A DNA stretch of 64,000 nucleotides from Halarchaeum nitratireducens (GTDB lineage Archaea > Halobacteriota > Halobacteria > Halobacteriales > Halobacteriaceae). This document shows positions 1-64,000 of the stretch, in pieces. The notes below the pieces were generated by a model. That model was not told the DNA's origin and searched no databases. It saw nothing but the letters and a program-made list of their open reading frames with translations. The stretch's first letter is position 1; each line of letters opens with the position of its first letter. A program made the translations under genes and the position numbers. Location of the stretch: positions 62,001-126,000 of the forward strand of contig NZ_BMOQ01000001.1 of the NCBI RefSeq assembly GCF_014647155.1. The letters are read 5' to 3'.

Positions 1-556
1 CGGTGTAGTCGGGGAGTCGCGTGACGCCCATCAGGACGACGATGGTCCCGCCCGCCGCGGCGAGCGCCGCCCAGTCGACGCTCGACTCGGGCTTCGTCGG
101 GTCCTCGTGGCCCGTGACGAACGTCACCGACGAGGCGTGATCGCGGTGAGTCACCGGGATGCCGGCGACGCCCGGCGCGGCCACTGGCGACGTGACGCCC
201 GGCACGACCTCGAACGGAACGCCGTGGTCCGCGAGGTACTCGGCCTCCTCGCCGCCGCGCCCGAAGACGAACGGGTCGCCGCCCTTGAGGCGGACGACGC
301 TCTTCCCGTCGGTCGCGTACGCGACGAGCCGTTCGTTGATCTCCGCCTGCGAGGTGCGCTTGTCGCTGTGCGCGCGCTTGCCGACGTCCTCCGCGTTGCC
401 GTCCGGGATGAGATCGAGGATCTCCGGCCCGGGGAGCCTGTCGTGGAGGACGACGTCCGCGCTCTCCAGGAGGTCGCGAGCCTTCACGGTCAGGAGTCCG
501 GGATCGCCCGGCCCGCTCCCGACGAGGTAGACGGTACCGGCCTCGGCGGTCGTCAT
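1..556 (-). CDS. cobA: Uroporphyrinogen-III C-methyltransferase (SUMT), 3' end cut by window edge
   Basis: Adds two methyl groups from S-adenosylmethionine to uroporphyrinogen III, giving precorrin-2 for cobalamin and alternative heme synthesis. Visible are the N-terminal SAM-loop motif VYLVGSGPGDPGLLT, the RLKGGDPFVFGRGGEE motif near residue 90 and the PGVTS motif near residue 120, all classic for the family. About 185 codons lie in the window; the reading frame runs off base 1. The ATG at 556 overlaps the hemC stop as ATGA, so it is translationally coupled to hemC in a hemL-hemC-cobA operon. Family identity is clear; only completeness is unknown. Confidence 0.95.
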   Translation of the reverse strand, partial: MTTAEAGTVYLVGSGPGDPGLLTVKARDLLESADVVLHDRLPGPEILDLIPDGNAEDVGKRAHSDKRTSQAEINERLVAYATDGKSVVRLKGGDPFVFGRGGEEAEYLADHGVPFEVVPGVTSPVAAPGVAGIPVTHRDHASSVTFVTGHEDPTKPESSVDWAALAAAGGTIVVLMGVTRLPDYT

Positions 557-1668
557 TCCCCCGTCGCCTCCGCGATGAGGGTCGCCCCGCCCGCGTCCGC
601 GAGGTCGGCGGCGAGCTCGCGCGCCTCGCGCGCGTAGTCGTCGAGGTCGAGTTCGCGCGTCTCCGTCACCGCGCTCGTCCCGTCCGCCGAGTAGACCTGC
701 ACGTCCGTGCGCACGACCTCGCCCTGCAGGAACGCGTGGACGCCGATCGGCGCGATACAGCCGCCTCCGAGCGCTTCGAGGACGATGCGCTCGACCGTCG
801 TCTCGACGCGCGAGCGCGGGTGATCGAGGGCCGACTGGATCGCCTCCGCGACCTCCGTCCCCTCGCGCGCCGTCACCGCGAGCGCGCCCTGCCCCGGCGC
901 GGGGACGAACTCGCCCGTCGGGAGGTCGACGAGATTCACGCCGTGCGCCAACCCCGAGCGTTCGAGCCCGGCGCGCGCGAGCACGATCGCGTCGTACTCG
1001 GTGTCGACCTCGCGCCCGAGCGCCCGCTTCTCCAGTTCCGTGAGCGAGTCGAACCACGACTCGACCGTCTCCTCGTACTCCCGCTCGACCTCCTCGGGAT
1101 CTTCTCCCTCCGCCGTCTCCGCGCGCTCACGCTCCGCTTGGTACGTCTCCTCGGCCTCCCGGCGCGCCTCGTGCTCGGCCTGCAGGTGCGTCGCCAGCAG
1201 CTTCTCGACGCGCGTGTCGACGTTCCCGCGGAGGCCAGCCACCTCCAAGTCCGGTCGGTGCGCGCGGATTTGCGCACCCCGCCGCATGCTCGACGTCCCG
1301 ACGACCGCGCCCTCCGGCAGGTCGTCGAACGCGGTGCCGTCGGGCGTCACGAGGGCGTCGCCGGCGCTCGCCCGTCGCGGGACCGCCGCGACGACGAGGT
1401 CCTCGGGCATCTCCGTCGGCACGTCCTTCATCGAGTGGACCGCGGCGTCCACGTCGCCCTCGAGCACGCGCTCGTCGAGCGCGCGGACGAACGCGCCCGT
1501 CCGCCCGAGGTCCGCGATGCGCTCGTCCGTGATCCGATCGCCCTCGGTCTCGACCTCGACGAGGTCGACGTCGTGGCGTCGCTCCTCTAAGGCGGCCTCG
1601 ATCTCGCCCGCCTGGCGTAGCGCCAGCGACGACCCCCGCGTCGCCAGCCGAATGGACTCCTCTCGCAT
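553..1668 (-). CDS. hemC: Hydroxymethylbilane synthase (porphobilinogen deaminase)
   Basis: Polymerises four porphobilinogen units into hydroxymethylbilane in the cytoplasm. The protein has 371 residues. It shows the N-terminal ATRGSSLALRQ motif, the HSMKDVPTEMP motif near residue 78, the GTSSMRR and GLRGNVDTR motifs, and the dipyrromethane-attachment cysteine (about Cys304) in GGGCIAPIG. It is longer than the usual ~310 residues because a very charged helix-like stretch (about residues 158-223) sits between the RGNVDTRVEKL and YDAIVLARAG motifs, which are normally nearly adjacent. It lies 69 bases after hemL and overlaps cobA by 4 bases. Confidence 0.97.
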   Translation of the reverse strand: MREESIRLATRGSSLALRQAGEIEAALEERRHDVDLVEVETEGDRITDERIADLGRTGAFVRALDERVLEGDVDAAVHSMKDVPTEMPEDLVVAAVPRRASAGDALVTPDGTAFDDLPEGAVVGTSSMRRGAQIRAHRPDLEVAGLRGNVDTRVEKLLATHLQAEHEARREAEETYQAERERAETAEGEDPEEVEREYEETVESWFDSLTELEKRALGREVDTEYDAIVLARAGLERSGLAHGVNLVDLPTGEFVPAPGQGALAVTAREGTEVAEAIQSALDHPRSRVETTVERIVLEALGGGCIAPIGVHAFLQGEVVRTDVQVYSADGTSAVTETRELDLDDYAREARELAADLADAGGATLIAEATGE

Positions 1669-1737
1669 ACTCTCTCTTCCGATACGCGTCCTGAAACCCC
1701 CTTCGGACCGCCGATCAGTACGCGACCCGACGGTCGC

Positions 1738-3012
1738 TCACAGCGCGTCCCGGTAGGCCTCGATCGTCTTCTCGACGTCCGTCGCCGTGTGGGCGTCCGA
1801 GACGAACTGCGATTCGAACTGGTTCTGCGAGAGCATGACCCCTGCTTCGAGCATCTGCGGGCGGAAGACGCGGTTCCAGCGCTGGACGTTCGCGCGCCCG
1901 ACGGCCGCGCCGTTCCGCGGCGCCTCGCCGTCGCGCGTGAAGACGACCTTGAACATCGAGTCCGTCCCGACGACGCTGTACTCCGGGGCGTGCTCCGCGA
2001 CGACGTCGCGCAGTCCGTCGCGCAGTCGCTCTCCGAGGTCGTTCACGTGCTCGTAGACGTCGTTCTCCGCGGCGTACGTCAGCGTCTCTAGTCCCGCCGC
2101 CATCGTCACCGGATGGCCGGAGAACGTCCCCGCTTGGAAGACGTTCCCCGCGGGCGTGAACTCCTCCATGATCTCGGTCTTCCCGCCGATCGCGCCGATC
2201 GGGAAGCCGCCGCCGATGACCTTCCCGAACGTCGTGAGGTCGGGCGTGATCCCGTACTTCCCCTGCGCGCAGGAGAGCCCGCCGACCCTGAAGCCCGTGA
2301 TGACCTCGTCGAAGATGAGGAGGGCCCCGTGGTCCTCGGTCAGATCGCGCAGCGTCTCGTGGTAGTCCCCGCGGGGCTCGACGATCCCCTTGTTGGCGAG
2401 GATCGGTTCGACAAGCACCGCCGCGATGTCGTCGCCGTGCGCCTCGAAGACCTCGGTGACGGCCGCCTCGTCGTTGAACGGTACCGTCAGGGTGTGCTCG
2501 GCGAACGACGCCGGGATCCCGGGCGAGGACGGCGCCGTCTCGTCGCCGTCGCCCTCGACCAGCGTCGACTCCTGAGCGCCGTGATAGCCGCCCTGCATCA
2601 CCACCACCTTGTCGCGCCCGGTGTGACCGCGCGCGAGGCGGACGGCCGAGACAGTGGCCTCGGTCCCGGAGTTCACGAAGCGCACCATCTCGACGCTCGG
2701 CACGTGGCGCGCGATGAACTCCGCGTGCTCGACTTCGACCTCGGTCGGCATCCCGTACATCGGCCCCTCGCTCGCGCGCCGTTGGATCGCCGCCTGCACG
2801 GCGTCGGGGACGTCGTGACCGAGGAGGAGGGGTCCGAGCCCCATCACCCAATCCACGTACTTCTCGCCGTCCGCGTCCACGATGCGGCCCGCGTCGCCCT
2901 TCCGCACGAACGTCGGATACGGCTGTGGCGCCGCGCGGACCGAGGAGTTCACGCCGCCCGGCAGCACGCCCAGCGCCCGGTCGTAGAGGTCGCGCGAGGT
3001 CTCGCGGTTCAT
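1738..3012 (-). CDS. hemL: Glutamate-1-semialdehyde 2,1-aminomutase
   Basis: PLP enzyme of the C5 pathway that converts glutamate-1-semialdehyde to 5-aminolevulinate. The protein has 424 residues, normal for the family. The N-terminus [11 protein letters not shown], the [16 protein letters not shown] motif near residue 110, the aspartate in [10 protein letters not shown] and the PLP lysine in TFGKVIGGG (about residue 263) are all present. ATG start. It is the first gene of the hemL-hemC-cobA run; the 136 bases upstream separate it from the convergent-oriented end of the first ammonium transporter gene, which is on the same strand. Confidence 0.97.
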
Positions 3013-3148
3013 ACGCGAGGACAGCGCTGCCAGCGGGAAAGTCCTTTCTGAGCGCGCGACCCACCGGCCGATCGAGACGCCGATCGGCCGTCGCCGCGTC
3101 GTCCGGGCCGACGATCGGCTACCGCGCGCGTGAGGGGGTTCGACCCGC

Positions 3149-4810
3149 TCAGACCGCTTCCGGGCCGGTCTTCCCGGTCCGGATCTGCGTGGCGGCGCTG
3201 ACCGGGAGGACGAACACCTTGCCGTCGCCCTTGTTCCCCGTCTTCGCCCCGCGGCAGATCGCGTCGACGACGTCGTCGGTCGGCGCGTCCGCGACGACGC
3301 ACTCCACCTTCACCTTCTGGTGGAGGTCGACGACGTACTCTTCGCCGCGCCACTGCCCCGTCGTCGCGGGCTGGCTCCCGCGCCCCGAGACGTCCGTAAC
3401 GGTGAGCGACGGCGCGCCGATCCCGGCGAGTTCCGTCTTCACCTCGCTGAGCTTGTCGGGCCGGATGTAGGCCATCACGAGTTCGATGTCGCTCGCCGGT
3501 CGGCCGCCGTCGGTGACGACGCCGCCGTCCGGGACGCTGACGCTCTCGTGCTCGCCGAACTCGGGGTACGTCTCGACGCCGTGCATCGTGACGTCGAGGC
3601 CCGTGTTCTCCGAACCGGAGTCGACGCGCGCCCAGTTCGCGGCGCGCGCGGCGAGGAAGACGACCGCGGTGACGCCCGCGCTCAGCGCGATCACGACGCC
3701 GACCCCGAGCGCCTGCACGCCGAACGCGGCGAGGCGCGATCCCGTGAAGGAGGCGGCGACGAACGGGAACGCGAGCGTCCCGATGATCCCCGCGGTGCCG
3801 TGGACCGGGAAGACCGCGCAGACGTCGTCGACGCGCAGGTGGTGTTCCACGGCGTCGAAGACGACCGGGAGCTGCGCGCCGCCGATCAGACCGAGGGCGA
3901 CCGCGCCCGGCCACGATGCGACGTCCGCAACGGGCGTGACGCAGACGAGCCCGGCGAGCAGGCCGTTGGCGAGGAAGAGCGTGTCGAGCTTCCGCGTCTT
4001 GTACCACGCGACCGCGCCGGCGCCGACGCCGCCGAACACCATCCCGAGCGTCGTGTCGAGGGCGACCCGACCGACGTACGAGAAGCTATCGAGGACGAGC
4101 TGCCCGTTCTCCACGGCCAGGACCGACGCGGCGGTCCCGACGTTGAAGCCGTACCACCCGAAGCAGAGGATGAGCGTCCCGAGGACGGCGAGCGTGATGG
4201 AGTGGCCGGGCATCACGTTCGTCGAGCCGTCGGCGTCGAAGCGCCCCCGCCGCGGCCCGATGAGATACGCCCCGACGAGACCACCGACGCCGCCGAGCGT
4301 GTGAACGACGGCTCCGCCCGCGAAGTCGTGGAAGCCGAGGGTCGCGAGCCACCCGCCCGACCAGACGAGCCCGTCCGCGACCGGGTAGATGACGCCCGCG
4401 ATGACCGCCGTGTAGACGACGTACATCCGCGGCCGCGTCCGGCCGGCGAGCGCCCCGGAGACGATGTTCGCCGCGGCGATGGCGAAGACGCCGCCGAAGA
4501 GCCAGCTTGTCCACGCGCCCGTCTGATCGGCGGGCGTGTACACGCTCATGAACGCCGCACCCACGTCGAGCACGCCGCCCCCGGTCACCTCGCCGACGAC
4601 GGTCGCCACCGCGGCCCCGACGCCGAAGAAGACGATGAACCCGACGACCATCGTGATGATCGTCTGGGTGAGCTGATTCGCGACGTTCTTCGCCCGCACC
4701 TGTCCCGCCTCTAGCATGGCGAATCCCGCCTTCATGAAGAAGACGAGGAACGTCACCAGCAACAGCCAGACGAGATTGACGCCGGTCGCGATCGTCGAGA
4801 GGTCGCTCAC
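3149..4810 (-). CDS. Ammonium transporter Amt fused to a C-terminal PII (GlnK-like) domain
   Basis: A 553-residue membrane protein. Residues 1 to about 400 form an Amt channel with about 11 membrane segments, the [11 protein letters not shown] motif and the twin conduction histidines ([10 protein letters not shown] and FPVHGTAG). After a short acidic linker, residues ~440-553 are a complete PII protein: the IRPDKL start, a T-loop with RGEEY (tyrosine about 492, equivalent to the uridylylated Tyr51 of GlnB), GDGKVFV and IRTGKTG nucleotide-binding ends. Free PII normally plugs Amt; here sensor and channel are one chain. GTG start preceded by GGAGGGG. It is the downstream member of a tandem pair with the gene at 5255-7075. 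Confidence 0.95.
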
Positions 4811-5254
4811 GGCGTCCCCTCCGTGATACCGTCGGTGATCGTGTCGTGCTCAGTCACGGGAGATCGCAAGCCGTCCACCGATAAAAGCCCTCGCTTAAAA
4901 ATTCTCGTGTATACGAACTTCTACTGAACACGCATCCAATGTTGGGACAATATAACTCCGTATAAGGGTAAATGAGCCCGGTGGCGCGGCAATTGTTGCG
5001 AAAAACGCGAGCGTCCGTACACCGGCCTCGAGGCGGTGAATCCACGCGGCGGCGGGTGGCGCCGCCGGTCGACGGGTGACTGAGTACGACGAACGTGGTC
5101 GTCGACCGGAACCACAGCGAGGCGGCTCAGGGTACGACGATCACCCCCGGGTCCGGTCGCCGCGCGCGCGACTGACCGCGACCTTTCCCGACGCCGGGGC
5201 GGTCGGGCCCCACGCGGGCGTCCCGTGCCACCGCGTCGGCGCCGGGGGTCACGC
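4811..5254. other. Intergenic region between the two amt-PII genes, holding the downstream gene's promoter
   Basis: No gene is supported in these 444 bases. The part from about 4880 to 4990 is strikingly A/T-rich compared with the rest of the window. On the minus strand a TTTTTAAG element lies near 4895-4902 and a TTTTATCG element near 4881-4888; either could be the TATA box of the GTG-started transporter gene at 4810. A Shine-Dalgarno-like GGAGGGG sits just before that start, so the mRNA probably has a leader. The G/C-rich part, about 5045-5254, is the 3' flank of the upstream amt gene. Confidence 0.5.
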
Positions 5255-7075
5255 TCAGACCGCCTCCGGGCCGGTCTTGCCGGTGCGGATCTGGAGGGCG
5301 TCCTCGACGTCGATGATGAAGACCTTCCCGTCGCCGGGCTCGCCGGTCTTCGCACCCTCGCGGATCGCGTCCGCGACGTCCTCCGCGGGGATGTCCGCGA
5401 CGACGCACTCCAACTTCACCTTCTGGTGGAGGTCGACGACGTACTCCTCGCCGCGCCACTGCTCGGTCGTCGAGGGTTGGCTCCCGCGCCCCGAGACGTT
5501 CGTGACGGTGAGCGACGGCGCACCGACCTCCGCGAGCGACTTCTTCACCTCGCCCAGCCGGTCGGGGCGGATGACCGCCATCACGAGTTTGATCTCACCG
5601 TCGTCGTCTTCGGCGTCGACGTCCTCGCCCCCGTCCGCGCGGAGTTCGCGGTCGTCGACGTCTACGCCACCGTCGGTGCGGATCTCGTGCGTGTCCTGCG
5701 TGTCCATGTTTACGCCGCCGTCAGTCCGAATCTCGTCGTCCGCGCCGCCGTCCGTGCGGACCTGATTGCGTTCGCCGCCGTCCGTGACGACCCCCTCGTC
5801 GACGAACTCGGGGTACGCCTCGATGCCGTGCTCGCCGCGGTCGAGCCCGATCTCCTCCTCGCTCTCGTCGACGCGGAGGCCCCAGATGCCGTCCGCGATC
5901 TTCAGCGCGATGGCGGTCGTGACGATCGTCCACACCGCGATGACGATCACGCCCGCGATCTGCATCGCGAGCTGCGGGACGAAGTCCGCGTAGCCGCCCG
6001 CGGCGAAGACGGGGATCAGGATCGTCCCGATCGCGCCCGCGCTCCCGTGTACCGCGAAGACGCCGCAGACGTCGTCGATCTTGAGGTTCTCGACGACCCA
6101 ACGGTAGACGATCGGGGTCTGAACGCCCCCGACGAGACCGATGATCAGCGCGCCCCACCAGGTGACGTGTGCGCAGGCGCCCGTGATGGCGACGAGGCCG
6201 GCGAGCAGGCCGTTCGCCGCGAAGAGCGGGTCGGGCTTGCCCTCCTGCATCGTCGTGACGATGGTCGAACCGACCGCGCCGATCCCCATCGCCAGCGTCG
6301 TGTTCAGGGCGACGCGACCGAGCGCCGCGCCGTTGAAGGAGAGCGTCTGCGCGTCGACGTTCGCGCTGAGCACGCTCGCCTGCGTCCCGACGTTGAAGCC
6401 GTACCAGCCGAACGCGAGGATGAGCGTCCCGATGACCGCGAAGACGACCGAGTGACCCGGGATCGGCCGCGGGTTCCCCTCGCTGTCGAAGCGCCCGCGA
6501 CGCGGCCCGACCATGTACGCCGCGACGAGGCCCGCGACGCCGCCGAGCATGTGGACGACCGTCGCGCCCGCGAAGTCCTCGTAGCCCGCGCCGATGATCT
6601 GGCCGAGGAAGCCCGAGCCGGCGAGCAGGCCGCCGCTCCACGCGAAGCCGCCGATGACCGGGTAGATGACCGCGGTCAGGCAGATGGCGAGGAACACGTA
6701 CGCGGAGAACTTGATGCGCTCCGCCACCGCCCCGGAGACGATGGTCGCCGCCGTCATGGCGAACACCGCACCGAAGAGCCACCCGATCCAGCTCGTCGGT
6801 GAGTTGATGTACGCGAACGCGTTAGCGACGCTCACGGCCTGCCCGGACGTGAGCATCCCGGCGAGCGCGTAGACGCCGTTCCCCACGAGGAAGAACACGA
6901 GCACGCCGAGCGACCAGTCCATCATGTTCTTCATCACGACGTTCCCAGCGTTCTTCGCGCGGACCTGACCCGCCTCCAGCAGCGCGAACCCCGGCTGCAT
7001 GAAGAAGATCAGGAAACACACCACCAGCGTCCACACCGTGTTGACCCCGCTGGCGATGTTCGCGACGTCTACCAT
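5255..7075 (-). CDS. Ammonium transporter Amt fused to PII through an RTDGG-repeat linker
   Basis: A 606-residue paralogue of the neighbouring transporter. The Amt part (about residues 1-412) has [12 protein letters not shown] and the histidines in [10 protein letters not shown] and FAVHGSAG. The PII part (about 490-606) carries the T-loop RGEEY (tyrosine about 545), GDGKVFI and [12 protein letters not shown], nearly the same as in the neighbour. Between them is an acidic low-complexity linker of about 75 residues with five units ending in TDGG or ADGG (VVTDGG, VRTDGG, IRTDGG, IRTDGG, LRADGG). The neighbour has only one such unit. Expected role: ammonium uptake gated in cis by energy/2-oxoglutarate sensing. 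Confidence 0.95.
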
Positions 7076-7381
7076 TTCGCCCCCCCGTCAGACCGCATAT
7101 CCGTTAGACGCTCGTCCACTTGAATCGCGTATTTGCGTGAAACCATCTTGCTGATCTACGAGAGAAGTGCAGGCAATGGCTAAGTATAATGCTTTGCTTT
7201 AAAATAACAATAAATAGGGTCTCGGACTGAGCATTTGACAGATACTTATTCGAGTCATGTCTGTATAAGGATGTATAATGGCCACTTCACCGGCATGAAC
7301 ACCGCCAAAACCGGTCGTCCGTAGTGTCTGCGGACGTACACTACAGCCCGTTTCGGACGGAATACGGGTCCCGCGCGCCGG
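7076..7381. promoter_or_regulatory. Region between hemB and amt-PII: amt promoter and a hairpin after hemB
   Basis: No gene is visible in these 306 bases. Around 7190-7215 the minus strand reads CTATTTATTGTTATTTTAAA, the most A/T-rich stretch nearby and a good TATA candidate for the transporter gene starting at 7075; it implies a leader of about 90-110 bases, long for a haloarchaeon and room for control. Close to the hemB stop lies an inverted repeat GTAGTGT/ACACTAC (7321-7344, 10-base loop), which may be a terminator or an operator. Confidence 0.5.
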
Positions 7382-8416
7382 TCAGGGAAGCGAGCGTGCG
7401 ATGTCTTCCGCGAAATACGTGATTATCAGGTCAGCACCTGCACGCTTGATCGATAACACGGACTCGTACGCGCTCTCGGTCGCGTCCAGCCACCCCTTCT
7501 CGCCGGCCGCCTTCAGCATCGCGTACTCTCCCGAGACGTTGTACGCGGCGACCGGATGATCGAACTCCCGGCGGACGTCCGCGACGACGTCGAGGTACGG
7601 GAGCGCCGGTTTCACCATCAGCACGTCCGCGCCCTCCGCGGCGTCGCGCTCGGCCATCCGCATCGCTTCCCGCCCGTTCGCCGGATCCATCTGGTAGTGT
7701 CGTCGGTCGCCGAACGCCGGCGCGCCGTCCGCCGCGTCCCTGAACGGGCCGTAGAACGCCGATTCGTACTTGACCGCGTACGCCATCACGGGCACGTTCT
7801 CGTGGCCCGCCTCGTCGAGCGCCGCGCGAAGCGCCCCGACCTGCCCGTCCGCCATCGACGACGGCGCGACCATGTCCGCGCCCGCCTCGACGTGCGAGAC
7901 CGCGGTCCGCGCGAGCAGGTCGAGCGTCTCGTCGTTCTTCACCGTTAGCCCCCCGCCCGTGCGCGCCCCGCCCGCCACGCCGGGGTCGGATCGGCGCTCC
8001 TCCCAGTTCTCCCTCGCGTCGCTCGCGAGAACCCCGCAGTGGCCGTGCTCGGTGTACTCACAGAGGCAGACGTCCGTGATCACGTAGGCGTCCGTCTCGG
8101 CGGTGATCCGTCGGACGGCCTCTTGGACGACGCCGTCCTCGGCCCACGCGCGCGAGCCGCGCTCGTCCTTGGACTCCGGGACCCCGAAGACGATGACCGC
8201 CTCGACGCCCGTCGCCAACACCTCCTCGACGCGCGCCACCGCCTCCGAGACGGGCACGCGCTCGTGCCCGGGCATCGACTCGATCGGCACGCGCGCCTCG
8301 GTCGTCGCGTCGACGAACACCGGCGCGATCAGATCGCTCGCGTTCAGCGTCGTCTCGCTCACCAGCCCGCGAACGCCGTCCCGGCGGAGCCGCCGCGGTC
8401 GTCGCGTCATGTCCAT
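7382..8416 (-). CDS. hemB: Porphobilinogen synthase (5-aminolevulinate dehydratase)
   Basis: Condenses two 5-aminolevulinate molecules to porphobilinogen. The chosen start gives 344 residues; an in-frame extension to 8518 exists but its first 34 residues are unlike the family. Diagnostic features are RRPRRLRRDGVRGLV at the N-terminus, the zinc-site cysteines in DVCLCEYTEHGHCG, the substrate lysine in AVKYESAFYGPFRDA (about residue 214) and the Schiff-base lysine in MVKPALPYLDVV (about residue 267). A TATA-like ACATAAATT lies near 8490-8500. Two ATG codons (8416 and 8410) compete for the start. Confidence 0.96.
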   Translation of the reverse strand: MDMTRRPRRLRRDGVRGLVSETTLNASDLIAPVFVDATTEARVPIESMPGHERVPVSEAVARVEEVLATGVEAVIVFGVPESKDERGSRAWAEDGVVQEAVRRITAETDAYVITDVCLCEYTEHGHCGVLASDARENWEERRSDPGVAGGARTGGGLTVKNDETLDLLARTAVSHVEAGADMVAPSSMADGQVGALRAALDEAGHENVPVMAYAVKYESAFYGPFRDAADGAPAFGDRRHYQMDPANGREAMRMAERDAAEGADVLMVKPALPYLDVVADVRREFDHPVAAYNVSGEYAMLKAAGEKGWLDATESAYESVLSIKRAGADLIITYFAEDIARSLP

Positions 8417-8550
8417 ATCCCGTCCCACGGCGCCCGCCCGCTTATGGCTCCCGAAGGCGCCCCGCCGGGAGATTTCGTATCGCGGTATGGAATTTATGTC
8501 CTTTCGCCCGGTGGACAACTATTTGCGTTACCATCCCACATGCCGAGGCG

Positions 8551-8925
8551 ATGACGGCCATCGCACTCGCCGTGACGGACGAGTGGGGCGAGGAGCTCCT
8601 CCACGCGTACTACACGACGTTGCAGGCCAAGAAGCGCCGTCTCCGGCCCGACGAGGAGTGGAACGATCCCGCCGCGACGCCCGGGTTCCAGCTCGGCCTC
8701 GAATACCTCGGCGAGCGCCCGTACGTCGAGGCCGTCGTGCCGGACGACCTCGGCGCCTGCCTCGACGCCTACGACGGGACCGTCACCGGCGACGCGCTCG
8801 CCGACCTCGCCGACGACCTCCGCGACGCCGCCTCCGCCGACCGGTCGTTCGACGTCGAGACCGGCCCGGTCGCCGTCTGCGAGTTCGCCGCCGAACGCGG
8901 CCACGCCGTCGAGCTCCGCGAGTAG
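8551..8925 (+). CDS. Conserved-looking haloarchaeal protein of unknown function
   Basis: A 124-residue acidic soluble protein beginning MTAIALAVTDEWGEELL. I see no known motif, membrane segment or metal site. The composition and codon use match the neighbours and an A/T-rich element (ACAACTATTTGCG, about 8517-8529) sits about 27 bases before the ATG, as in leaderless haloarchaeal genes. It is transcribed divergently from hemB and converges on the biotin transporter operon, so context gives no function. Confidence 0.75.
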   Translation: MTAIALAVTDEWGEELLHAYYTTLQAKKRRLRPDEEWNDPAATPGFQLGLEYLGERPYVEAVVPDDLGACLDAYDGTVTGDALADLADDLRDAASADRSFDVETGPVAVCEFAAERGHAVELRE

Positions 8926-8941
8926 CGTCTCTCCCTGTGCG

Positions 8942-9649
8942 CTACCACGCGACGGCGGCCGCGATCAGCGCGCCCGTGAGACACAGGACCGCGTAGTCCC
9001 GGCGCGCGAACGAGAGCGCGGGGGGCGTCGGGTTCCACGAGAGACAGCGCGCCCGGAGCGCGAGCGCCAACGCGTCCGCGCGACGAAACGCCCGTTCGAG
9101 CGCGCCGACCGCGAGGTGCACCACTCGCCTGTCGACGCGGCGCTCGTCGCCCAGTCGGACCCACGACCCCTCCCGGAGCCGCCGGAGGTCGGCCCGTAGG
9201 AGCGGGAGGAAGCGGAAGACGAGCGCCACGCCGAGTCCGAGGAACCGTCCCGCGCGTCCCGGAACGAGTCGCGCGATCGCCGCCCGCGATTCCCGGGGAG
9301 ACGTCGTCCGCACGTACGCCGCCGCGAGCGCGAGCAGGAGCACCGTCCGATAGACGGCGAGCAGGGGATCTCGTACCCCCGCGGGCTCTATCCACGGCGG
9401 CCCGAACCGGAGCGCCCCCACGAGCGGCGCGACGAGCAGAAACGGCAGGACGCCGCGGTACTCCGCGTACACCGCACGCACCGAGAGCCCGCAGCCGCGA
9501 AGCGCGACCAGACAGACGAGCGTGAGCGCGAGCAGCCACGCCGGCGTCGAACGCGCGAGCGCGACCGCCGCGATCGCCGCTTGGGCCGCGAGCTTCGTCC
9601 GCGGATCGAGGCGGTGGCCCAGCGTGTCGCCGGGCGCGTGGCTCAGCAC
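8942..9649 (-). CDS. bioN: Energy-coupling factor transporter membrane subunit (EcfT/CbiQ/BioN type)
   Basis: Transmembrane coupling subunit of an ECF importer; links the ATPase to the substrate-binding BioY. 235 residues with about five hydrophobic segments. The family start LDPRTKLAAQ and the conserved cytosolic region carrying EGSWVRLG and ALALRARCL (the two Ala-Arg-containing coupling motifs are in this region) are seen. The GTG start overlaps the end of the ATPase gene, so the three genes bioY-bioM-bioN form one tightly coupled operon. A longer in-frame extension to 9817 is antisense-like and overlaps the ATPase. Confidence 0.88.
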   Translation of the reverse strand: MLSHAPGDTLGHRLDPRTKLAAQAAIAAVALARSTPAWLLALTLVCLVALRGCGLSVRAVYAEYRGVLPFLLVAPLVGALRFGPPWIEPAGVRDPLLAVYRTVLLLALAAAYVRTTSPRESRAAIARLVPGRAGRFLGLGVALVFRFLPLLRADLRRLREGSWVRLGDERRVDRRVVHLAVGALERAFRRADALALALRARCLSWNPTPPALSFARRDYAVLCLTGALIAAAVAW

Positions 9650-10344
9650 GGCCGATCGACCGGTACTCCCGCCAACCGCTCGACGGCGGCGTCGGGCGCG
9701 TCGTTCACGACGACCGCCCCGCCGCTCAGGACGACCAGCCGGTCCGCAGGCGCGAGCACGTCCCGGAGGTCGTGCGTGACGACGACGACGCTCGTCCCGG
9801 CGGCGTGGAGCGCGCACAATCGTTCGAGGACGCTCTCTCGCGCCGGCGCGTCGAGCCCGGTGAACGGCTCGTCGAGGACGAGGTGATCCGGGCGCATCGC
9901 CAGCGCTCCCGCGATAGCGACCCGCTCGCGCTCCCCGCCGGAGAGCGTCTCGATCCGCTCGTCCTCCCGTCCCGCCAAGTTCACCGCGTCGAGCGCGTCC
10001 CCGACGCGGTCGTCGATCTCGTCCCGGGGGAGCCCGAGGTTCTCCGGGCCGAAGGCGACGTCCGCGCCGACCGTCGCCGCGACGAAGCTGTCGCGCGGTT
10101 CCTGGAACACCATCCCGACCGCCGTCCGCGCCGCGACGCGATCCGCGCTCACCCGCGTTCCGTTCACCCGAACCGTCCCCGAATCGGGTTCGAGCAGGCC
10201 GTTCCAGTGGCGCACGAGCGTCGTCTTCCCCGAGCCGTTCGCGCCCGCGAGGACGACGAACTCGCCGTCCTCGACCACCAGGTCCACCCTGTCGAGCGCC
10301 GTCGCCTCGCCGTAGCGGTGGACGACGCCGGAGACGTCGATCAC
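9643..10344 (-). CDS. bioM: ECF transporter ATPase (BioM/CbiO type)
   Basis: ABC ATPase energising the biotin importer. 233 residues; Walker A GANGSGKTT near residue 34, Q-loop FQEPRDSF, signature LSGGERERVAIA, Walker B LVLDEPFTGLD and the switch histidine in VVTHD. The GTG start at 10344 overlaps the bioY stop as GTGA; the reading frame can be extended to 10560 but that part overlaps bioY and does not look like a transporter ATPase. Located between the substrate subunit and the membrane subunit. Confidence 0.92.
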   Translation of the reverse strand: MIDVSGVVHRYGEATALDRVDLVVEDGEFVVLAGANGSGKTTLVRHWNGLLEPDSGTVRVNGTRVSADRVAARTAVGMVFQEPRDSFVAATVGADVAFGPENLGLPRDEIDDRVGDALDAVNLAGREDERIETLSGGERERVAIAGALAMRPDHLVLDEPFTGLDAPARESVLERLCALHAAGTSVVVVTHDLRDVLAPADRLVVLSGGAVVVNDAPDAAVERLAGVPVDRPC

Positions 10345-10946
10345 GCGCCTCGGAGCCGCTCGCTGCGCGCGGCCAACACCGCGACGACGGCCTTCAGGAT
10401 CTCCCCGGGGACGAACGGCACCGCGGTCACGAGCGCCGCGCTCACCAGCGCGCGGACCGGATCGGCGAAGAGCGCGAGGTCGCCGAAGTAGGCGTACCCG
10501 ACCGTCCCGAAGGCGTAGATGACGACCGTCGCCGCCGTCAGTCCGGCCGCGAGCCGCCACAGCGCGATCTCACCGGTCGGCGTCCGCTCGTCGGTCCCGT
10601 GTGCCACGTAGCCGAGCAGTCCCGCCGCGAACGGATACGACCAGAGGTACCCGCCCCACGGGCTGAACAGTTGACCGATCCCGCTCGCGCCGTACGCGTA
10701 CACCGGCGCGCCGACCGCGCCCGCGACCACGTAGAGCGCGAGCGAGGCGGCCCCCCATCGCGGCCCGAGGAAGACTCCCGCGAGGAAGATCCCCAACACC
10801 TGCAGCGTGTACGGTACCGGCGAGACCGGCAACTGGAAGCTCACGTAGGAGAAGACGCCGGTCAGCGCCGCGAACAGCGCCGCTCGGACCACGTTCTCCA
10901 CGACCTCGTCGCCGACGAGGGCGACCGATCCCGTGTCCGTGCTCAT
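10341..10946 (-). CDS. bioY: Biotin transporter substrate-binding subunit BioY
   Basis: Six-helix S component that binds biotin and docks on BioM-BioN. 201 residues; typical BioY features are the sequence FQLPVSPVPYTLQVLGIFLAG in the second and third segments and GPRWGAASLALYVVAGAVG-APV followed by a glycine-rich SPWGGYLWSYPFAAG. The ATG at 10946 is preferred to the in-frame one at 10976, whose extra residues are unlike BioY. First gene of the bioY-bioM-bioN operon, so this organism can import biotin. Confidence 0.93.
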   Translation of the reverse strand: MSTDTGSVALVGDEVVENVVRAALFAALTGVFSYVSFQLPVSPVPYTLQVLGIFLAGVFLGPRWGAASLALYVVAGAVGAPVYAYGASGIGQLFSPWGGYLWSYPFAAGLLGYVAHGTDERTPTGEIALWRLAAGLTAATVVIYAFGTVGYAYFGDLALFADPVRALVSAALVTAVPFVPGEILKAVVAVLAARSERLRGA

Positions 10947-11047
10947 ACTGCCCACCATTCCGTCAACCACAATCAAAACAGCGGTTTACGAGACGCGGCC
11001 GCCGTCACCCGAAAGCCTATACACGATTAGGGGTAAGCCCGGACGAT

Positions 11048-11647
11048 ATGGACGAGAAGACCCGCGAGCTCCGCGACATCTTCGTCGACGTCACCGACGG
11101 CGAAACCGTCACGGAGCGCCAGGAGGAGGGCCACGGGTCGCTCGCCACCGACGCGGAGATCGACGAGCGCCTGCGCGACGCCGTCTCCGCCATGCGCGAG
11201 CGTCTCGACTTCCGCACCGACCTCGACCTCGACGCCCTCGTTCGCCTCGTCCGCGGCTTCTACGCCGGGCAGGACGACGCCGCGCTCGCCGACGCCCTCG
11301 GCGTCGACGAGGCGACGGTCACCGAGGCCCGCCGCGACCTCCACCTCGTGCAGCCCGACGTCGCCGACGCGCCCCTCGACCTCGACGCCTTCCGACGCGC
11401 CATCGAGACCGGCGATCCCGACGCGGCCGAGCTCGCCGACAGCCTCGACAGCGACGAGGCCACCGTCCGCGACTACCGCGACGTCGCCCGCGTCCAGACC
11501 GAGATCCGGTCCGTCAACGACCGCTATCGCGCCGAGTTCGAGACCGTCCTCCAGGACCGCGACCTCGCCGAACGCCTCACCACCGCCGCCCGCGAGGACG
11601 GCCTGGAGGAAGCCACCGAGGGCCAGGAGACCAACACCAACCTCTAG
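11048..11647 (+). CDS. Haloarchaeal HTH-like acidic protein (resembles 'conditioned medium-induced protein 4')
   Basis: 199 residues, beginning MDEKTRELRDIFVDVTDGETVTE. Two stretches look like winged or simple HTH units: DDAALADALGVDEATVTEARRDL (about residues 77-100) and PDAAELADSLDSDEATVRDYRDV (about 122-146). From memory, this family occurs in haloarchaea under the name conditioned medium-induced protein 4; that name is recall, not something the sequence proves. A TATA-like CTATACACGATTA (11016-11028) just upstream of the ATG and a double hairpin just after the stop suggest a monocistronic unit. Confidence 0.8.
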   Translation: MDEKTRELRDIFVDVTDGETVTERQEEGHGSLATDAEIDERLRDAVSAMRERLDFRTDLDLDALVRLVRGFYAGQDDAALADALGVDEATVTEARRDLHLVQPDVADAPLDLDAFRRAIETGDPDAAELADSLDSDEATVRDYRDVARVQTEIRSVNDRYRAEFETVLQDRDLAERLTTAAREDGLEEATEGQETNTNL

Positions 11648-11653
11648 CAAGCC

Positions 11654-11717
11654 GTTTTCCGGGGACGATCGGAGAGCGCCCCCGGAAAACCTGATCGGCG
11701 GACGCGGAGCGTCCGCC
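11654..11717. terminator. Two successive perfect hairpins after the HTH-like gene
   Basis: The first is an 11-base inverted repeat GTTTTCCGGGG / CCCCGGAAAAC with a 15-base loop (11654-11690). The second is a 9-base inverted repeat GGCGGACGC / GCGTCCGCC around a 3-base loop (11697-11717). They sit between the + strand gene ending at 11647 and a minus-strand microprotein gene ending at 11797, i.e. at a convergent junction, which fits a bidirectional terminator. Confidence 0.6.
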
Positions 11718-11796
11718 TACATCCAGCAGGACCTCCGGTCCCGCCACGACCTTGCAGATCTCCACCCTTGCCGTGGTCGCCGCGTGCGCTCGTGCG

Positions 11797-11976
11797 CTAC
11801 GCCCCGTCTCGTCCCCACGTCGCGCGGAGACCGCCGCCGACGGCGAGCGCGACGACCACCGCCAGCGCGCCCGCGGCGATCCCGGTCGGATCGGGAACGA
11901 ACAGCGGACCGAGGACGGCCCCGACGACCAGACCGACGACTGCGCAGACGAGCGCCCGAACTCGCTCGGAGACCAT
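11797..11976 (-). CDS. 59-residue two-helix membrane microprotein
   Basis: Read directly from the sequence: ATG at 11976, stop TAG at 11797. The product starts MVSERVRALVCAVVGLVVG and has two hydrophobic segments (about residues 7-28 and 32-50) separated by the turn PLFVPDPTG, ending in a basic-acidic tail. Codon third positions are strongly G/C, as in real haloarchaeal genes. It looks like the many small two-helix haloarchaeal proteins; no function can be given. It is divergent from the Cas4-like gene, starting 74 bases away. Confidence 0.65.
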   Translation of the reverse strand: MVSERVRALVCAVVGLVVGAVLGPLFVPDPTGIAAGALAVVVALAVGGGLRATWGRDGA

Positions 11977-12049
11977 GCCCGCTCTTCCGATCCGGCCCCC
12001 GTAGGTGTTTCCCCGAAGTTCAAGCCCGATAGCGCGCCCATCGGGTCGC

Positions 12050-12694
12050 GTGTCCGACCTCGTCTCCTTCAGCGACCTCGCAACGGCCGCCTACTGCCCG
12101 CGCCAGCTCTACTACCGGCGTAGAGAGGGGGTCCGCGACCTCCCGGCATCGGTCGATCGCGTCCGCGAGCTCGCCCGCCGCTATCCGACGCTCGTCGAGG
12201 CGAGCGACGCCGCGCTCCGGAACACCGTGGCCGTCGACCCCGCGACCTACCGCGCGCGACTCGGGGCCGTCCTGACCCGGTATCCGGGTCTCGTGTCGCC
12301 CGACGAGACGGACGTGCTGCTCACCGGGAAGGACTGCCGGGGGCGCGCCGCGAAGGTCGTCTCCCCGCTCGCGCCGACGCTCGTCTCGCCGGGCGAACCG
12401 CCCGAGGCGGGCGTGTGGGAACCGCAGCGAGTGCGCGCGGTCGCGGCCGCGAAAGCCCTCGCGTGGCGCGAGCGCACGCCCGTCGAGTACGCCTACGTCG
12501 AGTACCCGCGTCACGCCGTCGTCCGCGAGGTGCCGATCACGGCGCGCGCGAAGGCGGCGTATCGACGGACGCTGCGGACCGTCCGCGGGATGGACGGCCC
12601 GCCCTCGCGTCTCCGGAACGACGCGAAGTGCGCGAACTGCGACTACCGCACGGACTGCGGCGTCCGCACGCGCTCGCTCTCCTCGCTGCTCTGA
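12050..12694 (+). CDS. Solo Cas4/RecB-like Fe-S protein with degraded nuclease motif
   Basis: 214 residues from a GTG start. The N-terminal cysteine in AAYCPRQLYYRR and the C-terminal cluster CANCDYRTDC give the four cysteines expected for the Fe-S cluster of Cas4 or Dna2 N-terminal domains. In active members a GxxD and an ExK motif lie between these; here the equivalent region reads LLTGKDCRGRAAKVV then LVSPGEPPEAG, so I do not see an ExK. The QxxxY-like helix is QRVRAVAAAKALAW. No CRISPR array or other cas genes are nearby. Probably a DNA-binding or repair-related protein rather than spacer-acquisition Cas4. Confidence 0.8.
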   Translation: MSDLVSFSDLATAAYCPRQLYYRRREGVRDLPASVDRVRELARRYPTLVEASDAALRNTVAVDPATYRARLGAVLTRYPGLVSPDETDVLLTGKDCRGRAAKVVSPLAPTLVSPGEPPEAGVWEPQRVRAVAAAKALAWRERTPVEYAYVEYPRHAVVREVPITARAKAAYRRTLRTVRGMDGPPSRLRNDAKCANCDYRTDCGVRTRSLSSLL

Positions 12695-12697
12695 TCC

Positions 12698-13291
12698 TCA
12701 GTGGTCGGCGAGCCACGCCGCGATGGCGTCGGCGTTCGCCCCCTCGCGGATGATCTCGTCGTTCGCGACGTCCACGACGGTGCTCTCGACGCCGCCCGTC
12801 TCGCCGCCGTCGAGGACGACGGCCACGTCGTCGCGGAAGGCCGGATCGAGGTCGGCCGCTCGACGGACGCTTCCCGTTCCGCTCCGGTTCGCGGACGTCG
12901 CGGTGACGGGCGCGACGCGTTCCAAGAGCGCGAGCGCGACGTCGTGGTCGGGGACGCGGACGCCGACGCGCTCGCGCCCGCCCGTGAGGGCCGCCGGCAC
13001 GATGTCGCGCTTCTCGCAGACGACGGTCACCGGACCGGGGAGGAACGCCTCCATGAACCGTTCCTCGCGCTCGCCGGCGACGACGTAGTCGCGCGCGGCG
13101 TCGGCGCTCGGCACGCCGAGGCTCAGCGGCTTCGAGCGGTCGCGGCCCTTCGCGGCGTACGCGCGCTCGATCGCGTCCGGGTCAAGGGCGTCCGCGCCGA
13201 GGCCGTACACCGTCTCCGTCGGGTAGACGACGAGGTCGCCGCGCTCGATGGCGTCCGCGGCCGCGTCCAGCTCGCCTGCGGGGACGTTCAC
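12698..13291 (-). CDS. Threonylcarbamoyl-AMP synthase (Sua5/YrdC/TsaC)
   Basis: Makes threonylcarbamoyl-AMP for the t6A37 modification of ANN-decoding tRNAs. 197 residues: YrdC domain only, without the C-terminal Sua5 extension. Motifs are the N-terminal VVYPTETVYGLG, KGRDRSKPLSL, FLPGPVTVV and TATSANRSG. The GTG at 13291 overlaps the stop of the redoxin gene (GTGA), so this gene is the last of the glutaredoxin-redoxin-YrdC operon. Confidence 0.93.
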   Translation of the reverse strand: MNVPAGELDAAADAIERGDLVVYPTETVYGLGADALDPDAIERAYAAKGRDRSKPLSLGVPSADAARDYVVAGEREERFMEAFLPGPVTVVCEKRDIVPAALTGGRERVGVRVPDHDVALALLERVAPVTATSANRSGTGSVRRAADLDPAFRDDVAVVLDGGETGGVESTVVDVANDEIIREGANADAIAAWLADH

Positions 13292-13749
13292 AGCTCCGCG
13301 ACGGCCGCCTCGATCGCGTCGTACGCCGGGAAATCGGGCCACTCCTGCGCCGTCCACGCGTACGCGACCGTTCGGTCCTCCTCCACGAGGAAGACGGAGG
13401 GTCGGGGTTCGGAGACGCCGGCCATCCCGTCGAGGTCGTGGCTGATCCCGTACGCCTCAGCCACGCCGTTCTGCGGGTCGCTGAAGAGCCGGTAGCCGGC
13501 CTCGTCGAGCCCGCGCTCCTCGATCGTCGTCGCGTGCTCGTACGGCGTGGAAATCGAGACGCCGACGACTTGGACGTCGAAGTCGCGCTCGACGAACTCC
13601 TGCCACATGTACGTCGTCGGGAACGCGCCGTCCATCGGGTGGAAGAGGAGAAGGACCGGTCCTTCGTCCGTGAGGTCGGAGAGTGCGGCGTCCTCCCAGA
13701 ACTCCTCGTTCACGAGCGGGCGCGTGAAGTCCGGCGCCGTCTCGCCCAC
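13288..13749 (-). CDS. Redoxin (AhpC/TSA fold) lacking the peroxidatic cysteine
   Basis: 153 residues from GTG 13749. Peroxiredoxin fold features are GETAPDFTRP near the N-terminus, LLLFHPMDG and the later VFLVEEDRTVAYAWTA strand. In true peroxiredoxins the loop after the FxP strand carries PxxxTxxC; here it reads AFPTTYMW, so the catalytic cysteine is replaced and no other cysteine exists in the protein. Coding-like sequence (IVDFEVTDLPAADHPEV) continues upstream to ATT 13797 or CTG 13800, with GGTGA at a suitable distance, so the true start may be non-standard and overlap the glutaredoxin stop. Confidence 0.85.
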   Translation of the reverse strand: MGETAPDFTRPLVNEEFWEDAALSDLTDEGPVLLLFHPMDGAFPTTYMWQEFVERDFDVQVVGVSISTPYEHATTIEERGLDEAGYRLFSDPQNGVAEAYGISHDLDGMAGVSEPRPSVFLVEEDRTVAYAWTAQEWPDFPAYDAIEAAVAEL

Positions 13750-13796
13750 CTCGGGGTGGTCGGCTGCCGGGAGATCCGTGACCTCGAAATCGACAA

Positions 13797-14099
13797 TCAG
13801 TTCTCACCCCCCTCGCCGTCGCCGTAGGTGCTCTCTAGGTATCGCACGACGTTCGCGGATTCGGCCATGGCGACGCCCGTGTTCTCGTCCACGATGGCGG
13901 GGACGGTCCGCGCGCCGACGAGGCGTTTGACGACGTCGCGCTCCGAGTGCATCGGCTCGACGAAACGCGAGTGGTAGTCCAGACCGAGGTCGTTGAGCAC
14001 GCGCACGACGCGCTCGCAGTACGGACACGCCTGCAGGCGATACAGCGTGATCGCTTCGTCCTGGCTCTCCGGGTTCGGTGGGGCGCTGGTCGCGCTCAT
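13797..14099 (-). CDS. Glutaredoxin / GST-N-type thioredoxin-fold protein
   Basis: 100 residues. Thioredoxin fold with the redox motif ACPYCERV near residue 25, the cis-proline in ARTVPAIVD and the ESANVVRYLE helix typical of the glutaredoxin/GST N-terminal fold. Haloarchaea use gamma-glutamylcysteine rather than glutathione, so the physiological partner may be bis-gamma-glutamylcystine (inference). It is followed at once by a redoxin without a catalytic cysteine and by a YrdC gene in one operon. Confidence 0.9.
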   Translation of the reverse strand: MSATSAPPNPESQDEAITLYRLQACPYCERVVRVLNDLGLDYHSRFVEPMHSERDVVKRLVGARTVPAIVDENTGVAMAESANVVRYLESTYGDGEGGEN

Positions 14100-14195
14100 G
14101 GTTCGACCGTCGGGCGAATCCCGGGTAAACGCTTCGCCCCCGGCGGAACCGTGCAGAAACGCTTAATCGTCGGGGGCCGGAACCCACGGTACCGA

Positions 14196-15548
14196 ATGGG
14201 CGCATCTGCACTTCTCGCGACGACGCCGGCAGTGCTGGGGTTCGACACGCCGACGATCACCGCCGTCGGGGTCGCCGTCCTCGTCGTGCTGATGGGGCTC
14301 TCGGCGTTCTTCTCCTCCTCCGAGCTCGCCATGTTCTCGCTCGCGCGCCACCGCGTCGAGTCGCTGGCCGAGGAGGGCGTGCCGGGCGCGCAGGCCGTCG
14401 CCGACCTGAAGGCCGACCCGCACCGCCTCCTCATCACCATTCTCGTCGGGAACAACCTCGTCAACATCGCGATGTCGTCGATCGCCACGGGCCTTCTCGG
14501 TTTCTACCTCTCGCAGGGACAGGCGGTCATCGCGGCGACGTTCGGCGTCACTGCGCTCGTTCTCCTCTTCGGCGAGAGCGCGCCGAAGTCCTACGCCGTC
14601 GAGAACTCGGAGACGTGGGCGCTCCGGATCGCCGGTCCCCTCAAGTGGTGCGAACGCCTCCTCCTGCCGCTCGTCGTTACCTTCGATCACCTCACGCGGA
14701 TCGTCAACAGCCTCACGGGCGGCGGCGCGGCCATCGAGTCCTCCTACGTCTCGCGCGACGAGATTCAGGAGATGATCCGCACGGGCGAGCGCGAGGGGGT
14801 CATCGAGGAGGACGAACGCGAGATGCTCCAGCGGATCTTCCGGTTCAACAACACCATCGCCAAGGAGGTGATGACGCCGCGTCTCGACGTCGACGCCGTC
14901 TCGACCGACGCCTCCCTGGAGGAGGCCATCCAGACGTGCGTCCGCTCCGGACACGAACTCCTCCCGGTCTACGAGGGGAGTCTCGACAACGTCGTCGGCA
15001 CCGTCAGCCTCCGCGATCTCGTCCGCCAACACCAGTACGGCGAGAGCGACGAGGTGACCCTCGACGACCTGATGGAGCCCACCCTCCACGTCCCCGAGTC
15101 GAAGAACGTCGACGAACTCCTCCAGGAGATGCAAGAGGAGCGCGTCGGCCTCGTCGTCGTCCTCGACGAGTTCGGCACCACGGAGGGACTCATCACGACC
15201 GAGGACCTCATCGAGGAGATCGTCGGCGAGATCCTCGAAGGCGAGGAGGAGCGCCCGGTGACGTTCGTCGACGACGACACCGTGATCGTCCGCGGCGAGG
15301 TGAACGTCGACGAGGTGAACGAGGCGCTGGGGATCGAACTCCCCGAGGGCGAGGAGTTCGAGACCATCGCGGGGTTCATCTTCAACCGCGCGGGCCGCCT
15401 CGTCGAGGTCGGTGAGACGTTCCGCTACGAGAACGTCGAACTCCGCGCCGAGCAGGTCGAGAACACCCGCATCATGAAGGCGCGCGTGACGAAACTCGAT
15501 GGGGAGCCCGAGGCCGACGAGGTCGACGAGACGCTCGAGTCTACGTGA
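14196..15548 (+). CDS. CNNM-type (DUF21) membrane protein with CBS pair and CorC/HlyC domain
   Basis: 450 residues. Residues 1 to about 180 hold four membrane segments of the DUF21/CNNM domain, including SAFFSSSELAMFSL and GESAPKSYAVEN. A CBS pair follows (about 205-330; MTPRLDVDAVS and LMEPTLHVPESKNVDELL), then the CorC_HlyC domain (about 350-440). CNNM proteins export Mg2+ or link divalent cations to ATP sensing; this assignment rests on family knowledge. The ATG at 14196 is chosen because a TATA-like CGCTTAATCG lies about 30 bases upstream and the longer frame is not membrane-like. Confidence 0.92.
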   Translation: MGASALLATTPAVLGFDTPTITAVGVAVLVVLMGLSAFFSSSELAMFSLARHRVESLAEEGVPGAQAVADLKADPHRLLITILVGNNLVNIAMSSIATGLLGFYLSQGQAVIAATFGVTALVLLFGESAPKSYAVENSETWALRIAGPLKWCERLLLPLVVTFDHLTRIVNSLTGGGAAIESSYVSRDEIQEMIRTGEREGVIEEDEREMLQRIFRFNNTIAKEVMTPRLDVDAVSTDASLEEAIQTCVRSGHELLPVYEGSLDNVVGTVSLRDLVRQHQYGESDEVTLDDLMEPTLHVPESKNVDELLQEMQEERVGLVVVLDEFGTTEGLITTEDLIEEIVGEILEGEEERPVTFVDDDTVIVRGEVNVDEVNEALGIELPEGEEFETIAGFIFNRAGRLVEVGETFRYENVELRAEQVENTRIMKARVTKLDGEPEADEVDETLEST

Positions 15549-16734
15549 GGCCGAGCGCGACGTCGGCCGCGTGGAAGACGGCGTAGCTGGCGGCGAGCGC
15601 GATCGCGAGCGACCCCACCCACGCCGCCACGGTCTTGAGCATCTTCTCGCGGCTGACGCCGCCGCCCGCGCTGCCCGCCGCGTAGCCGCCGCCGACGATG
15701 GCGGAGACGATGATCTCGTTGAACGAGACGGGGACGCCGAAGAAGACGGCGGCCTGCGCGATGGCGAAACTCGGGATGAGCGCGGCGATCGACCTGCGGG
15801 GCCCGAGGCTGGAGTAGTCCTGCGCGAGCGCCTTGATCATCCGCGGCGCGCCGGTCCACGACCCAACGAGGAGCCCGAGACCCCCGCCCACGAGGACGTA
15901 CGTCGTGGGGACGCTGTCGCCGACGAGCGGGAGGAGCGGGCCGACGGCGAGGCCGACCTGACTTCCGCCCGCGGAGAACGCCACGAGGCCGCCGAGCGCG
16001 AGGAGGAAGTGACGGTTCCCCGCGTCGCCGTTCTCGCGGACGTCCCAGCGGACGAGGCCGGCGACGACGAGCGCGATCGCCGCGGTGGCCCCGGCCACGG
16101 CGAGCGTCGTCGGAACGCCGGGGAACGCCCGTGCGACCGTCGTGGCGAGCGACTGGCCCACGCCGGGCGGGCCGAGGAGCACGAACTTCACGTTCGCCAC
16201 GAGCGCGCCGATGACGGCCGCGAGCGCGGGAACGAGCAGGGCGTCGCGGTCGATCTCGCGGAGGCCGTACGCGGTGGCGAACGACGTGAACCCACCGACG
16301 AACGGGACGAGCGCCCACAGCGCCGCGATCTGCGCGTACTTGTCCCACGCGGGCGCGCCGCCCATCGCTAGGCCGGTGCCGACGACGGCACCGGTGACGG
16401 TGAACGCCGTGGCGATCGGGTAGCCGGTGAAGACGCCGACGGCGACGAGCGTCGCGGCCGTGAGGAGCGCGACGATGACCGCGACGGACGTGAGCGTCGC
16501 CCCGCTGATGAGGCCGCGACCGACGGCCTCGGAGACGTTCGCGCCCTGTAGGACCGCCCCGAGGAACCCCAGCAGACCGACGTAGAAGCCCGCGCGCATC
16601 ACGGGGATGGCGTTCGCCCCGACGGCGGGCGCGAACGGCGTCGATCCGCTCGATCCGGCGCCGATGGTCCACGCCATGAACATGCTGGCGAGCGCGGCGA
16701 CGAGCAGGGTCCCGGCAGCGGCGACGGTGACCAT
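15541..16734 (-). CDS. PiT-family inorganic phosphate permease
   Basis: 397 residues, about 11 membrane segments. Two PHO4 repeats are visible with GANAIPVMRAGFYVGLLGFLGAVLQGANVSEAV near residue 40 and PVSFNEIIVSAIVGGGYA near residue 330. Members import phosphate with a cation. The ATG at 16734 follows directly the first membrane segment; the in-frame extension to 16920 overlaps the upstream gene. It lies 40 bases after a helical soluble protein gene, an arrangement that suggests one operon, and converges by 8 bases on the CNNM gene. Confidence 0.9.
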   Translation of the reverse strand: MVTVAAAGTLLVAALASMFMAWTIGAGSSGSTPFAPAVGANAIPVMRAGFYVGLLGFLGAVLQGANVSEAVGRGLISGATLTSVAVIVALLTAATLVAVGVFTGYPIATAFTVTGAVVGTGLAMGGAPAWDKYAQIAALWALVPFVGGFTSFATAYGLREIDRDALLVPALAAVIGALVANVKFVLLGPPGVGQSLATTVARAFPGVPTTLAVAGATAAIALVVAGLVRWDVRENGDAGNRHFLLALGGLVAFSAGGSQVGLAVGPLLPLVGDSVPTTYVLVGGGLGLLVGSWTGAPRMIKALAQDYSSLGPRRSIAALIPSFAIAQAAVFFGVPVSFNEIIVSAIVGGGYAAGSAGGGVSREKMLKTVAAWVGSLAIALAASYAVFHAADVALGLT

Positions 16735-16774
16735 TTGTAACCTCGACAGGGGGCGCGGAGAAAGGGCTGTCGAC

Positions 16775-17461
16775 TCAGTTCGTCGACGGCTTCGATTCGC
16801 CACCGGTCGGGGGCGCTTCGACGCCCTCCGCGGCCGCGGCCGCGTCCGTCTCCTTCTCGGTGTCGACGTGCCAGCGCTCCACGTCGTCGTACTCGTGGAG
16901 TACCTCCCGCACGTCGTCACGCAGGTCGTCGTCGTTCACCTGCACCTCGAAGGCGAAGACGTCGTCCTCGCCGCGCACCCGTCGGATGTTCGCGGAGATC
17001 AGGTCGTTGTCGAAGTAGTAGGGCGCCACCTGCGTCATCACGCGCTTGTAGACGGTGTTCTCGACCTTTCGGAGAGCCCGTCGGCCCGCGGTGTCGGCGG
17101 CGCGCGCGACGTGCCCGATGGACTCACCCCACTTCTCGACGGCGCCCTCAGCGTCGTCGTCCTCCAACTTCTCGTAGGACTCGCTGAGGCGCTCGCCGGC
17201 CGTCTGGAGGTCGTCGTCGACGTCCTCGCCGGCCTTTTCGCCCTCGCCCTCGCCGACGCTCGCCTGCTCGGCGGTCTTCTCGTTGACGTCGGTCGTGAGA
17301 CGCTCGTGGGTCTTCGGCCGCCAGTCGTCCCACTCCTCGTACGCGTCCCGGTAGGGCTCGTCCGCATCGACCTCCCGCAGCGCCGACGTGATACGCTCGC
17401 CGTGCTCGACGACGTCGCCCCACGTTCCGCGCACGCGGAAGCCCGAAATGCTCTCGTCCAT
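16775..17461 (-). CDS. Helical acidic protein next to PiT (DUF5828-like)
   Basis: 228 residues, strongly acidic, mainly helical, starting MDESISGFRVRGTWGDVVEHG. From memory this matches a haloarchaeal family named DUF5828; the name is recall. No catalytic motif. A central highly charged segment (GEGEGEKAGEDVDDD, about residues 70-85) looks disordered and the last 25 residues are low complexity. In other prokaryotes PiT genes are usually paired with a helical PhoU/DUF47 regulator; this protein occupies that position, so a phosphate-permease regulator is a reasonable guess. Confidence 0.75.
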   Translation of the reverse strand: MDESISGFRVRGTWGDVVEHGERITSALREVDADEPYRDAYEEWDDWRPKTHERLTTDVNEKTAEQASVGEGEGEKAGEDVDDDLQTAGERLSESYEKLEDDDAEGAVEKWGESIGHVARAADTAGRRALRKVENTVYKRVMTQVAPYYFDNDLISANIRRVRGEDDVFAFEVQVNDDDLRDDVREVLHEYDDVERWHVDTEKETDAAAAAEGVEAPPTGGESKPSTN

Positions 17462-17525
17462 CCCTTACCGACCTCGGTACGTCGGCATCGCCCTTACGTG
17501 TTGCCGGCGACTCGGTGGCACGCGT

Positions 17526-17735
17526 CTAGCGCCCGTACGTGAGCGCGCGCGCCCACTCGTTCAACGCCGTCTTGAGTCGCCCGAGCGCGACGACGTGACG
17601 AGACACCGCGCGGACCTCGCTCTCCTCGACCTCGATGACGTTCGCGTCCGCGAACGGGCTCCGTCCGCTCGTGAGGTCGGCCGCGCTCGACATCGCGCAG
17701 CGCCCGCACGCCTCGACGTCGTCCTTGACTCGCAT
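17526..17735 (-). CDS. Small CxxC-containing haloarchaeal protein
   Basis: 69 residues from the ATG at 17735, beginning MRVKDDVEACGRCAMSSAADL. One CxxC pair near residues 10-13 and a helical C-terminal half with EESEVRAVSRHVVALGRLKTAL. A single CxxC could bind metal as a dimer. The frame could be extended upstream to 17831, but that stretch is basic and serine-rich, unlike the rest. Function unknown; divergent from the cupin gene. Confidence 0.65.
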   Translation of the reverse strand: MRVKDDVEACGRCAMSSAADLTSGRSPFADANVIEVEESEVRAVSRHVVALGRLKTALNEWARALTYGR

Positions 17736-17829
17736 GCGTCTCCCTTGGCACGCCACGAACTTCGGTGTTACGCGCCCGCGAGTCGCCGTCGACCGTGACC
17801 TTTTCTCTCTCGGCCACGACGACGTTTCC

Positions 17830-18204
17830 ATGGGATATCACACGATCGACCCGGACGAACTCGAACCCACGCCCGAGCGCCCCTGCGATCAGCGCTCGAT
17901 CACCGACGCCGCCGACCTCGACAACTTCGCGCTCAACGTCTACACCGCGGACCCCGGCGAGTCCATCCCCCTCGCCTACCACGTCCACGAGGAACAGGAG
18001 GAGGCCTTCTACGTGCTCTCCGGGGAACTCCACGTCGAGACGCCCGAGGGCGAGTTCGTCGTCGGCGCGGATGAGGTGTTCGTCGCCGACCCCCAGAGCC
18101 CGCACTTCGCCAGCGTCCCGGCGGACGCCGCGGGACCGGTCCGCGCGGTCGCCGTCGGCGCGCCGAACGTGGACGACGTCGCGCCGTACGAGGCGGATGA
18201 GTGA
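17830..18204 (+). CDS. Single-domain cupin
   Basis: 124 residues. The cupin metal-binding motifs are HVHEEQEEAFYVLSGEL (histidines and glutamate, about residues 50-66) and a second, weaker one around PQSPHF (about 95-100). Such small cupins bind a divalent metal and are often sugar- or amino-acid-related isomerases, decarboxylases or sensors; substrate cannot be told. ATG at 17830 lies about 27 bases after an A/T-rich CCTTTTCTC element. Its stop overlaps the next gene by 8 bases. Confidence 0.88.
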   Translation: MGYHTIDPDELEPTPERPCDQRSITDAADLDNFALNVYTADPGESIPLAYHVHEEQEEAFYVLSGELHVETPEGEFVVGADEVFVADPQSPHFASVPADAAGPVRAVAVGAPNVDDVAPYEADE

Positions 18205-18835
18205 GCAGTCGGCCGCCGACGGGACGGGCGACGCGCCCGCTGACGCCGACACTGACGCGGCCCCGGAGGCCCCGACGCGGCCGACGTGGGACGACGCCTA
18301 CCTCGACGAGGTCGCCGAGCGCCTCCAGTACTCCTTCGACCTCGAACGCGACGCCGACGCCGCGGGCGAGACGTGGCCGCTCTACGGGGAGCTGAACCTC
18401 CAGCGCGAGAAGTACTTCCTCCACCCCTCGATCTCCTACGGCCGACACGACTCGGACGAGCATCTCTTCGTCCGCCGCGCCGCCGACCTCCACGCCGACG
18501 ACCTCGACGACCTCGTCGACCTCGGCCACCGGCTCGCCGACGCCCGCATCACGCCGAACGAACGCCATTACAGCACGGAGTTCACCTTCGCGCTCGTCGT
18601 CCCCGAGATCGACGCGTCCGTCCGCGACTACGTCGACGGCTTCCGCGAGCGCACGCTCCTCAAGTACGGCTATTACGGCCACTACGAGGTGAACCTGCTC
18701 GTCGTCGCGCCCGACGCCGAGGAGTGCGTGGCGAGCGAGGAGGCCGACGTCGCCGACGCCTTCCGGACGTGGCGCGACCCGGCGGCCCGCGAACGCGGGC
18801 TGTTCGGGCGGGTCGCGGACGCGATCTTCGGATAG
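18197..18835 (+). CDS. Conserved haloarchaeal protein of unknown function, coupled to the cupin
   Basis: 212 residues. The first ~35 residues are an acidic, alanine-rich disordered tail; the rest is an alpha/beta-looking domain with WPLYGELNLQREKYFLHPSISYGRH, and YSTEFTFALVVPEI. The ATG lies inside the cupin gene (8-base overlap), so the two are translated together. No recognised motif or membrane segment. An AAAAAG stretch follows directly after the stop and may help termination. Confidence 0.75.
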   Translation: MSEQSAADGTGDAPADADTDAAPEAPTRPTWDDAYLDEVAERLQYSFDLERDADAAGETWPLYGELNLQREKYFLHPSISYGRHDSDEHLFVRRAADLHADDLDDLVDLGHRLADARITPNERHYSTEFTFALVVPEIDASVRDYVDGFRERTLLKYGYYGHYEVNLLVVAPDAEECVASEEADVADAFRTWRDPAARERGLFGRVADAIFG

Positions 18836-18862
18836 AAAAAGGGACGCGGGCGAGAGACGCGC

Positions 18863-20608
18863 TTACTCGTCGACGCCGCCGTCGGTCGCCGCGGGCCGCT
18901 TCCCGCGGGCCTCGCGGACGTTCGTGACCCCCTTATTGAGCAGGGAGAGCGCGAGGATAATCAGGACCGTCCCGATGACGATCTGGAGCGCGAGCGACCA
19001 CGTCGCGCTCGATGAGTTCCCGAGGATCAGCCCCTGGTAGAGGTTCTGGTAGTACTCGAGGTAGACGAGCGCGCACACCGTGATCGCGCTCATGATCGCC
19101 ATCGGCACGCCGGTGCTGAGGAGCTGTTTCTTCTCGCTCCAGTTCGCGAGCCAGACCGTCCCCGTGAGGAGCGCGAGCGCGGCGAGCAGTTGATTCGCGC
19201 TCCCGAAGAGCTGCCAGAGCGGCGTCCACGTCCCGGAGGCGATGAGGACGTACGCGACGACGCACTGTCCGAAGCTGTTGACGTAGCGATTGGAGGCCGC
19301 TTCCTGGACCTGCGTCTCGGGCGTGCCGATGATCTCCTCGAAGAGGTACCGACCGAGTCGGAGCGCGGTGTCCGTGGAGGTGAGCAGGAAGCTCACCATC
19401 ACGAGCGCCATGAACGGCGCGCCGAAGGAGGCCGGGATCCCGAGGCTGCTGAGGAAGATGCCGCCGCCCTCGGCGAACTTCGGGAGAGCGAGGCCGACCC
19501 CGCCCGTCGCGTCGCTCGCGGTGACGCCGACGACCGCGACCGCGCAGAGCGAGAGCGTGGCGAGGAGCCCTTCCCCGAGCATTCCGCCGTAGCCGATGAG
19601 CCGGGCGTCGGTCTCCTTGTTGAGCTGCTTCGACGTCGTCCCGGAGGAGACGAGCGAGTGGAAGCCGCTGATCGTCCCGCAGGCGATGGTGACGAACAGC
19701 ATCGGGAACAGCGGGCTGAACGCGCCCAGCGTCGAGTTCCCGCCGAACCCGGTGAAGGCGGGGATGTTCGTCACGAGCGGCTGGCTCGGCGAGACCGCGC
19801 CGAGGTACGGGCCGAGCACGGTGCCGACGATGACGGCGACGAGCGCGCCGCCGACGCCCGCGTAGAGCAGGAACGAGGAGAGGTAGTCACGCGGCTGTAG
19901 GAGCGTCCAGACCGGGAGGACGCTCGCGATGAGCGAGTAGATCAACACGATGGGGATCCACTGCTGCTGGCTGAGCTGGATCGGGAACTCGAGACCGACG
20001 AAGACGCTCACGAAGACGAGCGAGACGAAGATGACGGTCCCCGGGATGAACGGGAGATCGAGCTGGTAGAGGTAGACGCCGAAGAGGAGCGCGAGCCCGA
20101 TGTAGAGGATGCTCGCCGTCGCGGCGCTCGGATACTGCTGGAAGACGAGCCCGACGACGAAGGCGAAGACGGCCACGACGAGGATGATGGTGAGGAAGGC
20201 GAACCACAGCAGGAGGTTCTTCCCCTCGTCGCCGACGTACTCCCCGATGATGTATCCGATCGAGCGCCCCTCGTGCTTGAGGCTGGCGCTCAGCGAGACG
20301 AAGTCGTGGACCGCGCCCATCAGGGGGTTCCCGATGGCGATCCAGAGGACCGCGGGGAGCCACCCCCACAGGAGGCCGGCGGTGATGGGCCCGACGATGG
20401 GGGCCCCGCCGGCGATGCTCGAATAGTGATGCCCGAGGAGCACCGGTTTCTTCGCCGGAACGTACTCCTGTCCGTCCTCGTATTTGTGCGCCGGCGTCTC
20501 GGCGTCCTCGTCGAGCCCCACGAACCCGGCGAGATATTTCGAGTAGCCGAGGTAGCCGATGCTGAAGAGGATCAGGACACCGACGACCAGCCAGAGTAAA
20601 GCGACCAT
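18863..20608 (-). CDS. cstA: Carbon starvation protein A (CstA) family transporter
   Basis: 581 residues with about 16-18 membrane segments; CstA proteins import peptides or pyruvate. Typical features are PAKKPVLLGHHYSSIAGGAPIVGP near residue 55, SLKHEGRSIGYIIGEY, and a large C-terminal domain with STDTALRLGRYLFEE. Two starts are possible. The upstream ATG at 20638 adds MYIREFLTHD. A TATA-like TTATGTATATT overlaps that upstream ATG, which places transcription start close to the ATG at 20608, so a leaderless message from 20608 is preferred. The protein ends with an acidic tail DGGVDE. Confidence 0.92.
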   Translation of the reverse strand: MVALLWLVVGVLILFSIGYLGYSKYLAGFVGLDEDAETPAHKYEDGQEYVPAKKPVLLGHHYSSIAGGAPIVGPITAGLLWGWLPAVLWIAIGNPLMGAVHDFVSLSASLKHEGRSIGYIIGEYVGDEGKNLLLWFAFLTIILVVAVFAFVVGLVFQQYPSAATASILYIGLALLFGVYLYQLDLPFIPGTVIFVSLVFVSVFVGLEFPIQLSQQQWIPIVLIYSLIASVLPVWTLLQPRDYLSSFLLYAGVGGALVAVIVGTVLGPYLGAVSPSQPLVTNIPAFTGFGGNSTLGAFSPLFPMLFVTIACGTISGFHSLVSSGTTSKQLNKETDARLIGYGGMLGEGLLATLSLCAVAVVGVTASDATGGVGLALPKFAEGGGIFLSSLGIPASFGAPFMALVMVSFLLTSTDTALRLGRYLFEEIIGTPETQVQEAASNRYVNSFGQCVVAYVLIASGTWTPLWQLFGSANQLLAALALLTGTVWLANWSEKKQLLSTGVPMAIMSAITVCALVYLEYYQNLYQGLILGNSSSATWSLALQIVIGTVLIILALSLLNKGVTNVREARGKRPAATDGGVDE

Positions 20609-20787
20609 GTCATGCGTGAGAAACTCACGAATATACATAATTGTTTCTTCTACGGAAGGCGGCGTCTCCCCCTCGGCGGCGTGTTCCCCGCGGCTCGTCC
20701 GTGGTCCGCCGCCCACCGTCTATCGCCCGCCGATCTCCTCTATCATCCGCCGTCTACCGCCCATCGACCGCGCCCGCGCTCGTCCCG

Positions 20788-21747
20788 TCAGTCGCCGACG
20801 TCGATGTCGAGTTCCGCCGCGACCTCGTCGAGGAGCGGGCCGGTCACTTCGCCGGTCCGAGACGCGATGCGCGCGACCACCGGGACGGGGATCGTCTCCT
20901 CGGCTTCCGCGATCCGCTCGCGCTCCCGTTCGACGCGCTCTCGGAGATAGTCGGCGCCGCGTCCGCGCTCGTCCCCGTCGGGTTCCGGCGTCACCTTGTT
21001 CACGACGAGGCCGGCCACGGCGAGGCCGTGCTCACCGAGGCGCTCGACGGTGCGACGCGTCTCCGCCACCGAGAGCTCGTCCGGATTCAGGACGAGGTAG
21101 AAGTCCGCCTCCTCGCGGAGCGTCCGGCCCGCGAACTCGAACTTCTCCTTGCGTTCGCGGAGCCGGCGGATGATCGGGTCGTTCTCGGCGGTCTTGCGCG
21201 GTTCCTCCTTGCCGATCGCGGCCTTCTGGTAGAGATCGAGGCTGGTCTCGCGCTTCTCGATGAGCCGATCGACCCAGTCGCCGAGGAAGTCGGGGAGCGA
21301 GAGCAGTCGGAGGGTGTTGCCGGTCGGCGCGGTGTCGAAGATCACGCGGTCGTACGCCTCGGCCTCCTCGTGCATCACGCGGATGACGCGATCGAAGAGC
21401 GCGGCCTCGTACGCCCCCGGCGTCTCGTGGGCCATCTCGATCTGCTTGTCGATCTCGTTGACGACGACCTGACTCACCTGCGCTTCCATCTCGCGGCGGA
21501 TGTCCATCAGGTGGGCTTCCACCTCGGCCTCGGGGTCGATCTCCATCGCGTCGAGGCGCTCGTGACCCGCGACCGGCGCCGGCTCGTCGCCGAACGGCTG
21601 GTCGAAGACGTCGGAGGTGCTGTGCGCGGGGTCGGTCGAGACCACGAGCGTCTCGTGCCCCGCGTCGGCGCACCGCAGCGCGTACGCCGCCGAGACCGTC
21701 GTCTTGCCGACGCCGCCCTTCCCGCCGAAGAAGGTGAATCGCGCCAT
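20788..21747 (-). CDS. arsA: ArsA/Get3-family ATPase
   Basis: 319 residues. Deviant Walker A GGKGGVGKTT near residue 8, switch I DPAHSTSDVF, switch II FDTAPTGNTLRLL and the A-loop-like LNPDELSVAETRR. Single-domain form, as in archaeal Get3, which in other archaea handles tail-anchored membrane proteins; arsenite export is the alternative role but no arsB, arsR or arsD lies beside it. The ATG overlaps the stop of a small upstream gene (ATGA), so they are co-translated. Confidence 0.9.
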   Translation of the reverse strand: MARFTFFGGKGGVGKTTVSAAYALRCADAGHETLVVSTDPAHSTSDVFDQPFGDEPAPVAGHERLDAMEIDPEAEVEAHLMDIRREMEAQVSQVVVNEIDKQIEMAHETPGAYEAALFDRVIRVMHEEAEAYDRVIFDTAPTGNTLRLLSLPDFLGDWVDRLIEKRETSLDLYQKAAIGKEEPRKTAENDPIIRRLRERKEKFEFAGRTLREEADFYLVLNPDELSVAETRRTVERLGEHGLAVAGLVVNKVTPEPDGDERGRGADYLRERVERERERIAEAEETIPVPVVARIASRTGEVTGPLLDEVAAELDIDVGD

Positions 21748-22040
21748 CAGAAGTGGAAGTGCCCCTTCCAGTCGAGGACGCTGTCCCGGTCCCACATCCG
21801 GCGCTCCCAGGCCTCGAAGTCCTCGGCGAGGTAGGGGAGGAGCTCGGCCGTGTAGTAGGAGACGGGGCTCGGGATCCCGAAGGCGTCGGCGAAGCACGCG
21901 AAGAAGAACGCGTCCTCTTGGTCCATCGCCTCGTCCTCGATCTGCTCGAACGCCGGGTGCTCGATCATCCCGTGATAGAGTCCGTGCACGACCTCCGCCG
22001 CCCGTTCGCGGAAGCGTGCGAACTGCTCGTGGATCGTCAC
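21747..22040 (-). CDS. Small acidic protein coupled to ArsA
   Basis: 97 residues from a GTG start (VTIHEQFARFRERAAEVVHGLYHG); a longer frame to 22109 exists but its first residues are unlike the rest. Mainly helical, rich in Phe and Tyr (EDAFFFACFADAFGIPSPVSYYTAELLPYLAEDF), ending WKGHFHF. No known motif. Overlap with arsA by 3 bases suggests a functional partner of the ATPase. The gene is divergent from upp. Confidence 0.75.
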   Translation of the reverse strand: MTIHEQFARFRERAAEVVHGLYHGMIEHPAFEQIEDEAMDQEDAFFFACFADAFGIPSPVSYYTAELLPYLAEDFEAWERRMWDRDSVLDWKGHFHF

Positions 22041-22138
22041 GACCGTCACGTGGGACCGTGAAGGTTTAACACCGCCGGCGTGTGCGGGCCCGAGCGCGGA
22101 TCGGTACATTCACCCCGAGCCCGGGCCCTTCTCCATCC

Positions 22139-22816
22139 ATGACCATCGAGGACCGTGACGACGCGCACGTCATAACGCACGCGCTCGCCAAGGACACCCT
22201 CTCGAAGCTCCGAGACAAGCACACCGAACAGGTCGCCTTCCGCAAGGGGCTCGTGAAGCTCGGCCGCATCGCCGGCTACGAGGTCATCGACGGCGCGATG
22301 GAGACCGAGTACGTCTCCATCGAGACGCCGCTCACCGAGACGACGGGCGAGCGCGTGAAGGGGCTCGACGACGTCGTCATCATCAACGTCCTGCGCGCCG
22401 CGACGCCGTTCGTCGAGGGCCTCCTCAAGGCCTTCCCCCGCGCGAAGCAGGGCGTCATCTCCGCGGGCCGCGACGAGGACGCCGGCATGCGAGAGGACGG
22501 CCAGTTCCCCATCACCGTCGACTACGTGAAGCTCCCCGACATCCGCGAGGAGGACACGGTCATCGTCGCCGACCCGATGCTCGCCACGGGTTCGACGATG
22601 TGCACCGTCCTCGACGCCGTTCTCGACGATCAGCCCGACCCGGAGAACCTCTTCGTGCTCTCCGCGGTTTCGGCCCCCGACGGTCTCCTGCGCGTCAGCG
22701 AGCAGTTCCCCGAGGCCGACCTCCTCACCGTCTCCATCGACGACCACCTCGACGAGAACGGCTACATCATCCCCGGCCTCGGCGACGCCGGCGACCGGGC
22801 CTTCCGGACGCAGTAA
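22139..22816 (+). CDS. upp: Uracil phosphoribosyltransferase
   Basis: Salvages uracil with PRPP to UMP. 225 residues, normal length. The start [18 protein letters not shown] is typical, as are [15 protein letters not shown], the PRPP loop [12 protein letters not shown] near residue 145 and the C-terminal [16 protein letters not shown] at 22139 preferred over the in-frame one at 22082, whose extension is not family-like. Stand-alone transcription unit. Confidence 0.96.
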
Positions 22817-23011
22817 CCCCCTCGCTTCTCCTCGAAACCGCAGTACTCCACCGGGTCGGCGGGCCGAACGGTCGAGCCGAAACGCACCCCCGGACGGCTC
22901 CCCTGTGAGACAGTGACTCGGTGGTGGTGGATCGCGCGTCGACGGAGCGACGCACGCGTTGCCGCTCGGCGCGGCCTTTCATACCCGCCCGAACGTTCGT
23001 AGCAAACCAGC

Positions 23012-23020
23012 AAATATTTA
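23012..23020 (+). promoter_or_regulatory. TATA box of the TAXI-TRAP operon
   Basis: AAATATTTA at 26-34 bases before the ATG of the solute-binding protein, inside an A/T-rich island (23005-23047) in an otherwise G/C-rich 229-base gap. This spacing fits a leaderless haloarchaeal transcript starting at or next to the ATG. Confidence 0.65.
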
Positions 23021-23045
23021 CATATACGGTGTGCTACCTCCGTAT

Positions 23046-24056
23046 ATGTCGAAGTTTGACCGACGTGACTTCGTGAAAGCTACCGGGGTAGCGGGCATCG
23101 CGGCGCTCGCCGGCTGTTCCGGCGGCGGCTCCGGCGACGGCGAGACCACCACGAGCGAGGACGGCGAGACCAGTACGACGAGCGGCGGGAGCGGCGGCGA
23201 GACCCGCCTCTCGTGGCACGCCGGCGGCACCGGCGGGACCTACTACCCGCTCTCCAACGAGTTCAAGAGCGTCATCGAGGGCCACACCGACTACGGCGTG
23301 CAGGTCCAATCCACGGGCGCCAGCGTCGAAAACGTCGGCAGCCTCTACTCGGGCGACGCCGACTTCGCGCTCATCCAGAACGACATCGCGTACTTCGCGA
23401 AGAACGGCACCGGCATCGACGCCTTCCAGGACAACCCCATCGAGAACCTCCGCGGCGTCGCGACGCTCTACCCGGAGACCATCCACGTCGTCACGCTCGC
23501 CGAGTCCGGCATCGAGACCCTCCAGGACCTTGAGGGCAAGCGCGTGAACACCGGCGACCTCGGCTCCGGGACGCAGGTCGACGCGCTCCAGATCCTCAAC
23601 GCCGTCGGCATCACGCAGGACGACTTCGAGGAGCAGAACACGAGCTTCAGCCAGGCGTCCGAGCAGCTCCGTAACGGCGACGTCGACGCGACGTTCACCG
23701 TCGGCGGCTGGCCCGTCGGCGCGATCAGCGACCTCGCCACCACCGAGGACGTCCGCATCGTCCCCATCGACGGCGACGCCCGCGCGCAGGTCAAGGACGC
23801 CGCCTCCTTCTTCGCGGACGACCAGATCCCCGCCGGCACCTACAGCGGCATCGACGAGGCCGTCCCCACCGTCGCCGTGCAGGCGATGATCGCGACGAAC
23901 GCCGAGCAGCCCGCCGACGTCGTCGAGAACGTCAGCGCGGCGATCTTCGACAACGTCGACGAGCTCAGCATCAAGACGAACTTCATCTCGAAGGCGAGCG
24001 CCCAGGACGGCATGTCCATCGACCTCCACGAGGGCGCGCAGGCCTACTTCGGCTGA
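23046..24056 (+). CDS. TAXI-family TRAP transporter solute-binding lipoprotein
   Basis: 336 residues. Tat signal with RRDFVKATG followed by the lipobox LAGC (cysteine about residue 20) and a Ser/Thr/Gly/Glu-rich tether, as in haloarchaeal Tat lipoproteins. The mature domain has the TAXI signature GTGGTYYPLSNEF near residue 60, STGASVENV, and LYPETIHVV. It captures a carboxylate ligand (glutamate, 2-oxoglutarate or similar in characterised members) for the permease two genes downstream. Confidence 0.93.
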   Translation: MSKFDRRDFVKATGVAGIAALAGCSGGGSGDGETTTSEDGETSTTSGGSGGETRLSWHAGGTGGTYYPLSNEFKSVIEGHTDYGVQVQSTGASVENVGSLYSGDADFALIQNDIAYFAKNGTGIDAFQDNPIENLRGVATLYPETIHVVTLAESGIETLQDLEGKRVNTGDLGSGTQVDALQILNAVGITQDDFEEQNTSFSQASEQLRNGDVDATFTVGGWPVGAISDLATTEDVRIVPIDGDARAQVKDAASFFADDQIPAGTYSGIDEAVPTVAVQAMIATNAEQPADVVENVSAAIFDNVDELSIKTNFISKASAQDGMSIDLHEGAQAYFG

Positions 24057-24079
24057 ACGCGCACCCCGACTCTTCACTC

Positions 24080-24601
24080 GTGTTCGCTTTCATCGACAGA
24101 CTCCGCGAGCGCCTCGGCCGGCGAGCCGCGCTGCTCGCCGCCGTCGTCGTGGTCGCGCTCCTCGCGACGGCCACCGCGTCGGCCGTCCCGGCCGGTAAAC
24201 AGCTCACCGTCACCGATCAGGAGACGGGCGAGGTCGTCATCCAGACGCCGGTCCACGAGAACTCGACGGTCGCGCTCCACTACACGCACAGCGTCCAGAA
24301 GTCGCCCGTCGTCGATCAGTACACGGTCCGAGGACACACCCTCGTCTACACCCGCATGGAGTTCGAGTCGTACGGGTGGGGCCTCCCCAGCCGCTCGGAC
24401 GTCCGCGAGGTGAACGGGACGTTCGTCCTCGCCGATCCCGACTGGCAGGGCCGTGAGATCCACGTGAAACCCGGTCGCGTCGCCGGTCACCGACTCGTCG
24501 TCGACGACCGGACGTACGATCTCGTCGAGCGCTCGAACGCGCGAGCCGTCACGATCCGCGTCACCGACCGCTCGCTACTCGCCACGATCTTACACTCATG
24601 A
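24080..24601 (+). CDS. DUF1850 protein of the TAXI-TRAP system
   Basis: 173 residues from a GTG start. One N-terminal hydrophobic segment (about 15-36), then an extracytoplasmic beta-rich domain with HYTHSVQKSPVVDQY and TRMEFESYGWGLPSR, features of DUF1850. DUF1850 genes sit between TAXI binding protein and fused permease in many prokaryotes, and the same order is seen here. The stop overlaps the permease ATG (ATGA). The domain's biochemical role is not established. Confidence 0.88.
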   Translation: MFAFIDRLRERLGRRAALLAAVVVVALLATATASAVPAGKQLTVTDQETGEVVIQTPVHENSTVALHYTHSVQKSPVVDQYTVRGHTLVYTRMEFESYGWGLPSRSDVREVNGTFVLADPDWQGREIHVKPGRVAGHRLVVDDRTYDLVERSNARAVTIRVTDRSLLATILHS

Positions 24602-27303
24602 GTGAGACACCGACCACCGACGCCGAGACGGACGTCGACGACAGCCTCCCGGACGACGCCGACGAGATCGTCCAGGAACTCGAACGCAAGCGGAGCCTCC
24701 GCGGCGCCGCGGCGATCCTCGCGGCAGTCATCGGGACCGCCTTCTCCCTCTTCCAACTCTGGCTCGCCGCGCGCGGTTTCACCCTCACCGTCACGCTCCC
24801 GGTCGTCGGCCGGATCAGGATCGCGGCCCTCCAGCAACTCCAGGTCAACGCGATCCACGTGACGTTCGCGCTCCTGTTGGCCTTCCTCCTCTTCCCGCCG
24901 ACGATGGGTCAGGGGTTCCTCGCCCGCCGACTCTCTGCGGCGCACGACGCCATCGACGCCCGCGTCGGAGGCCCGGTCGCTCGCCTCGCCGACGGCGTCG
25001 CGGCCGCGCTCGCGTGGCTCATGCTGGACCGCGAGGGCGAACGCGTCACGCCCGTGGACCTCGTCTGTATGGGGCTCGCCCTCCTCGCCGGCAGCTACGT
25101 CGTCACCGAGTTCACCGAGATCCAGCGCCTGCGCGTCTTCGGCCTCGAGGCCGGCCGGCCGATTCAGGAGGTCTTCGGCTTCCTCCACCCGCTCGTCGAC
25201 GCGCTCGCCGCCGTCGGGATCCCGCTCGGGTCGACGTCGTACGCCTTCCTGATGGGGGTCGTCGGGACGCTCCTCGTCCTCGAGGCCACGCGGCGCGCGC
25301 TCGGCTTCCCCCTGATGGTGCTCGTCAGCTCCTTCCTCGTCTACGCGCGCTTTGGCTACCTCATCCCGAGCGACGCGCCGCTCGTCGGCGTCTTCGGGAC
25401 GACCGCGATCGACTGGCACACAATCATCCAGAACATGTGGTTCAACACGGAGAACGGCATCTTCGGCATCCCCGTCTCCGTCAGCGTGCAGTTCATCTAC
25501 ATCTTCGTGCTCTTCGGGGCGTTCCTGGAGATGTCCGGGGCGGGCCGGTGGTTCATCGACTTCGCGTACTCGCTCACCGGCCGCCGGAAGGGCGGCCCCG
25601 CGAAGGCGAGCATCCTCGCCAGCGGCTTCATGGGGACGATCAGCGGCTCCTCCATCGCCAACACCGTCACGACGGGCGCGTTCACGATCCCGCTGATGAA
25701 GCGCTCGGGCTACCGCGCCGAGTTCGCCGGGGCGGTCGAGGCCTCCGCCTCCTCGGGCGGGCAGATCCTCCCGCCCGTCATGGGTGCGGCGGCGTTCCTC
25801 ATCGTCTCCTACACGGGCACGCCGTTCAGCGAGGTCGTCGTCGCCGCGGCCATCCCCGCTATCGTCTTCTTCTTCGGCGTGTGGGTGATGGTCCACTTGG
25901 AAGCCTCCCGGACGGGCATCGGCGGCGTCACCGAGGACGCGCTGGTCGACGTCAAAGCCCACCTCCGCAAGGGATGGTTCTACCTCCTCCCGCTCTTCCT
26001 CCTCATCTACTACCTCGTTATCGTCCGCTACACGCCCGCGCGCTCGGCGTGGTTCACCATCGTCGCGTTGTTCGCGCTCATCGCGCTCGTCGCCGCGTAC
26101 AACGAGCGGACACGCCTCCCGATGCTCGTCGGGATCGTCGCGCTCTTCGCCGCTGACCTCGCGTCGTTCGCCGCCGCCGGCGTCAACGTTATCGAGTTCC
26201 TCACCGGCGCGCGCGCGACCGGCATGCCCCTCGGCGAGGCCTTCGCGTACGCCTCGCCCCACCTCGGGTGGGTCGTCATCGGCGTCGGCGTCGCCGCCCT
26301 CCTCGCCCGCCCGCGCGGTGACAGTCCGCTCCTCGACTACGACGAGCACGTCGAGGAGTCCGCGGAGACGGTCGGCGGCGTCCTCCGCCGCCCCTCGCTC
26401 GCCGACAACCGTGCGTTCGGCTACCTCTCCTTCGTCGGCGCGTCGATGGAGTCCGGCGCGCGCACCGCGACGACCGTCGTGGTCGCCGTCGCCGCCGCCG
26501 GCATCATCCCCGGCGTCGTCTCCTCCACGGGGCTCGGGCCGAATCTCACGAGCCTCATCCTCGCCGTCAGCGGCGATTCACTCGTCCTCCTCCTCCTCAT
26601 CACCGGCGTCTCCTCCATCATTCTCGGGATGGGGATGCCGACGACGGTCACCTACATCATCCTCGTCAGCCTCCTCGGCTCCGCGATCAGCAGCATCGGC
26701 GGCATCCCGATCCTCGCCGCGCACCTCTTCATCCTCTACTTCGGCGTCATCGCGGACATCACGCCGCCGGTCGCCGTCGCCGCCTACGCGGCCTCCGGGA
26801 TCGCCAAATCCGATCAGTTCCAGACCGGGGTCGAGGCGTTCAGCCTCTCGCTGAACAAGGCCATCGTCCCCTTCGCGTTCGTCCTCTCGCCCGGCATCCT
26901 CCTCCTGCGCGGGACGGGCGGCGCCGATTCAGTCCACACGCTCACCGCCGCCGACATCGCCGATCTCGGCTTCTTCGTCCCCGAGGTCCTCGTCCCCGTC
27001 ATCGCGGTCTTCCTCGGCGTCTACGCGCTCGGGCCGACCGTCATCGGCTACCTCTACTCGCCGCTCTCGCGCGTCGAACGCGCCGGGTTCGCGCTCGCGG
27101 CGCTCTGTCTCATGGCCCCGGGACTCCTCGGCGTCGTCCGCGACACGCTCGGCGTCGCGTCCCTCGCGTTCGACCTCTCCCTGCGCGCGCTCGGGTTCCT
27201 CTTGTTCGTCGCGCTCGTCCTGAAGAACCGCCGCACCCGCGACGGCACCGACGGCGAGTCCGTCGACGCCGACGCCGGTGCGGCCGCGAGCGTCGAAGCC
27301 TGA
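24598..27303 (+). CDS. TRAP transporter fused permease (DctQM, 4TM/12TM type)
   Basis: 901 residues, about 18-20 membrane segments. The N-terminal part (about 30-260) corresponds to the small DctQ-like subunit and the rest to the large DctM subunit, with repeats seen in SGFMGTISGSSIANTVTTGAFTIPLMK near residue 345 and the later SSIILGMGMPTTVTYIIL near residue 675. Works with the TAXI binding protein at 23046. A hydrophilic acidic tail ends the protein. Stop is followed at once by the convergent YigZ gene. Confidence 0.94.
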   Translation: MSETPTTDAETDVDDSLPDDADEIVQELERKRSLRGAAAILAAVIGTAFSLFQLWLAARGFTLTVTLPVVGRIRIAALQQLQVNAIHVTFALLLAFLLFPPTMGQGFLARRLSAAHDAIDARVGGPVARLADGVAAALAWLMLDREGERVTPVDLVCMGLALLAGSYVVTEFTEIQRLRVFGLEAGRPIQEVFGFLHPLVDALAAVGIPLGSTSYAFLMGVVGTLLVLEATRRALGFPLMVLVSSFLVYARFGYLIPSDAPLVGVFGTTAIDWHTIIQNMWFNTENGIFGIPVSVSVQFIYIFVLFGAFLEMSGAGRWFIDFAYSLTGRRKGGPAKASILASGFMGTISGSSIANTVTTGAFTIPLMKRSGYRAEFAGAVEASASSGGQILPPVMGAAAFLIVSYTGTPFSEVVVAAAIPAIVFFFGVWVMVHLEASRTGIGGVTEDALVDVKAHLRKGWFYLLPLFLLIYYLVIVRYTPARSAWFTIVALFALIALVAAYNERTRLPMLVGIVALFAADLASFAAAGVNVIEFLTGARATGMPLGEAFAYASPHLGWVVIGVGVAALLARPRGDSPLLDYDEHVEESAETVGGVLRRPSLADNRAFGYLSFVGASMESGARTATTVVVAVAAAGIIPGVVSSTGLGPNLTSLILAVSGDSLVLLLLITGVSSIILGMGMPTTVTYIILVSLLGSAISSIGGIPILAAHLFILYFGVIADITPPVAVAAYAASGIAKSDQFQTGVEAFSLSLNKAIVPFAFVLSPGILLLRGTGGADSVHTLTAADIADLGFFVPEVLVPVIAVFLGVYALGPTVIGYLYSPLSRVERAGFALAALCLMAPGLLGVVRDTLGVASLAFDLSLRALGFLLFVALVLKNRRTRDGTDGESVDADAGAAASVEA

Positions 27304-27927
27304 CTACGCGATCTCGACGCGCCCCGAGGTCGCGCTTCGCAACCGTTCTTTCAGCGCGTCGGCGTCCTCGCGCGGGCACGTCACCGCGAAGGAGACGCGT
27401 TCCTCGTACGCCGCCTCGAAGTCGCACTCGGCGGATTCGAGGATCCCCCGGACCGTCCCCGAGTCGTCGTAGTCGACGACGGCGTCGAACGCCGTTCGCG
27501 GTTCGCGCGTCGTCACGCCCGCCTCGTCGACCGCTTCCTTCACCGCCCGCGAGTACGCCCGGGCGAGGCCGCCGACGCCGAGTTCCGTCCCGCCGAAGTA
27601 GCGCGTCACGACGACGGCGGCGTTCTCGATCCCGCGCTGTTGGAGGACGTTCAGCGCGGGCTTCCCCGAGGACCCCGAGGGCTCACCGTCGTCGCTCTGG
27701 TACTCGCGGAGCAGGTGCCCGCCGCCGGGACTGCCGGACTCGACCCTGACCCGGTAGCAGGGAACGTTGTGGGTCGCGTCCGCGTAGCGCTCCTGGACCT
27801 CGTCGACGAACGCTTCGGCGGCCGCGACGCCCTCGACGGGGCGGGCGCGGCCGACGAACTCGGACCCTCGGATCTCGAAGCGCGCCTCGCCCGGTCCCGC
27901 GAGCGTCTCGTAGGCGTCCTCGCTCAC
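27304..27927 (-). CDS. IMPACT/YigZ family protein
   Basis: 207 residues from GTG 27927, which has a GAGGTG ribosome site a few bases upstream; another GTG at 27936 is possible. UPF0029 domain: EFVGRARPVEG, THNVPCYRV, DDGEPSGSSGKPALNVL and VVVTRYFGGTELGVGGLARAYS, followed by a ferredoxin-like C-terminal domain. Members are thought to act in translation regulation; no enzymatic role is certain. The gene follows the ACT-domain gene closely. Confidence 0.92.
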   Translation of the reverse strand: MSEDAYETLAGPGEARFEIRGSEFVGRARPVEGVAAAEAFVDEVQERYADATHNVPCYRVRVESGSPGGGHLLREYQSDDGEPSGSSGKPALNVLQQRGIENAAVVVTRYFGGTELGVGGLARAYSRAVKEAVDEAGVTTREPRTAFDAVVDYDDSGTVRGILESAECDFEAAYEERVSFAVTCPREDADALKERLRSATSGRVEIA

Positions 27928-27937
27928 GCGTCCCACC

Positions 27938-28441
27938 TCACGACAGCTCGACGGAGCGCACGAAGGGCAGTTGCATGAGCTCGGTGACGACGTCGCCGGG
28001 GAGGTCGGCGTCGACGACGAGATAGAGGCGCGGTTCGTCCGTGAACTCGGGGTCCTCGCTGATCGTCTGTCTGATGCTGACGTCGTGGTCCGCGAGGAGG
28101 CCGGTCACGGTCGCCACGAGCCCGGGCTCGTCGGCGTCGTGGACCGCGACCGTCACCACCGTCAGATCGAGGACGGGGGCGAGATCCATCAGGCTCGGGA
28201 TCTGACTGATGTTCTGGAAGATGCGTCTGAGCTCCTCGTCGGCGAGGATGGCGTCCGTGGTGGAGTCGACGACGCGGCGATCCACGCCGACCTCTCGGGC
28301 CAGTTGCGTGTTCGGGATCTCGATGCCGCCCGTGACCACGCGACCGTCGTCGTTCACCGAGAACCCGCGTTCGAGGAGGAGCCTGATGACGGCCTGCTGG
28401 CCCGGGCTCCCCTCGAACTTCCGCATGATGTCCTCGAACAC
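27938..28441 (-). CDS. ACT-domain regulator of amino-acid metabolism
   Basis: 167 residues from GTG 28441. N-terminal HTH-like half (GSPGQQAVIRLLLERGFSVND, then NTQLAREVGVDRRVVDSTTDAIL) and a C-terminal ACT domain (LTVVTVAVHDADEPGLVATVTGLLADHDVSI). Such proteins bind amino acids and regulate transcription. The start is chosen because a TTTTA element (28465-28470) lies about 27 bases upstream, giving a leaderless mRNA; the in-frame ATG at 28531 would overlap the divergent pncB gene. Confidence 0.88.
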   Translation of the reverse strand: MFEDIMRKFEGSPGQQAVIRLLLERGFSVNDDGRVVTGGIEIPNTQLAREVGVDRRVVDSTTDAILADEELRRIFQNISQIPSLMDLAPVLDLTVVTVAVHDADEPGLVATVTGLLADHDVSIRQTISEDPEFTDEPRLYLVVDADLPGDVVTELMQLPFVRSVELS

Positions 28442-28524
28442 ACGGACGCGTACGCGACGCACCCGGTAAAACCGTCCGGGGTCGCCCCGCATGCTTTTTC
28501 GCCCCGCCGCCGATAGCTCGAAGC

Positions 28525-29691
28525 ATGCCACGAGACGCGCCGTCGGCCGACGGGCCCTTCGACATCGTGCCGGTCGACGCCATCCGTGACGGCCGGGCGA
28601 CGGACGCCTACTTCGAGCGGACGCAGACGACGCTCGAACACGCCGGGAAGAACCCGCACGTCGTCGCGGAGGTCACGGCCGATCAGTTCCCCACCGGGGA
28701 GTTCGAACTCTTCGGCGGCGTGCGGGACGCCGCCCACCTCCTCGAGGGGCTGCCGATCGACGTCGACGCGATGCGCGAGGGCCGGCTCTTCGACGGCGGG
28801 CCCGTCATGCGTATCGAGGGCGACTACCTCGACTTCGCTCGCTACGAGACGAGCCTGCTCGGCTTCCTCTCGCACGCGAGCGGCTGCGCGACCCGCGCGC
28901 TCGACGTTCGACGCGCCGCCCCCGAGAGCCAGGTGTTGAGCTTCGGCGCGCGCCACGTCCACCCCTCGATCGCGGCGATGGTCGAGCGGAGCGCGCTCGT
29001 CGCCGGTCTCGACGGCATCAGCCACGTCGCCGGCGGCGAGGTCATCGGTCACGAGGCGAGCGGGACGATGCCCCACGCGCTCCTCATCGCGTTCGGCTCG
29101 GGCCACCAGGAGGACGCGTGGCGGGCCTTCGACGAGGCCGTCGATCCCTCGGTGCCCCGCGTCGCGCTCGTCGACACCTACTCCGACGAGAAGGACGAGG
29201 CGCTGCGCGCCGCCGAAACGCTCGGCGAGCGCCTCGACAGCGTCCGCCTCGACACGACGGGCTCGCGCCGCGGGAACTTCCGCCACATCGTCGAGGAGGT
29301 CCGCTGGGAGCTCGACCTCCGGGGGCACGACGACGTCGGGATCTTCGTCAGCGGCGGTCTGGGCCCCGCCGACCTGCGCGACCTCCGCGACGTCGTCGAG
29401 GGGTTCGGCGTCGGCGGCTACGTCTCGAACGCCGATCCCGTGGACTTCGCGCTCGACATCGTCGAACGCGACGGCGACCCCTGCGCGAAACGCGGGAAGC
29501 TCTCCGGGACCAAACAGGTCTATCGGACGCCGGACGGGGCACACCACGTCGGCCTCGATGTCCGTCCGGGCCCGACCGACGGCGAGGCGCTCTTAGAGCC
29601 GCTGCTCCGCGACGGTGAGATCGTCCGGGAGTTCGACATCGAGAAGGCGGCGCGGCGGTCGGCGGCGGACGCGGACGACGTGGACTTCTAA
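28525..29691 (+). CDS. pncB: Nicotinate phosphoribosyltransferase
   Basis: NAD salvage enzyme making nicotinate mononucleotide from nicotinate and PRPP. 388 residues, the short archaeal type. Visible are GRATDAYFERT near residue 22, SHASGCATRA, FGARHVHPSIA, GISHVAGGE, and VALVDTYSDEKDEAL, followed by IFVSGGLGPADL, which is the PRPP phosphate-binding region. It ends 4 bases inside the convergent AMMECR1 gene. Confidence 0.94.
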   Translation: MPRDAPSADGPFDIVPVDAIRDGRATDAYFERTQTTLEHAGKNPHVVAEVTADQFPTGEFELFGGVRDAAHLLEGLPIDVDAMREGRLFDGGPVMRIEGDYLDFARYETSLLGFLSHASGCATRALDVRRAAPESQVLSFGARHVHPSIAAMVERSALVAGLDGISHVAGGEVIGHEASGTMPHALLIAFGSGHQEDAWRAFDEAVDPSVPRVALVDTYSDEKDEALRAAETLGERLDSVRLDTTGSRRGNFRHIVEEVRWELDLRGHDDVGIFVSGGLGPADLRDLRDVVEGFGVGGYVSNADPVDFALDIVERDGDPCAKRGKLSGTKQVYRTPDGAHHVGLDVRPGPTDGEALLEPLLRDGEIVREFDIEKAARRSAADADDVDF

Positions 29692-30320
29692 CGCTGGCCG
29701 CGGACGTCGACCTCGCCGTTCGGCTCGGTCTCCTCGAAGACCTGGCCCTCGAAGAGCGTAACGACGACGTCGTCGCTCTCCCACGCGCCGTTCGGGAGCC
29801 CGGCCTTCCGGCAGGTCCGATCGAGGTACTCGAAGACGCTCCAGTCGTTCTCGACCGGGACAGTCGGATACATCCAGCCGTACTGACCGTTGCCGTCGAC
29901 GATGATGCCGTGCGTCCCGAGGTCGATGTCGGCGACCGGGTCGTCGGTGAGGATGAGGTTCGAGACGGTGCAGACGGAGACGCGGATCGTGTCGAGCTCG
30001 GCGGGCTCGACCTCGGATCCGCACGAGGAGTCGCTGGCGGCCTTGATCGCGGCCTCGACGATCGCGTGACCCAACTGCTTCGATTCGTTCCCGAGGTCTC
30101 GAACGGAGTCGTGTGCGCCCGCGCAACCGCGGAGTCGTCCGCGTCCCCGTGTCGATTTGAGGCGGACGAACGCGCCCGTCCGGTTGTAGAACGCGTCGCG
30201 CATGCTCCCGGGCTGTTCGCGCTGTCCGTTACGAACGAACGCTTCGACCGAGTCACGCGCGAGTTCGACGGCCCGCACGCCGTCGTCTTCAGAAAGATGG
30301 ATCGACTGGGCCTCGGACAT
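29688..30320 (-). CDS. AMMECR1-domain protein
   Basis: 210 residues. AMMECR1 signature is seen in GAFVRLK, the RLRGCAG stretch (invariant LRGCIG in the family) and LILTDDPVADIDLGTHGIIV. Ends with PTVPVENDW and a FEGQVFEE tail. Family function is unknown, although memo-AMMECR1 links exist in other archaea. A GTG directly before the ATG (30323) is an alternative start; a GTATATGTA element lies only about 10 bases upstream, so the exact start is uncertain. Confidence 0.88.
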   Translation of the reverse strand: MSEAQSIHLSEDDGVRAVELARDSVEAFVRNGQREQPGSMRDAFYNRTGAFVRLKSTRGRGRLRGCAGAHDSVRDLGNESKQLGHAIVEAAIKAASDSSCGSEVEPAELDTIRVSVCTVSNLILTDDPVADIDLGTHGIIVDGNGQYGWMYPTVPVENDWSVFEYLDRTCRKAGLPNGAWESDDVVVTLFEGQVFEETEPNGEVDVRGQR

Positions 30321-30466
30321 CACGCGTACATATACGGCCCGTTCGGACTTGAATCCTTCCCCGACAGACGAATACGTGATGAGTCACGGAAATCGAGTAT
30401 TCGGTGCTCGGGCGGTCTCTCGGCGCCGAATCCACCGTCGGGCCGAAACCGGTGTGGCCAGAAGGT

Positions 30467-30518
30467 ACTTATACGATGTGTGGTAGTGGTTGTCACACGT
30501 CGCATCGAACCCCTTAAC
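30467..30518 (+). promoter_or_regulatory. Candidate promoter of the RNase P RNA gene
   Basis: Two A/T-rich elements precede the RNA: ACTTATAC (30467-30474) and CCCTTAACG (30511-30519). The second lies about 27-30 bases before the predicted first helix of the RNA and is the better spacing for the mature 5' end; the first would give a leader of about 50 bases. Confidence 0.4.
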
Positions 30519-30547
30519 GTCGTCCCGGCGCTAGACTCGATCGAGTC

Positions 30548-30868
30548 GCGGGAGCCCGGCCCCCGTGCGCGCACGCCGCGTGCATGAGGAAAGTCCCCCC
30601 ACCTGTCGGGCAGGCGACCGGGCACACGCCCGGGGCGGGAGACCGTCGGCACTGGAACAGAGACGACACGTCTCCGTCCGACCGATGCGGTGTGCGAACC
30701 CGCGGCGACGCGAAGCCGCGGGGAGTGAACCCACCGAGGAATGAGGGCGGAGGAGCGATGGAACGGCCACCCTCGCCGGTGCAAGTCCGCGCACAGGAAG
30801 GTAGCCCGACGTGCCGCGCGGACGCTCAGCCGAATGCCGGGCCGAACAGAAGGGGGCTTACTCCCCGC
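30548..30868 (+). ncRNA. rnpB: RNase P RNA (archaeal type A)
   Basis: Catalytic RNA that matures tRNA 5' ends. The universally conserved 5' block ATGAGGAAAGTCC (30583-30595) and the 3' block GAACAGAAGGGGGCTTAC (30844-30861), which together form helix P4, are both present and about 260 bases apart. Between them are ACTGGAACAGAGACGACACG-like and GGAGCGATGGAACGGCCACCC-type elements, and GTGCAAGTCCGC. Possible P1 helix: GCGGGAG (30548-30554) with CTCCCCGC (30861-30868). The ends are estimated from that helix and may be off by tens of bases. Confidence 0.93.
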
Positions 30869-31000
30869 AGCTCACTCCACCGTCCCCGCGAGCGGCCGCG
30901 CCGTTCGGTAACTCGCGCCGCGTGGCGAGCGCTACTCCTCACGTGTCGGCGGCTCTCCCGTCCGGTCTTCGGCGGTTCCGAGCGTGAGCGAGGACCCGCC

Positions 31001-32092
31001 CTACTCGAACCAGAACCGCCCGTCCTCCTGGATCGCCTCGCCGTCCACCACGATGCGCGAGTTCTCGCTCACGTCCGTGATGAGGTCGACGTGCACCGCC
31101 GACTCGTTCGCCTCGTCCTCGCGGCCCTCCGGGAAGTTCGAGGCGTACGCGCGGCCGAGCGCGAGGTGCACGGTCTCGCCCATCTTCTCGTCGAAGAGGA
31201 TGTTGTCCGTCACGCGGTCGATCCCGCGGTTCATCCCGATCCCGAGCTCGCCCAGTCGGCGCGCGCCGTCGTCGGTCTCCACCACCTCGGTGATGGCGTC
31301 CTCGCCCTGCGCCGCGGTGTAGTCGACGACCTCGCCGTCCTCGAACCGGAGGGCGACGTCCGCCACACGCCGCCCGTTGATCGTCATCGGGACGTCGAAG
31401 CACACCTCGCCCTCCGTCGCGTGCGGCGCGGTGAACACCTCGCCGGACGGGAGATTGTGCGAGTCGTAGTCGACGCTCGCCGCCGAGTTCACCGCGACGC
31501 GGCCCTCGACCGACATCGTCAGGTCCGTCTCCGTCCCGGAGACGAGTCGGACCTCGCTCGCGTCGTTGAGCACCTCCGCCACCTTCGCCTGCTTCTCCGC
31601 TTGCGCCTCCCAGTCGCGGTTGATCGCGTCGTAGACGAACCGCTGATACGCCTCGTAGCTCATCCCGGCCTGCTGGGCGAGCGAGCGCGTCGGATGCTCC
31701 GTCAACACCCACTTCGTGTCGAGACGCGCCTTTCGGATCTCCCGTCGGGCCCGGTCGTACGCCTGCCGACGCTCCCCGGGAACGTCCGCTGTCGCCGCCG
31801 TGTTCCGTCCGCCGCCGAGCGTCAACACCGCGTCCGCGTTTTCGAGCAGCGCGCGCTCGTACTCGGGATCCACCTCGAAGTCCCCCTCGTGCGCGCGGAG
31901 GTACGCCCGCGTGATCTCGCCCGAGGCGTACGTCGTCACGACGTTCGCGTCGCGCTTCCCGAGCTCCTCGGCGACCGCCACCGCGAGCTCGTGAGCGTCC
32001 GGCCCGACGCGGACGACGACGTCGTCGCCCGCCTCGATCCGCGCGCTCCAGTCGATCAGGGTCCGTGCGTGTTCCCGAACGCGTTCGTCCAT
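31001..32092 (-). CDS. M29-family metallo-aminopeptidase
   Basis: 363 residues from ATG 32092. Family features: NLPSGEVFTAPHATEGEV (metal glutamate), NRGIDRVTDNILFDEKMGETVHLALGRAY (histidine and metal ligands), AVHVDLITDV near the C-terminus. Members (AmpS, PepS, AmpII) release N-terminal residues using Co2+ or Zn2+. The frame can extend to 32215, but that part runs into a duplicated segment of the CBS gene and is not family-like. Its C-terminus faces the RNase P RNA gene. Confidence 0.92.
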   Translation of the reverse strand: MDERVREHARTLIDWSARIEAGDDVVVRVGPDAHELAVAVAEELGKRDANVVTTYASGEITRAYLRAHEGDFEVDPEYERALLENADAVLTLGGGRNTAATADVPGERRQAYDRARREIRKARLDTKWVLTEHPTRSLAQQAGMSYEAYQRFVYDAINRDWEAQAEKQAKVAEVLNDASEVRLVSGTETDLTMSVEGRVAVNSAASVDYDSHNLPSGEVFTAPHATEGEVCFDVPMTINGRRVADVALRFEDGEVVDYTAAQGEDAITEVVETDDGARRLGELGIGMNRGIDRVTDNILFDEKMGETVHLALGRAYASNFPEGREDEANESAVHVDLITDVSENSRIVVDGEAIQEDGRFWFE

Positions 32093-32141
32093 ACCCGCGT
32101 CGTCGCACGGGCGAGAGAAAAAGCCGACCGCTCGGCTCCGT

Positions 32142-32280
32142 TCAGACCTGCGCTTCGAGCAGGTCCGCGACAGCGTCGGACGCGTCCGCGTCCGACTGGC
32201 CCACGAATCGAACACGATTCGTGGATGTCGCCCATCTCTTCGGGGGGCGTCTCAGACCTGCGCTTCGAGCAGGTCCGCGA
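32142..32280. repeat. Partial tandem duplication of the 3' end of the CBS gene
   Basis: A 29-base sequence occurs exactly twice, at 32142-32170 and 32252-32280; the second copy is the last 29 bases of the CBS gene (encoding DLLEAQV and stop). A second, weaker match (GCCCATCTCTTCG near 32230, against ACCCATCTCCTCG near 32286) shows that the copied unit was longer. Reading the extra copy in the gene's strand gives SDADASDAVADLLEAQV then stop. Between the two halves of the extra copy lies a perfect palindrome (32201-32224). No open gene remains in the copy. Confidence 0.85.
32201..32224. repeat. Perfect 10-base inverted repeat inside the duplication
   Basis: CCACGAATCG, loop AACA, CGATTCGTGG. 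It could fold into a stable hairpin on either strand and is placed inside the extra copy of the CBS gene tail, between that gene's stop and the aminopeptidase start. It could act as terminator for the CBS gene; it may also mark an insertion or repair event. Confidence 0.7.
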
Positions 32281-32677
32281 TATCACCCATCTCCTCGCCG
32301 AGGAGGACGAGCACGTCGTCGAGCGAGACGACGCCTGTCGGCTCCTCGTCGTCGTCCACGACGACGACGCGTCGGACCTCTTCTAGTTTCATCCGCTCGA
32401 CGATCCGGAGGACGTCCATGCCTCGCTCGATAGTCACGAGTTCGTCCGTCGCGAGCTCCGCCACCGTCGTCGACTCCGGGATGACCTGCTCGCGCAGCGA
32501 GAGCGCGAGCGTTCGATCCGTCAGCGCGCCCACGGCCCCTCCGTCCTCGGTGACGACGAGGAAGCCGACGCCGTGCGCGGCCATCGTCTCCGCGGCCTGA
32601 TCGAGCGACGCGCTCGCGGGGATACTCACGACCTCTTCCGACACGTCTCGGACGGGAAGCGACTGACTCTGAGCCAT
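32252..32677 (-). CDS. Stand-alone CBS-pair protein
   Basis: 141 residues from ATG 32677: essentially one CBS pair (Bateman module). First CBS about residues 8-62 (SEEVVSIPASASLDQAAETMAAHGVGFLVV), second about 73-130 (TDELVTIERGMDVLRIVERMKLEEVRRVVVV). Such proteins bind adenosine nucleotides and act as sensors; the target is unknown. The C-terminal EEMGDIADLLEAQV is partly repeated downstream (see the duplication entry). Confidence 0.92.
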   Translation of the reverse strand: MAQSQSLPVRDVSEEVVSIPASASLDQAAETMAAHGVGFLVVTEDGGAVGALTDRTLALSLREQVIPESTTVAELATDELVTIERGMDVLRIVERMKLEEVRRVVVVDDDEEPTGVVSLDDVLVLLGEEMGDIADLLEAQV

Positions 32678-32791
32678 ACCCGGAACGCGAAGCGGCTGGT
32701 AAGTAAAAACGGTGGCCGGTCGGTTTCCCCTTTGTCTCGCGCGTCGTTCGAGCACGCCCAAATCGTACCGAACGAACTACCGAGTTAGCGT

Positions 32792-32883
32792 CCGGCGACC
32801 GAGTGGCTCGGTAGAGCCCGGTAGGTCGCCGGTTCACTCGCCCGAAGGGCGAGGTCCGAAGACCCCCTCCGTCGGAGGGGGTC
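32792..32883. repeat. Three consecutive inverted repeats between CBS gene and valS
   Basis: In order: CCGGCGACC / GGTCGCCGG with a 23-base loop (32792-32832); CTCGCCC / GGGCGAG around GAA (32837-32853); GACCCCCTCC / GGAGGGGGTC around GTC (32861-32883). All arms pair perfectly. They lie in the 275-base gap upstream of the CBS gene and downstream of valS; no gene is visible in the gap. The GC-rich tight hairpins fit structured RNA, terminators or a short repeat family. Confidence 0.65.
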
Positions 32884-32903
32884 TGACGGACATTTTGGTG
32901 AAG

Positions 32904-32950
32904 CTTTTGCAAGCGCTGGCCGCGTTTCGCGCGGCCAAGCGCTGCAAAAG
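32904..32950 (-). terminator. Long hairpin three bases after the valS stop
   Basis: Two 21-base arms (32904-32924 and 32930-32950) with a five-base loop pair along their whole length with one bulge on each side; each arm ends in CTTTT or AAAAG. On the valS strand the second arm is followed by A/T-containing sequence CTTCACC. Position right after the valS stop codon suggests a transcription terminator or 3' end stabiliser. Confidence 0.65.
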
Positions 32951-32952
32951 GT

Positions 32953-35601
32953 TCAGGGGTAGACGAGGACGGTGCCGAACTCGGTCTCGACGACGGCGAC
33001 CTCCGCGCCGTCTTCCGCGCGGTACTCCTCCTCGACGGTGACCCAGTCGGCGTCGAGCTCGTACTCCTCGCCGTCCGCGGTGAGGGTGACGGTGTCGCCG
33101 GAGTTCTTCTGCGCCTGGATGACCTCGGGGTCGGCCTCGTTCAGGGCCTGGAGGACGATCCCGGCCTCGCTGCGGAATTCGGGGCCGATCTCCGCGTCGT
33201 CGCCGTCGACGTCGACGGGGACGAGCTCGACGCTCGGACGCCCCTCGCGGACCCGAACGGGCGCGTTGACGGTCTCGGAGAGGTCGTACGTGTCGACGTT
33301 CTCGACGACGGTTCCCGGATCGAAGTAGAGTTCGACGTCGTCGAGGTCGGCGTTGAGCGGGTAGCCGTTGGCGGACTTCCACGCGCGGATCTCCCGGACG
33401 GCCTCGGCGATGACGTCGCCGCGGGCCTCGGCGTCCTCGTCGTAGGCGTCGAGGGCGGGCCACTCGGCGGTGTGGACGCTCCCCTCGGTGCCGGGGAGGT
33501 AGCGCCAGATCTCGTCGGCGAGGTGCGGGCTGAATGGCGCGAGCATCCGCGTGACGGCGGAGACGACGTCGTAGAGCGTCTTACGCGCGGCGTCGCGCTC
33601 GCCCGGCCGGCCGTTGTACAGTCGGCCCTTCGCGAGCTCGACGTAGTCGTCCGCGAGGTCGTTCCACGCGAACTCCCGGAGCTCGCGGAGGGCGGCGTCG
33701 AAGCGGTAGGCCTCCATCTCGGCCTCGACGTCGCCGGCGACGCGCGTCGCCTTCGAGCGGATCCAACTGTCCGCGTCGCGGTAGGCGGGGTCCGAGATGT
33801 CGGGCGTGTCCTCGTCGAAGTGCCCGCTCGCGAACTTGACGATGTTCCAAAGCTTCGTGAGGAAGCGACTCGCCGATTTGACTTCTTTCCACTGGAACTG
33901 GACGTCGCTGCCGGGCTGGCCGCCGAGCGCGAGCGCCTGCCGGGCGGCGTCCGCGCTGTACTCCTCCACAGCCTCCTCGGGGCTGACGGTGTTCCCCCGG
34001 CTCTTGCTCATCTTGTTGCCGTCGGGGCCGAACACCATGCCGTTGATGAGGACGTTCTCCCACGGCTTCTCGTCGGTGAGTTCGCCGGTGCGCAAGAGCG
34101 TGTAGAACGCCCACGTGCGGATGATGTCGTGGCCCTGCGGCCGGAGGCTGACGGGCTCGAACTCCTCGAGGTCGATGTTCTCGGGCCACCCGGAGACGTG
34201 CAGGGGCGTGATGGAGGAGTCCATCCACGTGTCCATGACGTCGGTCTCGCCGGTCCACGACTCGCCGCCGCACTCGGGACAGTCGTCGACTGCGGGCGGC
34301 TCCTCCGTGGGGTCGACGGGCGTCTCCTCGCCCGCGGCGATGTGCCAATACCCACAAGAATCGCACTCCCACGCCGGGATGGGCGTGGCGAAGACGCGCT
34401 GGCGACTGATGACCCAGTCCCAGTCCATCCCCTCCGTCCACTCGACGAGGCGCTGTCGCATGTGCTCGGGGATCCACTCGACCTCCTCGGCCCGTTCGAG
34501 GATGGCCTCCTTGTCGACCTCGACGAACCACTGCTCCTTCGAGAGGATCTCGATCGGCGTATCACACCGCCAGCACGCGCCCACGGACTGCTCGGTGGGC
34601 TCGGTGTCGTTGAGGTAACCCTCGGCGTCGAGGTCCTCGGCGACGGCTTCTTTCGCCTCGTCGATGGTGAGGCCGGCGTAGTCGCCGGCGTCCTCGGTGA
34701 GGTGCCCGTCCTCGGTGAAGACGGCGCGCAGGTCGAGGTCGTGCTCGGCCCACCACGTCACGTCCTGTTTGTCCCCGAACGTACAGACCATGACGGCGCC
34801 GCTTCCGAACTCTTGGTCGACGTCCTCGTCCTCGATGAGTTCGACCTCGTGGCCGAAGAGCGGCACCTCGAAGGTGTCGTCCTCGCGGCCGTCGTAGCGC
34901 TCGTCGTCGGGGTGGACGGCCATCGCGACGCAGGCCGCCATCAGTTCGGGGCGCGTGGTCGCGATCTCGATGTCGTCGTTGTCGACGCCGGGGAAGGTGA
35001 CGTAGTGGAGGGTCCCCTCGCGCTCGATTGGTTCGACTTCGGCGTCGGCGATGGCGGTGCCACAGCGCGGACACCAGTTGACGGGGTGCTCGTCGCGGTA
35101 GACGAGGTCGTCGTTCGCCATCTCGACGAAGGACTCCTGGGTCTTCCCCCAGTAGTCGGGGTCCATCGTGCGGAACTCGGCGTCCCAGTCCTGACTGAAG
35201 CCGAGCTCCCGCATCGTCTCCTTCATCGAGGCGATCTGGTGGCGGGTGTGCTCGACGCACATCTCGCGGAACTCGTCGCGCGGGACGTCCGTGCGCTGGA
35301 TGCCCTCGTTCTCCTCGACCTTCACCTCGGTGGGGAGGCCGTGGCAGTCCCACCCCTGCGGGAAGAGGACGTCGTCGCCTTGGAGGCGGTGGAAGCGCGC
35401 GGCGAAGTCCATGTACGACCAGTTGAGGGCGTGGCCGATGTGGAGTTCGCCCGTCGGGTAGGGGGGTGGCGTGTCGACGACGTAGGCGGTGTCGGGGTCG
35501 TTGGCGTCGCCGTCGAAGCGGTAGGTCTCCTCGTCCAGCCAGCGCTGCTGGAGTCGCGGTTCGAGTTCCGCGGGATCGTAGTCGTCGGGCACCTGGGTCA
35601 T
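32953..35601 (-). CDS. valS: Valyl-tRNA synthetase
   Basis: 882 residues, class I synthetase. Catalytic signatures are [12 protein letters not shown] (HIGH motif at residues 54-57) and NKMSKSRGN (about residue 530). An editing domain with [17 protein letters not shown] lies around residues 220-240. Zinc-finger-like pairs [10 protein letters not shown] (about 170), CWRCDTPIE (about 345), CDSCGYWH and CPECGG (about 410-445) are visible. The archaeal C-terminal anticodon-binding domain follows. ATG start. It is divergent from the iron transporter and is followed by a strong hairpin. Confidence 0.97.
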
Positions 35602-35765
35602 GTCTCTGAAGTCGTCGCTGTCGGTGTAGCGTTTCGATGCGCGCCAGAAACGAGTCGGCCTCTACCGACGTACTACGGCGACAGCGACGCGCATGCCAAA
35701 ATCGACGGAAGCGCTCCGTAAAAAGGTTCCCGTCCCGACCGACACCGGACCGATGTCTTTTTGTG

Positions 35766-35783
35766 TTTTAGGCCAACCTAAAA
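35766..35783. promoter_or_regulatory. DtxR/SirR-like operator before the iron-siderophore binding protein
   Basis: TTTTAGG-CCAA-CCTAAAA, a perfect 7-base inverted repeat with a 4-base spacer, ending 3 bases before the ATG. It resembles the TTAGG..CCTAA core of DtxR/IdeR-family iron regulators (SirR/Idr in haloarchaea). A CTTTTTGTG element (about 35758-35765) sits at the TATA distance, so a repressor bound here would cover the transcription start. The same architecture recurs at 36941-36958. Confidence 0.75.
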
Positions 35784-35786
35784 AGT

Positions 35787-36926
35787 ATGCACAGGCGATC
35801 CTTCATCGGCGTCGGTGGCGCGGCGATCGGAACGGCGCTCGCGGGCTGCACCGGAACCGGCGACGGCGGGAACACCGCGAACACGACCGGAACCGACACC
35901 ACGAGCACGACGGAACCCACGTCGTCGTCGACCGGCCCCTACACCGTCTCGATGGCGCCCATGGGCGACGTGACGTTCGATGCCGTCCCCGAAACGTGGG
36001 TGGCCAACAACGGGAGCTACGCCGACATGGGCGTCGCGCTCGGCCTCGACGCGCCCGCGGGTCTCTGGCTCGCCAACCGCTGGCACACGGACTACTACGA
36101 CGCGATCGACGGCGTCTCGGTAGACAAGAGCGATACGATCTCGCTCTACCAGGACGGCGTGTCGAAGGAGCGCTACTACGCGCTCGACGCCGACGTCCAC
36201 GTGCAGGACCCGAACTTCCTGATGAACCGCTTCAAGGGCTGGTCGGAGGCCGACGTCGACGAGGTCGCGGAGAACGTCGCCCCGTTCTTCGGGAACGCCA
36301 GCTTCTCCCGGACCTACTCCTGGCACGAGAGCTACCAGTACTACACGCTCTACGAGGCCTTCGAGAAGGTCGCACAGCTCTTCCAGCGCACCGACCGCTA
36401 CGAGGCCTTCGCGAGCCTCCACGCGGACGTCCAGTCGAACCTCGACTTCGTCCCGACGAGCGAGTCGGAGCGCCCGCGCGTCGCCATCCTCTGGCCGACG
36501 TCGAGCGACCCGACCTCCTTCTACCCGTACCTCGTCGGCGACGGCACGAGCTACAAGCAGTGGCGCGACCTGAACGTCCGCGACGCGCTCGCCGAAACCG
36601 ACGTCCAGGACTTCCACTCCGGCCGCGGCGAAGTCGACTACGAGACCCTCCTCAAAGTCGATCCCGACTACCTCCTCCTGCGCGGCCACGAGGACGAGAG
36701 CGCCGCCGAGTTCGAGGACACCGTCGTCGCCTTCATGGAAGACCACGAGACGGCGAGCGAGCTCACCGCCGTGAAGAACGGCGACGTCTACCGCGGCGGC
36801 CCGCTCTACCAGGGCCCGATCAGCAACCTCGTGCTCACGGAGCGCGGCGCGCGCCAGCTCTACGGGCGCGAGGAGGAGCTCTTCGATCGCGGGCGCGTCG
36901 CCGACATCGTCGCCGGGTCGCTCTGA
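35787..36926 (+). CDS. Iron-siderophore ABC transporter substrate-binding lipoprotein
   Basis: 379 residues. The N-terminus MHRRSFIGVGG has a Tat-like RRSFIG motif and a lipobox LAGC (Cys about 22), followed by a Thr/Ser-rich tether, so it is exported and lipid-anchored. The rest matches class III (BtuF/FhuD-type) binding proteins, with a first lobe (VSMAPMGDVTFDAVPETWVANNGSYADM), a long backbone helix (DEVAENVAPFFGNASF) and a second lobe containing VDPDYLLLRGHED. First gene of the transporter; the iron-box operator just before it supports an iron substrate. Confidence 0.9.
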   Translation: MHRRSFIGVGGAAIGTALAGCTGTGDGGNTANTTGTDTTSTTEPTSSSTGPYTVSMAPMGDVTFDAVPETWVANNGSYADMGVALGLDAPAGLWLANRWHTDYYDAIDGVSVDKSDTISLYQDGVSKERYYALDADVHVQDPNFLMNRFKGWSEADVDEVAENVAPFFGNASFSRTYSWHESYQYYTLYEAFEKVAQLFQRTDRYEAFASLHADVQSNLDFVPTSESERPRVAILWPTSSDPTSFYPYLVGDGTSYKQWRDLNVRDALAETDVQDFHSGRGEVDYETLLKVDPDYLLLRGHEDESAAEFEDTVVAFMEDHETASELTAVKNGDVYRGGPLYQGPISNLVLTERGARQLYGREEELFDRGRVADIVAGSL

Positions 36927-36940
36927 GCGTATCGCAATAG

Positions 36941-36958
36941 ATTTAGGTGGCCCTAAAT
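36941..36958. promoter_or_regulatory. Second DtxR/SirR-like operator before the permease gene
   Basis: ATTTAGG-TGGC-CCTAAAT, a perfect 7-base inverted repeat with a 4-base spacer, of the same geometry as the site at 35766. It lies between the stop of the binding-protein gene and the permease start and overlaps an A/T-rich CAATAGATTTA (36936-36946) at TATA distance from 36962-36971. This suggests a second iron-controlled promoter inside the cluster. Confidence 0.7.
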
Positions 36959-36961
36959 GAA

Positions 36962-38074
36962 ATGGGAGTGATGGACGTGTCGTCGCGGTCGGTGAAGGCA
37001 TACGCCCGACTCGACTCTCGCGATCGACGGTTGGCATCCCTCGTCGTGGGAAGCGTCGTCGTCGCCTTCGTCGCCGCGTTCGTCCAAGTTTCTCAGGGGT
37101 CGTACCCGACGCCGTTCGGCACGACGTTCGACGTTCTCACGGACCCCCGTATCCTCTTCGACGCCGACGTCTGGGCCGCGATCCTTACCGGGAGCGACTT
37201 CCCGGATCGGCTCTCCCGGTCCGCGGTCATCGTCTGGAGCCTCCGGATGCCCCGGGTCTTCATCGCGGCGCTCGTGGGCGTGAACCTCTCGATCTCCGGG
37301 GCCGTCTTTCAGGCCGTGACCCGCAACGAACTCGCCAGCCCGTACATCCTCGGCGTCAGCGGCGGGGCGGGCCTCGCCGTGCTCGTCACGCTCGTCTTCT
37401 TCGCGGGCGCGTCGTACGTCCTCCCGTTCGCCGCCGCGATCGGCGGGCTCGTCGCCTTCGCGATCGTCTACGCTATCGCGTGGCAGGGCGGGACGAACCC
37501 CGTCCGCCTCGTGCTCGCGGGGGTCGTCGTCGCCACCGTCTTCCAGTCCCTGCAGACCGGTCTCTTCTACTTCCTCGACAGCACCGCGGTGGTGAAGACC
37601 GCGATCGCGTGGACGACGGGGTCGCTCACCGGCGTCGGATGGTCGCAGTTCCGCCTCGCCATCGTCCCGACGCTCCTCGTCGTTCCGATCCTGCTCCTCG
37701 CCTCCCGCCACCTCAACGTCCTCCTGCTCGGCGAGGAGACGGCGCGCTCGCTCGGGATGCCGGTCGAGTACGTCCGGTTCGGCCTCTCGGCGCTCGCCAT
37801 CCTCGCCGCCGCGACCGCGGTCGCCGTCGCCGGCCTCGTCGGATTCGTCGGCCTCGTCGTCCCGCACGCCGTCCGAACCGCCGTCGGGAGCGACTACCGA
37901 CGCCTCGTCCTCGGCTCGCTCTTCCTCGGGCCCGCGCTCGTCCTCGTCGCCGACGTCGTCGCGCGCTTGGCGCTCATGCCGATCCAGATTCCCGTCGGGA
38001 TCGTCACCGGCGTCATCGGCGGGCCGTACTTCCTCTACTTGATGCGCCGACACGGCGACTTCAGCGAGTTCTAA
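36962..38074 (+). CDS. FecCD-family ABC transporter permease (iron-siderophore)
   Basis: 370 residues with about nine to ten membrane segments. Typical FecCD motifs: LRMPRVFIAALVGVNLSISGAVFQAVTRNELASPYILGVSGGAG, the later GEETARSLGMPVEYVR and GFVGLVVPHAVR segment with the coupling helix, and GGPYFLYLMRR at the end. Starts at 36962 or 36971 are both plausible. Four bases separate its stop from the ATPase gene, so binding protein, permease and ATPase form one transporter. Confidence 0.93.
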   Translation: MGVMDVSSRSVKAYARLDSRDRRLASLVVGSVVVAFVAAFVQVSQGSYPTPFGTTFDVLTDPRILFDADVWAAILTGSDFPDRLSRSAVIVWSLRMPRVFIAALVGVNLSISGAVFQAVTRNELASPYILGVSGGAGLAVLVTLVFFAGASYVLPFAAAIGGLVAFAIVYAIAWQGGTNPVRLVLAGVVVATVFQSLQTGLFYFLDSTAVVKTAIAWTTGSLTGVGWSQFRLAIVPTLLVVPILLLASRHLNVLLLGEETARSLGMPVEYVRFGLSALAILAAATAVAVAGLVGFVGLVVPHAVRTAVGSDYRRLVLGSLFLGPALVLVADVVARLALMPIQIPVGIVTGVIGGPYFLYLMRRHGDFSEF

Positions 38075-38077
38075 CCC

Positions 38078-38941
38078 ATGTCCCACACAGACACCACGAC
38101 CGAGACGACCGATCGCACCGAGACGGCTGACGACCCGCGCGGACACGATTCGGACTCGGAGCAGAAGATCCACGCGACGGACCTCCGCGTCGGCTACCCC
38201 GGCCTCGAAGAGCCCGTCGTCGACACCGAGACCCTCGTCGTCCCCGAGGGCGAAGTGACGGCGCTCGTCGGCCCGAACGGCAGCGGAAAGAGCACTCTCC
38301 TGAAGGCGCTCGCCCGGCACCTCGACGCCGAGACGGGCGACGTCCTCATCGACGGCCGCGAGATCGCGGAGTTCGGCTCGAAGGAGTTCGCCCGCGAACT
38401 CGGGATGCTCTCCCAGCACGGCGCGACCCCCGACGGGATCACCGTCGAGGAGCTCGTCGGCCACGGCCGATACCCGTACAAGGGGTTCCTCGAAGGCCAG
38501 ACCGAGGACGACCGCGAGGCGATCGAGCGCGCGATCTCCCTCTCGGGGATCGAGCACCTCCGCGAGAAGGACGTCAGCAGCCTCAGCGGCGGGCAGCGCC
38601 AGCTCGTCCGCATCGCCATGGCGCTCGCCCAAGAGACGGACACGCTCCTTCTCGACGAACCCACCACGTACCTCGACCTCCGCCATCAACTGCAGGTGAT
38701 GGAAGTCATCCGGACGCTCAACGAGGAACGCGGCGTCACCGTCTGTATCGTCCTCCACGACCTCACGCAGGCCGCGCGCTTCGCGGACTACCTCGTCGCC
38801 CTGCGCGACGGCGACATCTACGACTGGGGACGCCCCGAGGACGTCGTGACCGAGGCGCTCCTCGCCGAGGTCTTCGGCGTCGAGGCGGTCGTCGAGTACG
38901 GTGCGGAGCCCCGGATCGTCCCCAAGCGCGCCCTGGAGTGA
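38078..38941 (+). CDS. ABC transporter ATPase (FecE/FhuC type)
   Basis: 287 residues. A 30-residue acidic Thr/Asp-rich tail precedes the ATPase domain. Walker A GPNGSGKSTLLKAL (about residue 66), Q-loop SQHGATPDG, signature LSGGQRQLVRIAMAL, Walker B LLLDEPTTYLDL and H-loop VLHDLTQAARFAD. YGAEPRIVPKRALE ends the protein. The closest functional class is iron-siderophore or B12 uptake; the operator sequences upstream point to iron. Confidence 0.94.
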   Translation: MSHTDTTTETTDRTETADDPRGHDSDSEQKIHATDLRVGYPGLEEPVVDTETLVVPEGEVTALVGPNGSGKSTLLKALARHLDAETGDVLIDGREIAEFGSKEFARELGMLSQHGATPDGITVEELVGHGRYPYKGFLEGQTEDDREAIERAISLSGIEHLREKDVSSLSGGQRQLVRIAMALAQETDTLLLDEPTTYLDLRHQLQVMEVIRTLNEERGVTVCIVLHDLTQAARFADYLVALRDGDIYDWGRPEDVVTEALLAEVFGVEAVVEYGAEPRIVPKRALE

Positions 38942-39062
38942 GTACCCCGCGACCCCGCGGGACGTACTGAACCGACGCGCACCCTCACACGGATGCTCAC
39001 CGTGTTTTTGACTTTTCTCGCGGAACCGCAACCCCTACGGTCGCGCCCGGGAACGCACGCGT

Positions 39063-39968
39063 ATGGAACTCGGCGTCATTGGTCTGGGTCGGATGGGGCG
39101 CATCGTCGTCGATCGAGTCCTCGACGCGGGCCACGACGTGGTCGCGTTCGACATCGACGAGGACGCGGTCGCGGACGCGGCGGACGCGGGCGCGACGCCC
39201 GCGAACAGCATCGCGGCCGTCGCGGACCAGCTCGGCACGGAGAAACGTATCTGGTTGATGGTGCCCGCGGGCGACCCCGTGGACGCCGCGCTCGAAGAAC
39301 TCGATCCGCACCTCGATGCGGACGACATCGTCGTCGACGGGGGGAACTCCCACTTCGAAGACTCGACGCGCCGCGCCGAGGCCGTCGACGCCGCGTACCT
39401 CGACTGCGGGACGTCGGGCGGTCCCGCCGGTGCGGAACTCGGATTCAGCCTGATGGTCGGCGGCCCGCAGTGGGCGTACGACGAGCTCGTCCCCGTCTTC
39501 GACGCCGTCGCCACCGGGCCCGCCGGCCACGACCGCATGGGTCCCGCCGGGAGCGGCCACTACGTGAAGATGGTGCACAACGGCGTCGAGTACGCGCTCA
39601 TGCAGACGTACGGCGAAGGGTTCGAGCTCCTCCACGAGGGCCGCTACGACCTCGATCTGGAGGCCGTCGCGCGGACGTGGAACAACGGCGCGGTCATCCG
39701 CTCGTGGCTCCTCGAACTCTGTGAGGAGGCCTTCCGCGAGGAGGGAAGCGACCTCGGGACCGTCGCCGATCACGTTGCGGGCGGCTCGACGGGCACGTGG
39801 ACGGTGCAGGAGTCGCTCGAACAGGAGGTGGCGATCCCGCTCATCTACGAGGCGCTCGGCGAGCGCTTCGACTCGCGCACCGGCGCGAAGTTCTCGCGGC
39901 GGCTCGCCAACCGGCTCCGCTACGGCTTCGGACGGCACGACGTCGCCCGTACCGAACGAAGCGAGTGA
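39063..39968 (+). CDS. gnd: 6-phosphogluconate dehydrogenase, decarboxylating
   Basis: 301 residues, the short single-domain-plus form common in archaea and some bacteria. N-terminal Rossmann motif GVIGLGRMG, then GDPVDAALEEL, VDGGNSHFEDS, CGTSGGPAGAELGFSLMVGG, and the catalytic lysine in GHYVKMVHNGVEYALMQTYGEGFE. Ends with a tail DVARTERSE. It oxidises 6-phosphogluconate to ribulose 5-phosphate, CO2 and NAD(P)H. The 283 bases after it, up to the tRNA, show no gene. Confidence 0.95.
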   Translation: MELGVIGLGRMGRIVVDRVLDAGHDVVAFDIDEDAVADAADAGATPANSIAAVADQLGTEKRIWLMVPAGDPVDAALEELDPHLDADDIVVDGGNSHFEDSTRRAEAVDAAYLDCGTSGGPAGAELGFSLMVGGPQWAYDELVPVFDAVATGPAGHDRMGPAGSGHYVKMVHNGVEYALMQTYGEGFELLHEGRYDLDLEAVARTWNNGAVIRSWLLELCEEAFREEGSDLGTVADHVAGGSTGTWTVQESLEQEVAIPLIYEALGERFDSRTGAKFSRRLANRLRYGFGRHDVARTERSE

Positions 39969-40251
39969 GGGCGACGTCATCGGCTGAACGCGAAAGAGGA
40001 ACCGTGAAACACGCGATCGCGCAGCGGGTGAGCGACGCGAACGACAGTGCGCGACAGTCGTGACTGCCGGCGTGTGGCGTGCAGGTGGCTGGGGCGCGCA
40101 CGGACCGGTCCGCCGCCGGTTTCGCTCTCCGGCCCCTGCCCAGCGTTACGTCATGCGTCGGGGTTGTCGCGCTCTCCCGTTTGAACGCCCGTGCCGACGC
40201 GCCCGCACGCTTCACAACCGTTTTACCCCCGCTCCGACTACCGGGTGATGA

Positions 40252-40324
40252 GGGCGCGTAGCTCAGTGGACAGAGCACTTGGTTCCGGACCAAGATGCCG
40301 AGGGTTCAAATCCCTTCGCGCCCG
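40252..40324 (+). tRNA. tRNA-Arg (anticodon CCG)
   Basis: 73-base cloverleaf. Acceptor stem GGGCGCG / CGCGCCC with discriminator G, D arm with AGCTCAGTGG, anticodon stem CTTGG / CCAAG with loop TTCCGGA giving anticodon CCG (reads CGG), T arm GAGGGTTCAAATCCCTT with the GTTCAAAT loop. No intron, CCA not encoded. A CCGTTTTACC element about 25-30 bases upstream can act as TATA box. Confidence 0.97.
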
Positions 40325-40377
40325 CTTCCTCGCGGGCGTCCCGGGCCGGAAACGACCCGTTCGTTCTCACCTCCCGT

Positions 40378-40854
40378 TCACTCGACGCCTTCGCCCTGAT
40401 AGCTCCCATCGTACTCGCCCTCGTGGTTCGCGTCGGCGAGGACGAACTGCGCGAACCGGGCTCCCTTCTCGATTTCGATGGGGTGACCGACTTCGAGGAG
40501 GCCTTTCCCCTTGCCTTCGTAGCCGGCGTCCCAGACGGCGGTGTGGAGCATACAGGAGTTGCGCATGAGACTCGAACGCGGATAGACGTAGCCGACGTGG
40601 CCCTCCGGGACGCGGACGGTCTCCGCGTACCCGGCGACGTAGTAGCCCGGGTCGAGCGCGTAGCAGTCGCGGCCGTCGCGGTCGACGGTGGCGACGCGAG
40701 TGCGCTCGCCGATCGTCTTGCCTTCCGTCGTGATGCGCCCCGGTTCGCGCTGTCGCTCGACGCGCGCGAGCGTGAGATCGACGCCGTTCGGTTGGACCTG
40801 TTCGTCCGCGATGTCGCCGAGCGCGTCTGCGACGTACGCCCCGCTCTCGAACAT
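40378..40854 (-). CDS. dCTP deaminase/dUTPase family protein
   Basis: 158 residues. Starts MFESGAYVADALGDIADEQVQPNGVDLTL, includes YVYPRSSLMRNSCMLHTAVWDAGYEGKGKGLLEV, the family's trimer-active-site motifs (PRSSLxR and DAGYxG). Such enzymes convert dCTP to dUTP or hydrolyse dUTP; which of the two cannot be settled here. The ATG at 40854 gives the usual length. The reading frame technically continues upstream for over 2.5 kb but is antisense to aconitase. Confidence 0.88.
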   Translation of the reverse strand: MFESGAYVADALGDIADEQVQPNGVDLTLARVERQREPGRITTEGKTIGERTRVATVDRDGRDCYALDPGYYVAGYAETVRVPEGHVGYVYPRSSLMRNSCMLHTAVWDAGYEGKGKGLLEVGHPIEIEKGARFAQFVLADANHEGEYDGSYQGEGVE

Positions 40855-41040
40855 GTCGTTCTCTGTCGAGAGAGAGGGTAACTGTCTGTCGATTTCCCGT
40901 CGAGCGGCTCTATCACGAAATACCACGAAGAACGCGTCTCGCACCCGATAGTCGTCGTTCTCCTGCCCCGTCGTACTCGGTCGAATCGCCGGCGAGCGCC
41001 GGTTTTCGCGGGTGTTCGCGGGATGGGCAAACACGCGGGA

Positions 41041-41046
41041 TTTATA
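41041..41046 (+). promoter_or_regulatory. TATA box of aconitase
   Basis: TTTATA, 28-33 bases upstream of the ATG at 41074, in a short A/T-rich patch. The spacing predicts a leaderless transcript and supports 41074 over the in-frame upstream ATG at 41023. Confidence 0.65.
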
Positions 41047-41073
41047 GTCGTCGGATCCCGACTTCCCGGTGCT

Positions 41074-43062
41074 ATGGGACAAACGCTGACGGAGAAAATC
41101 CTCGACGACCACCTCGTCGAAGGGGAACTCGAAACCGGTGAAGAGATCGGTATCGAGATCGATCAGGTCCTCACACAGGACACAACGGGGACGATGGTCT
41201 GGCTGCAGTTCGAGGCGCTCGAGCTCGACGAAGTGCAGACGGAGCTCGCCGCGCAGTACTGCGACCACCAGACCTACCAGTTCGACTTCAAGAACACGGA
41301 CGACCACCGCTTCCTCCGCTCCGCGGCGGGGACGTATGGGGCGTACTTCTCCCGGCCCGGGAACGGCATCTGCCACCAGGTCCACAAGGAGAACTTCGCC
41401 GCGCCCGGCAAGACCCTCCTCGGGTCCGACAGCCACACGCCGACGCCCGGTGGCCTCGGTGAACTCGCCATCGGCGCGGGTGGCCTCGACATCGCCGTCG
41501 CGATGGGCGGCGGCCCCTACTACGTCGAGGTGCCGGAGATCGTCAACGTCCAGCTCGAGGGCGAGCTCCCCGAGTGGGCGACCGCGAAGGACATCGCGCT
41601 CGAGATGCTCCGCCGCCTCTCCGTGAAGGGCGGCGTCGGCAAGATCTTCGAGTACACGGGCGAGGGCGCGGAGTCTCTCACCATCCCCGAGCGCACCACG
41701 ATCACGAACCTCGGCACCGAGCTCGGTGCGACGTCCTCCATCTTCGAGACGGACGAGAAGACCAAGGACTGGCTCTCCCGCATCGGCCGCGAGGACGAGT
41801 ACGTCGAGCTGCAGGCCGACGAGGACGCCGACTACGCGGACACGGTCACCATCGACCTTTCCGACCTCGAACCGCTCATCGCACAGCCCTCCATGCCCGA
41901 CAACGTCGTCCCGGTCCGCGAAGTCGCGGGCGAGGACGTCGAGCAGGTCATGGTCGGCTCCTGTACGAACGGCGCCTACGAGGACATCCTCCCGGCCGCG
42001 AAGATGGTCGAGGACCGCGAGGTCGCCAAGCACACCGAGATGATCGTCGCGCCCGGCTCCAAGCAGGCCTCCGAGATGCTCGCCCGCGAGGGCTGGACGG
42101 CCGAGATGATGGCCGCCGGCGTCAACTTCTCCGAGGCGACCTGCGGTGCCTGTATCGGCATCGGTCACGTCCCGGCCTCCGACTCCGTCTCCCTGCGGAC
42201 GTTCAACCGCAACTTCGAGGGTCGCTCCGGCATCGAGGACGACTCCGTCTACCTCTGCTCCCCCGAGGTCGCCGCGGCCGCGGCGATCAAGGGCGAAATC
42301 GTCGACCCGCGCGACCTCGCCGACGAACTCGGCGACCTCGAAGCGCCCGGCTTCACGATGGGCGACTCCTACAGCCCCGGCATGGGCCAGGACGACCCCG
42401 ACATCATCGCGCCCGACGAGGCCATCGACGACGAGCTCATCAAGGGCCCGAACATCGGCGACGTCCCGCTGAAGGACCCGCTCGACGCCCACCTCGAAGG
42501 TGAGGCCCTCCTGAAGATGGAGGACAACATCACCACGGACCACATCATCCCGGCGACGTCGGACATCCTGAAGTTCCGCTCCAACGTCCCGAAGCTCTCC
42601 GAGTTCACGCTCTCGCGCGTCGACGACACGTTCGCCGAGCGCGCGAAGCAGTCCGACGGCGGCTTCCTCGTCGCCGGCGAGAACTACGGTCAGGGCTCCT
42701 CGCGTGAGCACGCGGCGCTCTGCCCGATGTACCTCGGCATCGAGGGCGTCCTCGCGCAGTCCTTCGCCCGCATCCACAAGGCGAACCTGTTCAACTTCGG
42801 TCTCGTCCCGCTCACGATCGACGAGGACACCTACGCCCGAATCGAACAGGGCGACGACATCGAGATCGTCGACGACGTCGAGGAAGGCGTCAAGTCCGGC
42901 CAGGAGACGTTCACGGTCCGCGTGAACGACGACTGGGAGGCCGAGGCGGAGCTCGACGCCTCCGAGCGCGAGCGCCGCATCCTCGCCGCCGGTGGGAAGC
43001 TCTCGCTCACGAAGCAGCAGTACGGCGAGGGCGACAGCGGCGCGACGCCCGCGGACGACTAA
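41074..43062 (+). CDS. acn: Aconitate hydratase
   Basis: TCA-cycle enzyme interconverting citrate and isocitrate; 662 residues. The [4Fe-4S] cysteines are in GSCTNGAYED (about residue 296) and ATCGACIGIG (about residues 357 and 360). Substrate-binding motifs include LGSDSHTPTPGGLG, and the swivel domain has ENYGQGSSREHAAL. The length and HacB-like C-terminal swivel fit the mitochondrial/archaeal aconitase type. The start is supported by a TATA box 28 bases upstream. Confidence 0.96.
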   Translation: MGQTLTEKILDDHLVEGELETGEEIGIEIDQVLTQDTTGTMVWLQFEALELDEVQTELAAQYCDHQTYQFDFKNTDDHRFLRSAAGTYGAYFSRPGNGICHQVHKENFAAPGKTLLGSDSHTPTPGGLGELAIGAGGLDIAVAMGGGPYYVEVPEIVNVQLEGELPEWATAKDIALEMLRRLSVKGGVGKIFEYTGEGAESLTIPERTTITNLGTELGATSSIFETDEKTKDWLSRIGREDEYVELQADEDADYADTVTIDLSDLEPLIAQPSMPDNVVPVREVAGEDVEQVMVGSCTNGAYEDILPAAKMVEDREVAKHTEMIVAPGSKQASEMLAREGWTAEMMAAGVNFSEATCGACIGIGHVPASDSVSLRTFNRNFEGRSGIEDDSVYLCSPEVAAAAAIKGEIVDPRDLADELGDLEAPGFTMGDSYSPGMGQDDPDIIAPDEAIDDELIKGPNIGDVPLKDPLDAHLEGEALLKMEDNITTDHIIPATSDILKFRSNVPKLSEFTLSRVDDTFAERAKQSDGGFLVAGENYGQGSSREHAALCPMYLGIEGVLAQSFARIHKANLFNFGLVPLTIDEDTYARIEQGDDIEIVDDVEEGVKSGQETFTVRVNDDWEAEAELDASERERRILAAGGKLSLTKQQYGEGDSGATPADD

Positions 43063-43170
43063 CGCTCTCGATCCTCTCTCCCGCTCTGTCTTTCTTCGCG
43101 CGATCGACCGCCGCCAGCCACGCGAGCGCGGGCCACAGAGTACATATCCCCCCGTCCGGTAGTCAATCGC

Positions 43171-43638
43171 GTGACGACGGCCGCCGACCGCATGGAACAC
43201 GACGCTGTCCGCCAGGCGCGGCGGGCGGACCTCCTCGAGGTCTTCCGGATCGAGAAGGCGTCCTTCGAACAGCCGTGGCCGTTCTCGGCGTTCGAGCGCC
43301 ATCTCGGGAACCCGGGATTCCTCGTCGTGGACGACGCCGACGGCGTCGCGGGCTACGTCGTCGCGGACACGATCCCGAACCACGGCCGCCCGCTCGGTCA
43401 CGTGAAGGACATCGCGGTCCACCCCGACGCGCGAGGCGCCGGGCTCGGCCACACGCTCGTCTCCCGCGGACTGGGCGTGCTCCGGGCGCAGGGCGTCCAG
43501 AGCGCCAAACTCGAAGTCCGGCGTTCGAACGACGGCGCGATCTCCCTCTATCGGGACTTCGACTTCGAGTATCTCCGCACGCTACCCCGGTACTACTCGG
43601 ACGGCGAGGACGCGTTCGTGATGGTCGCGCGACTCTGA
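43171..43638 (+). CDS. rimI: GNAT N-acetyltransferase, RimI-like
   Basis: 155 residues. GNAT fold with IEKASFEQPWPFSAFERHL (RimI-type N-terminus), the acetyl-CoA loop VHPDARGAGLGHTLVSRGL and EVRRSNDGAISLYRDFDFE plus a C-terminal YYSDGEDAFVM. RimI/Ard1-type enzymes acetylate protein N-termini. GTG 43171 has a TACATATC element 23-30 bases upstream; an ATG at 43192 is the alternative. Confidence 0.92.
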   Translation: MTTAADRMEHDAVRQARRADLLEVFRIEKASFEQPWPFSAFERHLGNPGFLVVDDADGVAGYVVADTIPNHGRPLGHVKDIAVHPDARGAGLGHTLVSRGLGVLRAQGVQSAKLEVRRSNDGAISLYRDFDFEYLRTLPRYYSDGEDAFVMVARL

Positions 43639-43678
43639 GGCCGCCACGATTTTTGCCGCCGTGGCCCTTCTCACTCGC

Positions 43679-44074
43679 ATGGGCTACGCCTGTCCGGTCT
43701 GTGACGAGCACGTTCCCGACGCCGAGCACCTCGCCGATCACCTCGCGTTCGCCGCGGTGACGGGCGACGACGCTCACGAGTCGTGGCTCGACGAGCACGC
43801 GCCCGGGTGGGAATCGGGCGGGACCGAGGACCTCGCGCCGCGCGTCACCGCGCACGCCGAGACGGTCGACTTCGATGTCGACACGCACCCGGTCGAGGGC
43901 CACGACCACGACCACGACCACGCCCGCGGGGGCGGGAGCGGCGCTCGCGGCGGCGCCGGTGCGGCCCGCGGCGCGCTCGACGACGAGGCCCAACGGATCC
44001 TCGAGGAGGCCGCGGAGATGACCCGGGAGATGACCGGCGACGACCAGCCGGCGTCCGAAGGCGAAACCGAGTAG
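43679..44074 (+). CDS. Small zinc-finger-like protein with His-Asp repeat (DUF5810-like)
   Basis: 131 residues, starting MGYACPVCDEHVPDAEHLADHLAF: a CxxC plus two histidines in a C2H2-like arrangement in the first 25 residues. The middle has an alternating His-Asp run (EGHDHDHDHARGG) and a glycine-alanine linker, and the last 40 residues are helical and acidic. From memory the family is called DUF5810 in haloarchaea. The His-Asp run may bind metal. Next gene starts 23 bases downstream, on the same strand. Confidence 0.8.
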   Translation: MGYACPVCDEHVPDAEHLADHLAFAAVTGDDAHESWLDEHAPGWESGGTEDLAPRVTAHAETVDFDVDTHPVEGHDHDHDHARGGGSGARGGAGAARGALDDEAQRILEEAAEMTREMTGDDQPASEGETE

Positions 44075-44097
44075 GGTCGCGCGCTCCTCGCTCGTCC

Positions 44098-44514
44098 ATG
44101 GAGGAACGCGGATTTCTGGCCCCGGAGACGGCGGCGGAGGCGAGCGAGCAGTACCGCGAACTCGGAGCGGCCGCCCAGACGGTGAGCCGCGAGACGGCGA
44201 AGGCGATGGACTTCGACCGCGAGGAGTACCGCGAGCGGGTCACGAGCGACGTCGTCGAGACGGCCCGCGACGCGCTCTTCGCGTCGCTGCTCGTCGTGTC
44301 CGTCGGGACGAAAGCGGAGTTCGAGGCCTTCCGCGAGGAGCGTCCGGACCTCGACGTTCGACTGAACGGGAGCGAGAACGTCGAGCGGGCCGTCTGGCAC
44401 GTCGTCCCGTTCGCGGACACGGTGGTCGCGGCGACGTATCAGAACGAACCGGACGCGGCCGTCGCCACGCTGCGGCGGATCGTCCACGGCCGCTTCTACA
44501 GCGACGTCGTCTAG
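44098..44514 (+). CDS. Haloarchaeal conserved protein (DUF5809-like)
   Basis: 138 residues: MEERGFLAPETAAEASEQYRELGAAAQTVSRETAKAMDFDREEYRERV... mostly alpha-helical first half, then VVSVGTKAEFEAFREERPD and a strand-rich end. From memory the neighbour pair is DUF5810-DUF5809 in several haloarchaea; the names are recall. No catalytic motif seen. Probably co-transcribed with the preceding zinc-finger-like gene. Confidence 0.78.
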   Translation: MEERGFLAPETAAEASEQYRELGAAAQTVSRETAKAMDFDREEYRERVTSDVVETARDALFASLLVVSVGTKAEFEAFREERPDLDVRLNGSENVERAVWHVVPFADTVVAATYQNEPDAAVATLRRIVHGRFYSDVV

Positions 44515-44593
44515 ACCCGTCCGCCCTCGGTGATCGTCGGCACCGCACCCGCGGATTCCGCACGGCTTTGTACCGCCCCGCCCTCGCGGGGAC

Positions 44594-45136
44594 ATGGACT
44601 GGACGGCCGACCCGTGGCCCGTCGTCGAGCGCGAGCGCGAGTACGAGACCGGCTGGTACACCGGTGGCTACGACCGCGTGAGACAGCCGAACGGCACCGA
44701 GAAGGACTACTACTGGGCCGCCCTCCCGGACGCCGTCGTCGTCCTCGCTGTCGACGGCGACGATGTCGTCTTCGTCGAGCAGTATCGCCCGGTCGTCCGC
44801 GAGCACTGCCTCGAACTCGTCGCCGGGATCGTCGAGGACGGCGAGGACTACGAGACCGCCGCGCGTCGCGAACTCCGGGAGGAGGCGGGTCTGCTCGCCG
44901 GCGACGTCACGCTCCTCGAATCGTTCGCGTGCAGTACCGGCATCCTCCGCCACGATCGGGGGATCGTCGTCGCGACGGACCTCACCGAGACCGACCGCGA
45001 CCTCGACGACAACGAGTTCCTCACGGTGACGCGCGTTCCCGCGGACGACGCGCTCGCACGTGCTCGTGCTCACCCGGCGAACGACGCCACGATCGAGGGC
45101 GTGCTCCTCGCGCGGGCGGACGGCTACTTGGATTGA
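44594..45136 (+). CDS. Nudix hydrolase (ADP-ribose pyrophosphatase-like)
   Basis: 180 residues. Nudix box GIVEDGEDYETAARRELREEAGL near residue 78, preceded by VVFVEQYRPVVREHCLELVAG, features of ADP-ribose pyrophosphatases that use Mg2+ to split ADP-ribose or related nucleotide sugars. N-terminus contains a YWAALPDAVVVLAVDGDD strand. Stands alone between DUF5809-like and rhodanese genes. Confidence 0.9.
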   Translation: MDWTADPWPVVEREREYETGWYTGGYDRVRQPNGTEKDYYWAALPDAVVVLAVDGDDVVFVEQYRPVVREHCLELVAGIVEDGEDYETAARRELREEAGLLAGDVTLLESFACSTGILRHDRGIVVATDLTETDRDLDDNEFLTVTRVPADDALARARAHPANDATIEGVLLARADGYLD

Positions 45137-45175
45137 TCGCGGCGCTTATCCGCCCGGACGGCCATCCACGCACGT

Positions 45176-45541
45176 ATGGACGGCGAGATCACGCCCGAGG
45201 AAGTCGCCGCGCTCGTGGAGGACGACGCGGACGTCCGGATCGTCGACATCCGCCCGGAGGGTACGTACGCGCAGGGCCACATCCCCGGGAGCGAGAACGT
45301 TCCGTTCGCCGCGCTCACCCGCGACGTCGAACGCTTCGCCGGCGCGGAGCACGTCGTCACCGTCTGCCCGCACGGCCAATCGAGCGTCCAGGCCGCGAAC
45401 CTCATCGCCTCGTACGAGGGCGTCGACGCCGACGCGACCGTCCAGAGCATGGCCGGCGGTCTCGTGGCGTGGGACGGTACCCTCGAAAGCGGCGACGACG
45501 CCGAGCGCGACCCGGACGAGGGTCCCGAAGCGCCGTTCTAA
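45176..45541 (+). CDS. Single-domain rhodanese
   Basis: 121 residues. VRIVDIRPEGTYAQGHIPGSENVPF is the conserved first half; the active-site cysteine lies in VTVCPHGQSSVQAA (about residue 64). The remaining ~20 residues form an acidic tail. Role: sulfur transfer from thiosulfate or persulfides, partner unknown. A CGCTTATCC element upstream is the likely TATA box. Confidence 0.92.
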   Translation: MDGEITPEEVAALVEDDADVRIVDIRPEGTYAQGHIPGSENVPFAALTRDVERFAGAEHVVTVCPHGQSSVQAANLIASYEGVDADATVQSMAGGLVAWDGTLESGDDAERDPDEGPEAPF

Positions 45542-45668
45542 CGCACCTTCACTGCACCGCTCGTCTCCCACCGAGCGGCGCCGTCGCTATGCGATGCACA
45601 GCGTGACAGAACACGGGGAGCGGGGGCGGAGCGCTACGGGCTCCGACGCCCGCTCGCGTCACCGTCAC

Positions 45669-45687
45669 CGAGACGCGACGCGTCTCG
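45669..45687. repeat. Nine-base palindrome in the rhodanese-aIF1 convergent gap
   Basis: CGAGACGCG-A-CGCGTCTCG, perfect arms with a one-base centre, in the 244-base gap between the convergent rhodanese and aIF1 genes. Another GC hairpin (GCGCGC/GCGCGC type) occurs near 45750-45770. A role as terminator is likely; with a one-base centre it is too tight for a hairpin without opening and could also be a protein site. Confidence 0.45.
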
Positions 45688-45785
45688 TTCGCCACCCGGC
45701 CGGTGGGGCCGTTCTGGTGACGCCGAACGCGCGAGATCCGAACGGTTCGCCGGCGCGCGAGGCGCGCGAGCGAAACGGTCGTCGC

Positions 45786-46079
45786 TCAGGCGACGTTGAA
45801 GCCCTTGTTTCGGAGGAAGTCCTCGATACGCCCCGAGTGGTTCCCCTGTAGTTCGATCTCTCCGTCCTCGACCGTGCCACCGCACGCGAACTTGGATTTG
45901 AGGTCCGAGGAGAGACTGTCGAGGTCGACGTCCTTCGGGTCGAGTCCCTCGACGACGGTGACTTCCTTCCCGTAGCGGCGCTCGTCGATGCGGATTGTGA
46001 TCTGCTGGGACTCCTTGGCGACGTCCTCGCAGACGCAGAGTTCATCGGGCAATCCGCACGTCGAGCATACGTCCGACAT
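45786..46079 (-). CDS. Translation initiation factor aIF1 (SUI1)
   Basis: 97 residues. The first 20 residues have a zinc-binding-like [19 protein letters not shown], common in archaeal SUI1 proteins, followed by the SUI1 domain ([40 protein letters not shown]). It helps start-codon selection on the small ribosomal subunit. TATA-like GTATTTTGTA lies about 30-39 bases upstream of the ATG. Confidence 0.95.
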
Positions 46080-46137
46080 TACGGGTATCGGTTGGGTGTC
46101 GGGCTACAAAATACTGTCGCCAGACGCTCCGAACCGG

Positions 46138-48210
46138 CTACGGGCGGCCGTTTTCGTCGCGGAGCGCACGGAGCGCCCGGCGGGCCTCGTCGGCCTCGTC
46201 GGTCCCGACGTCACCCCGATAGCGCGCGCGCTCGTGAAGGGCCGCGAGACGCCGCGCGGGCGCCGACGCGTCGATCGCGTCCAGGTACTCCCGGACGGTC
46301 TCCCCCGAGGCGCGCGGTCGGTATCGCCGGGCGAGCACGTACAGCATCCGCTCGTGTGCGCCCGCGACGACCGCGTCGGGGTCGCCGTCGGGGAGCCAGC
46401 GAACCCAGAGCGTCCGATACCCGCGCGCGAGGAGTCCGAGGCGGCGGGCGACGGCGGCGATTCCGAGCGCGACGACGGCCCAGAGCAGGAGCGTCCGGGG
46501 ACCGGGGAGCGTCGACCCGCCCGCTCCCTCCGCTCCGCCGACCGTCGTCACCGGCGTCGCGTTCGCGGTGACCGAGGACGTCGACGCGGTCGTCGTCGAG
46601 GTCGTCGTGGTGGTCGAGGTCGACGTGGTCCGGTCGCCGTCCGGCGTCTCGGCATCCGTCCCGGTCGCGTTTGCGATCGCGGCCTCCTCGGCGTTGATGC
46701 GCGCGTCGGCGGGCGTCGGATCGAATCGGACCCAGCCGGTGTCGGGTGCGTAGACCTCGACCCAGGCGTGCGAGTCGACACCGCGGACGGTCCACGTCCC
46801 GAGGCCGGTCTGCTCGCCCGGCGTGTAGCCGGTGACGAAGCGGGCCGGGACGCCCTCCGCGCGGAGCATGACGACCATCGCGCTCGCGTAGTGGACGCAG
46901 TAGCCGGTCTCGGTGTCGAGGAGGAACGTCCGGACGAGGTGGTCGTTCGCCGCCGGCGCGTCGAGCGAGTAGGCCTTCGTCCGCTCCAGCCAGCGCTCGA
47001 TCGCTCGGGCCTTCGCGTACGGCGTCGACGCGTTCGCGGTCACGTCGGCGGCGAGCGCGTCCACCTCGCCGCCGGTCGTGTCCGGTACTTGGAGGTACCG
47101 TCGCTCGATCTCGTCCGGGTAGTCCGTTCCGGCGGCGTAGAGCGCGCGCTGGCCGCTGCGCAACCGCTCGCTGACGACCCGGTAGCTCTCGTTCGTGGCC
47201 AGGACGCCCTCGGGGACCGGGGTTCCGCCGCTCGTCACGCGGTAGTCGACGCCGTCGACGGCGACCGGCTCGGCGATCGCCGGCATCGCGGAGAGCGGTC
47301 GCTTCGCGGTGACGCGCTGGGCGACGCGCTCGTCCGCTCCCTCGGGCCCCGCGAGCGTCCCGGACTCGCCGGTCCGGATCCAGCCGCTCCCCGTGTAGCG
47401 GTCGTAGGTGCCGACGCGCCAGTAGCCCGGTCGGTCGGCGCGGACGACGAACTGGACGGTCGGCGAGAGGTCGATCGCCCCGCCGAGTCCGATCCGCTCC
47501 TCGGCGCTGGTCAGGCTCGTCGTCGGTGCGGTGTCCGCCGCGCCGAACGTCGCCCCGCTCCCGCCCGGCGCGACCGACACGACGACCGGCGCGACGGCCA
47601 CGAGCGCGAGGGCGACCCCGACCGTTTCGACCTGCTCCCGGGTCGCCCCGTGGGCGTCGAGGGTCCCGAAGCCGACCGTTCCGGCGGCGGCGAGCGCGCC
47701 GACGAGCGTCGCGGTACCGGTGCTGTCGCCGGTGAGCACGAAGAAGCCGAGCGCGAGTCCGGCGACGCCGACCGCCGGGGCGTATCGCTCCCGGAAGGCG
47801 AAGTACCACGTGAGGAACGCGGGTGCGGGAACCACGGCGAGCGCCCAGACGAGGACGTTCACCATCCGCAACACCGAGTAGCCGGTGAGGAGCGTGACGG
47901 CGTCGTCGACGACCTGCGCGACGGTGAGCGAGCGCGTGTAGCTCTCGGGCGCCGTGCTGACGTACGCGAGCAGCCCCGCGCCGAGGAGGGCGACGCCGAC
48001 GGCGAGCGCGTATCGCGGTCGAACGGCCTGCGCGAGCGCGGCGAGACACAGCGACCCGAAGAGCACGGCCCAGAACAGCCGCAGATCGCCGACGACGTCG
48101 ACGACGTGGTAGAGGACGGCGAGGGACGACGCGGAGAGGACGGCGACGCAGGCGAGCGCGGCGATCCGGGCCGGCGTGCACCGCCCGAGCACGGGGACGT
48201 GTCGCGTCAC
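46138..48210 (-). CDS. Membrane transglutaminase-like protein (TgpA type)
   Basis: 690 residues from a GTG start that overlaps the DUF58 stop. The N-terminal half has about six to seven membrane segments (to residue ~210). The transglutaminase core follows with catalytic Cys in TGYCVHYASAM (about 435), His in DSHAWVEVY (about 481) and Asp in VRFDPTP (about 496). A threonine/serine-rich linker (TSTSTTTTTSTTT, about 530-550) precedes a last membrane segment and a C-terminal cytosolic DUF4129-like domain. In bacteria and archaea such proteins sit in MoxR-DUF58 operons, as here. Confidence 0.92.
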   Translation of the reverse strand: MTRHVPVLGRCTPARIAALACVAVLSASSLAVLYHVVDVVGDLRLFWAVLFGSLCLAALAQAVRPRYALAVGVALLGAGLLAYVSTAPESYTRSLTVAQVVDDAVTLLTGYSVLRMVNVLVWALAVVPAPAFLTWYFAFRERYAPAVGVAGLALGFFVLTGDSTGTATLVGALAAAGTVGFGTLDAHGATREQVETVGVALALVAVAPVVVSVAPGGSGATFGAADTAPTTSLTSAEERIGLGGAIDLSPTVQFVVRADRPGYWRVGTYDRYTGSGWIRTGESGTLAGPEGADERVAQRVTAKRPLSAMPAIAEPVAVDGVDYRVTSGGTPVPEGVLATNESYRVVSERLRSGQRALYAAGTDYPDEIERRYLQVPDTTGGEVDALAADVTANASTPYAKARAIERWLERTKAYSLDAPAANDHLVRTFLLDTETGYCVHYASAMVVMLRAEGVPARFVTGYTPGEQTGLGTWTVRGVDSHAWVEVYAPDTGWVRFDPTPADARINAEEAAIANATGTDAETPDGDRTTSTSTTTTTSTTTASTSSVTANATPVTTVGGAEGAGGSTLPGPRTLLLWAVVALGIAAVARRLGLLARGYRTLWVRWLPDGDPDAVVAGAHERMLYVLARRYRPRASGETVREYLDAIDASAPARRLAALHERARYRGDVGTDEADEARRALRALRDENGRP

Positions 48211-49175
48211 GCCGCCCCCTCCCCGAGGAGTTCTACCGCGGGCCGCGTCTCGCCGTCGATGTCGATTGTCACCCCATCGCCGTCCGCGCGGACGACGACG
48301 CGCGCGCCCTCGCGCTCCACCCCCGTGGGTTCCGATCGGTCGAGCTTGGCGAGGAGTTCGAGGACGCGTCGCCGCGCCGCCGCGTCGCTCGCGGGTTCGA
48401 GCGTGCCGTCCGGCGTGCGGAGGCCGACGGCCGCGCCGGCGTCGAGACACGCGACGGCGACGCTCGCCGCGGCGATCGCGGCCCGGTCGGGATCCCCGCC
48501 CTCGCGGCGGTCGACGGCGATGACGACGCGCGCGTCCGAGCCGTCGCCCGCGTAGGTCGTGACGAGGTACTCCGCCGGCCGCTTCGCCGACGCCTTCCAG
48601 TTCACGTCGCGCAGCGGATCGCCGTGGACGTACTCGCGGACGCCCGCGAACTCGCTGCGCCCGCCGGCGGCTCCGACCGTCCCGGCGAGCGCGCGCGGCG
48701 GCGCGGCGAGCGGCACGACCGGCGGGTAGACGACCACCTCGGCGCGCCCCGCCCCCCCGAACGACCGTTGCCACAGCCCGAACGGGTCGTTCACGACGGC
48801 CGTCGCGGGCCCGAGGACGTGCCGACCGCGCTCCCGGAGCGTGACGCCGTACGCCTCCTCGCGGCCGTCGGCGACGGTTCTGATCGTCCCGCCGCCGTCG
48901 AGTCCCGACCCGGGCGCGTCCCGCACGGTGACGAGCGCGCCGTCGCCCTCGACGACGAGCGAAACGCGCCGCTCGTCGCCGGGGAAGCCGTCAGCCGGGG
49001 AGCTACGGGCGACGCGCGGCGCGTCGGCGCGCGCGACGAGGAACGCGGCGAGGCCGAACGCGCAGACGGCGGGGACGACGACGGCGTTCAGCGAGCGCGG
49101 CCCGAACGCTCGTGCGCTCACGAACCCCGCCAGCGCGATCGCGGCGACGACGACGCCGCGGCCGGTGGGTCGCAT
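48207..49175 (-). CDS. DUF58 (von Willebrand-like) membrane protein
   Basis: 322 residues. Two membrane segments at the N-terminus (about 5-50), then a beta-rich domain, then the DUF58 signature EFAGVREYVHGDPLRDVNWKASAKRPAEYLV (about residue 180). Downstream of MoxR ATPase and upstream of the transglutaminase gene, with 4-base overlaps on both sides (ATGA and GTGA). The three are thought to act together on an envelope target in other organisms; the substrate here is unknown. Confidence 0.93.
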   Translation of the reverse strand: MRPTGRGVVVAAIALAGFVSARAFGPRSLNAVVVPAVCAFGLAAFLVARADAPRVARSSPADGFPGDERRVSLVVEGDGALVTVRDAPGSGLDGGGTIRTVADGREEAYGVTLRERGRHVLGPATAVVNDPFGLWQRSFGGAGRAEVVVYPPVVPLAAPPRALAGTVGAAGGRSEFAGVREYVHGDPLRDVNWKASAKRPAEYLVTTYAGDGSDARVVIAVDRREGGDPDRAAIAAASVAVACLDAGAAVGLRTPDGTLEPASDAAARRRVLELLAKLDRSEPTGVEREGARVVVRADGDGVTIDIDGETRPAVELLGEGAA

Positions 49176-50167
49176 CACGGCGCTTCGGGATCGACGACGT
49201 CGAGCGCGCGCGAGACGACGCGCCCGGCGTCCGGGCCGCCGAGCTCGGCGCCGGCGTCGGCGCGCACGCGGTGCGTGAGGACGCTCGGTGCCTCTCGCTT
49301 CACGTCGTCGGGGACGACGTAGTCGCGCCCGTCGAGCACGGCGCGCGCCTGCGCACATCGGAGGAGCGCGACGCCGCCTCGCGGGCTGGCGCCGAGCGCG
49401 GCCCGCTCTCGGGTCTCCGCGACGAGCCGCGCGACGTACCGGCGCACCGGCTCCGCGGTGTCGACGCGCGCCGTCGTCTCGCGCGCCTGTCGGAGCGCCG
49501 CGACGTCGGCGACCGGTTCGACGTCCTCCACCGGGTGGTGGCCGACGACGCGTCCGAGCACCTCGATCTCCTCTTCGACGTCGGGGTAGCCGAGCGTGCA
49601 CTTCTTCGTGAAGCGATCGACCTCCGCCACCGGGAGGTCGTACACCCGGTCGCGCTCGACGGCGTTCTGCGTGGCGACGACGAAGATCGGATCGGGGAGC
49701 GCGTGCGCTTCCCCGTCGACCGTCACCTGTCCCTCCTCCATCGCCTCCAGGAGCGCGCTCTGGGTCTTCGGCGGCGCGCGGTTGATCTCGTCGCCGAGGA
49801 CGACGTTGCCGAACACCGGGCCCGGCTGGAAGTCGAACTCCCCGTCGGCCTCGTCGAAGACGCTCGCCCCGGTGACGTCGCTCGGGAGCAGATCGGGCGT
49901 GAACTGGACGCGGGAAAACGTCCCGTCGATCGAGCCGGCGAGTGCCCGAGCGAGCATCGTCTTCCCGACGCCGGGAACGTCCTCCAAGAGGAGATGGCCG
50001 CGCGCGAGGAGCGCGACGAGCGCGTCCTCGACGACGTCCGTCTTCCCGACGACGACCGTCCCGACGTTCCCCGTGACGCGCTCGACGAGCGCGCGCGCCT
50101 CCGCGACCGGAAGCGGGTCGACGCTACGGTCCCGGTCCGCCGCCGGCGTCGTCGACCCCTCCGTCAC
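49175..50167 (-). CDS. MoxR-type AAA+ ATPase
   Basis: 330 residues from a GTG start. Walker A EDVPGVGKTMLARAL (about residue 60), FTPDLLPSDVTG, Walker B NVVLGDEINRAPPKTQSALLEAMEE, sensor FVVATQN. MoxR ATPases remodel a DUF58/VWA partner. The gene heads the MoxR-DUF58-transglutaminase operon; a possible 44-residue zinc-finger ORF lies just upstream. Confidence 0.94.
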   Translation of the reverse strand: MTEGSTTPAADRDRSVDPLPVAEARALVERVTGNVGTVVVGKTDVVEDALVALLARGHLLLEDVPGVGKTMLARALAGSIDGTFSRVQFTPDLLPSDVTGASVFDEADGEFDFQPGPVFGNVVLGDEINRAPPKTQSALLEAMEEGQVTVDGEAHALPDPIFVVATQNAVERDRVYDLPVAEVDRFTKKCTLGYPDVEEEIEVLGRVVGHHPVEDVEPVADVAALRQARETTARVDTAEPVRRYVARLVAETRERAALGASPRGGVALLRCAQARAVLDGRDYVVPDDVKREAPSVLTHRVRADAGAELGGPDAGRVVSRALDVVDPEAP

Positions 50168-50275
50168 GGTCGGTCACCCCCGCTCGTGCGTCCCGCGCCG
50201 CGTACCACCCGTGCCCCGGGTCCGCCTGCGCGCCGCCTCACGCCGTCGCCGTCGCGGCCCCGGGCCGCCGGCGTT

Positions 50276-50410
50276 TCACCAGTCCGCGCAGTCCGCACAG
50301 CACCACCCCCGTTCGGTCCGCCAGCGCGTTTTTGCGTCCGAACCGCACGCCTCGCACGCGTCCCCGCCGGGTGCCACCCGGCAGACGACGCCGACGTCTG
50401 TTTCGCTCAC
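50276..50410 (-). CDS. 44-residue zinc-finger-like microprotein
   Basis: Read from the sequence: GTG at 50410, stop TGA at 50276. The product is VSETDVGVVCRVAPGGDACE at the start, then ACGSDAKTRWRTERGWCCAD, ending CADW. It has a CxxC pair and a CCxxC group, the pattern of haloarchaeal small zinc-finger proteins. About 110 bases separate it from the MoxR start on the same strand, so it could be the first gene of that operon. Short length limits certainty; another frame at 50238-50447 is basic and arginine-rich, unlike this organism's proteins. Confidence 0.55.
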   Translation of the reverse strand: MSETDVGVVCRVAPGGDACEACGSDAKTRWRTERGWCCADCADW

Positions 50411-50543
50411 ACCGCCCCGTAGGGGAAGCGGGCGGATAATCCCTCACCCCGATACGCGCCCGTCGGCCGCCCGCTCGCCCCCGCGTCTCTCTCGGCGGAG
50501 AGAACCACCAGGAGCTAAGAGGCCGGCAGACGTCGCTTCGGAC

Positions 50544-50732
50544 ATGGCAAGCCCCATCGTCTTCGCCGACATTCTCCTCGGCGCGTTCGGCATCATCCCC
50601 GCGCTCCTCGTCGTGTGTAGCGTCGTGCTCTTCGCCGTCATCGGCGTCGTCTCCGTCTACCTCGGCGGCGGCGCGCTCGCTGACCTCGTGGGTGGCGCGG
50701 ACACCGGCTTCGTCGACGGCCAGCCCCGCTAA
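50544..50732 (+). CDS. 62-residue single-helix membrane protein
   Basis: ATG at 50544, MASPIVFADILLGAFGIIPALLVV... One or two hydrophobic helices (about residues 6-45), then a short acidic tail GGADTGFVDGQPR. Codon usage is haloarchaeal. Function unknown; it lies between two oppositely oriented genes, the zinc-finger ORF and cofE, with its own upstream region. Confidence 0.7.
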   Translation: MASPIVFADILLGAFGIIPALLVVCSVVLFAVIGVVSVYLGGGALADLVGGADTGFVDGQPR

Positions 50733-50762
50733 CGAGACTCGCGTCGGCCCACCGTTGTCGGC

Positions 50763-51521
50763 CTACTGTTCGTAGTGCCACTCGCGGAGCGCCTGCCGGA
50801 CGAAGTCGCCCTCGACGCTCCGATAGAGGTTCTCGCTTCCCTCGTGGTCGCCGAACGTCCAGTCGCGGACGACGACCGCGGGCGTCCCGTCGTCGCCCTC
50901 GCCGGAGACGAGGTTCGCCGTCGCGGCGAGTTCGTCGACGACCGACTCGACCGTGACCTCGAGCTCGTGACCGTCGCGGTCGGTCTCACCGCGCCAGTCG
51001 CGCGACGCCGGCATCCCCGCCCACCCGATCGCCACGCCCGTTTGCCCGTGGCGGAACGGCCGCCCCGAGGTGTCCGTGACGACGACCGACGCGTCCACGG
51101 AGAGGCGCTCGCGGATGCGCCGCGCCGACTCGCTCGGTCGCTTCGGAAGGAGGAGGAGTTCGGCCCCGCCCGTGTTCGAGCGGTCGATCCCGGCGTTCAC
51201 GCCGACGTGCCCGAACCGGGTCTCCGTGAGGAGGAACGGCTCGTCCATCACGAGGTCGGTCGACTCCTCCAGGACGGCCTGAGCGAAGCGCGGGTCGCGC
51301 TCCTCGCCGGTCTGCTCCTCGAAGCGCGCCGCGATCTCGCGTGCGCGCGGCCCCGCCGGGTAGTCCGCGAGGGTGGCCGTCCGCCCCTCGACCTTCGAGA
51401 CGATCGTGCTCGCCACACAGAGCACGTCGTCCCCGCGGAGGTCGCACGCGGCCTCGATCGCGGTCGCGATGTCGTCGCCCGTCTCGAACTCGGGGAGCCC
51501 CGGAACTGCGAACGCTTCCAT
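50763..51521 (-). CDS. cofE: Coenzyme F420-0:L-glutamate ligase
   Basis: 252 residues. Adds glutamate residues to F420-0 with GTP. The N-terminal FETGDDIATAIEAA, the VASTIVSKVEGR motif, VMDEPFLLTETRFGHVGVNAGIDRSN, and VVVTDTSGRPFRHGQTGVAIGWAG motifs are all as in characterised CofE (FbiB N-terminal) proteins. Together with the F420:NADP reductase-like gene at 61345 it shows that the organism uses coenzyme F420. Confidence 0.95.
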   Translation of the reverse strand: MEAFAVPGLPEFETGDDIATAIEAACDLRGDDVLCVASTIVSKVEGRTATLADYPAGPRAREIAARFEEQTGEERDPRFAQAVLEESTDLVMDEPFLLTETRFGHVGVNAGIDRSNTGGAELLLLPKRPSESARRIRERLSVDASVVVTDTSGRPFRHGQTGVAIGWAGMPASRDWRGETDRDGHELEVTVESVVDELAATANLVSGEGDDGTPAVVVRDWTFGDHEGSENLYRSVEGDFVRQALREWHYEQ

Positions 51522-51620
51522 ACTCGCACTTCCGCCGGCGCCGCTAAAGGACCGCCGATCCCGCGATCACCGACGTGACGCAGCCCCTGAACCTAACCGC
51601 GCGCCGCCCCGAGCGTCGGC

Positions 51621-52862
51621 ATGGAGGAGACACACGTCGTCACCGTCTTCCTACGCAATGGCACCGACGTCCTGCTCTTCCGGCGGAGCGAGGACGTCGG
51701 CTCCTACGCGGGCCGGTGGGGCGCCGTCGCCGGACACGCCGAGGGCCACCCGGCCGCGCAGGCGCGCGTCGAGATCCGCGAGGAGACGGGGATCGACCCG
51801 GACGCCGACGCGACGCTCGTCCGCGCGGGCGAACCGCTCGCCGTCACCGACGACGAGCGCGGAACCCGGTGGATCGTCCACCCGTTCCTCTTCGACTGCG
51901 ACACGCGCGACGTGACGCCGAACTACGAGACCGCGGGCTACGAGTGGGTCCCGCCGACGGCCATCCGCGAGCGCGAGACGGTCCCCGACCTCTGGACCTC
52001 GTACGACCGCGTCCGGCCGTCGGTCGAGAGCGTGCGCGACGACGGGACGCACGGCTCCGCTTACCTCTCCGTTCGGGCCTGCGAGGTCCTGCGGGACGAC
52101 GCCGCGAGCGGAGCCGACTACGACGCCCTGCTCGGGACGGCGCGCGAGCTGTTGACCGCACGCGAGGGCATGGCCGCCGTCGTCAACCGCGTGAACCGCG
52201 TCGTCGCGGACGCCGCCGATGCCGACGCCGACGCGGTCCTGGCGAGCGCGAGCGCGGTGATCGACGCGGCACTCGCCGCCGACCGCGACGCCGCCGCGAC
52301 CGCCGCGGCCGAACTCGCCGACGCCTCGCTCCTGACGCTCTCGCGCTCCCGGACGGTCCGCGACGCCATCGTCGGCGCCGATCCGGGACGCGTTGTCGTC
52401 GCGGAGTCGCGGACCGGCCGCGAGGGCGTCGTCGCCGCCGAACGCCTCGGCGATGCGGGCCTCGACGTGACGCTCACGACGGACGCCGCGGTCGCGTCGC
52501 TCGTCGCGGCCGTCGACGCGGTACTCGTCGGTGCGGACACCGTGTTACGGGACGGGAGCGTCGTGAACAAGGTCGGGACGCGCGCCGCGGCGCTCGCCGC
52601 CGCCGCCGTGGACGTCCCGGTCTACGCCGTCTGCGCGACCGACAAGGTCGCCCCCGAGACGGACCCCGACGACCCCGACTTAGAGGCCGCCTCGCCGACG
52701 GAGCTCTACGACGGCGACGCACCCCTCGACGTCGTGAACCCCCTGTTCGACGTCACGCCCGCGTCGCTCGTGACGCGCGTCGTCACGGAAGACGGCGTCC
52801 TCGATCCCGCGGACGTCGAGGCCGTCGCCGCAGACCTCTCGGCCCTCCGCGCATGGCAGTAG
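51621..52862 (+). CDS. Nudix domain fused to an aIF2B-alpha/R15P-isomerase-like domain
   Basis: 413 residues. Residues 1 to about 130 form a Nudix domain (Nudix box GHAEGHPAAQARVEIREETGI, with the ExxEE core kept but the usual arginine replaced by valine). Residues ~160-413 resemble the IF-2B alpha/beta/delta family, with the VVVAESRTGREGVVAAERL strand-loop and VLVGADTVLRDGSVVNKVGT (the aspartate of ribose-1,5-bisphosphate isomerases in GAD). The catalytic cysteine expected in a T-H-C-N-S context reads T-L-S-R-S here, i.e. serine. Probably nucleotide/pentose metabolism, not initiation; activity uncertain. Confidence 0.88.
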   Translation: MEETHVVTVFLRNGTDVLLFRRSEDVGSYAGRWGAVAGHAEGHPAAQARVEIREETGIDPDADATLVRAGEPLAVTDDERGTRWIVHPFLFDCDTRDVTPNYETAGYEWVPPTAIRERETVPDLWTSYDRVRPSVESVRDDGTHGSAYLSVRACEVLRDDAASGADYDALLGTARELLTAREGMAAVVNRVNRVVADAADADADAVLASASAVIDAALAADRDAAATAAAELADASLLTLSRSRTVRDAIVGADPGRVVVAESRTGREGVVAAERLGDAGLDVTLTTDAAVASLVAAVDAVLVGADTVLRDGSVVNKVGTRAAALAAAAVDVPVYAVCATDKVAPETDPDDPDLEAASPTELYDGDAPLDVVNPLFDVTPASLVTRVVTEDGVLDPADVEAVAADLSALRAWQ

Positions 52863-53166
52863 GCGGCGCGGGCTCCGATGGACACGACGGACGCCGTGCC
52901 CGGGTGGATCGTCCGTCGGATTTCGCGTTTCCCACCCGGGCCGCGCGGTAGCGCACACCGCCACCTCCGTCCGCCATCGCGGATGAACGCGCTCCCGGTC
53001 CGATCGCGGACCCCGCGCCTCGAAAGGCGTTTAGACGCGCGGGCCCACGGTCCGCGTGGGCGACGGTGACGAGGAGTTACCCCCTCCGAGCCCCTTGTGA
53101 CGAGGCCTTTCTCCCGAGTCGCCCCCTTCCGCAAGATTGAACCCGGATTTCTCGGTAGACACTCCC
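52863..53166. other. Non-coding gap of 304 bases before the hydroxyacid dehydrogenase
   Basis: No gene is supported. The middle, about 53030-53070, has an imperfect inverted repeat (GCGGGCCCACGG / CCGCGTGGGCG) that could terminate the Nudix-aIF2B transcript. A weak A/T-rich patch (AAGATTGAACCCGGATTTC, 53133-53151) lies upstream of the dehydrogenase ATG and may serve as its promoter. Confidence 0.4.
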
Positions 53167-54084
53167 ATGGATGTCTCCCGTCTCGGCGTTCACGACTCCG
53201 TCCGGGCGGTCTGTCCGCCCGCGGTACTCGCCGAACGCCTCCGAGTCGCCGACGCGGACGTATCGGTGGTCGACGACGACGTCACGGGCGTCGACGCCGT
53301 CGTCACGTTCGGTCACGTGGACGCGTTCGTCGGCCTCGACTGGGTGCACTGTATCCGCGCGGGCTACGACGACTTCCCCCTCGACGCGTACCGCGACGCC
53401 GGCACGGTGGTGACGAACTCGACCGGCATCCACGGGACGTCGGTCGGCGAGACGGCGCTCGGACTGATGCTCTCGCTCGCCCGCCGCCTCCACGAGTACC
53501 GCGACGCCCAGACGGAGAGATCGTGGACGACGCCGGCGTGGGACACCCCGTTCACGCTCCGGGACGAGCGACTCACCGTCGTCGGCCTCGGAACGCTCGG
53601 TGGGGGGATCGCCACGCGCGCGGACGCCATCGGGATGCGCGTCGACGGCGTGCGCCGTACCCCGACGCGAACGCCGCACACGCGCACCGTCTACACGCCC
53701 GACCGCCTCCACGAGGCCGTCGCCGACGCCCGATTCGTCGCCGTCGCCGTTCCCCTCACCGACGCGACGCGCGGCCTGATCGACGCCGACGTCCTCGCCG
53801 CGATGCGCGACGACGCCTACCTCGTGAACGTCGCTCGCGGCGCGGTCGTCGACGAGGACGCGCTGATCGCGGCGCTGGACGCCGACGCCCTCGCTGGCGC
53901 GGCGCTCGACGTCTTCGAGACCGAACCCCTCCCCGAGTCGTCGCCGCTCTGGGACCTCGACGACGTGCTCGTCACGCCTCACGCCGCGCCGCTCGACCGG
54001 GCGTACCCCGAAGCCGTCGCCCGGATCGTCCGGACGACCCTCCGCCGCGACGACGGCGCGGACGTCGTCAATCGCGTCGCCTGA
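53167..54084 (+). CDS. D-2-hydroxyacid dehydrogenase
   Basis: 305 residues from ATG 53167. NAD-binding Rossmann motif VVGLGTLGGGIATRADAIGM (a GLGTLG instead of GxGxxG, about residues 138-145), the substrate loop NSTGIHGTSVGETALGLML, catalytic Arg in VNVARGAVVDEDAL, Glu in DVFETEPLPESSPLW and His in VTPHAAP. Members reduce or oxidise 2-keto acids, for example phosphoglycerate or glyoxylate; no specificity is evident. Its stop is followed by a GTG one base later in a downstream permease-like gene. Confidence 0.92.
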   Translation: MDVSRLGVHDSVRAVCPPAVLAERLRVADADVSVVDDDVTGVDAVVTFGHVDAFVGLDWVHCIRAGYDDFPLDAYRDAGTVVTNSTGIHGTSVGETALGLMLSLARRLHEYRDAQTERSWTTPAWDTPFTLRDERLTVVGLGTLGGGIATRADAIGMRVDGVRRTPTRTPHTRTVYTPDRLHEAVADARFVAVAVPLTDATRGLIDADVLAAMRDDAYLVNVARGAVVDEDALIAALDADALAGAALDVFETEPLPESSPLWDLDDVLVTPHAAPLDRAYPEAVARIVRTTLRRDDGADVVNRVA

Positions 54085-54085
54085 C

Positions 54086-54574
54086 GTGTCGCTCCCCTGG
54101 CCGATCACCGCCGTGCTCGTCGTCGCGGCGTTCGCGCTCCTCTTCGCCCGCCGGGAACCCGGCGGCGAGGTTCTCCGCGACGTCGATTGGACGCTGCTCG
54201 TCCTCTTCGTGGGGATGTTCGTCCTCGTCGCCGGCCTCCGGACGACGCCGATCGTCCCCGCGCTCGAAGCGCACGTCATCGACGGCCTCTCGCTCGGCGC
54301 GGCGGCGTTCGCGCTCTCGAACCTCGTGAGCAACGTCCCCGCCGTCCTCGTGCTCTCCGCCGGCGTTTCCACCCACGAGGGGTGGCTCGTCCTCTCCGCC
54401 GTGGCGACGCTCGCCGGCAACGCCACGCCCGTCGCGTTCGCCGCGTCGCTCATCGTCCTCGAAGGCGCGGCCCGCCGCGGCGTCGATTTCCCCGTTCGGT
54501 GTCTCGTCGCCGTCGGCCTCCCGGTCAGCGTCGTCACCTCCGCGCTCGCCGTCGCGCTCCTCGTCTGGGTCTGA
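54086..54574 (+). CDS. Half-length ArsB/SLC13 (ion transporter superfamily) membrane protein
   Basis: 162 residues from GTG 54086, about five membrane segments. It resembles only the C-terminal repeat of the ArsB/NhaD/CitMHS/SLC13 superfamily: DWTLLVLFVGMFVLVAG, then the SNLVSNVPAVLVLSAG motif of the transport core, LAGNATPVAFAASLIVLEGAARRG, and a final segment. Full members have two such repeats and 400 or more residues. No N-terminal half lies in the window beside it. It could be a homodimeric half-transporter or a remnant. It begins one base after the dehydrogenase stop. Confidence 0.75.
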   Translation: MSLPWPITAVLVVAAFALLFARREPGGEVLRDVDWTLLVLFVGMFVLVAGLRTTPIVPALEAHVIDGLSLGAAAFALSNLVSNVPAVLVLSAGVSTHEGWLVLSAVATLAGNATPVAFAASLIVLEGAARRGVDFPVRCLVAVGLPVSVVTSALAVALLVWV

Positions 54575-54630
54575 CGCCGAAACCACCCGACGGAACGCTT
54601 TTGTTGTCTCGACTAGCACGGTTCTTCTGT

Positions 54631-55008
54631 ATGCGAACACGGGGCACGGTAACGGATCTGCGCGAGCGCGTCGGCGACGACCTCCGATCGGTCGTCGTCT
54701 ACACCGAGTCGGATTACGAGATCCGCTACCTCCGCGACGACGTCGCCGCCGACTACGACGAGGAGGGCATCGAGCGCGGCGTCGAGGAGATGCGGTTCAA
54801 GTCGTTCGAGGCCGCCTACGTCGACGACGTCTTCCGCGAACACCACGGCGAACTCCGCTGTAACGTCACGTACTTCGCGGATGCCGTCGAGTTACATTTT
54901 CCCGTCTCGGAGACGACCGGCGTCTCGATCGCTGTCGACGCCGACTACTTCGCCCAGCAGGACTCGTTCATCGAGTTCGTCGCCGACCGACTCGACGACG
55001 TCGTGTAG
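54631..55008 (+). CDS. Conserved haloarchaeal acidic protein of unknown function
   Basis: 125 residues, beginning MRTRGTVTDLRERVGDDLRSVVVYTESDYEIRYLRDDVAADYDEEGI. A compact alpha/beta domain without membrane segments; the pattern SVVVYTESDYEIRYLRDDV and HFPVSETTGVSIAVDADYF looks well conserved. Rising A/T content (CGCTTTTGTTG, 54596-54606) about 27 bases before the ATG supports leaderless expression. No function is known to me. Confidence 0.75.
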   Translation: MRTRGTVTDLRERVGDDLRSVVVYTESDYEIRYLRDDVAADYDEEGIERGVEEMRFKSFEAAYVDDVFREHHGELRCNVTYFADAVELHFPVSETTGVSIAVDADYFAQQDSFIEFVADRLDDVV

Positions 55009-55130
55009 CGTCGCGCAGTAGATTCGGCGCGCTCGCCCGCTCCCCGACTCCCGAAACGCGGTGACGCGAAGCCTCGGGGTGGTGTAGCGGTGGCCGTCGC
55101 GGAGCGGTGACCGCACCGTCGCTGCGATCC

Positions 55131-55157
55131 GCGCGCCGAAGGCGCGCGGGACTTTTT
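55131..55157 (+). terminator. Hairpin plus T-run after the gene at 54631
   Basis: GCGCGCC-GAA-GGCGCGC (55131-55147, perfect seven-base arms) is followed by GGGAC and five T residues (55153-55157). This is a textbook intrinsic-terminator shape for the + strand, in the 207-base gap between the acidic protein gene and the convergent GTPase gene. Confidence 0.6.
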
Positions 55158-55215
55158 CGCCGAGCTTTCCGGACCGAGCGGTCGCCCGTGGCGACCCGAG
55201 GTCGAAAAAGGTCGC

Positions 55216-55833
55216 TTAGAAGAACTTCTTGAGGTCGTCGCGTTTCGCGGCTTCGAGGTGGACGCGGATCGCCTCGTCGAGCGCGTCGATGTCGCCCTTC
55301 TTGGCGGTGACGGGCGCGATGGTGTCGCGCCACTGCTCCCACGGCGGCACGAGACCGAAGCGGTCCGCGATGTCGTTCAGACGCTCGTCCCGGTCGTCGA
55401 CCTTGTCCATCTTGTTCACGGCGAGGACGGGCGGGATGCCGAGCTCTCGGAGGAAGCCGTAGAGCTCGACGGCGTGCGGGATCTCCTCCTCGGTGGTGTG
55501 ACGATCGATGATGTCGACGGCGGCCTTCCCGTCGAGGACGATCACGCCGGCGAGGATCGCGTCGGCGTGCTCCTCCACGTAGCGGACGATGTCGGTCTTG
55601 ATCGACTCCTGTCTGTCCTCCTCGACGCCGGACATGAATCCGAAGCCGGGGAGGTCGGTGACGACGAACGATTCGGGGGCCCAGTCGTAGTGGTTCGGCT
55701 GGCGCGTGACGCCGGGCTTCCCGCCGGTGGTGAAGTCGTGGCCGGTGATCTCGCGCATCAGCGTGGACTTCCCGACGTTCGACCGGCCGAGGAGGACGAT
55801 CTCCGCGTCTCGTTCCGGTCGGCTCTCGAACAT
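55216..55833 (-). CDS. engB: EngB/YsxC-type GTPase
   Basis: 205 residues from ATG 55833 (a frame to 55977 exists but its extra sequence is not GTPase-like). G1 [12 protein letters not shown]2 [14 protein letters not shown]3 DLPGFGF, G4 NKMDKV and G5 SAKKG-equivalent in [10 protein letters not shown]. EngB GTPases assemble the large ribosomal subunit in bacteria; archaeal homologues are presumed to do the same. Divergent from the SIMPL-domain gene, about 100 bases away. Confidence 0.92.
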
Positions 55834-55936
55834 GGGTGACGTAGCCGCGCGGCGCGGTTGTGTCTTTCGTCGCGTGGGACAAACCGCCGTTTCACCCTCC
55901 GACGTGTTGACGTTCGCTGCGCTCCTTCGGGAGGGT

Positions 55937-56704
55937 ATGCGTCGCAACGCAACGTTCGTACTGCTCGCATTGCTCACCGTCGTCGGCGTCGGTATCGCCG
56001 GCGTCGCCGCAGCCGGGACGGGCGGTGGGACCGCCCCCGCCCCCGCTCAGACGGCGTCGCCGGCCGATCAGACGTCGAACGCGACGACGATCGACGTCTC
56101 CGCTTCCGGATCGGCGTCCGCCGACCCCGATCAGGCGGTCGTCTCCGTCGCGGTCACCGCGCACGCTGACTCGGCCGACGACGCGCGCGTCGCCGTCGCG
56201 CGCAACACGTCCTCCCTCCGCGAGGCGCTCGCCGACGCGGGCGTGGCGAGCGACGACATCGAGACGACCGCCTACCGCGTCCGGGAGCGCACGGTGAACA
56301 ACGAGGACGGCACGACGACGACGGACGGCTACGAGGCCGTTCACGCCTTCGCGGTCACCGTGCAGGACCCCGATCGGGCGGGTGACGTGCTCGACGCCGC
56401 GGTGGCGGGCGGTGCGAACCGCGTCGACGGCGTTCGCTTCACGCTCTCCTCGGAGACGCGCGCGGACCTCCGGAGTGAGGCCATCCACGCCGCGATGGAC
56501 GACGCGCGCTCGCAGGCCGACGCGGCCGCCGACGCCGCCGGTCTGTCCGTGACGGGTCTGAAGACCGTCTCCGTCGGTGGCGGCTACGGCCCCGTCGCGT
56601 ACGAGACCGCGACGAGCGGCGGCGCGAGCGCCGATCGCACGGTCATCGACGACGCGCCGGTCTCGGTCTCCGTCTCGGTACAGACGACCTACACCGCGGC
56701 GTAA
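55937..56704 (+). CDS. Exported SIMPL (DUF541) domain protein
   Basis: 255 residues from ATG 55937. The start [27 protein letters not shown] is a secretion signal or a membrane anchor, followed by a Pro/Ala/Thr tether, then the DUF541/SIMPL domain ([39 protein letters not shown]) and the C-terminal [12 protein letters not shown]. Members are periplasmic or surface proteins with no agreed biochemical role (oxidative stress in some bacteria). Next gene starts 43 bases later on the same strand. Confidence 0.88.
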
Positions 56705-56747
56705 CGGTTCCCACACGCTTTTCTTCGGCCCGGGTGCACGTCAGAGC

Positions 56748-58121
56748 GTGCGTCTGGTCCAAGTCGTCGTCCCCGCCGGTAAGCGAGAGACCATTCTCGC
56801 GGAGCTAGAGGAGCGCGGGATCGACTACGTCGTCACGGACGAGACCGGGAGCCAGGGGTACACCGGCGTCGTCTACTTTCCCCTCCCGACGCAGGCCGTC
56901 GAGGACGTCCTCGACGCGCTCCGGGAGGCCGGCCTCGAACGCGACGCGTACACCGTCGTCGTGGACGCCGAGACCGTCGTCTCGACGAAGTTCGAGGAGC
57001 TGCAGGAGCGCTACGAGGCGGACGAGTCCGAGGATCGCATCGCCCGCGAGGAGATCACGGCGAAGGCGACCGACCTCGCACCGAAACTCGGTCCGTTCCT
57101 CGTGATGACGGTCGTCTCGGCCGTCGTCGCGGCCGCGGGCCTCCTCCTCGACTCCCCGGCGGTCGTCGTCGGCTCGATGGTCATCGCGCCGCTGATCGGG
57201 CCGGCGATGGCGACGAGCGTCGGCACGGTGATCGACGACCGCGAGATGTTCCTCCGCGGCGTCAAACTCCAGGCGATCGGGTTCGGCGCCGCCGTCGCCG
57301 CCGCCGCCGGGTTCGCGTTCCTCGCGCGGACCGTCCACCTCGTTCCGCCGCTCTCCCCCGCGGAACTGCTCTCGATCGGACAGATCCGCGAGCGGCTCAC
57401 CCCCGACTTCCTCTCGCTCGCCGTCGCGCTCGCCGCCGGGGTCGCCGGCGCGTTCAGCCTCTCGTCGGGCGTCTCGACGGCGCTCGTCGGCGTCATGATC
57501 GCCGCCGCCCTCGTCCCGCCGACCGCCGTCATCGGCATCGGCCTCGCGTGGAGGCTGCCGACGACCGTCGTCGGCTCGACGGTCCTCGTGCTCGTCAACT
57601 TCCTCTCGATCAACCTCGCGGCGCTCGCCGTCCTCTGGTACCAGGGCTACCGGCCCGAACACTGGTTCCGCCTCAGCGAGGCGCGCAGCGCCACGCTCAA
57701 GCGCATCGCCGTGCTCGCCGTCGCGATCGCCGTCCTCTCGGTGTTCCTCGGTGGCGTCACCTACTCCTCCTACCAGCACGGACAGTTCGAGGAGACGACG
57801 CGGATGGAGGTACAGGACACCTTTGAGAGCGGCGAGTACGCCGCCCTCTCGCTCGTCGACGTCGAGGTGACGTACGCCCGGACGCCGTCGCCGATCTCCC
57901 CACCGGATCGGGTGGTGCTCACCGTCGGCCGGCCGGACGGGACGTCGTATCCCGACCTCGCCGAGACGCTCAAGCGGGAGATCAACGCGGCGACGGGGTA
58001 CGACGTCGCCGTGCAGGTCCGCTTCGTGGAGATACAGACCGCCGGGGGCGACGTCACGCCCGCGACGGACGCGACCGCGGCTCTCGTCCGACCGACGCGG
58101 GGGCCGACCGCCGCCGGCTAA
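56748..58121 (+). CDS. DUF389 (TIGR00341) membrane protein
   Basis: 457 residues from GTG 56748. The N-terminal cytosolic domain (about 1-110) has a ferredoxin-like LVQVVVPAGKRETILAELEERGIDYVV. Six to seven membrane segments follow (about 120-365) with GSMVIAPLIGPAMATSVGTVI and SSGVSTALVGVMIAAALVPPTAVIGIGLA; a C-terminal soluble domain ends in a basic tail. Found in haloarchaea and cyanobacteria; function unknown. Near the SIMPL-domain gene in the same orientation. Confidence 0.9.
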   Translation: MRLVQVVVPAGKRETILAELEERGIDYVVTDETGSQGYTGVVYFPLPTQAVEDVLDALREAGLERDAYTVVVDAETVVSTKFEELQERYEADESEDRIAREEITAKATDLAPKLGPFLVMTVVSAVVAAAGLLLDSPAVVVGSMVIAPLIGPAMATSVGTVIDDREMFLRGVKLQAIGFGAAVAAAAGFAFLARTVHLVPPLSPAELLSIGQIRERLTPDFLSLAVALAAGVAGAFSLSSGVSTALVGVMIAAALVPPTAVIGIGLAWRLPTTVVGSTVLVLVNFLSINLAALAVLWYQGYRPEHWFRLSEARSATLKRIAVLAVAIAVLSVFLGGVTYSSYQHGQFEETTRMEVQDTFESGEYAALSLVDVEVTYARTPSPISPPDRVVLTVGRPDGTSYPDLAETLKREINAATGYDVAVQVRFVEIQTAGGDVTPATDATAALVRPTRGPTAAG

Positions 58122-58130
58122 GCGCCGCTT

Positions 58131-59108
58131 TCAGTCCCGCGTCGGGAGTTCGAGTTCGTAGCCCGTCGCGTCGATCGCCGCGGTGAGGACGTCCTCGACG
58201 CCCTCGTCGGTCTCGACGCTCATGTAGGCGTCCGCCTCGACGTCCGTCGAGAGGTCGCTCTTGTTGCAGACCGTGACGAAGCCGATCTCTCCCTCCGTCC
58301 CCTCGACGAACGTCTCGTACACGTCCGCGCGCAGGGCGAGCTGGTCGTCGAGCGGGTAGCCACAGGTCCCGGAGGCGTCCACGACGAAGAGCACGGCGTC
58401 CGCGAGGTGCGTCAGCGCCGAGACGGCCTGCGCTTCGATGTCGTTGCGCTCGTCGGCGGGCCGGTCGAGGAGCCCCGGCGTGTCGACGAGCTGATAGCGG
58501 ATGCGCTCGCGCTCCACGTGGCCGACGCGCACTCCCTTCGTCGTAAAGGGGTATTGGGCGGTCTCGTTGCGCGCGCTCGTCACCTCGTTCACGAACGAGG
58601 ACTTCCCGACGTTCGGGTAGCCGGCGACGACGATCGCGGGCTCGTCCGGCCGGATGTCCGGGAAGGTCTTGAGGTCGTCCCGGGCCTCGTTGAGGAACTG
58701 GAGGTCGTCCTCGATCTCGCGGAGGACGGACCCCATCCGCGCGAACGCCTGCTTGCGGAGCTTCTTCGCCGCGTCCGCGTCCTCGCGCGGGAGTCGACCG
58801 ATGTACTCCCGACCGAGCGACTTCGTCTTCCGCGACGCCCACGTCACCTCGGAGAGGTGCGTGCGCGCCGCGTCCACGCCGACGACGGCGTCCGCGAGCT
58901 CGCGGTAGAACGGGTCCACCTCGTCGAAGTCCGGCCACGCCGTCACGACGTTCTGGAGGTTGTCGCTCAAAACGTTCGACGCCGTCTGCAACATCGACTC
59001 CTGCGCCTCGACGCCCGACTTCGCCCGGCCCGCCCGCGCCGCTCGCGAGAACGCCTTGTCGAGCAGCTCCTCCGACGTGGGCGTCGTCGGAAGGTCCTCG
59101 AAGATCAT
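58131..59108 (-). CDS. NOG1-type GTPase
   Basis: 325 residues from ATG 59108 (an ATG nine bases further upstream is also possible). N-terminal helical NOG1 domain (MIFEDLPTTPTSEELLDKAFSRAARAGRAK), G1 AGYPNVGKSSFVN, G2 YPFTTKGV, G3 DTPGLLDRP, G4 NKSDLS. NOG1/Obg-like GTPases act in large-subunit assembly. It is convergent with DUF389 (9-base gap). Confidence 0.93.
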   Translation of the reverse strand: MIFEDLPTTPTSEELLDKAFSRAARAGRAKSGVEAQESMLQTASNVLSDNLQNVVTAWPDFDEVDPFYRELADAVVGVDAARTHLSEVTWASRKTKSLGREYIGRLPREDADAAKKLRKQAFARMGSVLREIEDDLQFLNEARDDLKTFPDIRPDEPAIVVAGYPNVGKSSFVNEVTSARNETAQYPFTTKGVRVGHVERERIRYQLVDTPGLLDRPADERNDIEAQAVSALTHLADAVLFVVDASGTCGYPLDDQLALRADVYETFVEGTEGEIGFVTVCNKSDLSTDVEADAYMSVETDEGVEDVLTAAIDATGYELELPTRD

Positions 59109-59202
59109 AGTCGCCATAGTTCGGCGAGCCGTAAAAACGCACGTATCGCCGCCTCAGGGCGTCACCGAGACGCACGGCGCGCCGCCGTCGCCCGACGGTC
59201 GC

Positions 59203-59535
59203 CTATCCCTGTCGCTCGCGGAGGACGTCGAGCAGCTCCTCGACGTCCACGTCGTGCATCGAGAGCGCGACGAGCAGGTGGTAGACGAGGTCCGCGCCCT
59301 CTTCGGCCATCTCCGTACCGTCGTCGTCCTTCGCCGCGAGGACGAACTCCGTTGACTCCTCGCCGACCTTCTCCAACACCCGGTTCTCGCCCTTCTCGTG
59401 GGTGAACAGCGACGCCGTGTAGGAGTCCTCGGGGAGCGTCTCCTTGCGTGCCTCGATGACGTCGAAGAGGTCTTCGAGCACCTCCCCCTCTCCGTCACGT
59501 TCGCCCCCGTCGCCGTCATCGCGCTCGTCGCTCAT
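59203..59535 (-). CDS. hisE: Phosphoribosyl-ATP pyrophosphohydrolase
   Basis: 110 residues from ATG 59535. Second step of histidine biosynthesis, hydrolysing PR-ATP to PR-AMP. The first ~20 residues are an acidic tail, followed by LFDVIEARKETLPEDSYTASLF, KVGEESTEFVLAAKDDDGTEMAEEGADLVYHLLVALS: the EExxE-type all-alpha pyrophosphatase motif. Overlaps the stop of the BFN-family gene upstream by 4 bases. Confidence 0.92.
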   Translation of the reverse strand: MSDERDDGDGGERDGEGEVLEDLFDVIEARKETLPEDSYTASLFTHEKGENRVLEKVGEESTEFVLAAKDDDGTEMAEEGADLVYHLLVALSMHDVDVEELLDVLRERQG

Positions 59536-60023
59536 TCCGCCGCCACCTCCCGGATGTCCCGGAGGTCGTCGAACGCCGCCCGCTCGCGGCACCCGGCCTC
59601 GAACACGCCGGCGTCGACGCCGATCGGGGCATCGGTCCGCGCCGCGAGCGCGAGCGCGTCGCTCGGACGCGCGTCCACCGTCGTCTCCCCTCGCGGCGTC
59701 CGCAGATTGACGTCCGCGTAGTACGTCCCGTGCGACTCCGCGCGGATCTCGACGTCGAGCAGCCGACCGCCGAGCTCCTCGATCACGTCGAGGAGCAGGT
59801 CGTGCGTGAGCGGTCGGCCGACGTCCGCGGCATCGAGGCCGTGTGCGATGCTCATCGCTTCCTCCACCGCGATGAAGATCGGGAGGATGTCCGCCTCCTC
59901 CGCCACGCCTATGAGCACGACGGGCGCCGGACCGTCCGACGTCCCCGCGACCTTCACGCCCGCGATGGTCGCCTCCAGGCGATCGTCTCCCGCCCCCGAC
60001 CCCGGATCGGCGTCGGCGCTCAC
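59532..60023 (-). CDS. Bifunctional nuclease (BFN/DUF151) family protein
   Basis: 163 residues from GTG 60023. BFN signature VVLIGVAEEADILPIFIAVEEAMSIAHGLDAADVGRPLTHDLLLDVIEELGG and HGTYYADVNLRTPRGETTVDARPSDALALAARTDAPIGVDAGVF. Archaeal and bacterial members have suspected DNase/RNase activity; little is shown biochemically. Between hisE and pdxT, with 4-base overlaps on both sides, so a pdxT-BFN-hisE operon. Confidence 0.9.
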   Translation of the reverse strand: MSADADPGSGAGDDRLEATIAGVKVAGTSDGPAPVVLIGVAEEADILPIFIAVEEAMSIAHGLDAADVGRPLTHDLLLDVIEELGGRLLDVEIRAESHGTYYADVNLRTPRGETTVDARPSDALALAARTDAPIGVDAGVFEAGCRERAAFDDLRDIREVAAE

Positions 60024-60619
60024 AGCGTCGCCTCCGCGTTCTCGAAGAAGGCCAGGTCGTGGATGCGCGCGTCCGCGGTCAGCTCCGGGTGGAACGACGT
60101 CCCGACGACCGGGCCGTCGCGGACCGCCACCGGCTGCCCGTCCCACGACGCCAGCACGTCCACGTCGTCACCGACGTCGTCGATGAGCGGCGCACGGATG
60201 AACACCGCGGGGAACGGGTCGTCCAGGCCCGCGACGTCGAGCGGCGCCTCGAAGCTGTCCACCTGCCGACCGAACGCATTCCGGTCGACCGTCGCGTCAA
60301 CGAGCCCGAGCGTCTCCACGCGCTCATCGCGCGCGTCGCGCGAGGCGACGATCAGGCCCGCGCAGGTCGCCAGCACGGGCTTCGCCGCCTCGACGTGTGC
60401 GACGATCTCCTCGCCGATGCCCTCGCGTTCGAGGAGGCGCGAGATGGCCGTCGATTCGCCGCCCGGGAGGAGTAACAAATCGCAATCGGGCACGACGCCC
60501 GCGCTCCGCACCTCGTGGACGACGGCGTCCTCGCCGTGGTTCGCCACCGCTCGGCGGACGGCGTCGCCGTGTTCGGAGACGTCGCCCTGGACGGCGACGA
60601 CACCGACTTCGAGTGTCAT
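60020..60619 (-). CDS. pdxT: Pyridoxal 5'-phosphate synthase glutaminase subunit PdxT
   Basis: 199 residues. Class I glutamine amidotransferase that feeds ammonia to PdxS. Motifs: VAVQGDVSEH at the start, LLLPGGESTAISRLL, the nucleophile Cys in VLATCAGLIV (about residue 85) and catalytic His-Glu in GTSFHPEL (about residue 183). First gene of the pdxT-BFN-hisE operon. Confidence 0.95.
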   Translation of the reverse strand: MTLEVGVVAVQGDVSEHGDAVRRAVANHGEDAVVHEVRSAGVVPDCDLLLLPGGESTAISRLLEREGIGEEIVAHVEAAKPVLATCAGLIVASRDARDERVETLGLVDATVDRNAFGRQVDSFEAPLDVAGLDDPFPAVFIRAPLIDDVGDDVDVLASWDGQPVAVRDGPVVGTSFHPELTADARIHDLAFFENAEATL

Positions 60620-60657
60620 ACCGCTACTTGGACCGCGGAGTGAAAAAGGCTCCCGGC

Positions 60658-60822
60658 TCAGACCGTGAGCGCGTTCAGCATGACGACGAGGACGCCGAAG
60701 AGGGCGCCGAACGCCATCACGCTCTTCGGGTTGATTCGAATCGCGTTCCGCCCCTCAGAGTCGAAGTACCGGACGAGCCCGGCGCTCGACATCAGGCCGC
60801 CGGAGTTCTGGCCACTGCTCAT
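60658..60822 (-). CDS. Preprotein translocase subunit Sec61-beta
   Basis: 54 residues from ATG 60822. MSSGQNSGGLMSSAGLVRYFDSEGRNAIRINPKSV is the cytosolic part and the last ~20 residues (MAFGALFGVLVVMLNAL) form one membrane helix: the short tail-anchored Sec61-beta of archaea. Upstream of pdxT on the same strand with a 38-base gap. Confidence 0.9.
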   Translation of the reverse strand: MSSGQNSGGLMSSAGLVRYFDSEGRNAIRINPKSVMAFGALFGVLVVMLNALTV

Positions 60823-60999
60823 ACACCCCACTCCGGCGTCCACCACCCTAACCCTTGCGGACGCGTTTCCCCCTACCGGCGCGCGCGTCGCTACGCACGG
60901 CCGCTACCCGCCGTCCACGGCGACGGCTCCGGATAACGGCAATCGCCGTTCCGTGAGTAATCCTTATCGGCGTGGCCCGGCCTAGTTCGACACAGAACG

Positions 61000-61269
61000 A
61001 TGACTGTCACCCTGAAGGACTTCTACGCCGACTGGTGTGGTCCGTGCAAGACCCAGGACCCGATCCTCGAAGAACTCGAAGAGGAGTGGGGCGACCGCGT
61101 CACCTTCGAGAAGGTCGACGTCGACGAGAATCAGGACGTCGCCAACGAGTATCAGGTGCGTTCGATCCCCACTATCGTCGTCGAGAACGACGACGGCGTC
61201 GTCGAGCGTTTCGTCGGCGTCACGCAGTCCGAGAAGCTCGAAGACGCCTTCGAGGAAGCCGGCGCGTAG
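61000..61269 (+). CDS. Thioredoxin
   Basis: 89 residues, a minimal thioredoxin with active site ADWCGPCKTQDPI near residue 12 and cis-proline in RSIPTIVVE. No signal peptide, cytoplasmic. A TAATCCTTATC element lies about 30-40 bases upstream. Partner reductase not in the window. Confidence 0.95.
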   Translation: MTVTLKDFYADWCGPCKTQDPILEELEEEWGDRVTFEKVDVDENQDVANEYQVRSIPTIVVENDDGVVERFVGVTQSEKLEDAFEEAGA

Positions 61270-61344
61270 ACGCGACCCCGACGATCTCACGGATCCCGAT
61301 CCCGACCGTCCCGTTTCTCTCGACGCCGCGCCGCACAGCGGCGG

Positions 61345-62013
61345 CTACAGGTAGCGGACGCCGACGTCGTGCATCCCGTCGTTGTTCATGGCGATGTTGA
61401 TGACGAGCGGGGTGACGGATTCGACCTCGGCGGCGTTGGCGGCGGGTCCGGCGTCGAGGACGCGGAGTCCTTCGATCTCCGCCCCGAGGTCGGCGACGAG
61501 GTCGCGGGCGTCCTCGTCGTCGCCGACGACGAGCGTGTCGAGGTCGAACTCGACGTCGAGGTTGGCGAGACGGTCGGCGGCGAGGTTGTGGAACGCGCCG
61601 ACGACGCGGACGTCCTCGGGAGCGCGGCGCTGGACGAGCTCGGTGATACTGCCGACGCCCGGCGGGTTGTAGTGCATGCCGTCGTCGTCGCGGCTCATCC
61701 CGACCGCGGGGCTGACGAGGATCGTGTCCTCGTCGACGACGTCCGCGACGCCCTCGACGACGTCGCCGATGTGGTAGGCGGGGACGGCGAGGACGACGAT
61801 GTCGGCGCGGTCGGCCGCCATCTCGTTGTCGAAGCCCTTGACGGCGCGGTCGAGCCCGCGGCTGTCGAGTTCGGTCTCGTACTCCTCGGCTTTCGCGCGC
61901 GCCTTCTCGGGGTCGCGCGAGCCGATGAGGACCTCGTGGTCGGTGTCGTAGGCCCAGCGGAGCGCGAGGCCTTCGCCGATGTCGCCGGTGCCGCCGAGTA
62001 GGGCGATGCGCAT
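61345..62013 (-). CDS. npdG: Coenzyme F420-dependent NADP reductase-like (NpdG)
   Basis: 222 residues. Rossmann-fold LLGGTGDIGEGLALRWA at the start (GxGxxG), then IGSRDPEKARAKAEEY, VVLAVPAYHIGDVV, MSRDDDGMHYNPPGVGSITE, VVGAFHNLAADRL, and VTPLVINIAMNNDG. This is the pattern of F420H2:NADP+ oxidoreductase (Fno/NpdG). Consistent with cofE at 50763. Confidence 0.92.
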   Translation of the reverse strand: MRIALLGGTGDIGEGLALRWAYDTDHEVLIGSRDPEKARAKAEEYETELDSRGLDRAVKGFDNEMAADRADIVVLAVPAYHIGDVVEGVADVVDEDTILVSPAVGMSRDDDGMHYNPPGVGSITELVQRRAPEDVRVVGAFHNLAADRLANLDVEFDLDTLVVGDDEDARDLVADLGAEIEGLRVLDAGPAANAAEVESVTPLVINIAMNNDGMHDVGVRYL

Positions 62014-62067
62014 ACCGACGGTGTGTGGGCCGGGCGAATAAGGGTTCTGCGTTGCGTGAGCGTTGCC

Positions 62068-62427
62068 TCAGTCGGTGACGCGGTCGTAGCCGCCGGCGAC
62101 GAGCAGGCCGCCCGCGACGAGGCCGCAGAAGACCGCCACGCAGTCGAGCAGCAGGTGTGCGGGGTCCCCGGCCGTCGGCACGAGGAACGCGACGAGGCGA
62201 CCGAGGGCGAACGTGGTGACGAACGCCCCGCCGAGGCCCGCGAGACAGCGTCGCCGGACGTCGCCGCGGTCGGCCGCCTCCTCGCGGAGCAGGTGGACGG
62301 CCGGGACGGTGAATAGGGTCGCACCGAGACCGTAGAGGACGAACAACGGCGGCGCGGGGAGGAGCGCGGCGGCGAGGAGGAACGAGACGACGAGGCCGCC
62401 GGTGACGGTGCCGCGCGGGCGCGCCAT
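62068..62427 (-). CDS. Small four-helix membrane protein
   Basis: 119 residues with four hydrophobic segments (about 9-28, 30-46, 62-84 and 92-112), short basic loops containing REEAADRGDVRRRC, and a short tail. No motif recognised. Stop to start spacing suggests it follows the HAD gene as its partner (one base gap). Confidence 0.75.
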   Translation of the reverse strand: MARPRGTVTGGLVVSFLLAAALLPAPPLFVLYGLGATLFTVPAVHLLREEAADRGDVRRRCLAGLGGAFVTTFALGRLVAFLVPTAGDPAHLLLDCVAVFCGLVAGGLLVAGGYDRVTD

Positions 62428-62428
62428 C

Positions 62429-63298
62429 CTATCCCTCCAGGAGGTCGGGGAGGTCGTTCACGGAGTCGACGACGATCGAGGCGCCCGCCTCCTCGTACTT
62501 CCGACGTCCCTCCTCGCCGGTGAGGCCGCCGGTGAGGACGCCGACGCCGTAGTACGTGCGCTCCGGGTCCGCCTCGGCCGCGTTCGTCGCGGTCTCGACG
62601 TCGTCGAGGGTGTCACCGGCGAACGCGACCGATTCCGCGCCGCAGCGTTCGGCTAGGGCGACGAGCGCGCGCGGGTGCGGTTTCCCCTCCTCCCAGTCGT
62701 CCATCGTGAAGCGCCGCTCCGCGGGCACGTCGAGGCCGACGCGCGCTAACGCGATTTCGGCCTCCGCCTCCGGCCGGCCGGTCAGCACGCAGACGCAGTA
62801 CTCCCCGGTGAGACGGTCGATCGTCTCCGGCGTGACGATAACGGGCTCGTCCGCGATGAACCCCGACGCGTCGACGGGCGGCGTCCCGCCCTCGATCTCG
62901 GCGTAGCGCTCGCTCCCGAGGTAGAGCGCTTGGAAGACCGCCCGGAGTTCCGCCGGGTCCCACGCGTCGTAGACGCGCTCGCGCGCGTCACCGTCGAGCG
63001 CGCTCTCGACGACGGCTTCCGCGGCGTCGAGGCCGCCGCCGCGTTTCGCGATCTCGTCCGTGTACGCCCCGACGTCCATCGCCAACCCCTCGCGCGAGGC
63101 GAGCACGTAGAGCGCGGCGGCGTCGCTGAGCGTCCAGTCGTTGTTGAAGCCGCCGGCGTCCTTGAAGGCCTGTACGTCGGCCTTCGCGATCGTATCGCCG
63201 TGGACGCGCTCGACGGACTCCACGATGGCGCGCCGGTAGGAGTCCGCGACGTCCACGAGCACCCCGTCGACGTCGAGCACGACGGTGTCGACCTGCAT
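62429..63298 (-). CDS. HAD-superfamily phosphatase (TIGR01548-like)
   Basis: 289 residues from ATG 63298. HAD motifs: [46 protein letters not shown], and [19 protein letters not shown]. An elongated cap domain lies between motifs I and II. This resembles the archaeal family named TIGR01548, also found in haloarchaea beside histidine biosynthesis genes (recall); substrate unknown. Linked to the membrane protein gene after it. Confidence 0.85.
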
Positions 63299-63333
63299 GG
63301 CTCGTTCTCCGTCGCGGCCCGGCAAAGGGGTTT

Positions 63334-63741
63334 CTACCTCGGCCGCGCCACGTACAGCGTCTCCGGGCCGATCGTCCGCCGCTCGACGGGGACGGCGGGC
63401 TGATCGCCGCCGAGTGTCGTGAACCCACAGCGCGCTCCGGCCGTCCGCGCGACTTCCGCGAGCGGCCGGTGGAGCTCCGGTGGACAGTTCAGTGCGTAGA
63501 CGCCATCGGCGTCGGCGTAGACGCCCCGGTCCGGCGCCGTGACGTCGTCGCGGACGAAGCGCACGCCCCCGGGCGTCTCGCGCTCGTGCACGTCCGTGGC
63601 GCGGACGCGACAGCCCCGCTCGGCGAGCGCCGCCGCGACGGCCGTGCTGTGTCCGACCCCGACCTCGACGAACCGAGCGCGGTCGCGTCCGACGAGATCG
63701 ACGAGTCCGTCCGCGAGCGCGTCCGCGTGTGTCGATTCCAC
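63334..63741 (-). CDS. UPF0146 family protein (Rossmann-like)
   Basis: 135 residues from a GTG start. [31 protein letters not shown] near residue 25 resembles a SAM-binding loop, and [23 protein letters not shown] follows. The family (UPF0146) is conserved in archaea with unknown function. It is divergent from amzA, 39 bases away. Confidence 0.85.
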
Positions 63742-63780
63742 GGCGGGATGTTTATGCGTCGAGGCGGCATAGCCCTTCGT

Positions 63781-64000
63781 ATGCGCGTCGATATCGTCCC
63801 CATCGGCGACGTCCCCGCGACGGTGAAACGCGAGGCGTCGTCGGGTCTCCGCCGTGTCTACGACTGCGAGGTCTCCGTCGCGGCGGCGCAGGACGTCCCG
63901 GAGGACGCCTACGATTCGGGACGTCGACAGTACCGGGCGGAGCCCTTCATCGAGGTCGCACGCCGCGCCGGCGGCGGCGGGAAGAACGTCGCCGTCACGC
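63781..64000 (+). CDS. amzA: Archaemetzincin (AmzA), 5' part
   Basis: The first 73 codons only; the frame runs off the window end. Beginning MRVDIVPIGDVPATVKREASSGLRRVYDCEVSV matches the archaemetzincin N-terminus; the HExxHxxGxxH zinc motif would lie further downstream, outside the window. A GATGTTTATG element about 27 bases before the ATG is a good TATA candidate, so the transcript is probably leaderless. Confidence 0.88.
   Translation, partial: MRVDIVPIGDVPATVKREASSGLRRVYDCEVSVAAAQDVPEDAYDSGRRQYRAEPFIEVARRAGGGGKNVAVT

Follow-up and report, generated by a model that had tools for sequence, protein, structure and literature searches.

The window, the 64,000-nucleotide stretch of DNA analysed here, belongs to a haloarchaeal genome of 3.14 Mb that is 98% complete. 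At 51621..52862 on the plus strand it carries an uninterrupted open reading frame with an ATG start, encoding 413 amino acids plus a stop codon, whose product joins two domains in one chain. A Nudix domain spans residues 1-133 (51621..52019, plus strand), followed by a domain with the fold shared by R15P isomerase (R15Pi) and eIF2B (residues 129-413 plus stop; 52005..52862, plus strand). Pfam placed NUDIX at residues 6-122 (6e-11) and IF-2B at residues 170-396 (7.2e-44), both above the curated cut-offs. Structural comparison of the AlphaFold2 model (mean pLDDT = 93.8, pTM = 0.91) matched residues 129-413 to R15Pi, with Z scores of 32.4 for 3vm6 and 32.2 for 5yfs, a Pyrococcus C135S mutant, and residues 1-133 to the Nudix proteins 2fkb and 3n77 (Z = 17.2). 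Pfam, the model and the structural matches thus agree that a Nudix fold is present, and they bear out the preliminary description of the gene as a Nudix domain fused to an R15Pi/aIF2B-like one. Against TIGR00511, the R15Pi profile, the protein scored 102.3 bits, below the curated cut-off of 314.1.

An alignment of full-length homologues comprised 30 sequences, the window's own included. Near full-length relatives in named records (n = 17) included 15 with haloarchaeal names and two MAG contigs with bacterial labels. The window protein is a haloarchaeal fusion of the HVO_1934 type. HVO_1934 of H. volcanii, matched by its description, has the same two-domain description and size: in the accessible part of PMC8576121 it is listed as a 'NUDIX family hydrolase/eIF-2B domain protein' of 43.2 kDa and called aIF2Bsu. 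The Nudix/IF-2B architecture is already annotated; the family is known, and its function is unexplained.

Upstream, 99 bp away, lies the divergent gene for CofE, coenzyme F420-0:L-glutamate ligase (50763..51521, minus strand), which we do not claim as part of the system. Across 18 loci, in which neighbours were called by a crude conservation rule that leaves absences with little meaning, CofE was found near the fusion gene on the opposite strand in nine (window included), a luciferase-like gene on the opposite strand in seven, and a D-2-hydroxyacid dehydrogenase, the commonest same-strand neighbour, about 0.14 to 2.3 kb downstream in seven. We drew no pathway from CofE, the dehydrogenase or the luciferase-like gene. 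Adjoining the D-2-hydroxyacid dehydrogenase gene, a 162-aa ORF at 54086-54574 aligns with the CitMHS transporter profile (length 336) over positions 221-314 only; it may belong to a larger transporter gene or to a truncated one.

Serine at the catalytic cysteine position and the pocket residues

Two motifs of the IF-2B domain align with the catalytic residues of R15Pi. VLVGADTV contains Asp306 (codon 52536..52538, plus strand), aligned with Asp204 of the P. horikoshii enzyme, while TLSRSRTV contains Ser241 (codon 52341..52343, plus strand), aligned with Cys135; the same column is Ser in chain 5yfs, whose title gives it as the C135S mutant. The catalytic Asp of R15Pi (Asp202/Asp204) is therefore retained in the fusion, and the catalytic Cys (Cys133/Cys135) is absent. 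Both residues had been assigned in this way from the letters of the window alone, and alignment with characterised R15P isomerases, which the preliminary description had suggested, gives the same correspondence. A pocket that keeps the Asp and has exchanged Cys for Ser is best described by its phrase, 'modified isomerase/sensor site'.

Conservation was assessed in 87 rows, made up of the 30 best-scoring fusions, among them the window's own, a further 17 supplied by a pattern scan, and 40 mainly low-scoring ones, a sample rich in divergent members. Ser241, Ser243 and Thr245 were each found in 87/87. As Ser241 is shared by every family member sampled, it is not a product of chance or sequencing error. 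Glu268 (codon 52422..52424, plus strand) was present in 86/87 with one row gapped, Asp306 in 85/87 with two gapped, and Asn316 and Lys342 each in 86/87 with one gapped; Lys317 was found in 86/87, His144 in 84/87 and Arg181 in 79/87. Gly145, Ser243, Asp306, Asn316, Lys317 and Lys342 were uniform in all rows with letters, bar one Lys317 row that belongs to a broken gene (L149).

The fusions differ from R15Pi in a set of residues that changed together. Position 241 is Cys, and positions 144 and 268 are Arg and Gln, in 30/30 haloarchaeal R15Pi proteins scoring over the TIGR00511 cut-off and in 20/20 Cys-type IF-2B proteins that come from other classes of the phylum and count as R15Pi by their residues. 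In 37/37 fusions of one comparison, Arg22 of R15Pi is replaced by His144 and Gln166 by Glu268. According to the accessible part of PMC5789824, Arg22, Arg65, Gln166 and Lys215 hold the 1-phosphate of the R15Pi substrate, Ser137 and Lys240 the 5-phosphate, and Asp204, Asn214 and Lys215 the sugar. The fusion thus keeps Arg65 and Lys215 on the 1-phosphate side (as Arg181 and Lys317) and has lost the other two, whereas the side chains for the 5-phosphate and sugar are all retained: Ser137 as Ser243, Lys240 as Lys342, Asp204 as Asp306, Asn214 as Asn316 and Lys215 as Lys317.

The pocket was conserved above the background of its domain in the whole set (9/10 versus 35/275 positions, p = 3e-8), a descriptive figure since the positions were picked after their conservation had been seen. 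The AMP site of PH0208, with columns mapped by offset, was mostly not conserved in the fusions and was partly changed also in haloarchaeal R15Pi. We also considered an alternative catalytic Cys, which the preliminary description had named as a finding that would overturn its assignment, and rejected it: among the alignment columns occupied by a residue of the window protein, only 9 and 93 have Cys in at least 20 rows, and these two belong to the Nudix part; no Cys is conserved in the IF-2B domain across the 87 rows. The cysteines of the window protein are C93 (Cys in 49/87, Nudix domain), C154 (3/87) and C338 (14/87).

Decay of the Nudix box and the probable origin of the fusion

The Nudix box of the window protein lies at residues 38-58 (51732..51794, plus strand). 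Judged by the pattern that we take to define it (GX5E and REUXEE), the box is complete in its REUXEE glutamates, E51, E54 and E55. In the alignment, the loop before these glutamates is two residues shorter than in the Nudix protein of a split gene pair described below (P0002), and GX5E lacks its Glu, so that the box is indeed slightly divergent, as had been noted before. Across the family, Glu was found at E51 in 59/87 rows, at E54 in 71/87 and at E55 in 60/87. All three glutamates were present in 59/87, a single change was found in one row, and the other 27/87 lacked at least two of the three; given how the rows were chosen, this last fraction is no population frequency. Of the three positions, no more than one is acidic in any of these 27 rows: one Glu in 11, one Asp in four and none in 12. 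Recognisable Nudix sequence flanks the box in nearly all of them, indicating that the box has been lost and not misaligned. The full ORF of L152, whose aligned row was cut to the matched part, has a shortened Nudix-like N-terminal part with no box.

The pocket did not follow this decay. Positions 241, 243, 268, 316, 317 and 342 were invariant in the 27 decayed rows, and the pocket again stood out from the domain background (9/10 versus 56/275, p = 2.9e-6, descriptive for the same reason). Mean pairwise identity was 0.58 for the Nudix and 0.52 for the IF-2B domain in the 59 intact rows, compared with 0.35 and 0.52 in the 27 decayed rows. These identities and a quick tree of the IF-2B domain only were computed for 86 rows, leaving out L149, which enters the 87 rows by its longer piece only. 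On the tree, the decay label required eight changes, at least four of them forced by the starred branches. Decay of a canonical Nudix box is the natural reading, the tree itself giving no direction. A model of one protein with a decayed box (L050) reached a pLDDT of 91.7, with its Nudix fold partly borrowed, as 17 of the 18 alignment rows behind it were other fusions, mostly intact.

By profile, the closest solved Nudix proteins were NudI and a Methanosarcina MutT-related protein, and no ADP-ribose hydrolase appeared by name among the 58 profile-match rows for the Nudix part. One genome (G068) has two fusion copies, L132 and L133, both with a decayed Nudix box. In another (G067), the fusion gene L149 is broken into two frames, so loss of the gene is possible. 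Two pattern-scan fusions, L037 and L039, come from MAGs labelled Gammaproteobacteria and Rhodothermia and form long branches together inside the family; mis-binned contigs or transfer are possible explanations.

The two domains also occur as separate genes. In G266, a genome from another class of the same phylum, a Nudix ORF (L087 4010-4420, minus strand) overlaps an IF-2B ORF (L087 3126-4028, minus strand) by 19 bases, and the pair recurs, likewise overlapping, at the end of a contig in G275, a second genome of that genus; the contigs with split genes are short (6.8 and 3.7 kb), and misbinning is possible. The IF-2B protein of G266 has HGAS and Ser at the Cys position; its residues at the places of the sugar-binding Lys and of Glu268 are Gly and Tyr. 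A further genome of this genus (G282) yielded only an R15Pi-like protein on its contig. In a quick tree of 71 IF-2B proteins, which took 16/37 fusions, 16/30 haloarchaeal R15Pi and 16/20 of the others, the 16 fusions formed one clade (support 99), joined by the G266 protein (support 90, with a long-branch warning). IF-2B paralogues with Asp at the Cys position (16/21 haloarchaeal paralogues compared) formed a separate clade. Four further sequences (L053-L056) matched the fusion in the Nudix part alone, and L088 (G403) carries a related Nudix gene with no IF-2B match on its 9-kb stretch. Given the overlapping pairs in G266 and G275, the Nudix part of the fusion was probably once a gene of its own beside that of the IF-2B part. 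An Acidobacterium MAG (L052) has a Cys-motif IF-2B protein near an ordinary Nudix gene, one ORF apart, in a row (5905-10045) that presumably runs purine nucleoside phosphorylase-like, cytidine deaminase-like, IF-2B, TsaD-like and Nudix, all but the IF-2B and Nudix genes being named by our own reading.

Among 97 haloarchaeal genomes, the fusion was present in 75 and not found in 22 when presence was called from a best E-value below 1e-30 in a single-sequence search, which very diverged fusions may escape; both domains were checked in part of the genomes, and the matches in G002 and G014 contain internal stop codons. R15Pi exceeded the TIGR00511 cut-off in 62/97, and no protein of the window's genome did so. 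Both proteins were found in 46 genomes, the fusion only in 29, R15Pi only in 16 and neither in six (Fisher p = 0.45). We considered the fusion as a partner of R15Pi and set this idea aside: with no association between the two in these genomes, a role as R15Pi subunit or regulator is unlikely. Besides the fusion, a single IF-2B protein was found in the window's genome (L001 1495-2313, contig C4); it has Asp at the Cys position (THDYS) and is presumably of the HVO_2706 type.

Candidate functions of the pocket

Because the pocket is preserved while the Nudix site has decayed in several relatives, the pocket, and not Nudix hydrolysis, is what the family conserves and is probably its working part. 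What is new here, as far as sequence can tell, is that the Ser-containing pocket is invariant and the hydrolase site expendable. The observations themselves are the domain make-up, a fixed residue set, repeated loss of the Nudix box, split overlapping genes in two genomes and the lack of association with R15Pi.

What the pocket might hold is suggested by two relatives described in the accessible parts of earlier work. The C135S variant of Pyrococcus R15Pi is inactive and binds R15P like the wild type, and eIF2B alpha keeps the 5-phosphate and sugar residues without those for the 1-phosphate, with Ala (human) or Gly (fission yeast) at the Cys position (PMC5789824); in eIF2B alpha, sugar phosphates bind in this pocket and activate through it (PMC8187479). 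By analogy, the fusion would bind a sugar with a 5-phosphate and none at C1, such as ribose 5-phosphate or a 5-phosphoribosyl compound, and would carry out no R15P isomerase reaction. We tentatively favour, at somewhat short of even odds, the reading that the family has remodelled an R15Pi-fold pocket for such a ligand, most likely as a sensor, with a dispensable Nudix activity. On this view the IF-2B domain would sense a metabolite much as eIF2B alpha does. The Nudix domain could still make or consume the ligand in the window's organism, and may persist in other lineages only as a domain without catalytic residues.

Several observations weigh against this sensor reading. Ser241 shows no drift in 87 rows, while the sensor eIF2B alpha varies between Ala and Gly (accessible part of PMC5789824), and the strictness of Ser241 and Glu268 could be a sign of chemistry. 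The 1-phosphate site is only half dismantled, as Arg181 and Lys317 are largely kept. The pocket pattern stops short of the split IF-2B protein, which groups with the fusions yet has Gly in place of Lys317 and Tyr in place of Glu268. Finally, deletion of HVO_1934 in H. volcanii gave no phenotype under 12 conditions in the accessible part of PMC3828320.

The same strictness makes it possible, though we find it doubtful, that the IF-2B domain is an active enzyme of altered chemistry, in which Ser241, Glu268 and Asp306 would work on a 5-phosphoribosyl substrate bearing some group other than phosphate at C1. Wherever the rows have letters these three residues are universal (87/87, 86/86 and 85/85), also where the Nudix box has decayed, and the residues that changed relative to R15Pi did so jointly in 37/37 fusions. 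Yet the identical Cys-to-Ser exchange kills Pyrococcus R15Pi (accessible part of PMC5789824), and the commonest same-strand neighbour, the D-2-hydroxyacid dehydrogenase (7/18 loci), indicates no pathway. A fuller version, which we hold rather unlikely, would make the family a new R15Pi-fold enzyme with an invariant Ser-Glu-Asp pocket that at first acted together with a Nudix hydrolase encoded next to it, then merged with that hydrolase and later became independent of it, so that the Nudix site decayed several times and the Nudix domain remained as a scaffold.

The preliminary description had instead proposed a relay, in which the Nudix domain could cut a nucleotide and hand the product on to the modified site; were ADP-ribose the nucleotide, ribose 5-phosphate plus AMP would be released and the IF-2B pocket would take up the product. 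The intact glutamates of the window protein suit this, the split neighbouring genes suggest an old functional link, and ribose 5-phosphate would, by residue comparison, fit the conserved half of the pocket. As a mechanism for the family, the relay is not supported: the 27 decayed fusions have lost at least two Nudix glutamates with the pocket unchanged. The profile matches also speak against it, the closest solved Nudix proteins being NudI and the Methanosarcina protein and none of the 58 rows bearing the name of an ADP-ribose hydrolase. A coupled activity in the window protein, whose glutamates are intact, is the part of the proposal that stands as possible, and overall we regard the relay as improbable. 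Least of all do we expect a true subunit of translation initiation factor aIF2B, a very unlikely role that is nonetheless suggested by the fold common to eIF2B subunits and by the study of HVO_1934 as aIF2Bsu, co-isolated with one RNA polymerase subunit as bait. In the accessible part of the same study, no reciprocal co-isolation was reported among the three putative subunits, and HVO_1934 and HVO_2706 showed only one or two interactions with other aIFs (PMC8576121). Besides the single deletion, the HVO_1934/HVO_2706 double deletion is called indistinguishable in the accessible text of PMC3828320, although, for the double mutant, the Fig. 6 legend speaks of conditions that show differences; its authors do not decide there whether the two proteins are initiation factors. 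The absence of the fusion from 22/97 genomes at the E-value threshold also argues against this role.

Relation to known systems

Archaeal proteins of this fold have been named translation factors or isomerases largely by similarity, and the residue pattern allows a third possibility to be tested clearly, namely a pocket that takes a 5-phospho-sugar and is not that of an isomerase. The family is available for such a test in 75/97 haloarchaeal genomes at the E-value threshold and, going by the description of HVO_1934, in a species amenable to genetics; as the Nudix site has been lost repeatedly, the second domain comes first in line for assay. A sensor, if that reading is true, would be a prokaryotic parallel of the sugar-phosphate switch of eIF2B; an enzyme, if that one is, would add a new reaction to the R15Pi/eIF2B fold. 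Our search of the open-licence literature, some of it accessible only in part, found no treatment of the Ser substitution or of Nudix loss in this fusion, which does not prove their absence. The accessible part of PMC8576121 on HVO_1934 discusses neither, that of PMC9700705 on the haloarchaeal R15P pathway does not mention Nudix, and a review of the Nudix clan (PMC5389931) mentions neither initiation factors nor eIF2B.

R15Pi as defined by TIGR00511 resembles the C-terminal domain in fold (Z = 32) and in the Asp, Asn, Lys, Ser and Lys for sugar and 5-phosphate; the fusion differs by Ser for Cys, His for Arg22, Glu for Gln166, a score below the cut-off and an additional Nudix domain. The second haloarchaeal IF-2B paralogue (L001) shares the IF-2B domain and a changed Cys position, but has Asp there and belongs to the separate clade. 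Alpha subunits of eIF2B have the same fold and, in the accessible parts of PMC5789824 and PMC8187479, likewise keep the 5-phosphate and sugar side, alter the 1-phosphate side and lack the catalytic Cys; in contrast to the fusion, they have Ala or Gly instead of Ser, act in a decamer with catalytic subunits that archaea lack, and carry no Nudix domain. A precedent for losing the Nudix site in a fused ligand sensor is NUDT9-H of TRPM2, where the Nudix domain is canonical in certain lineages but only vestigial elsewhere (accessible part of PMC6461439); its partner is an unrelated ion channel, which makes the likeness one of analogy only.
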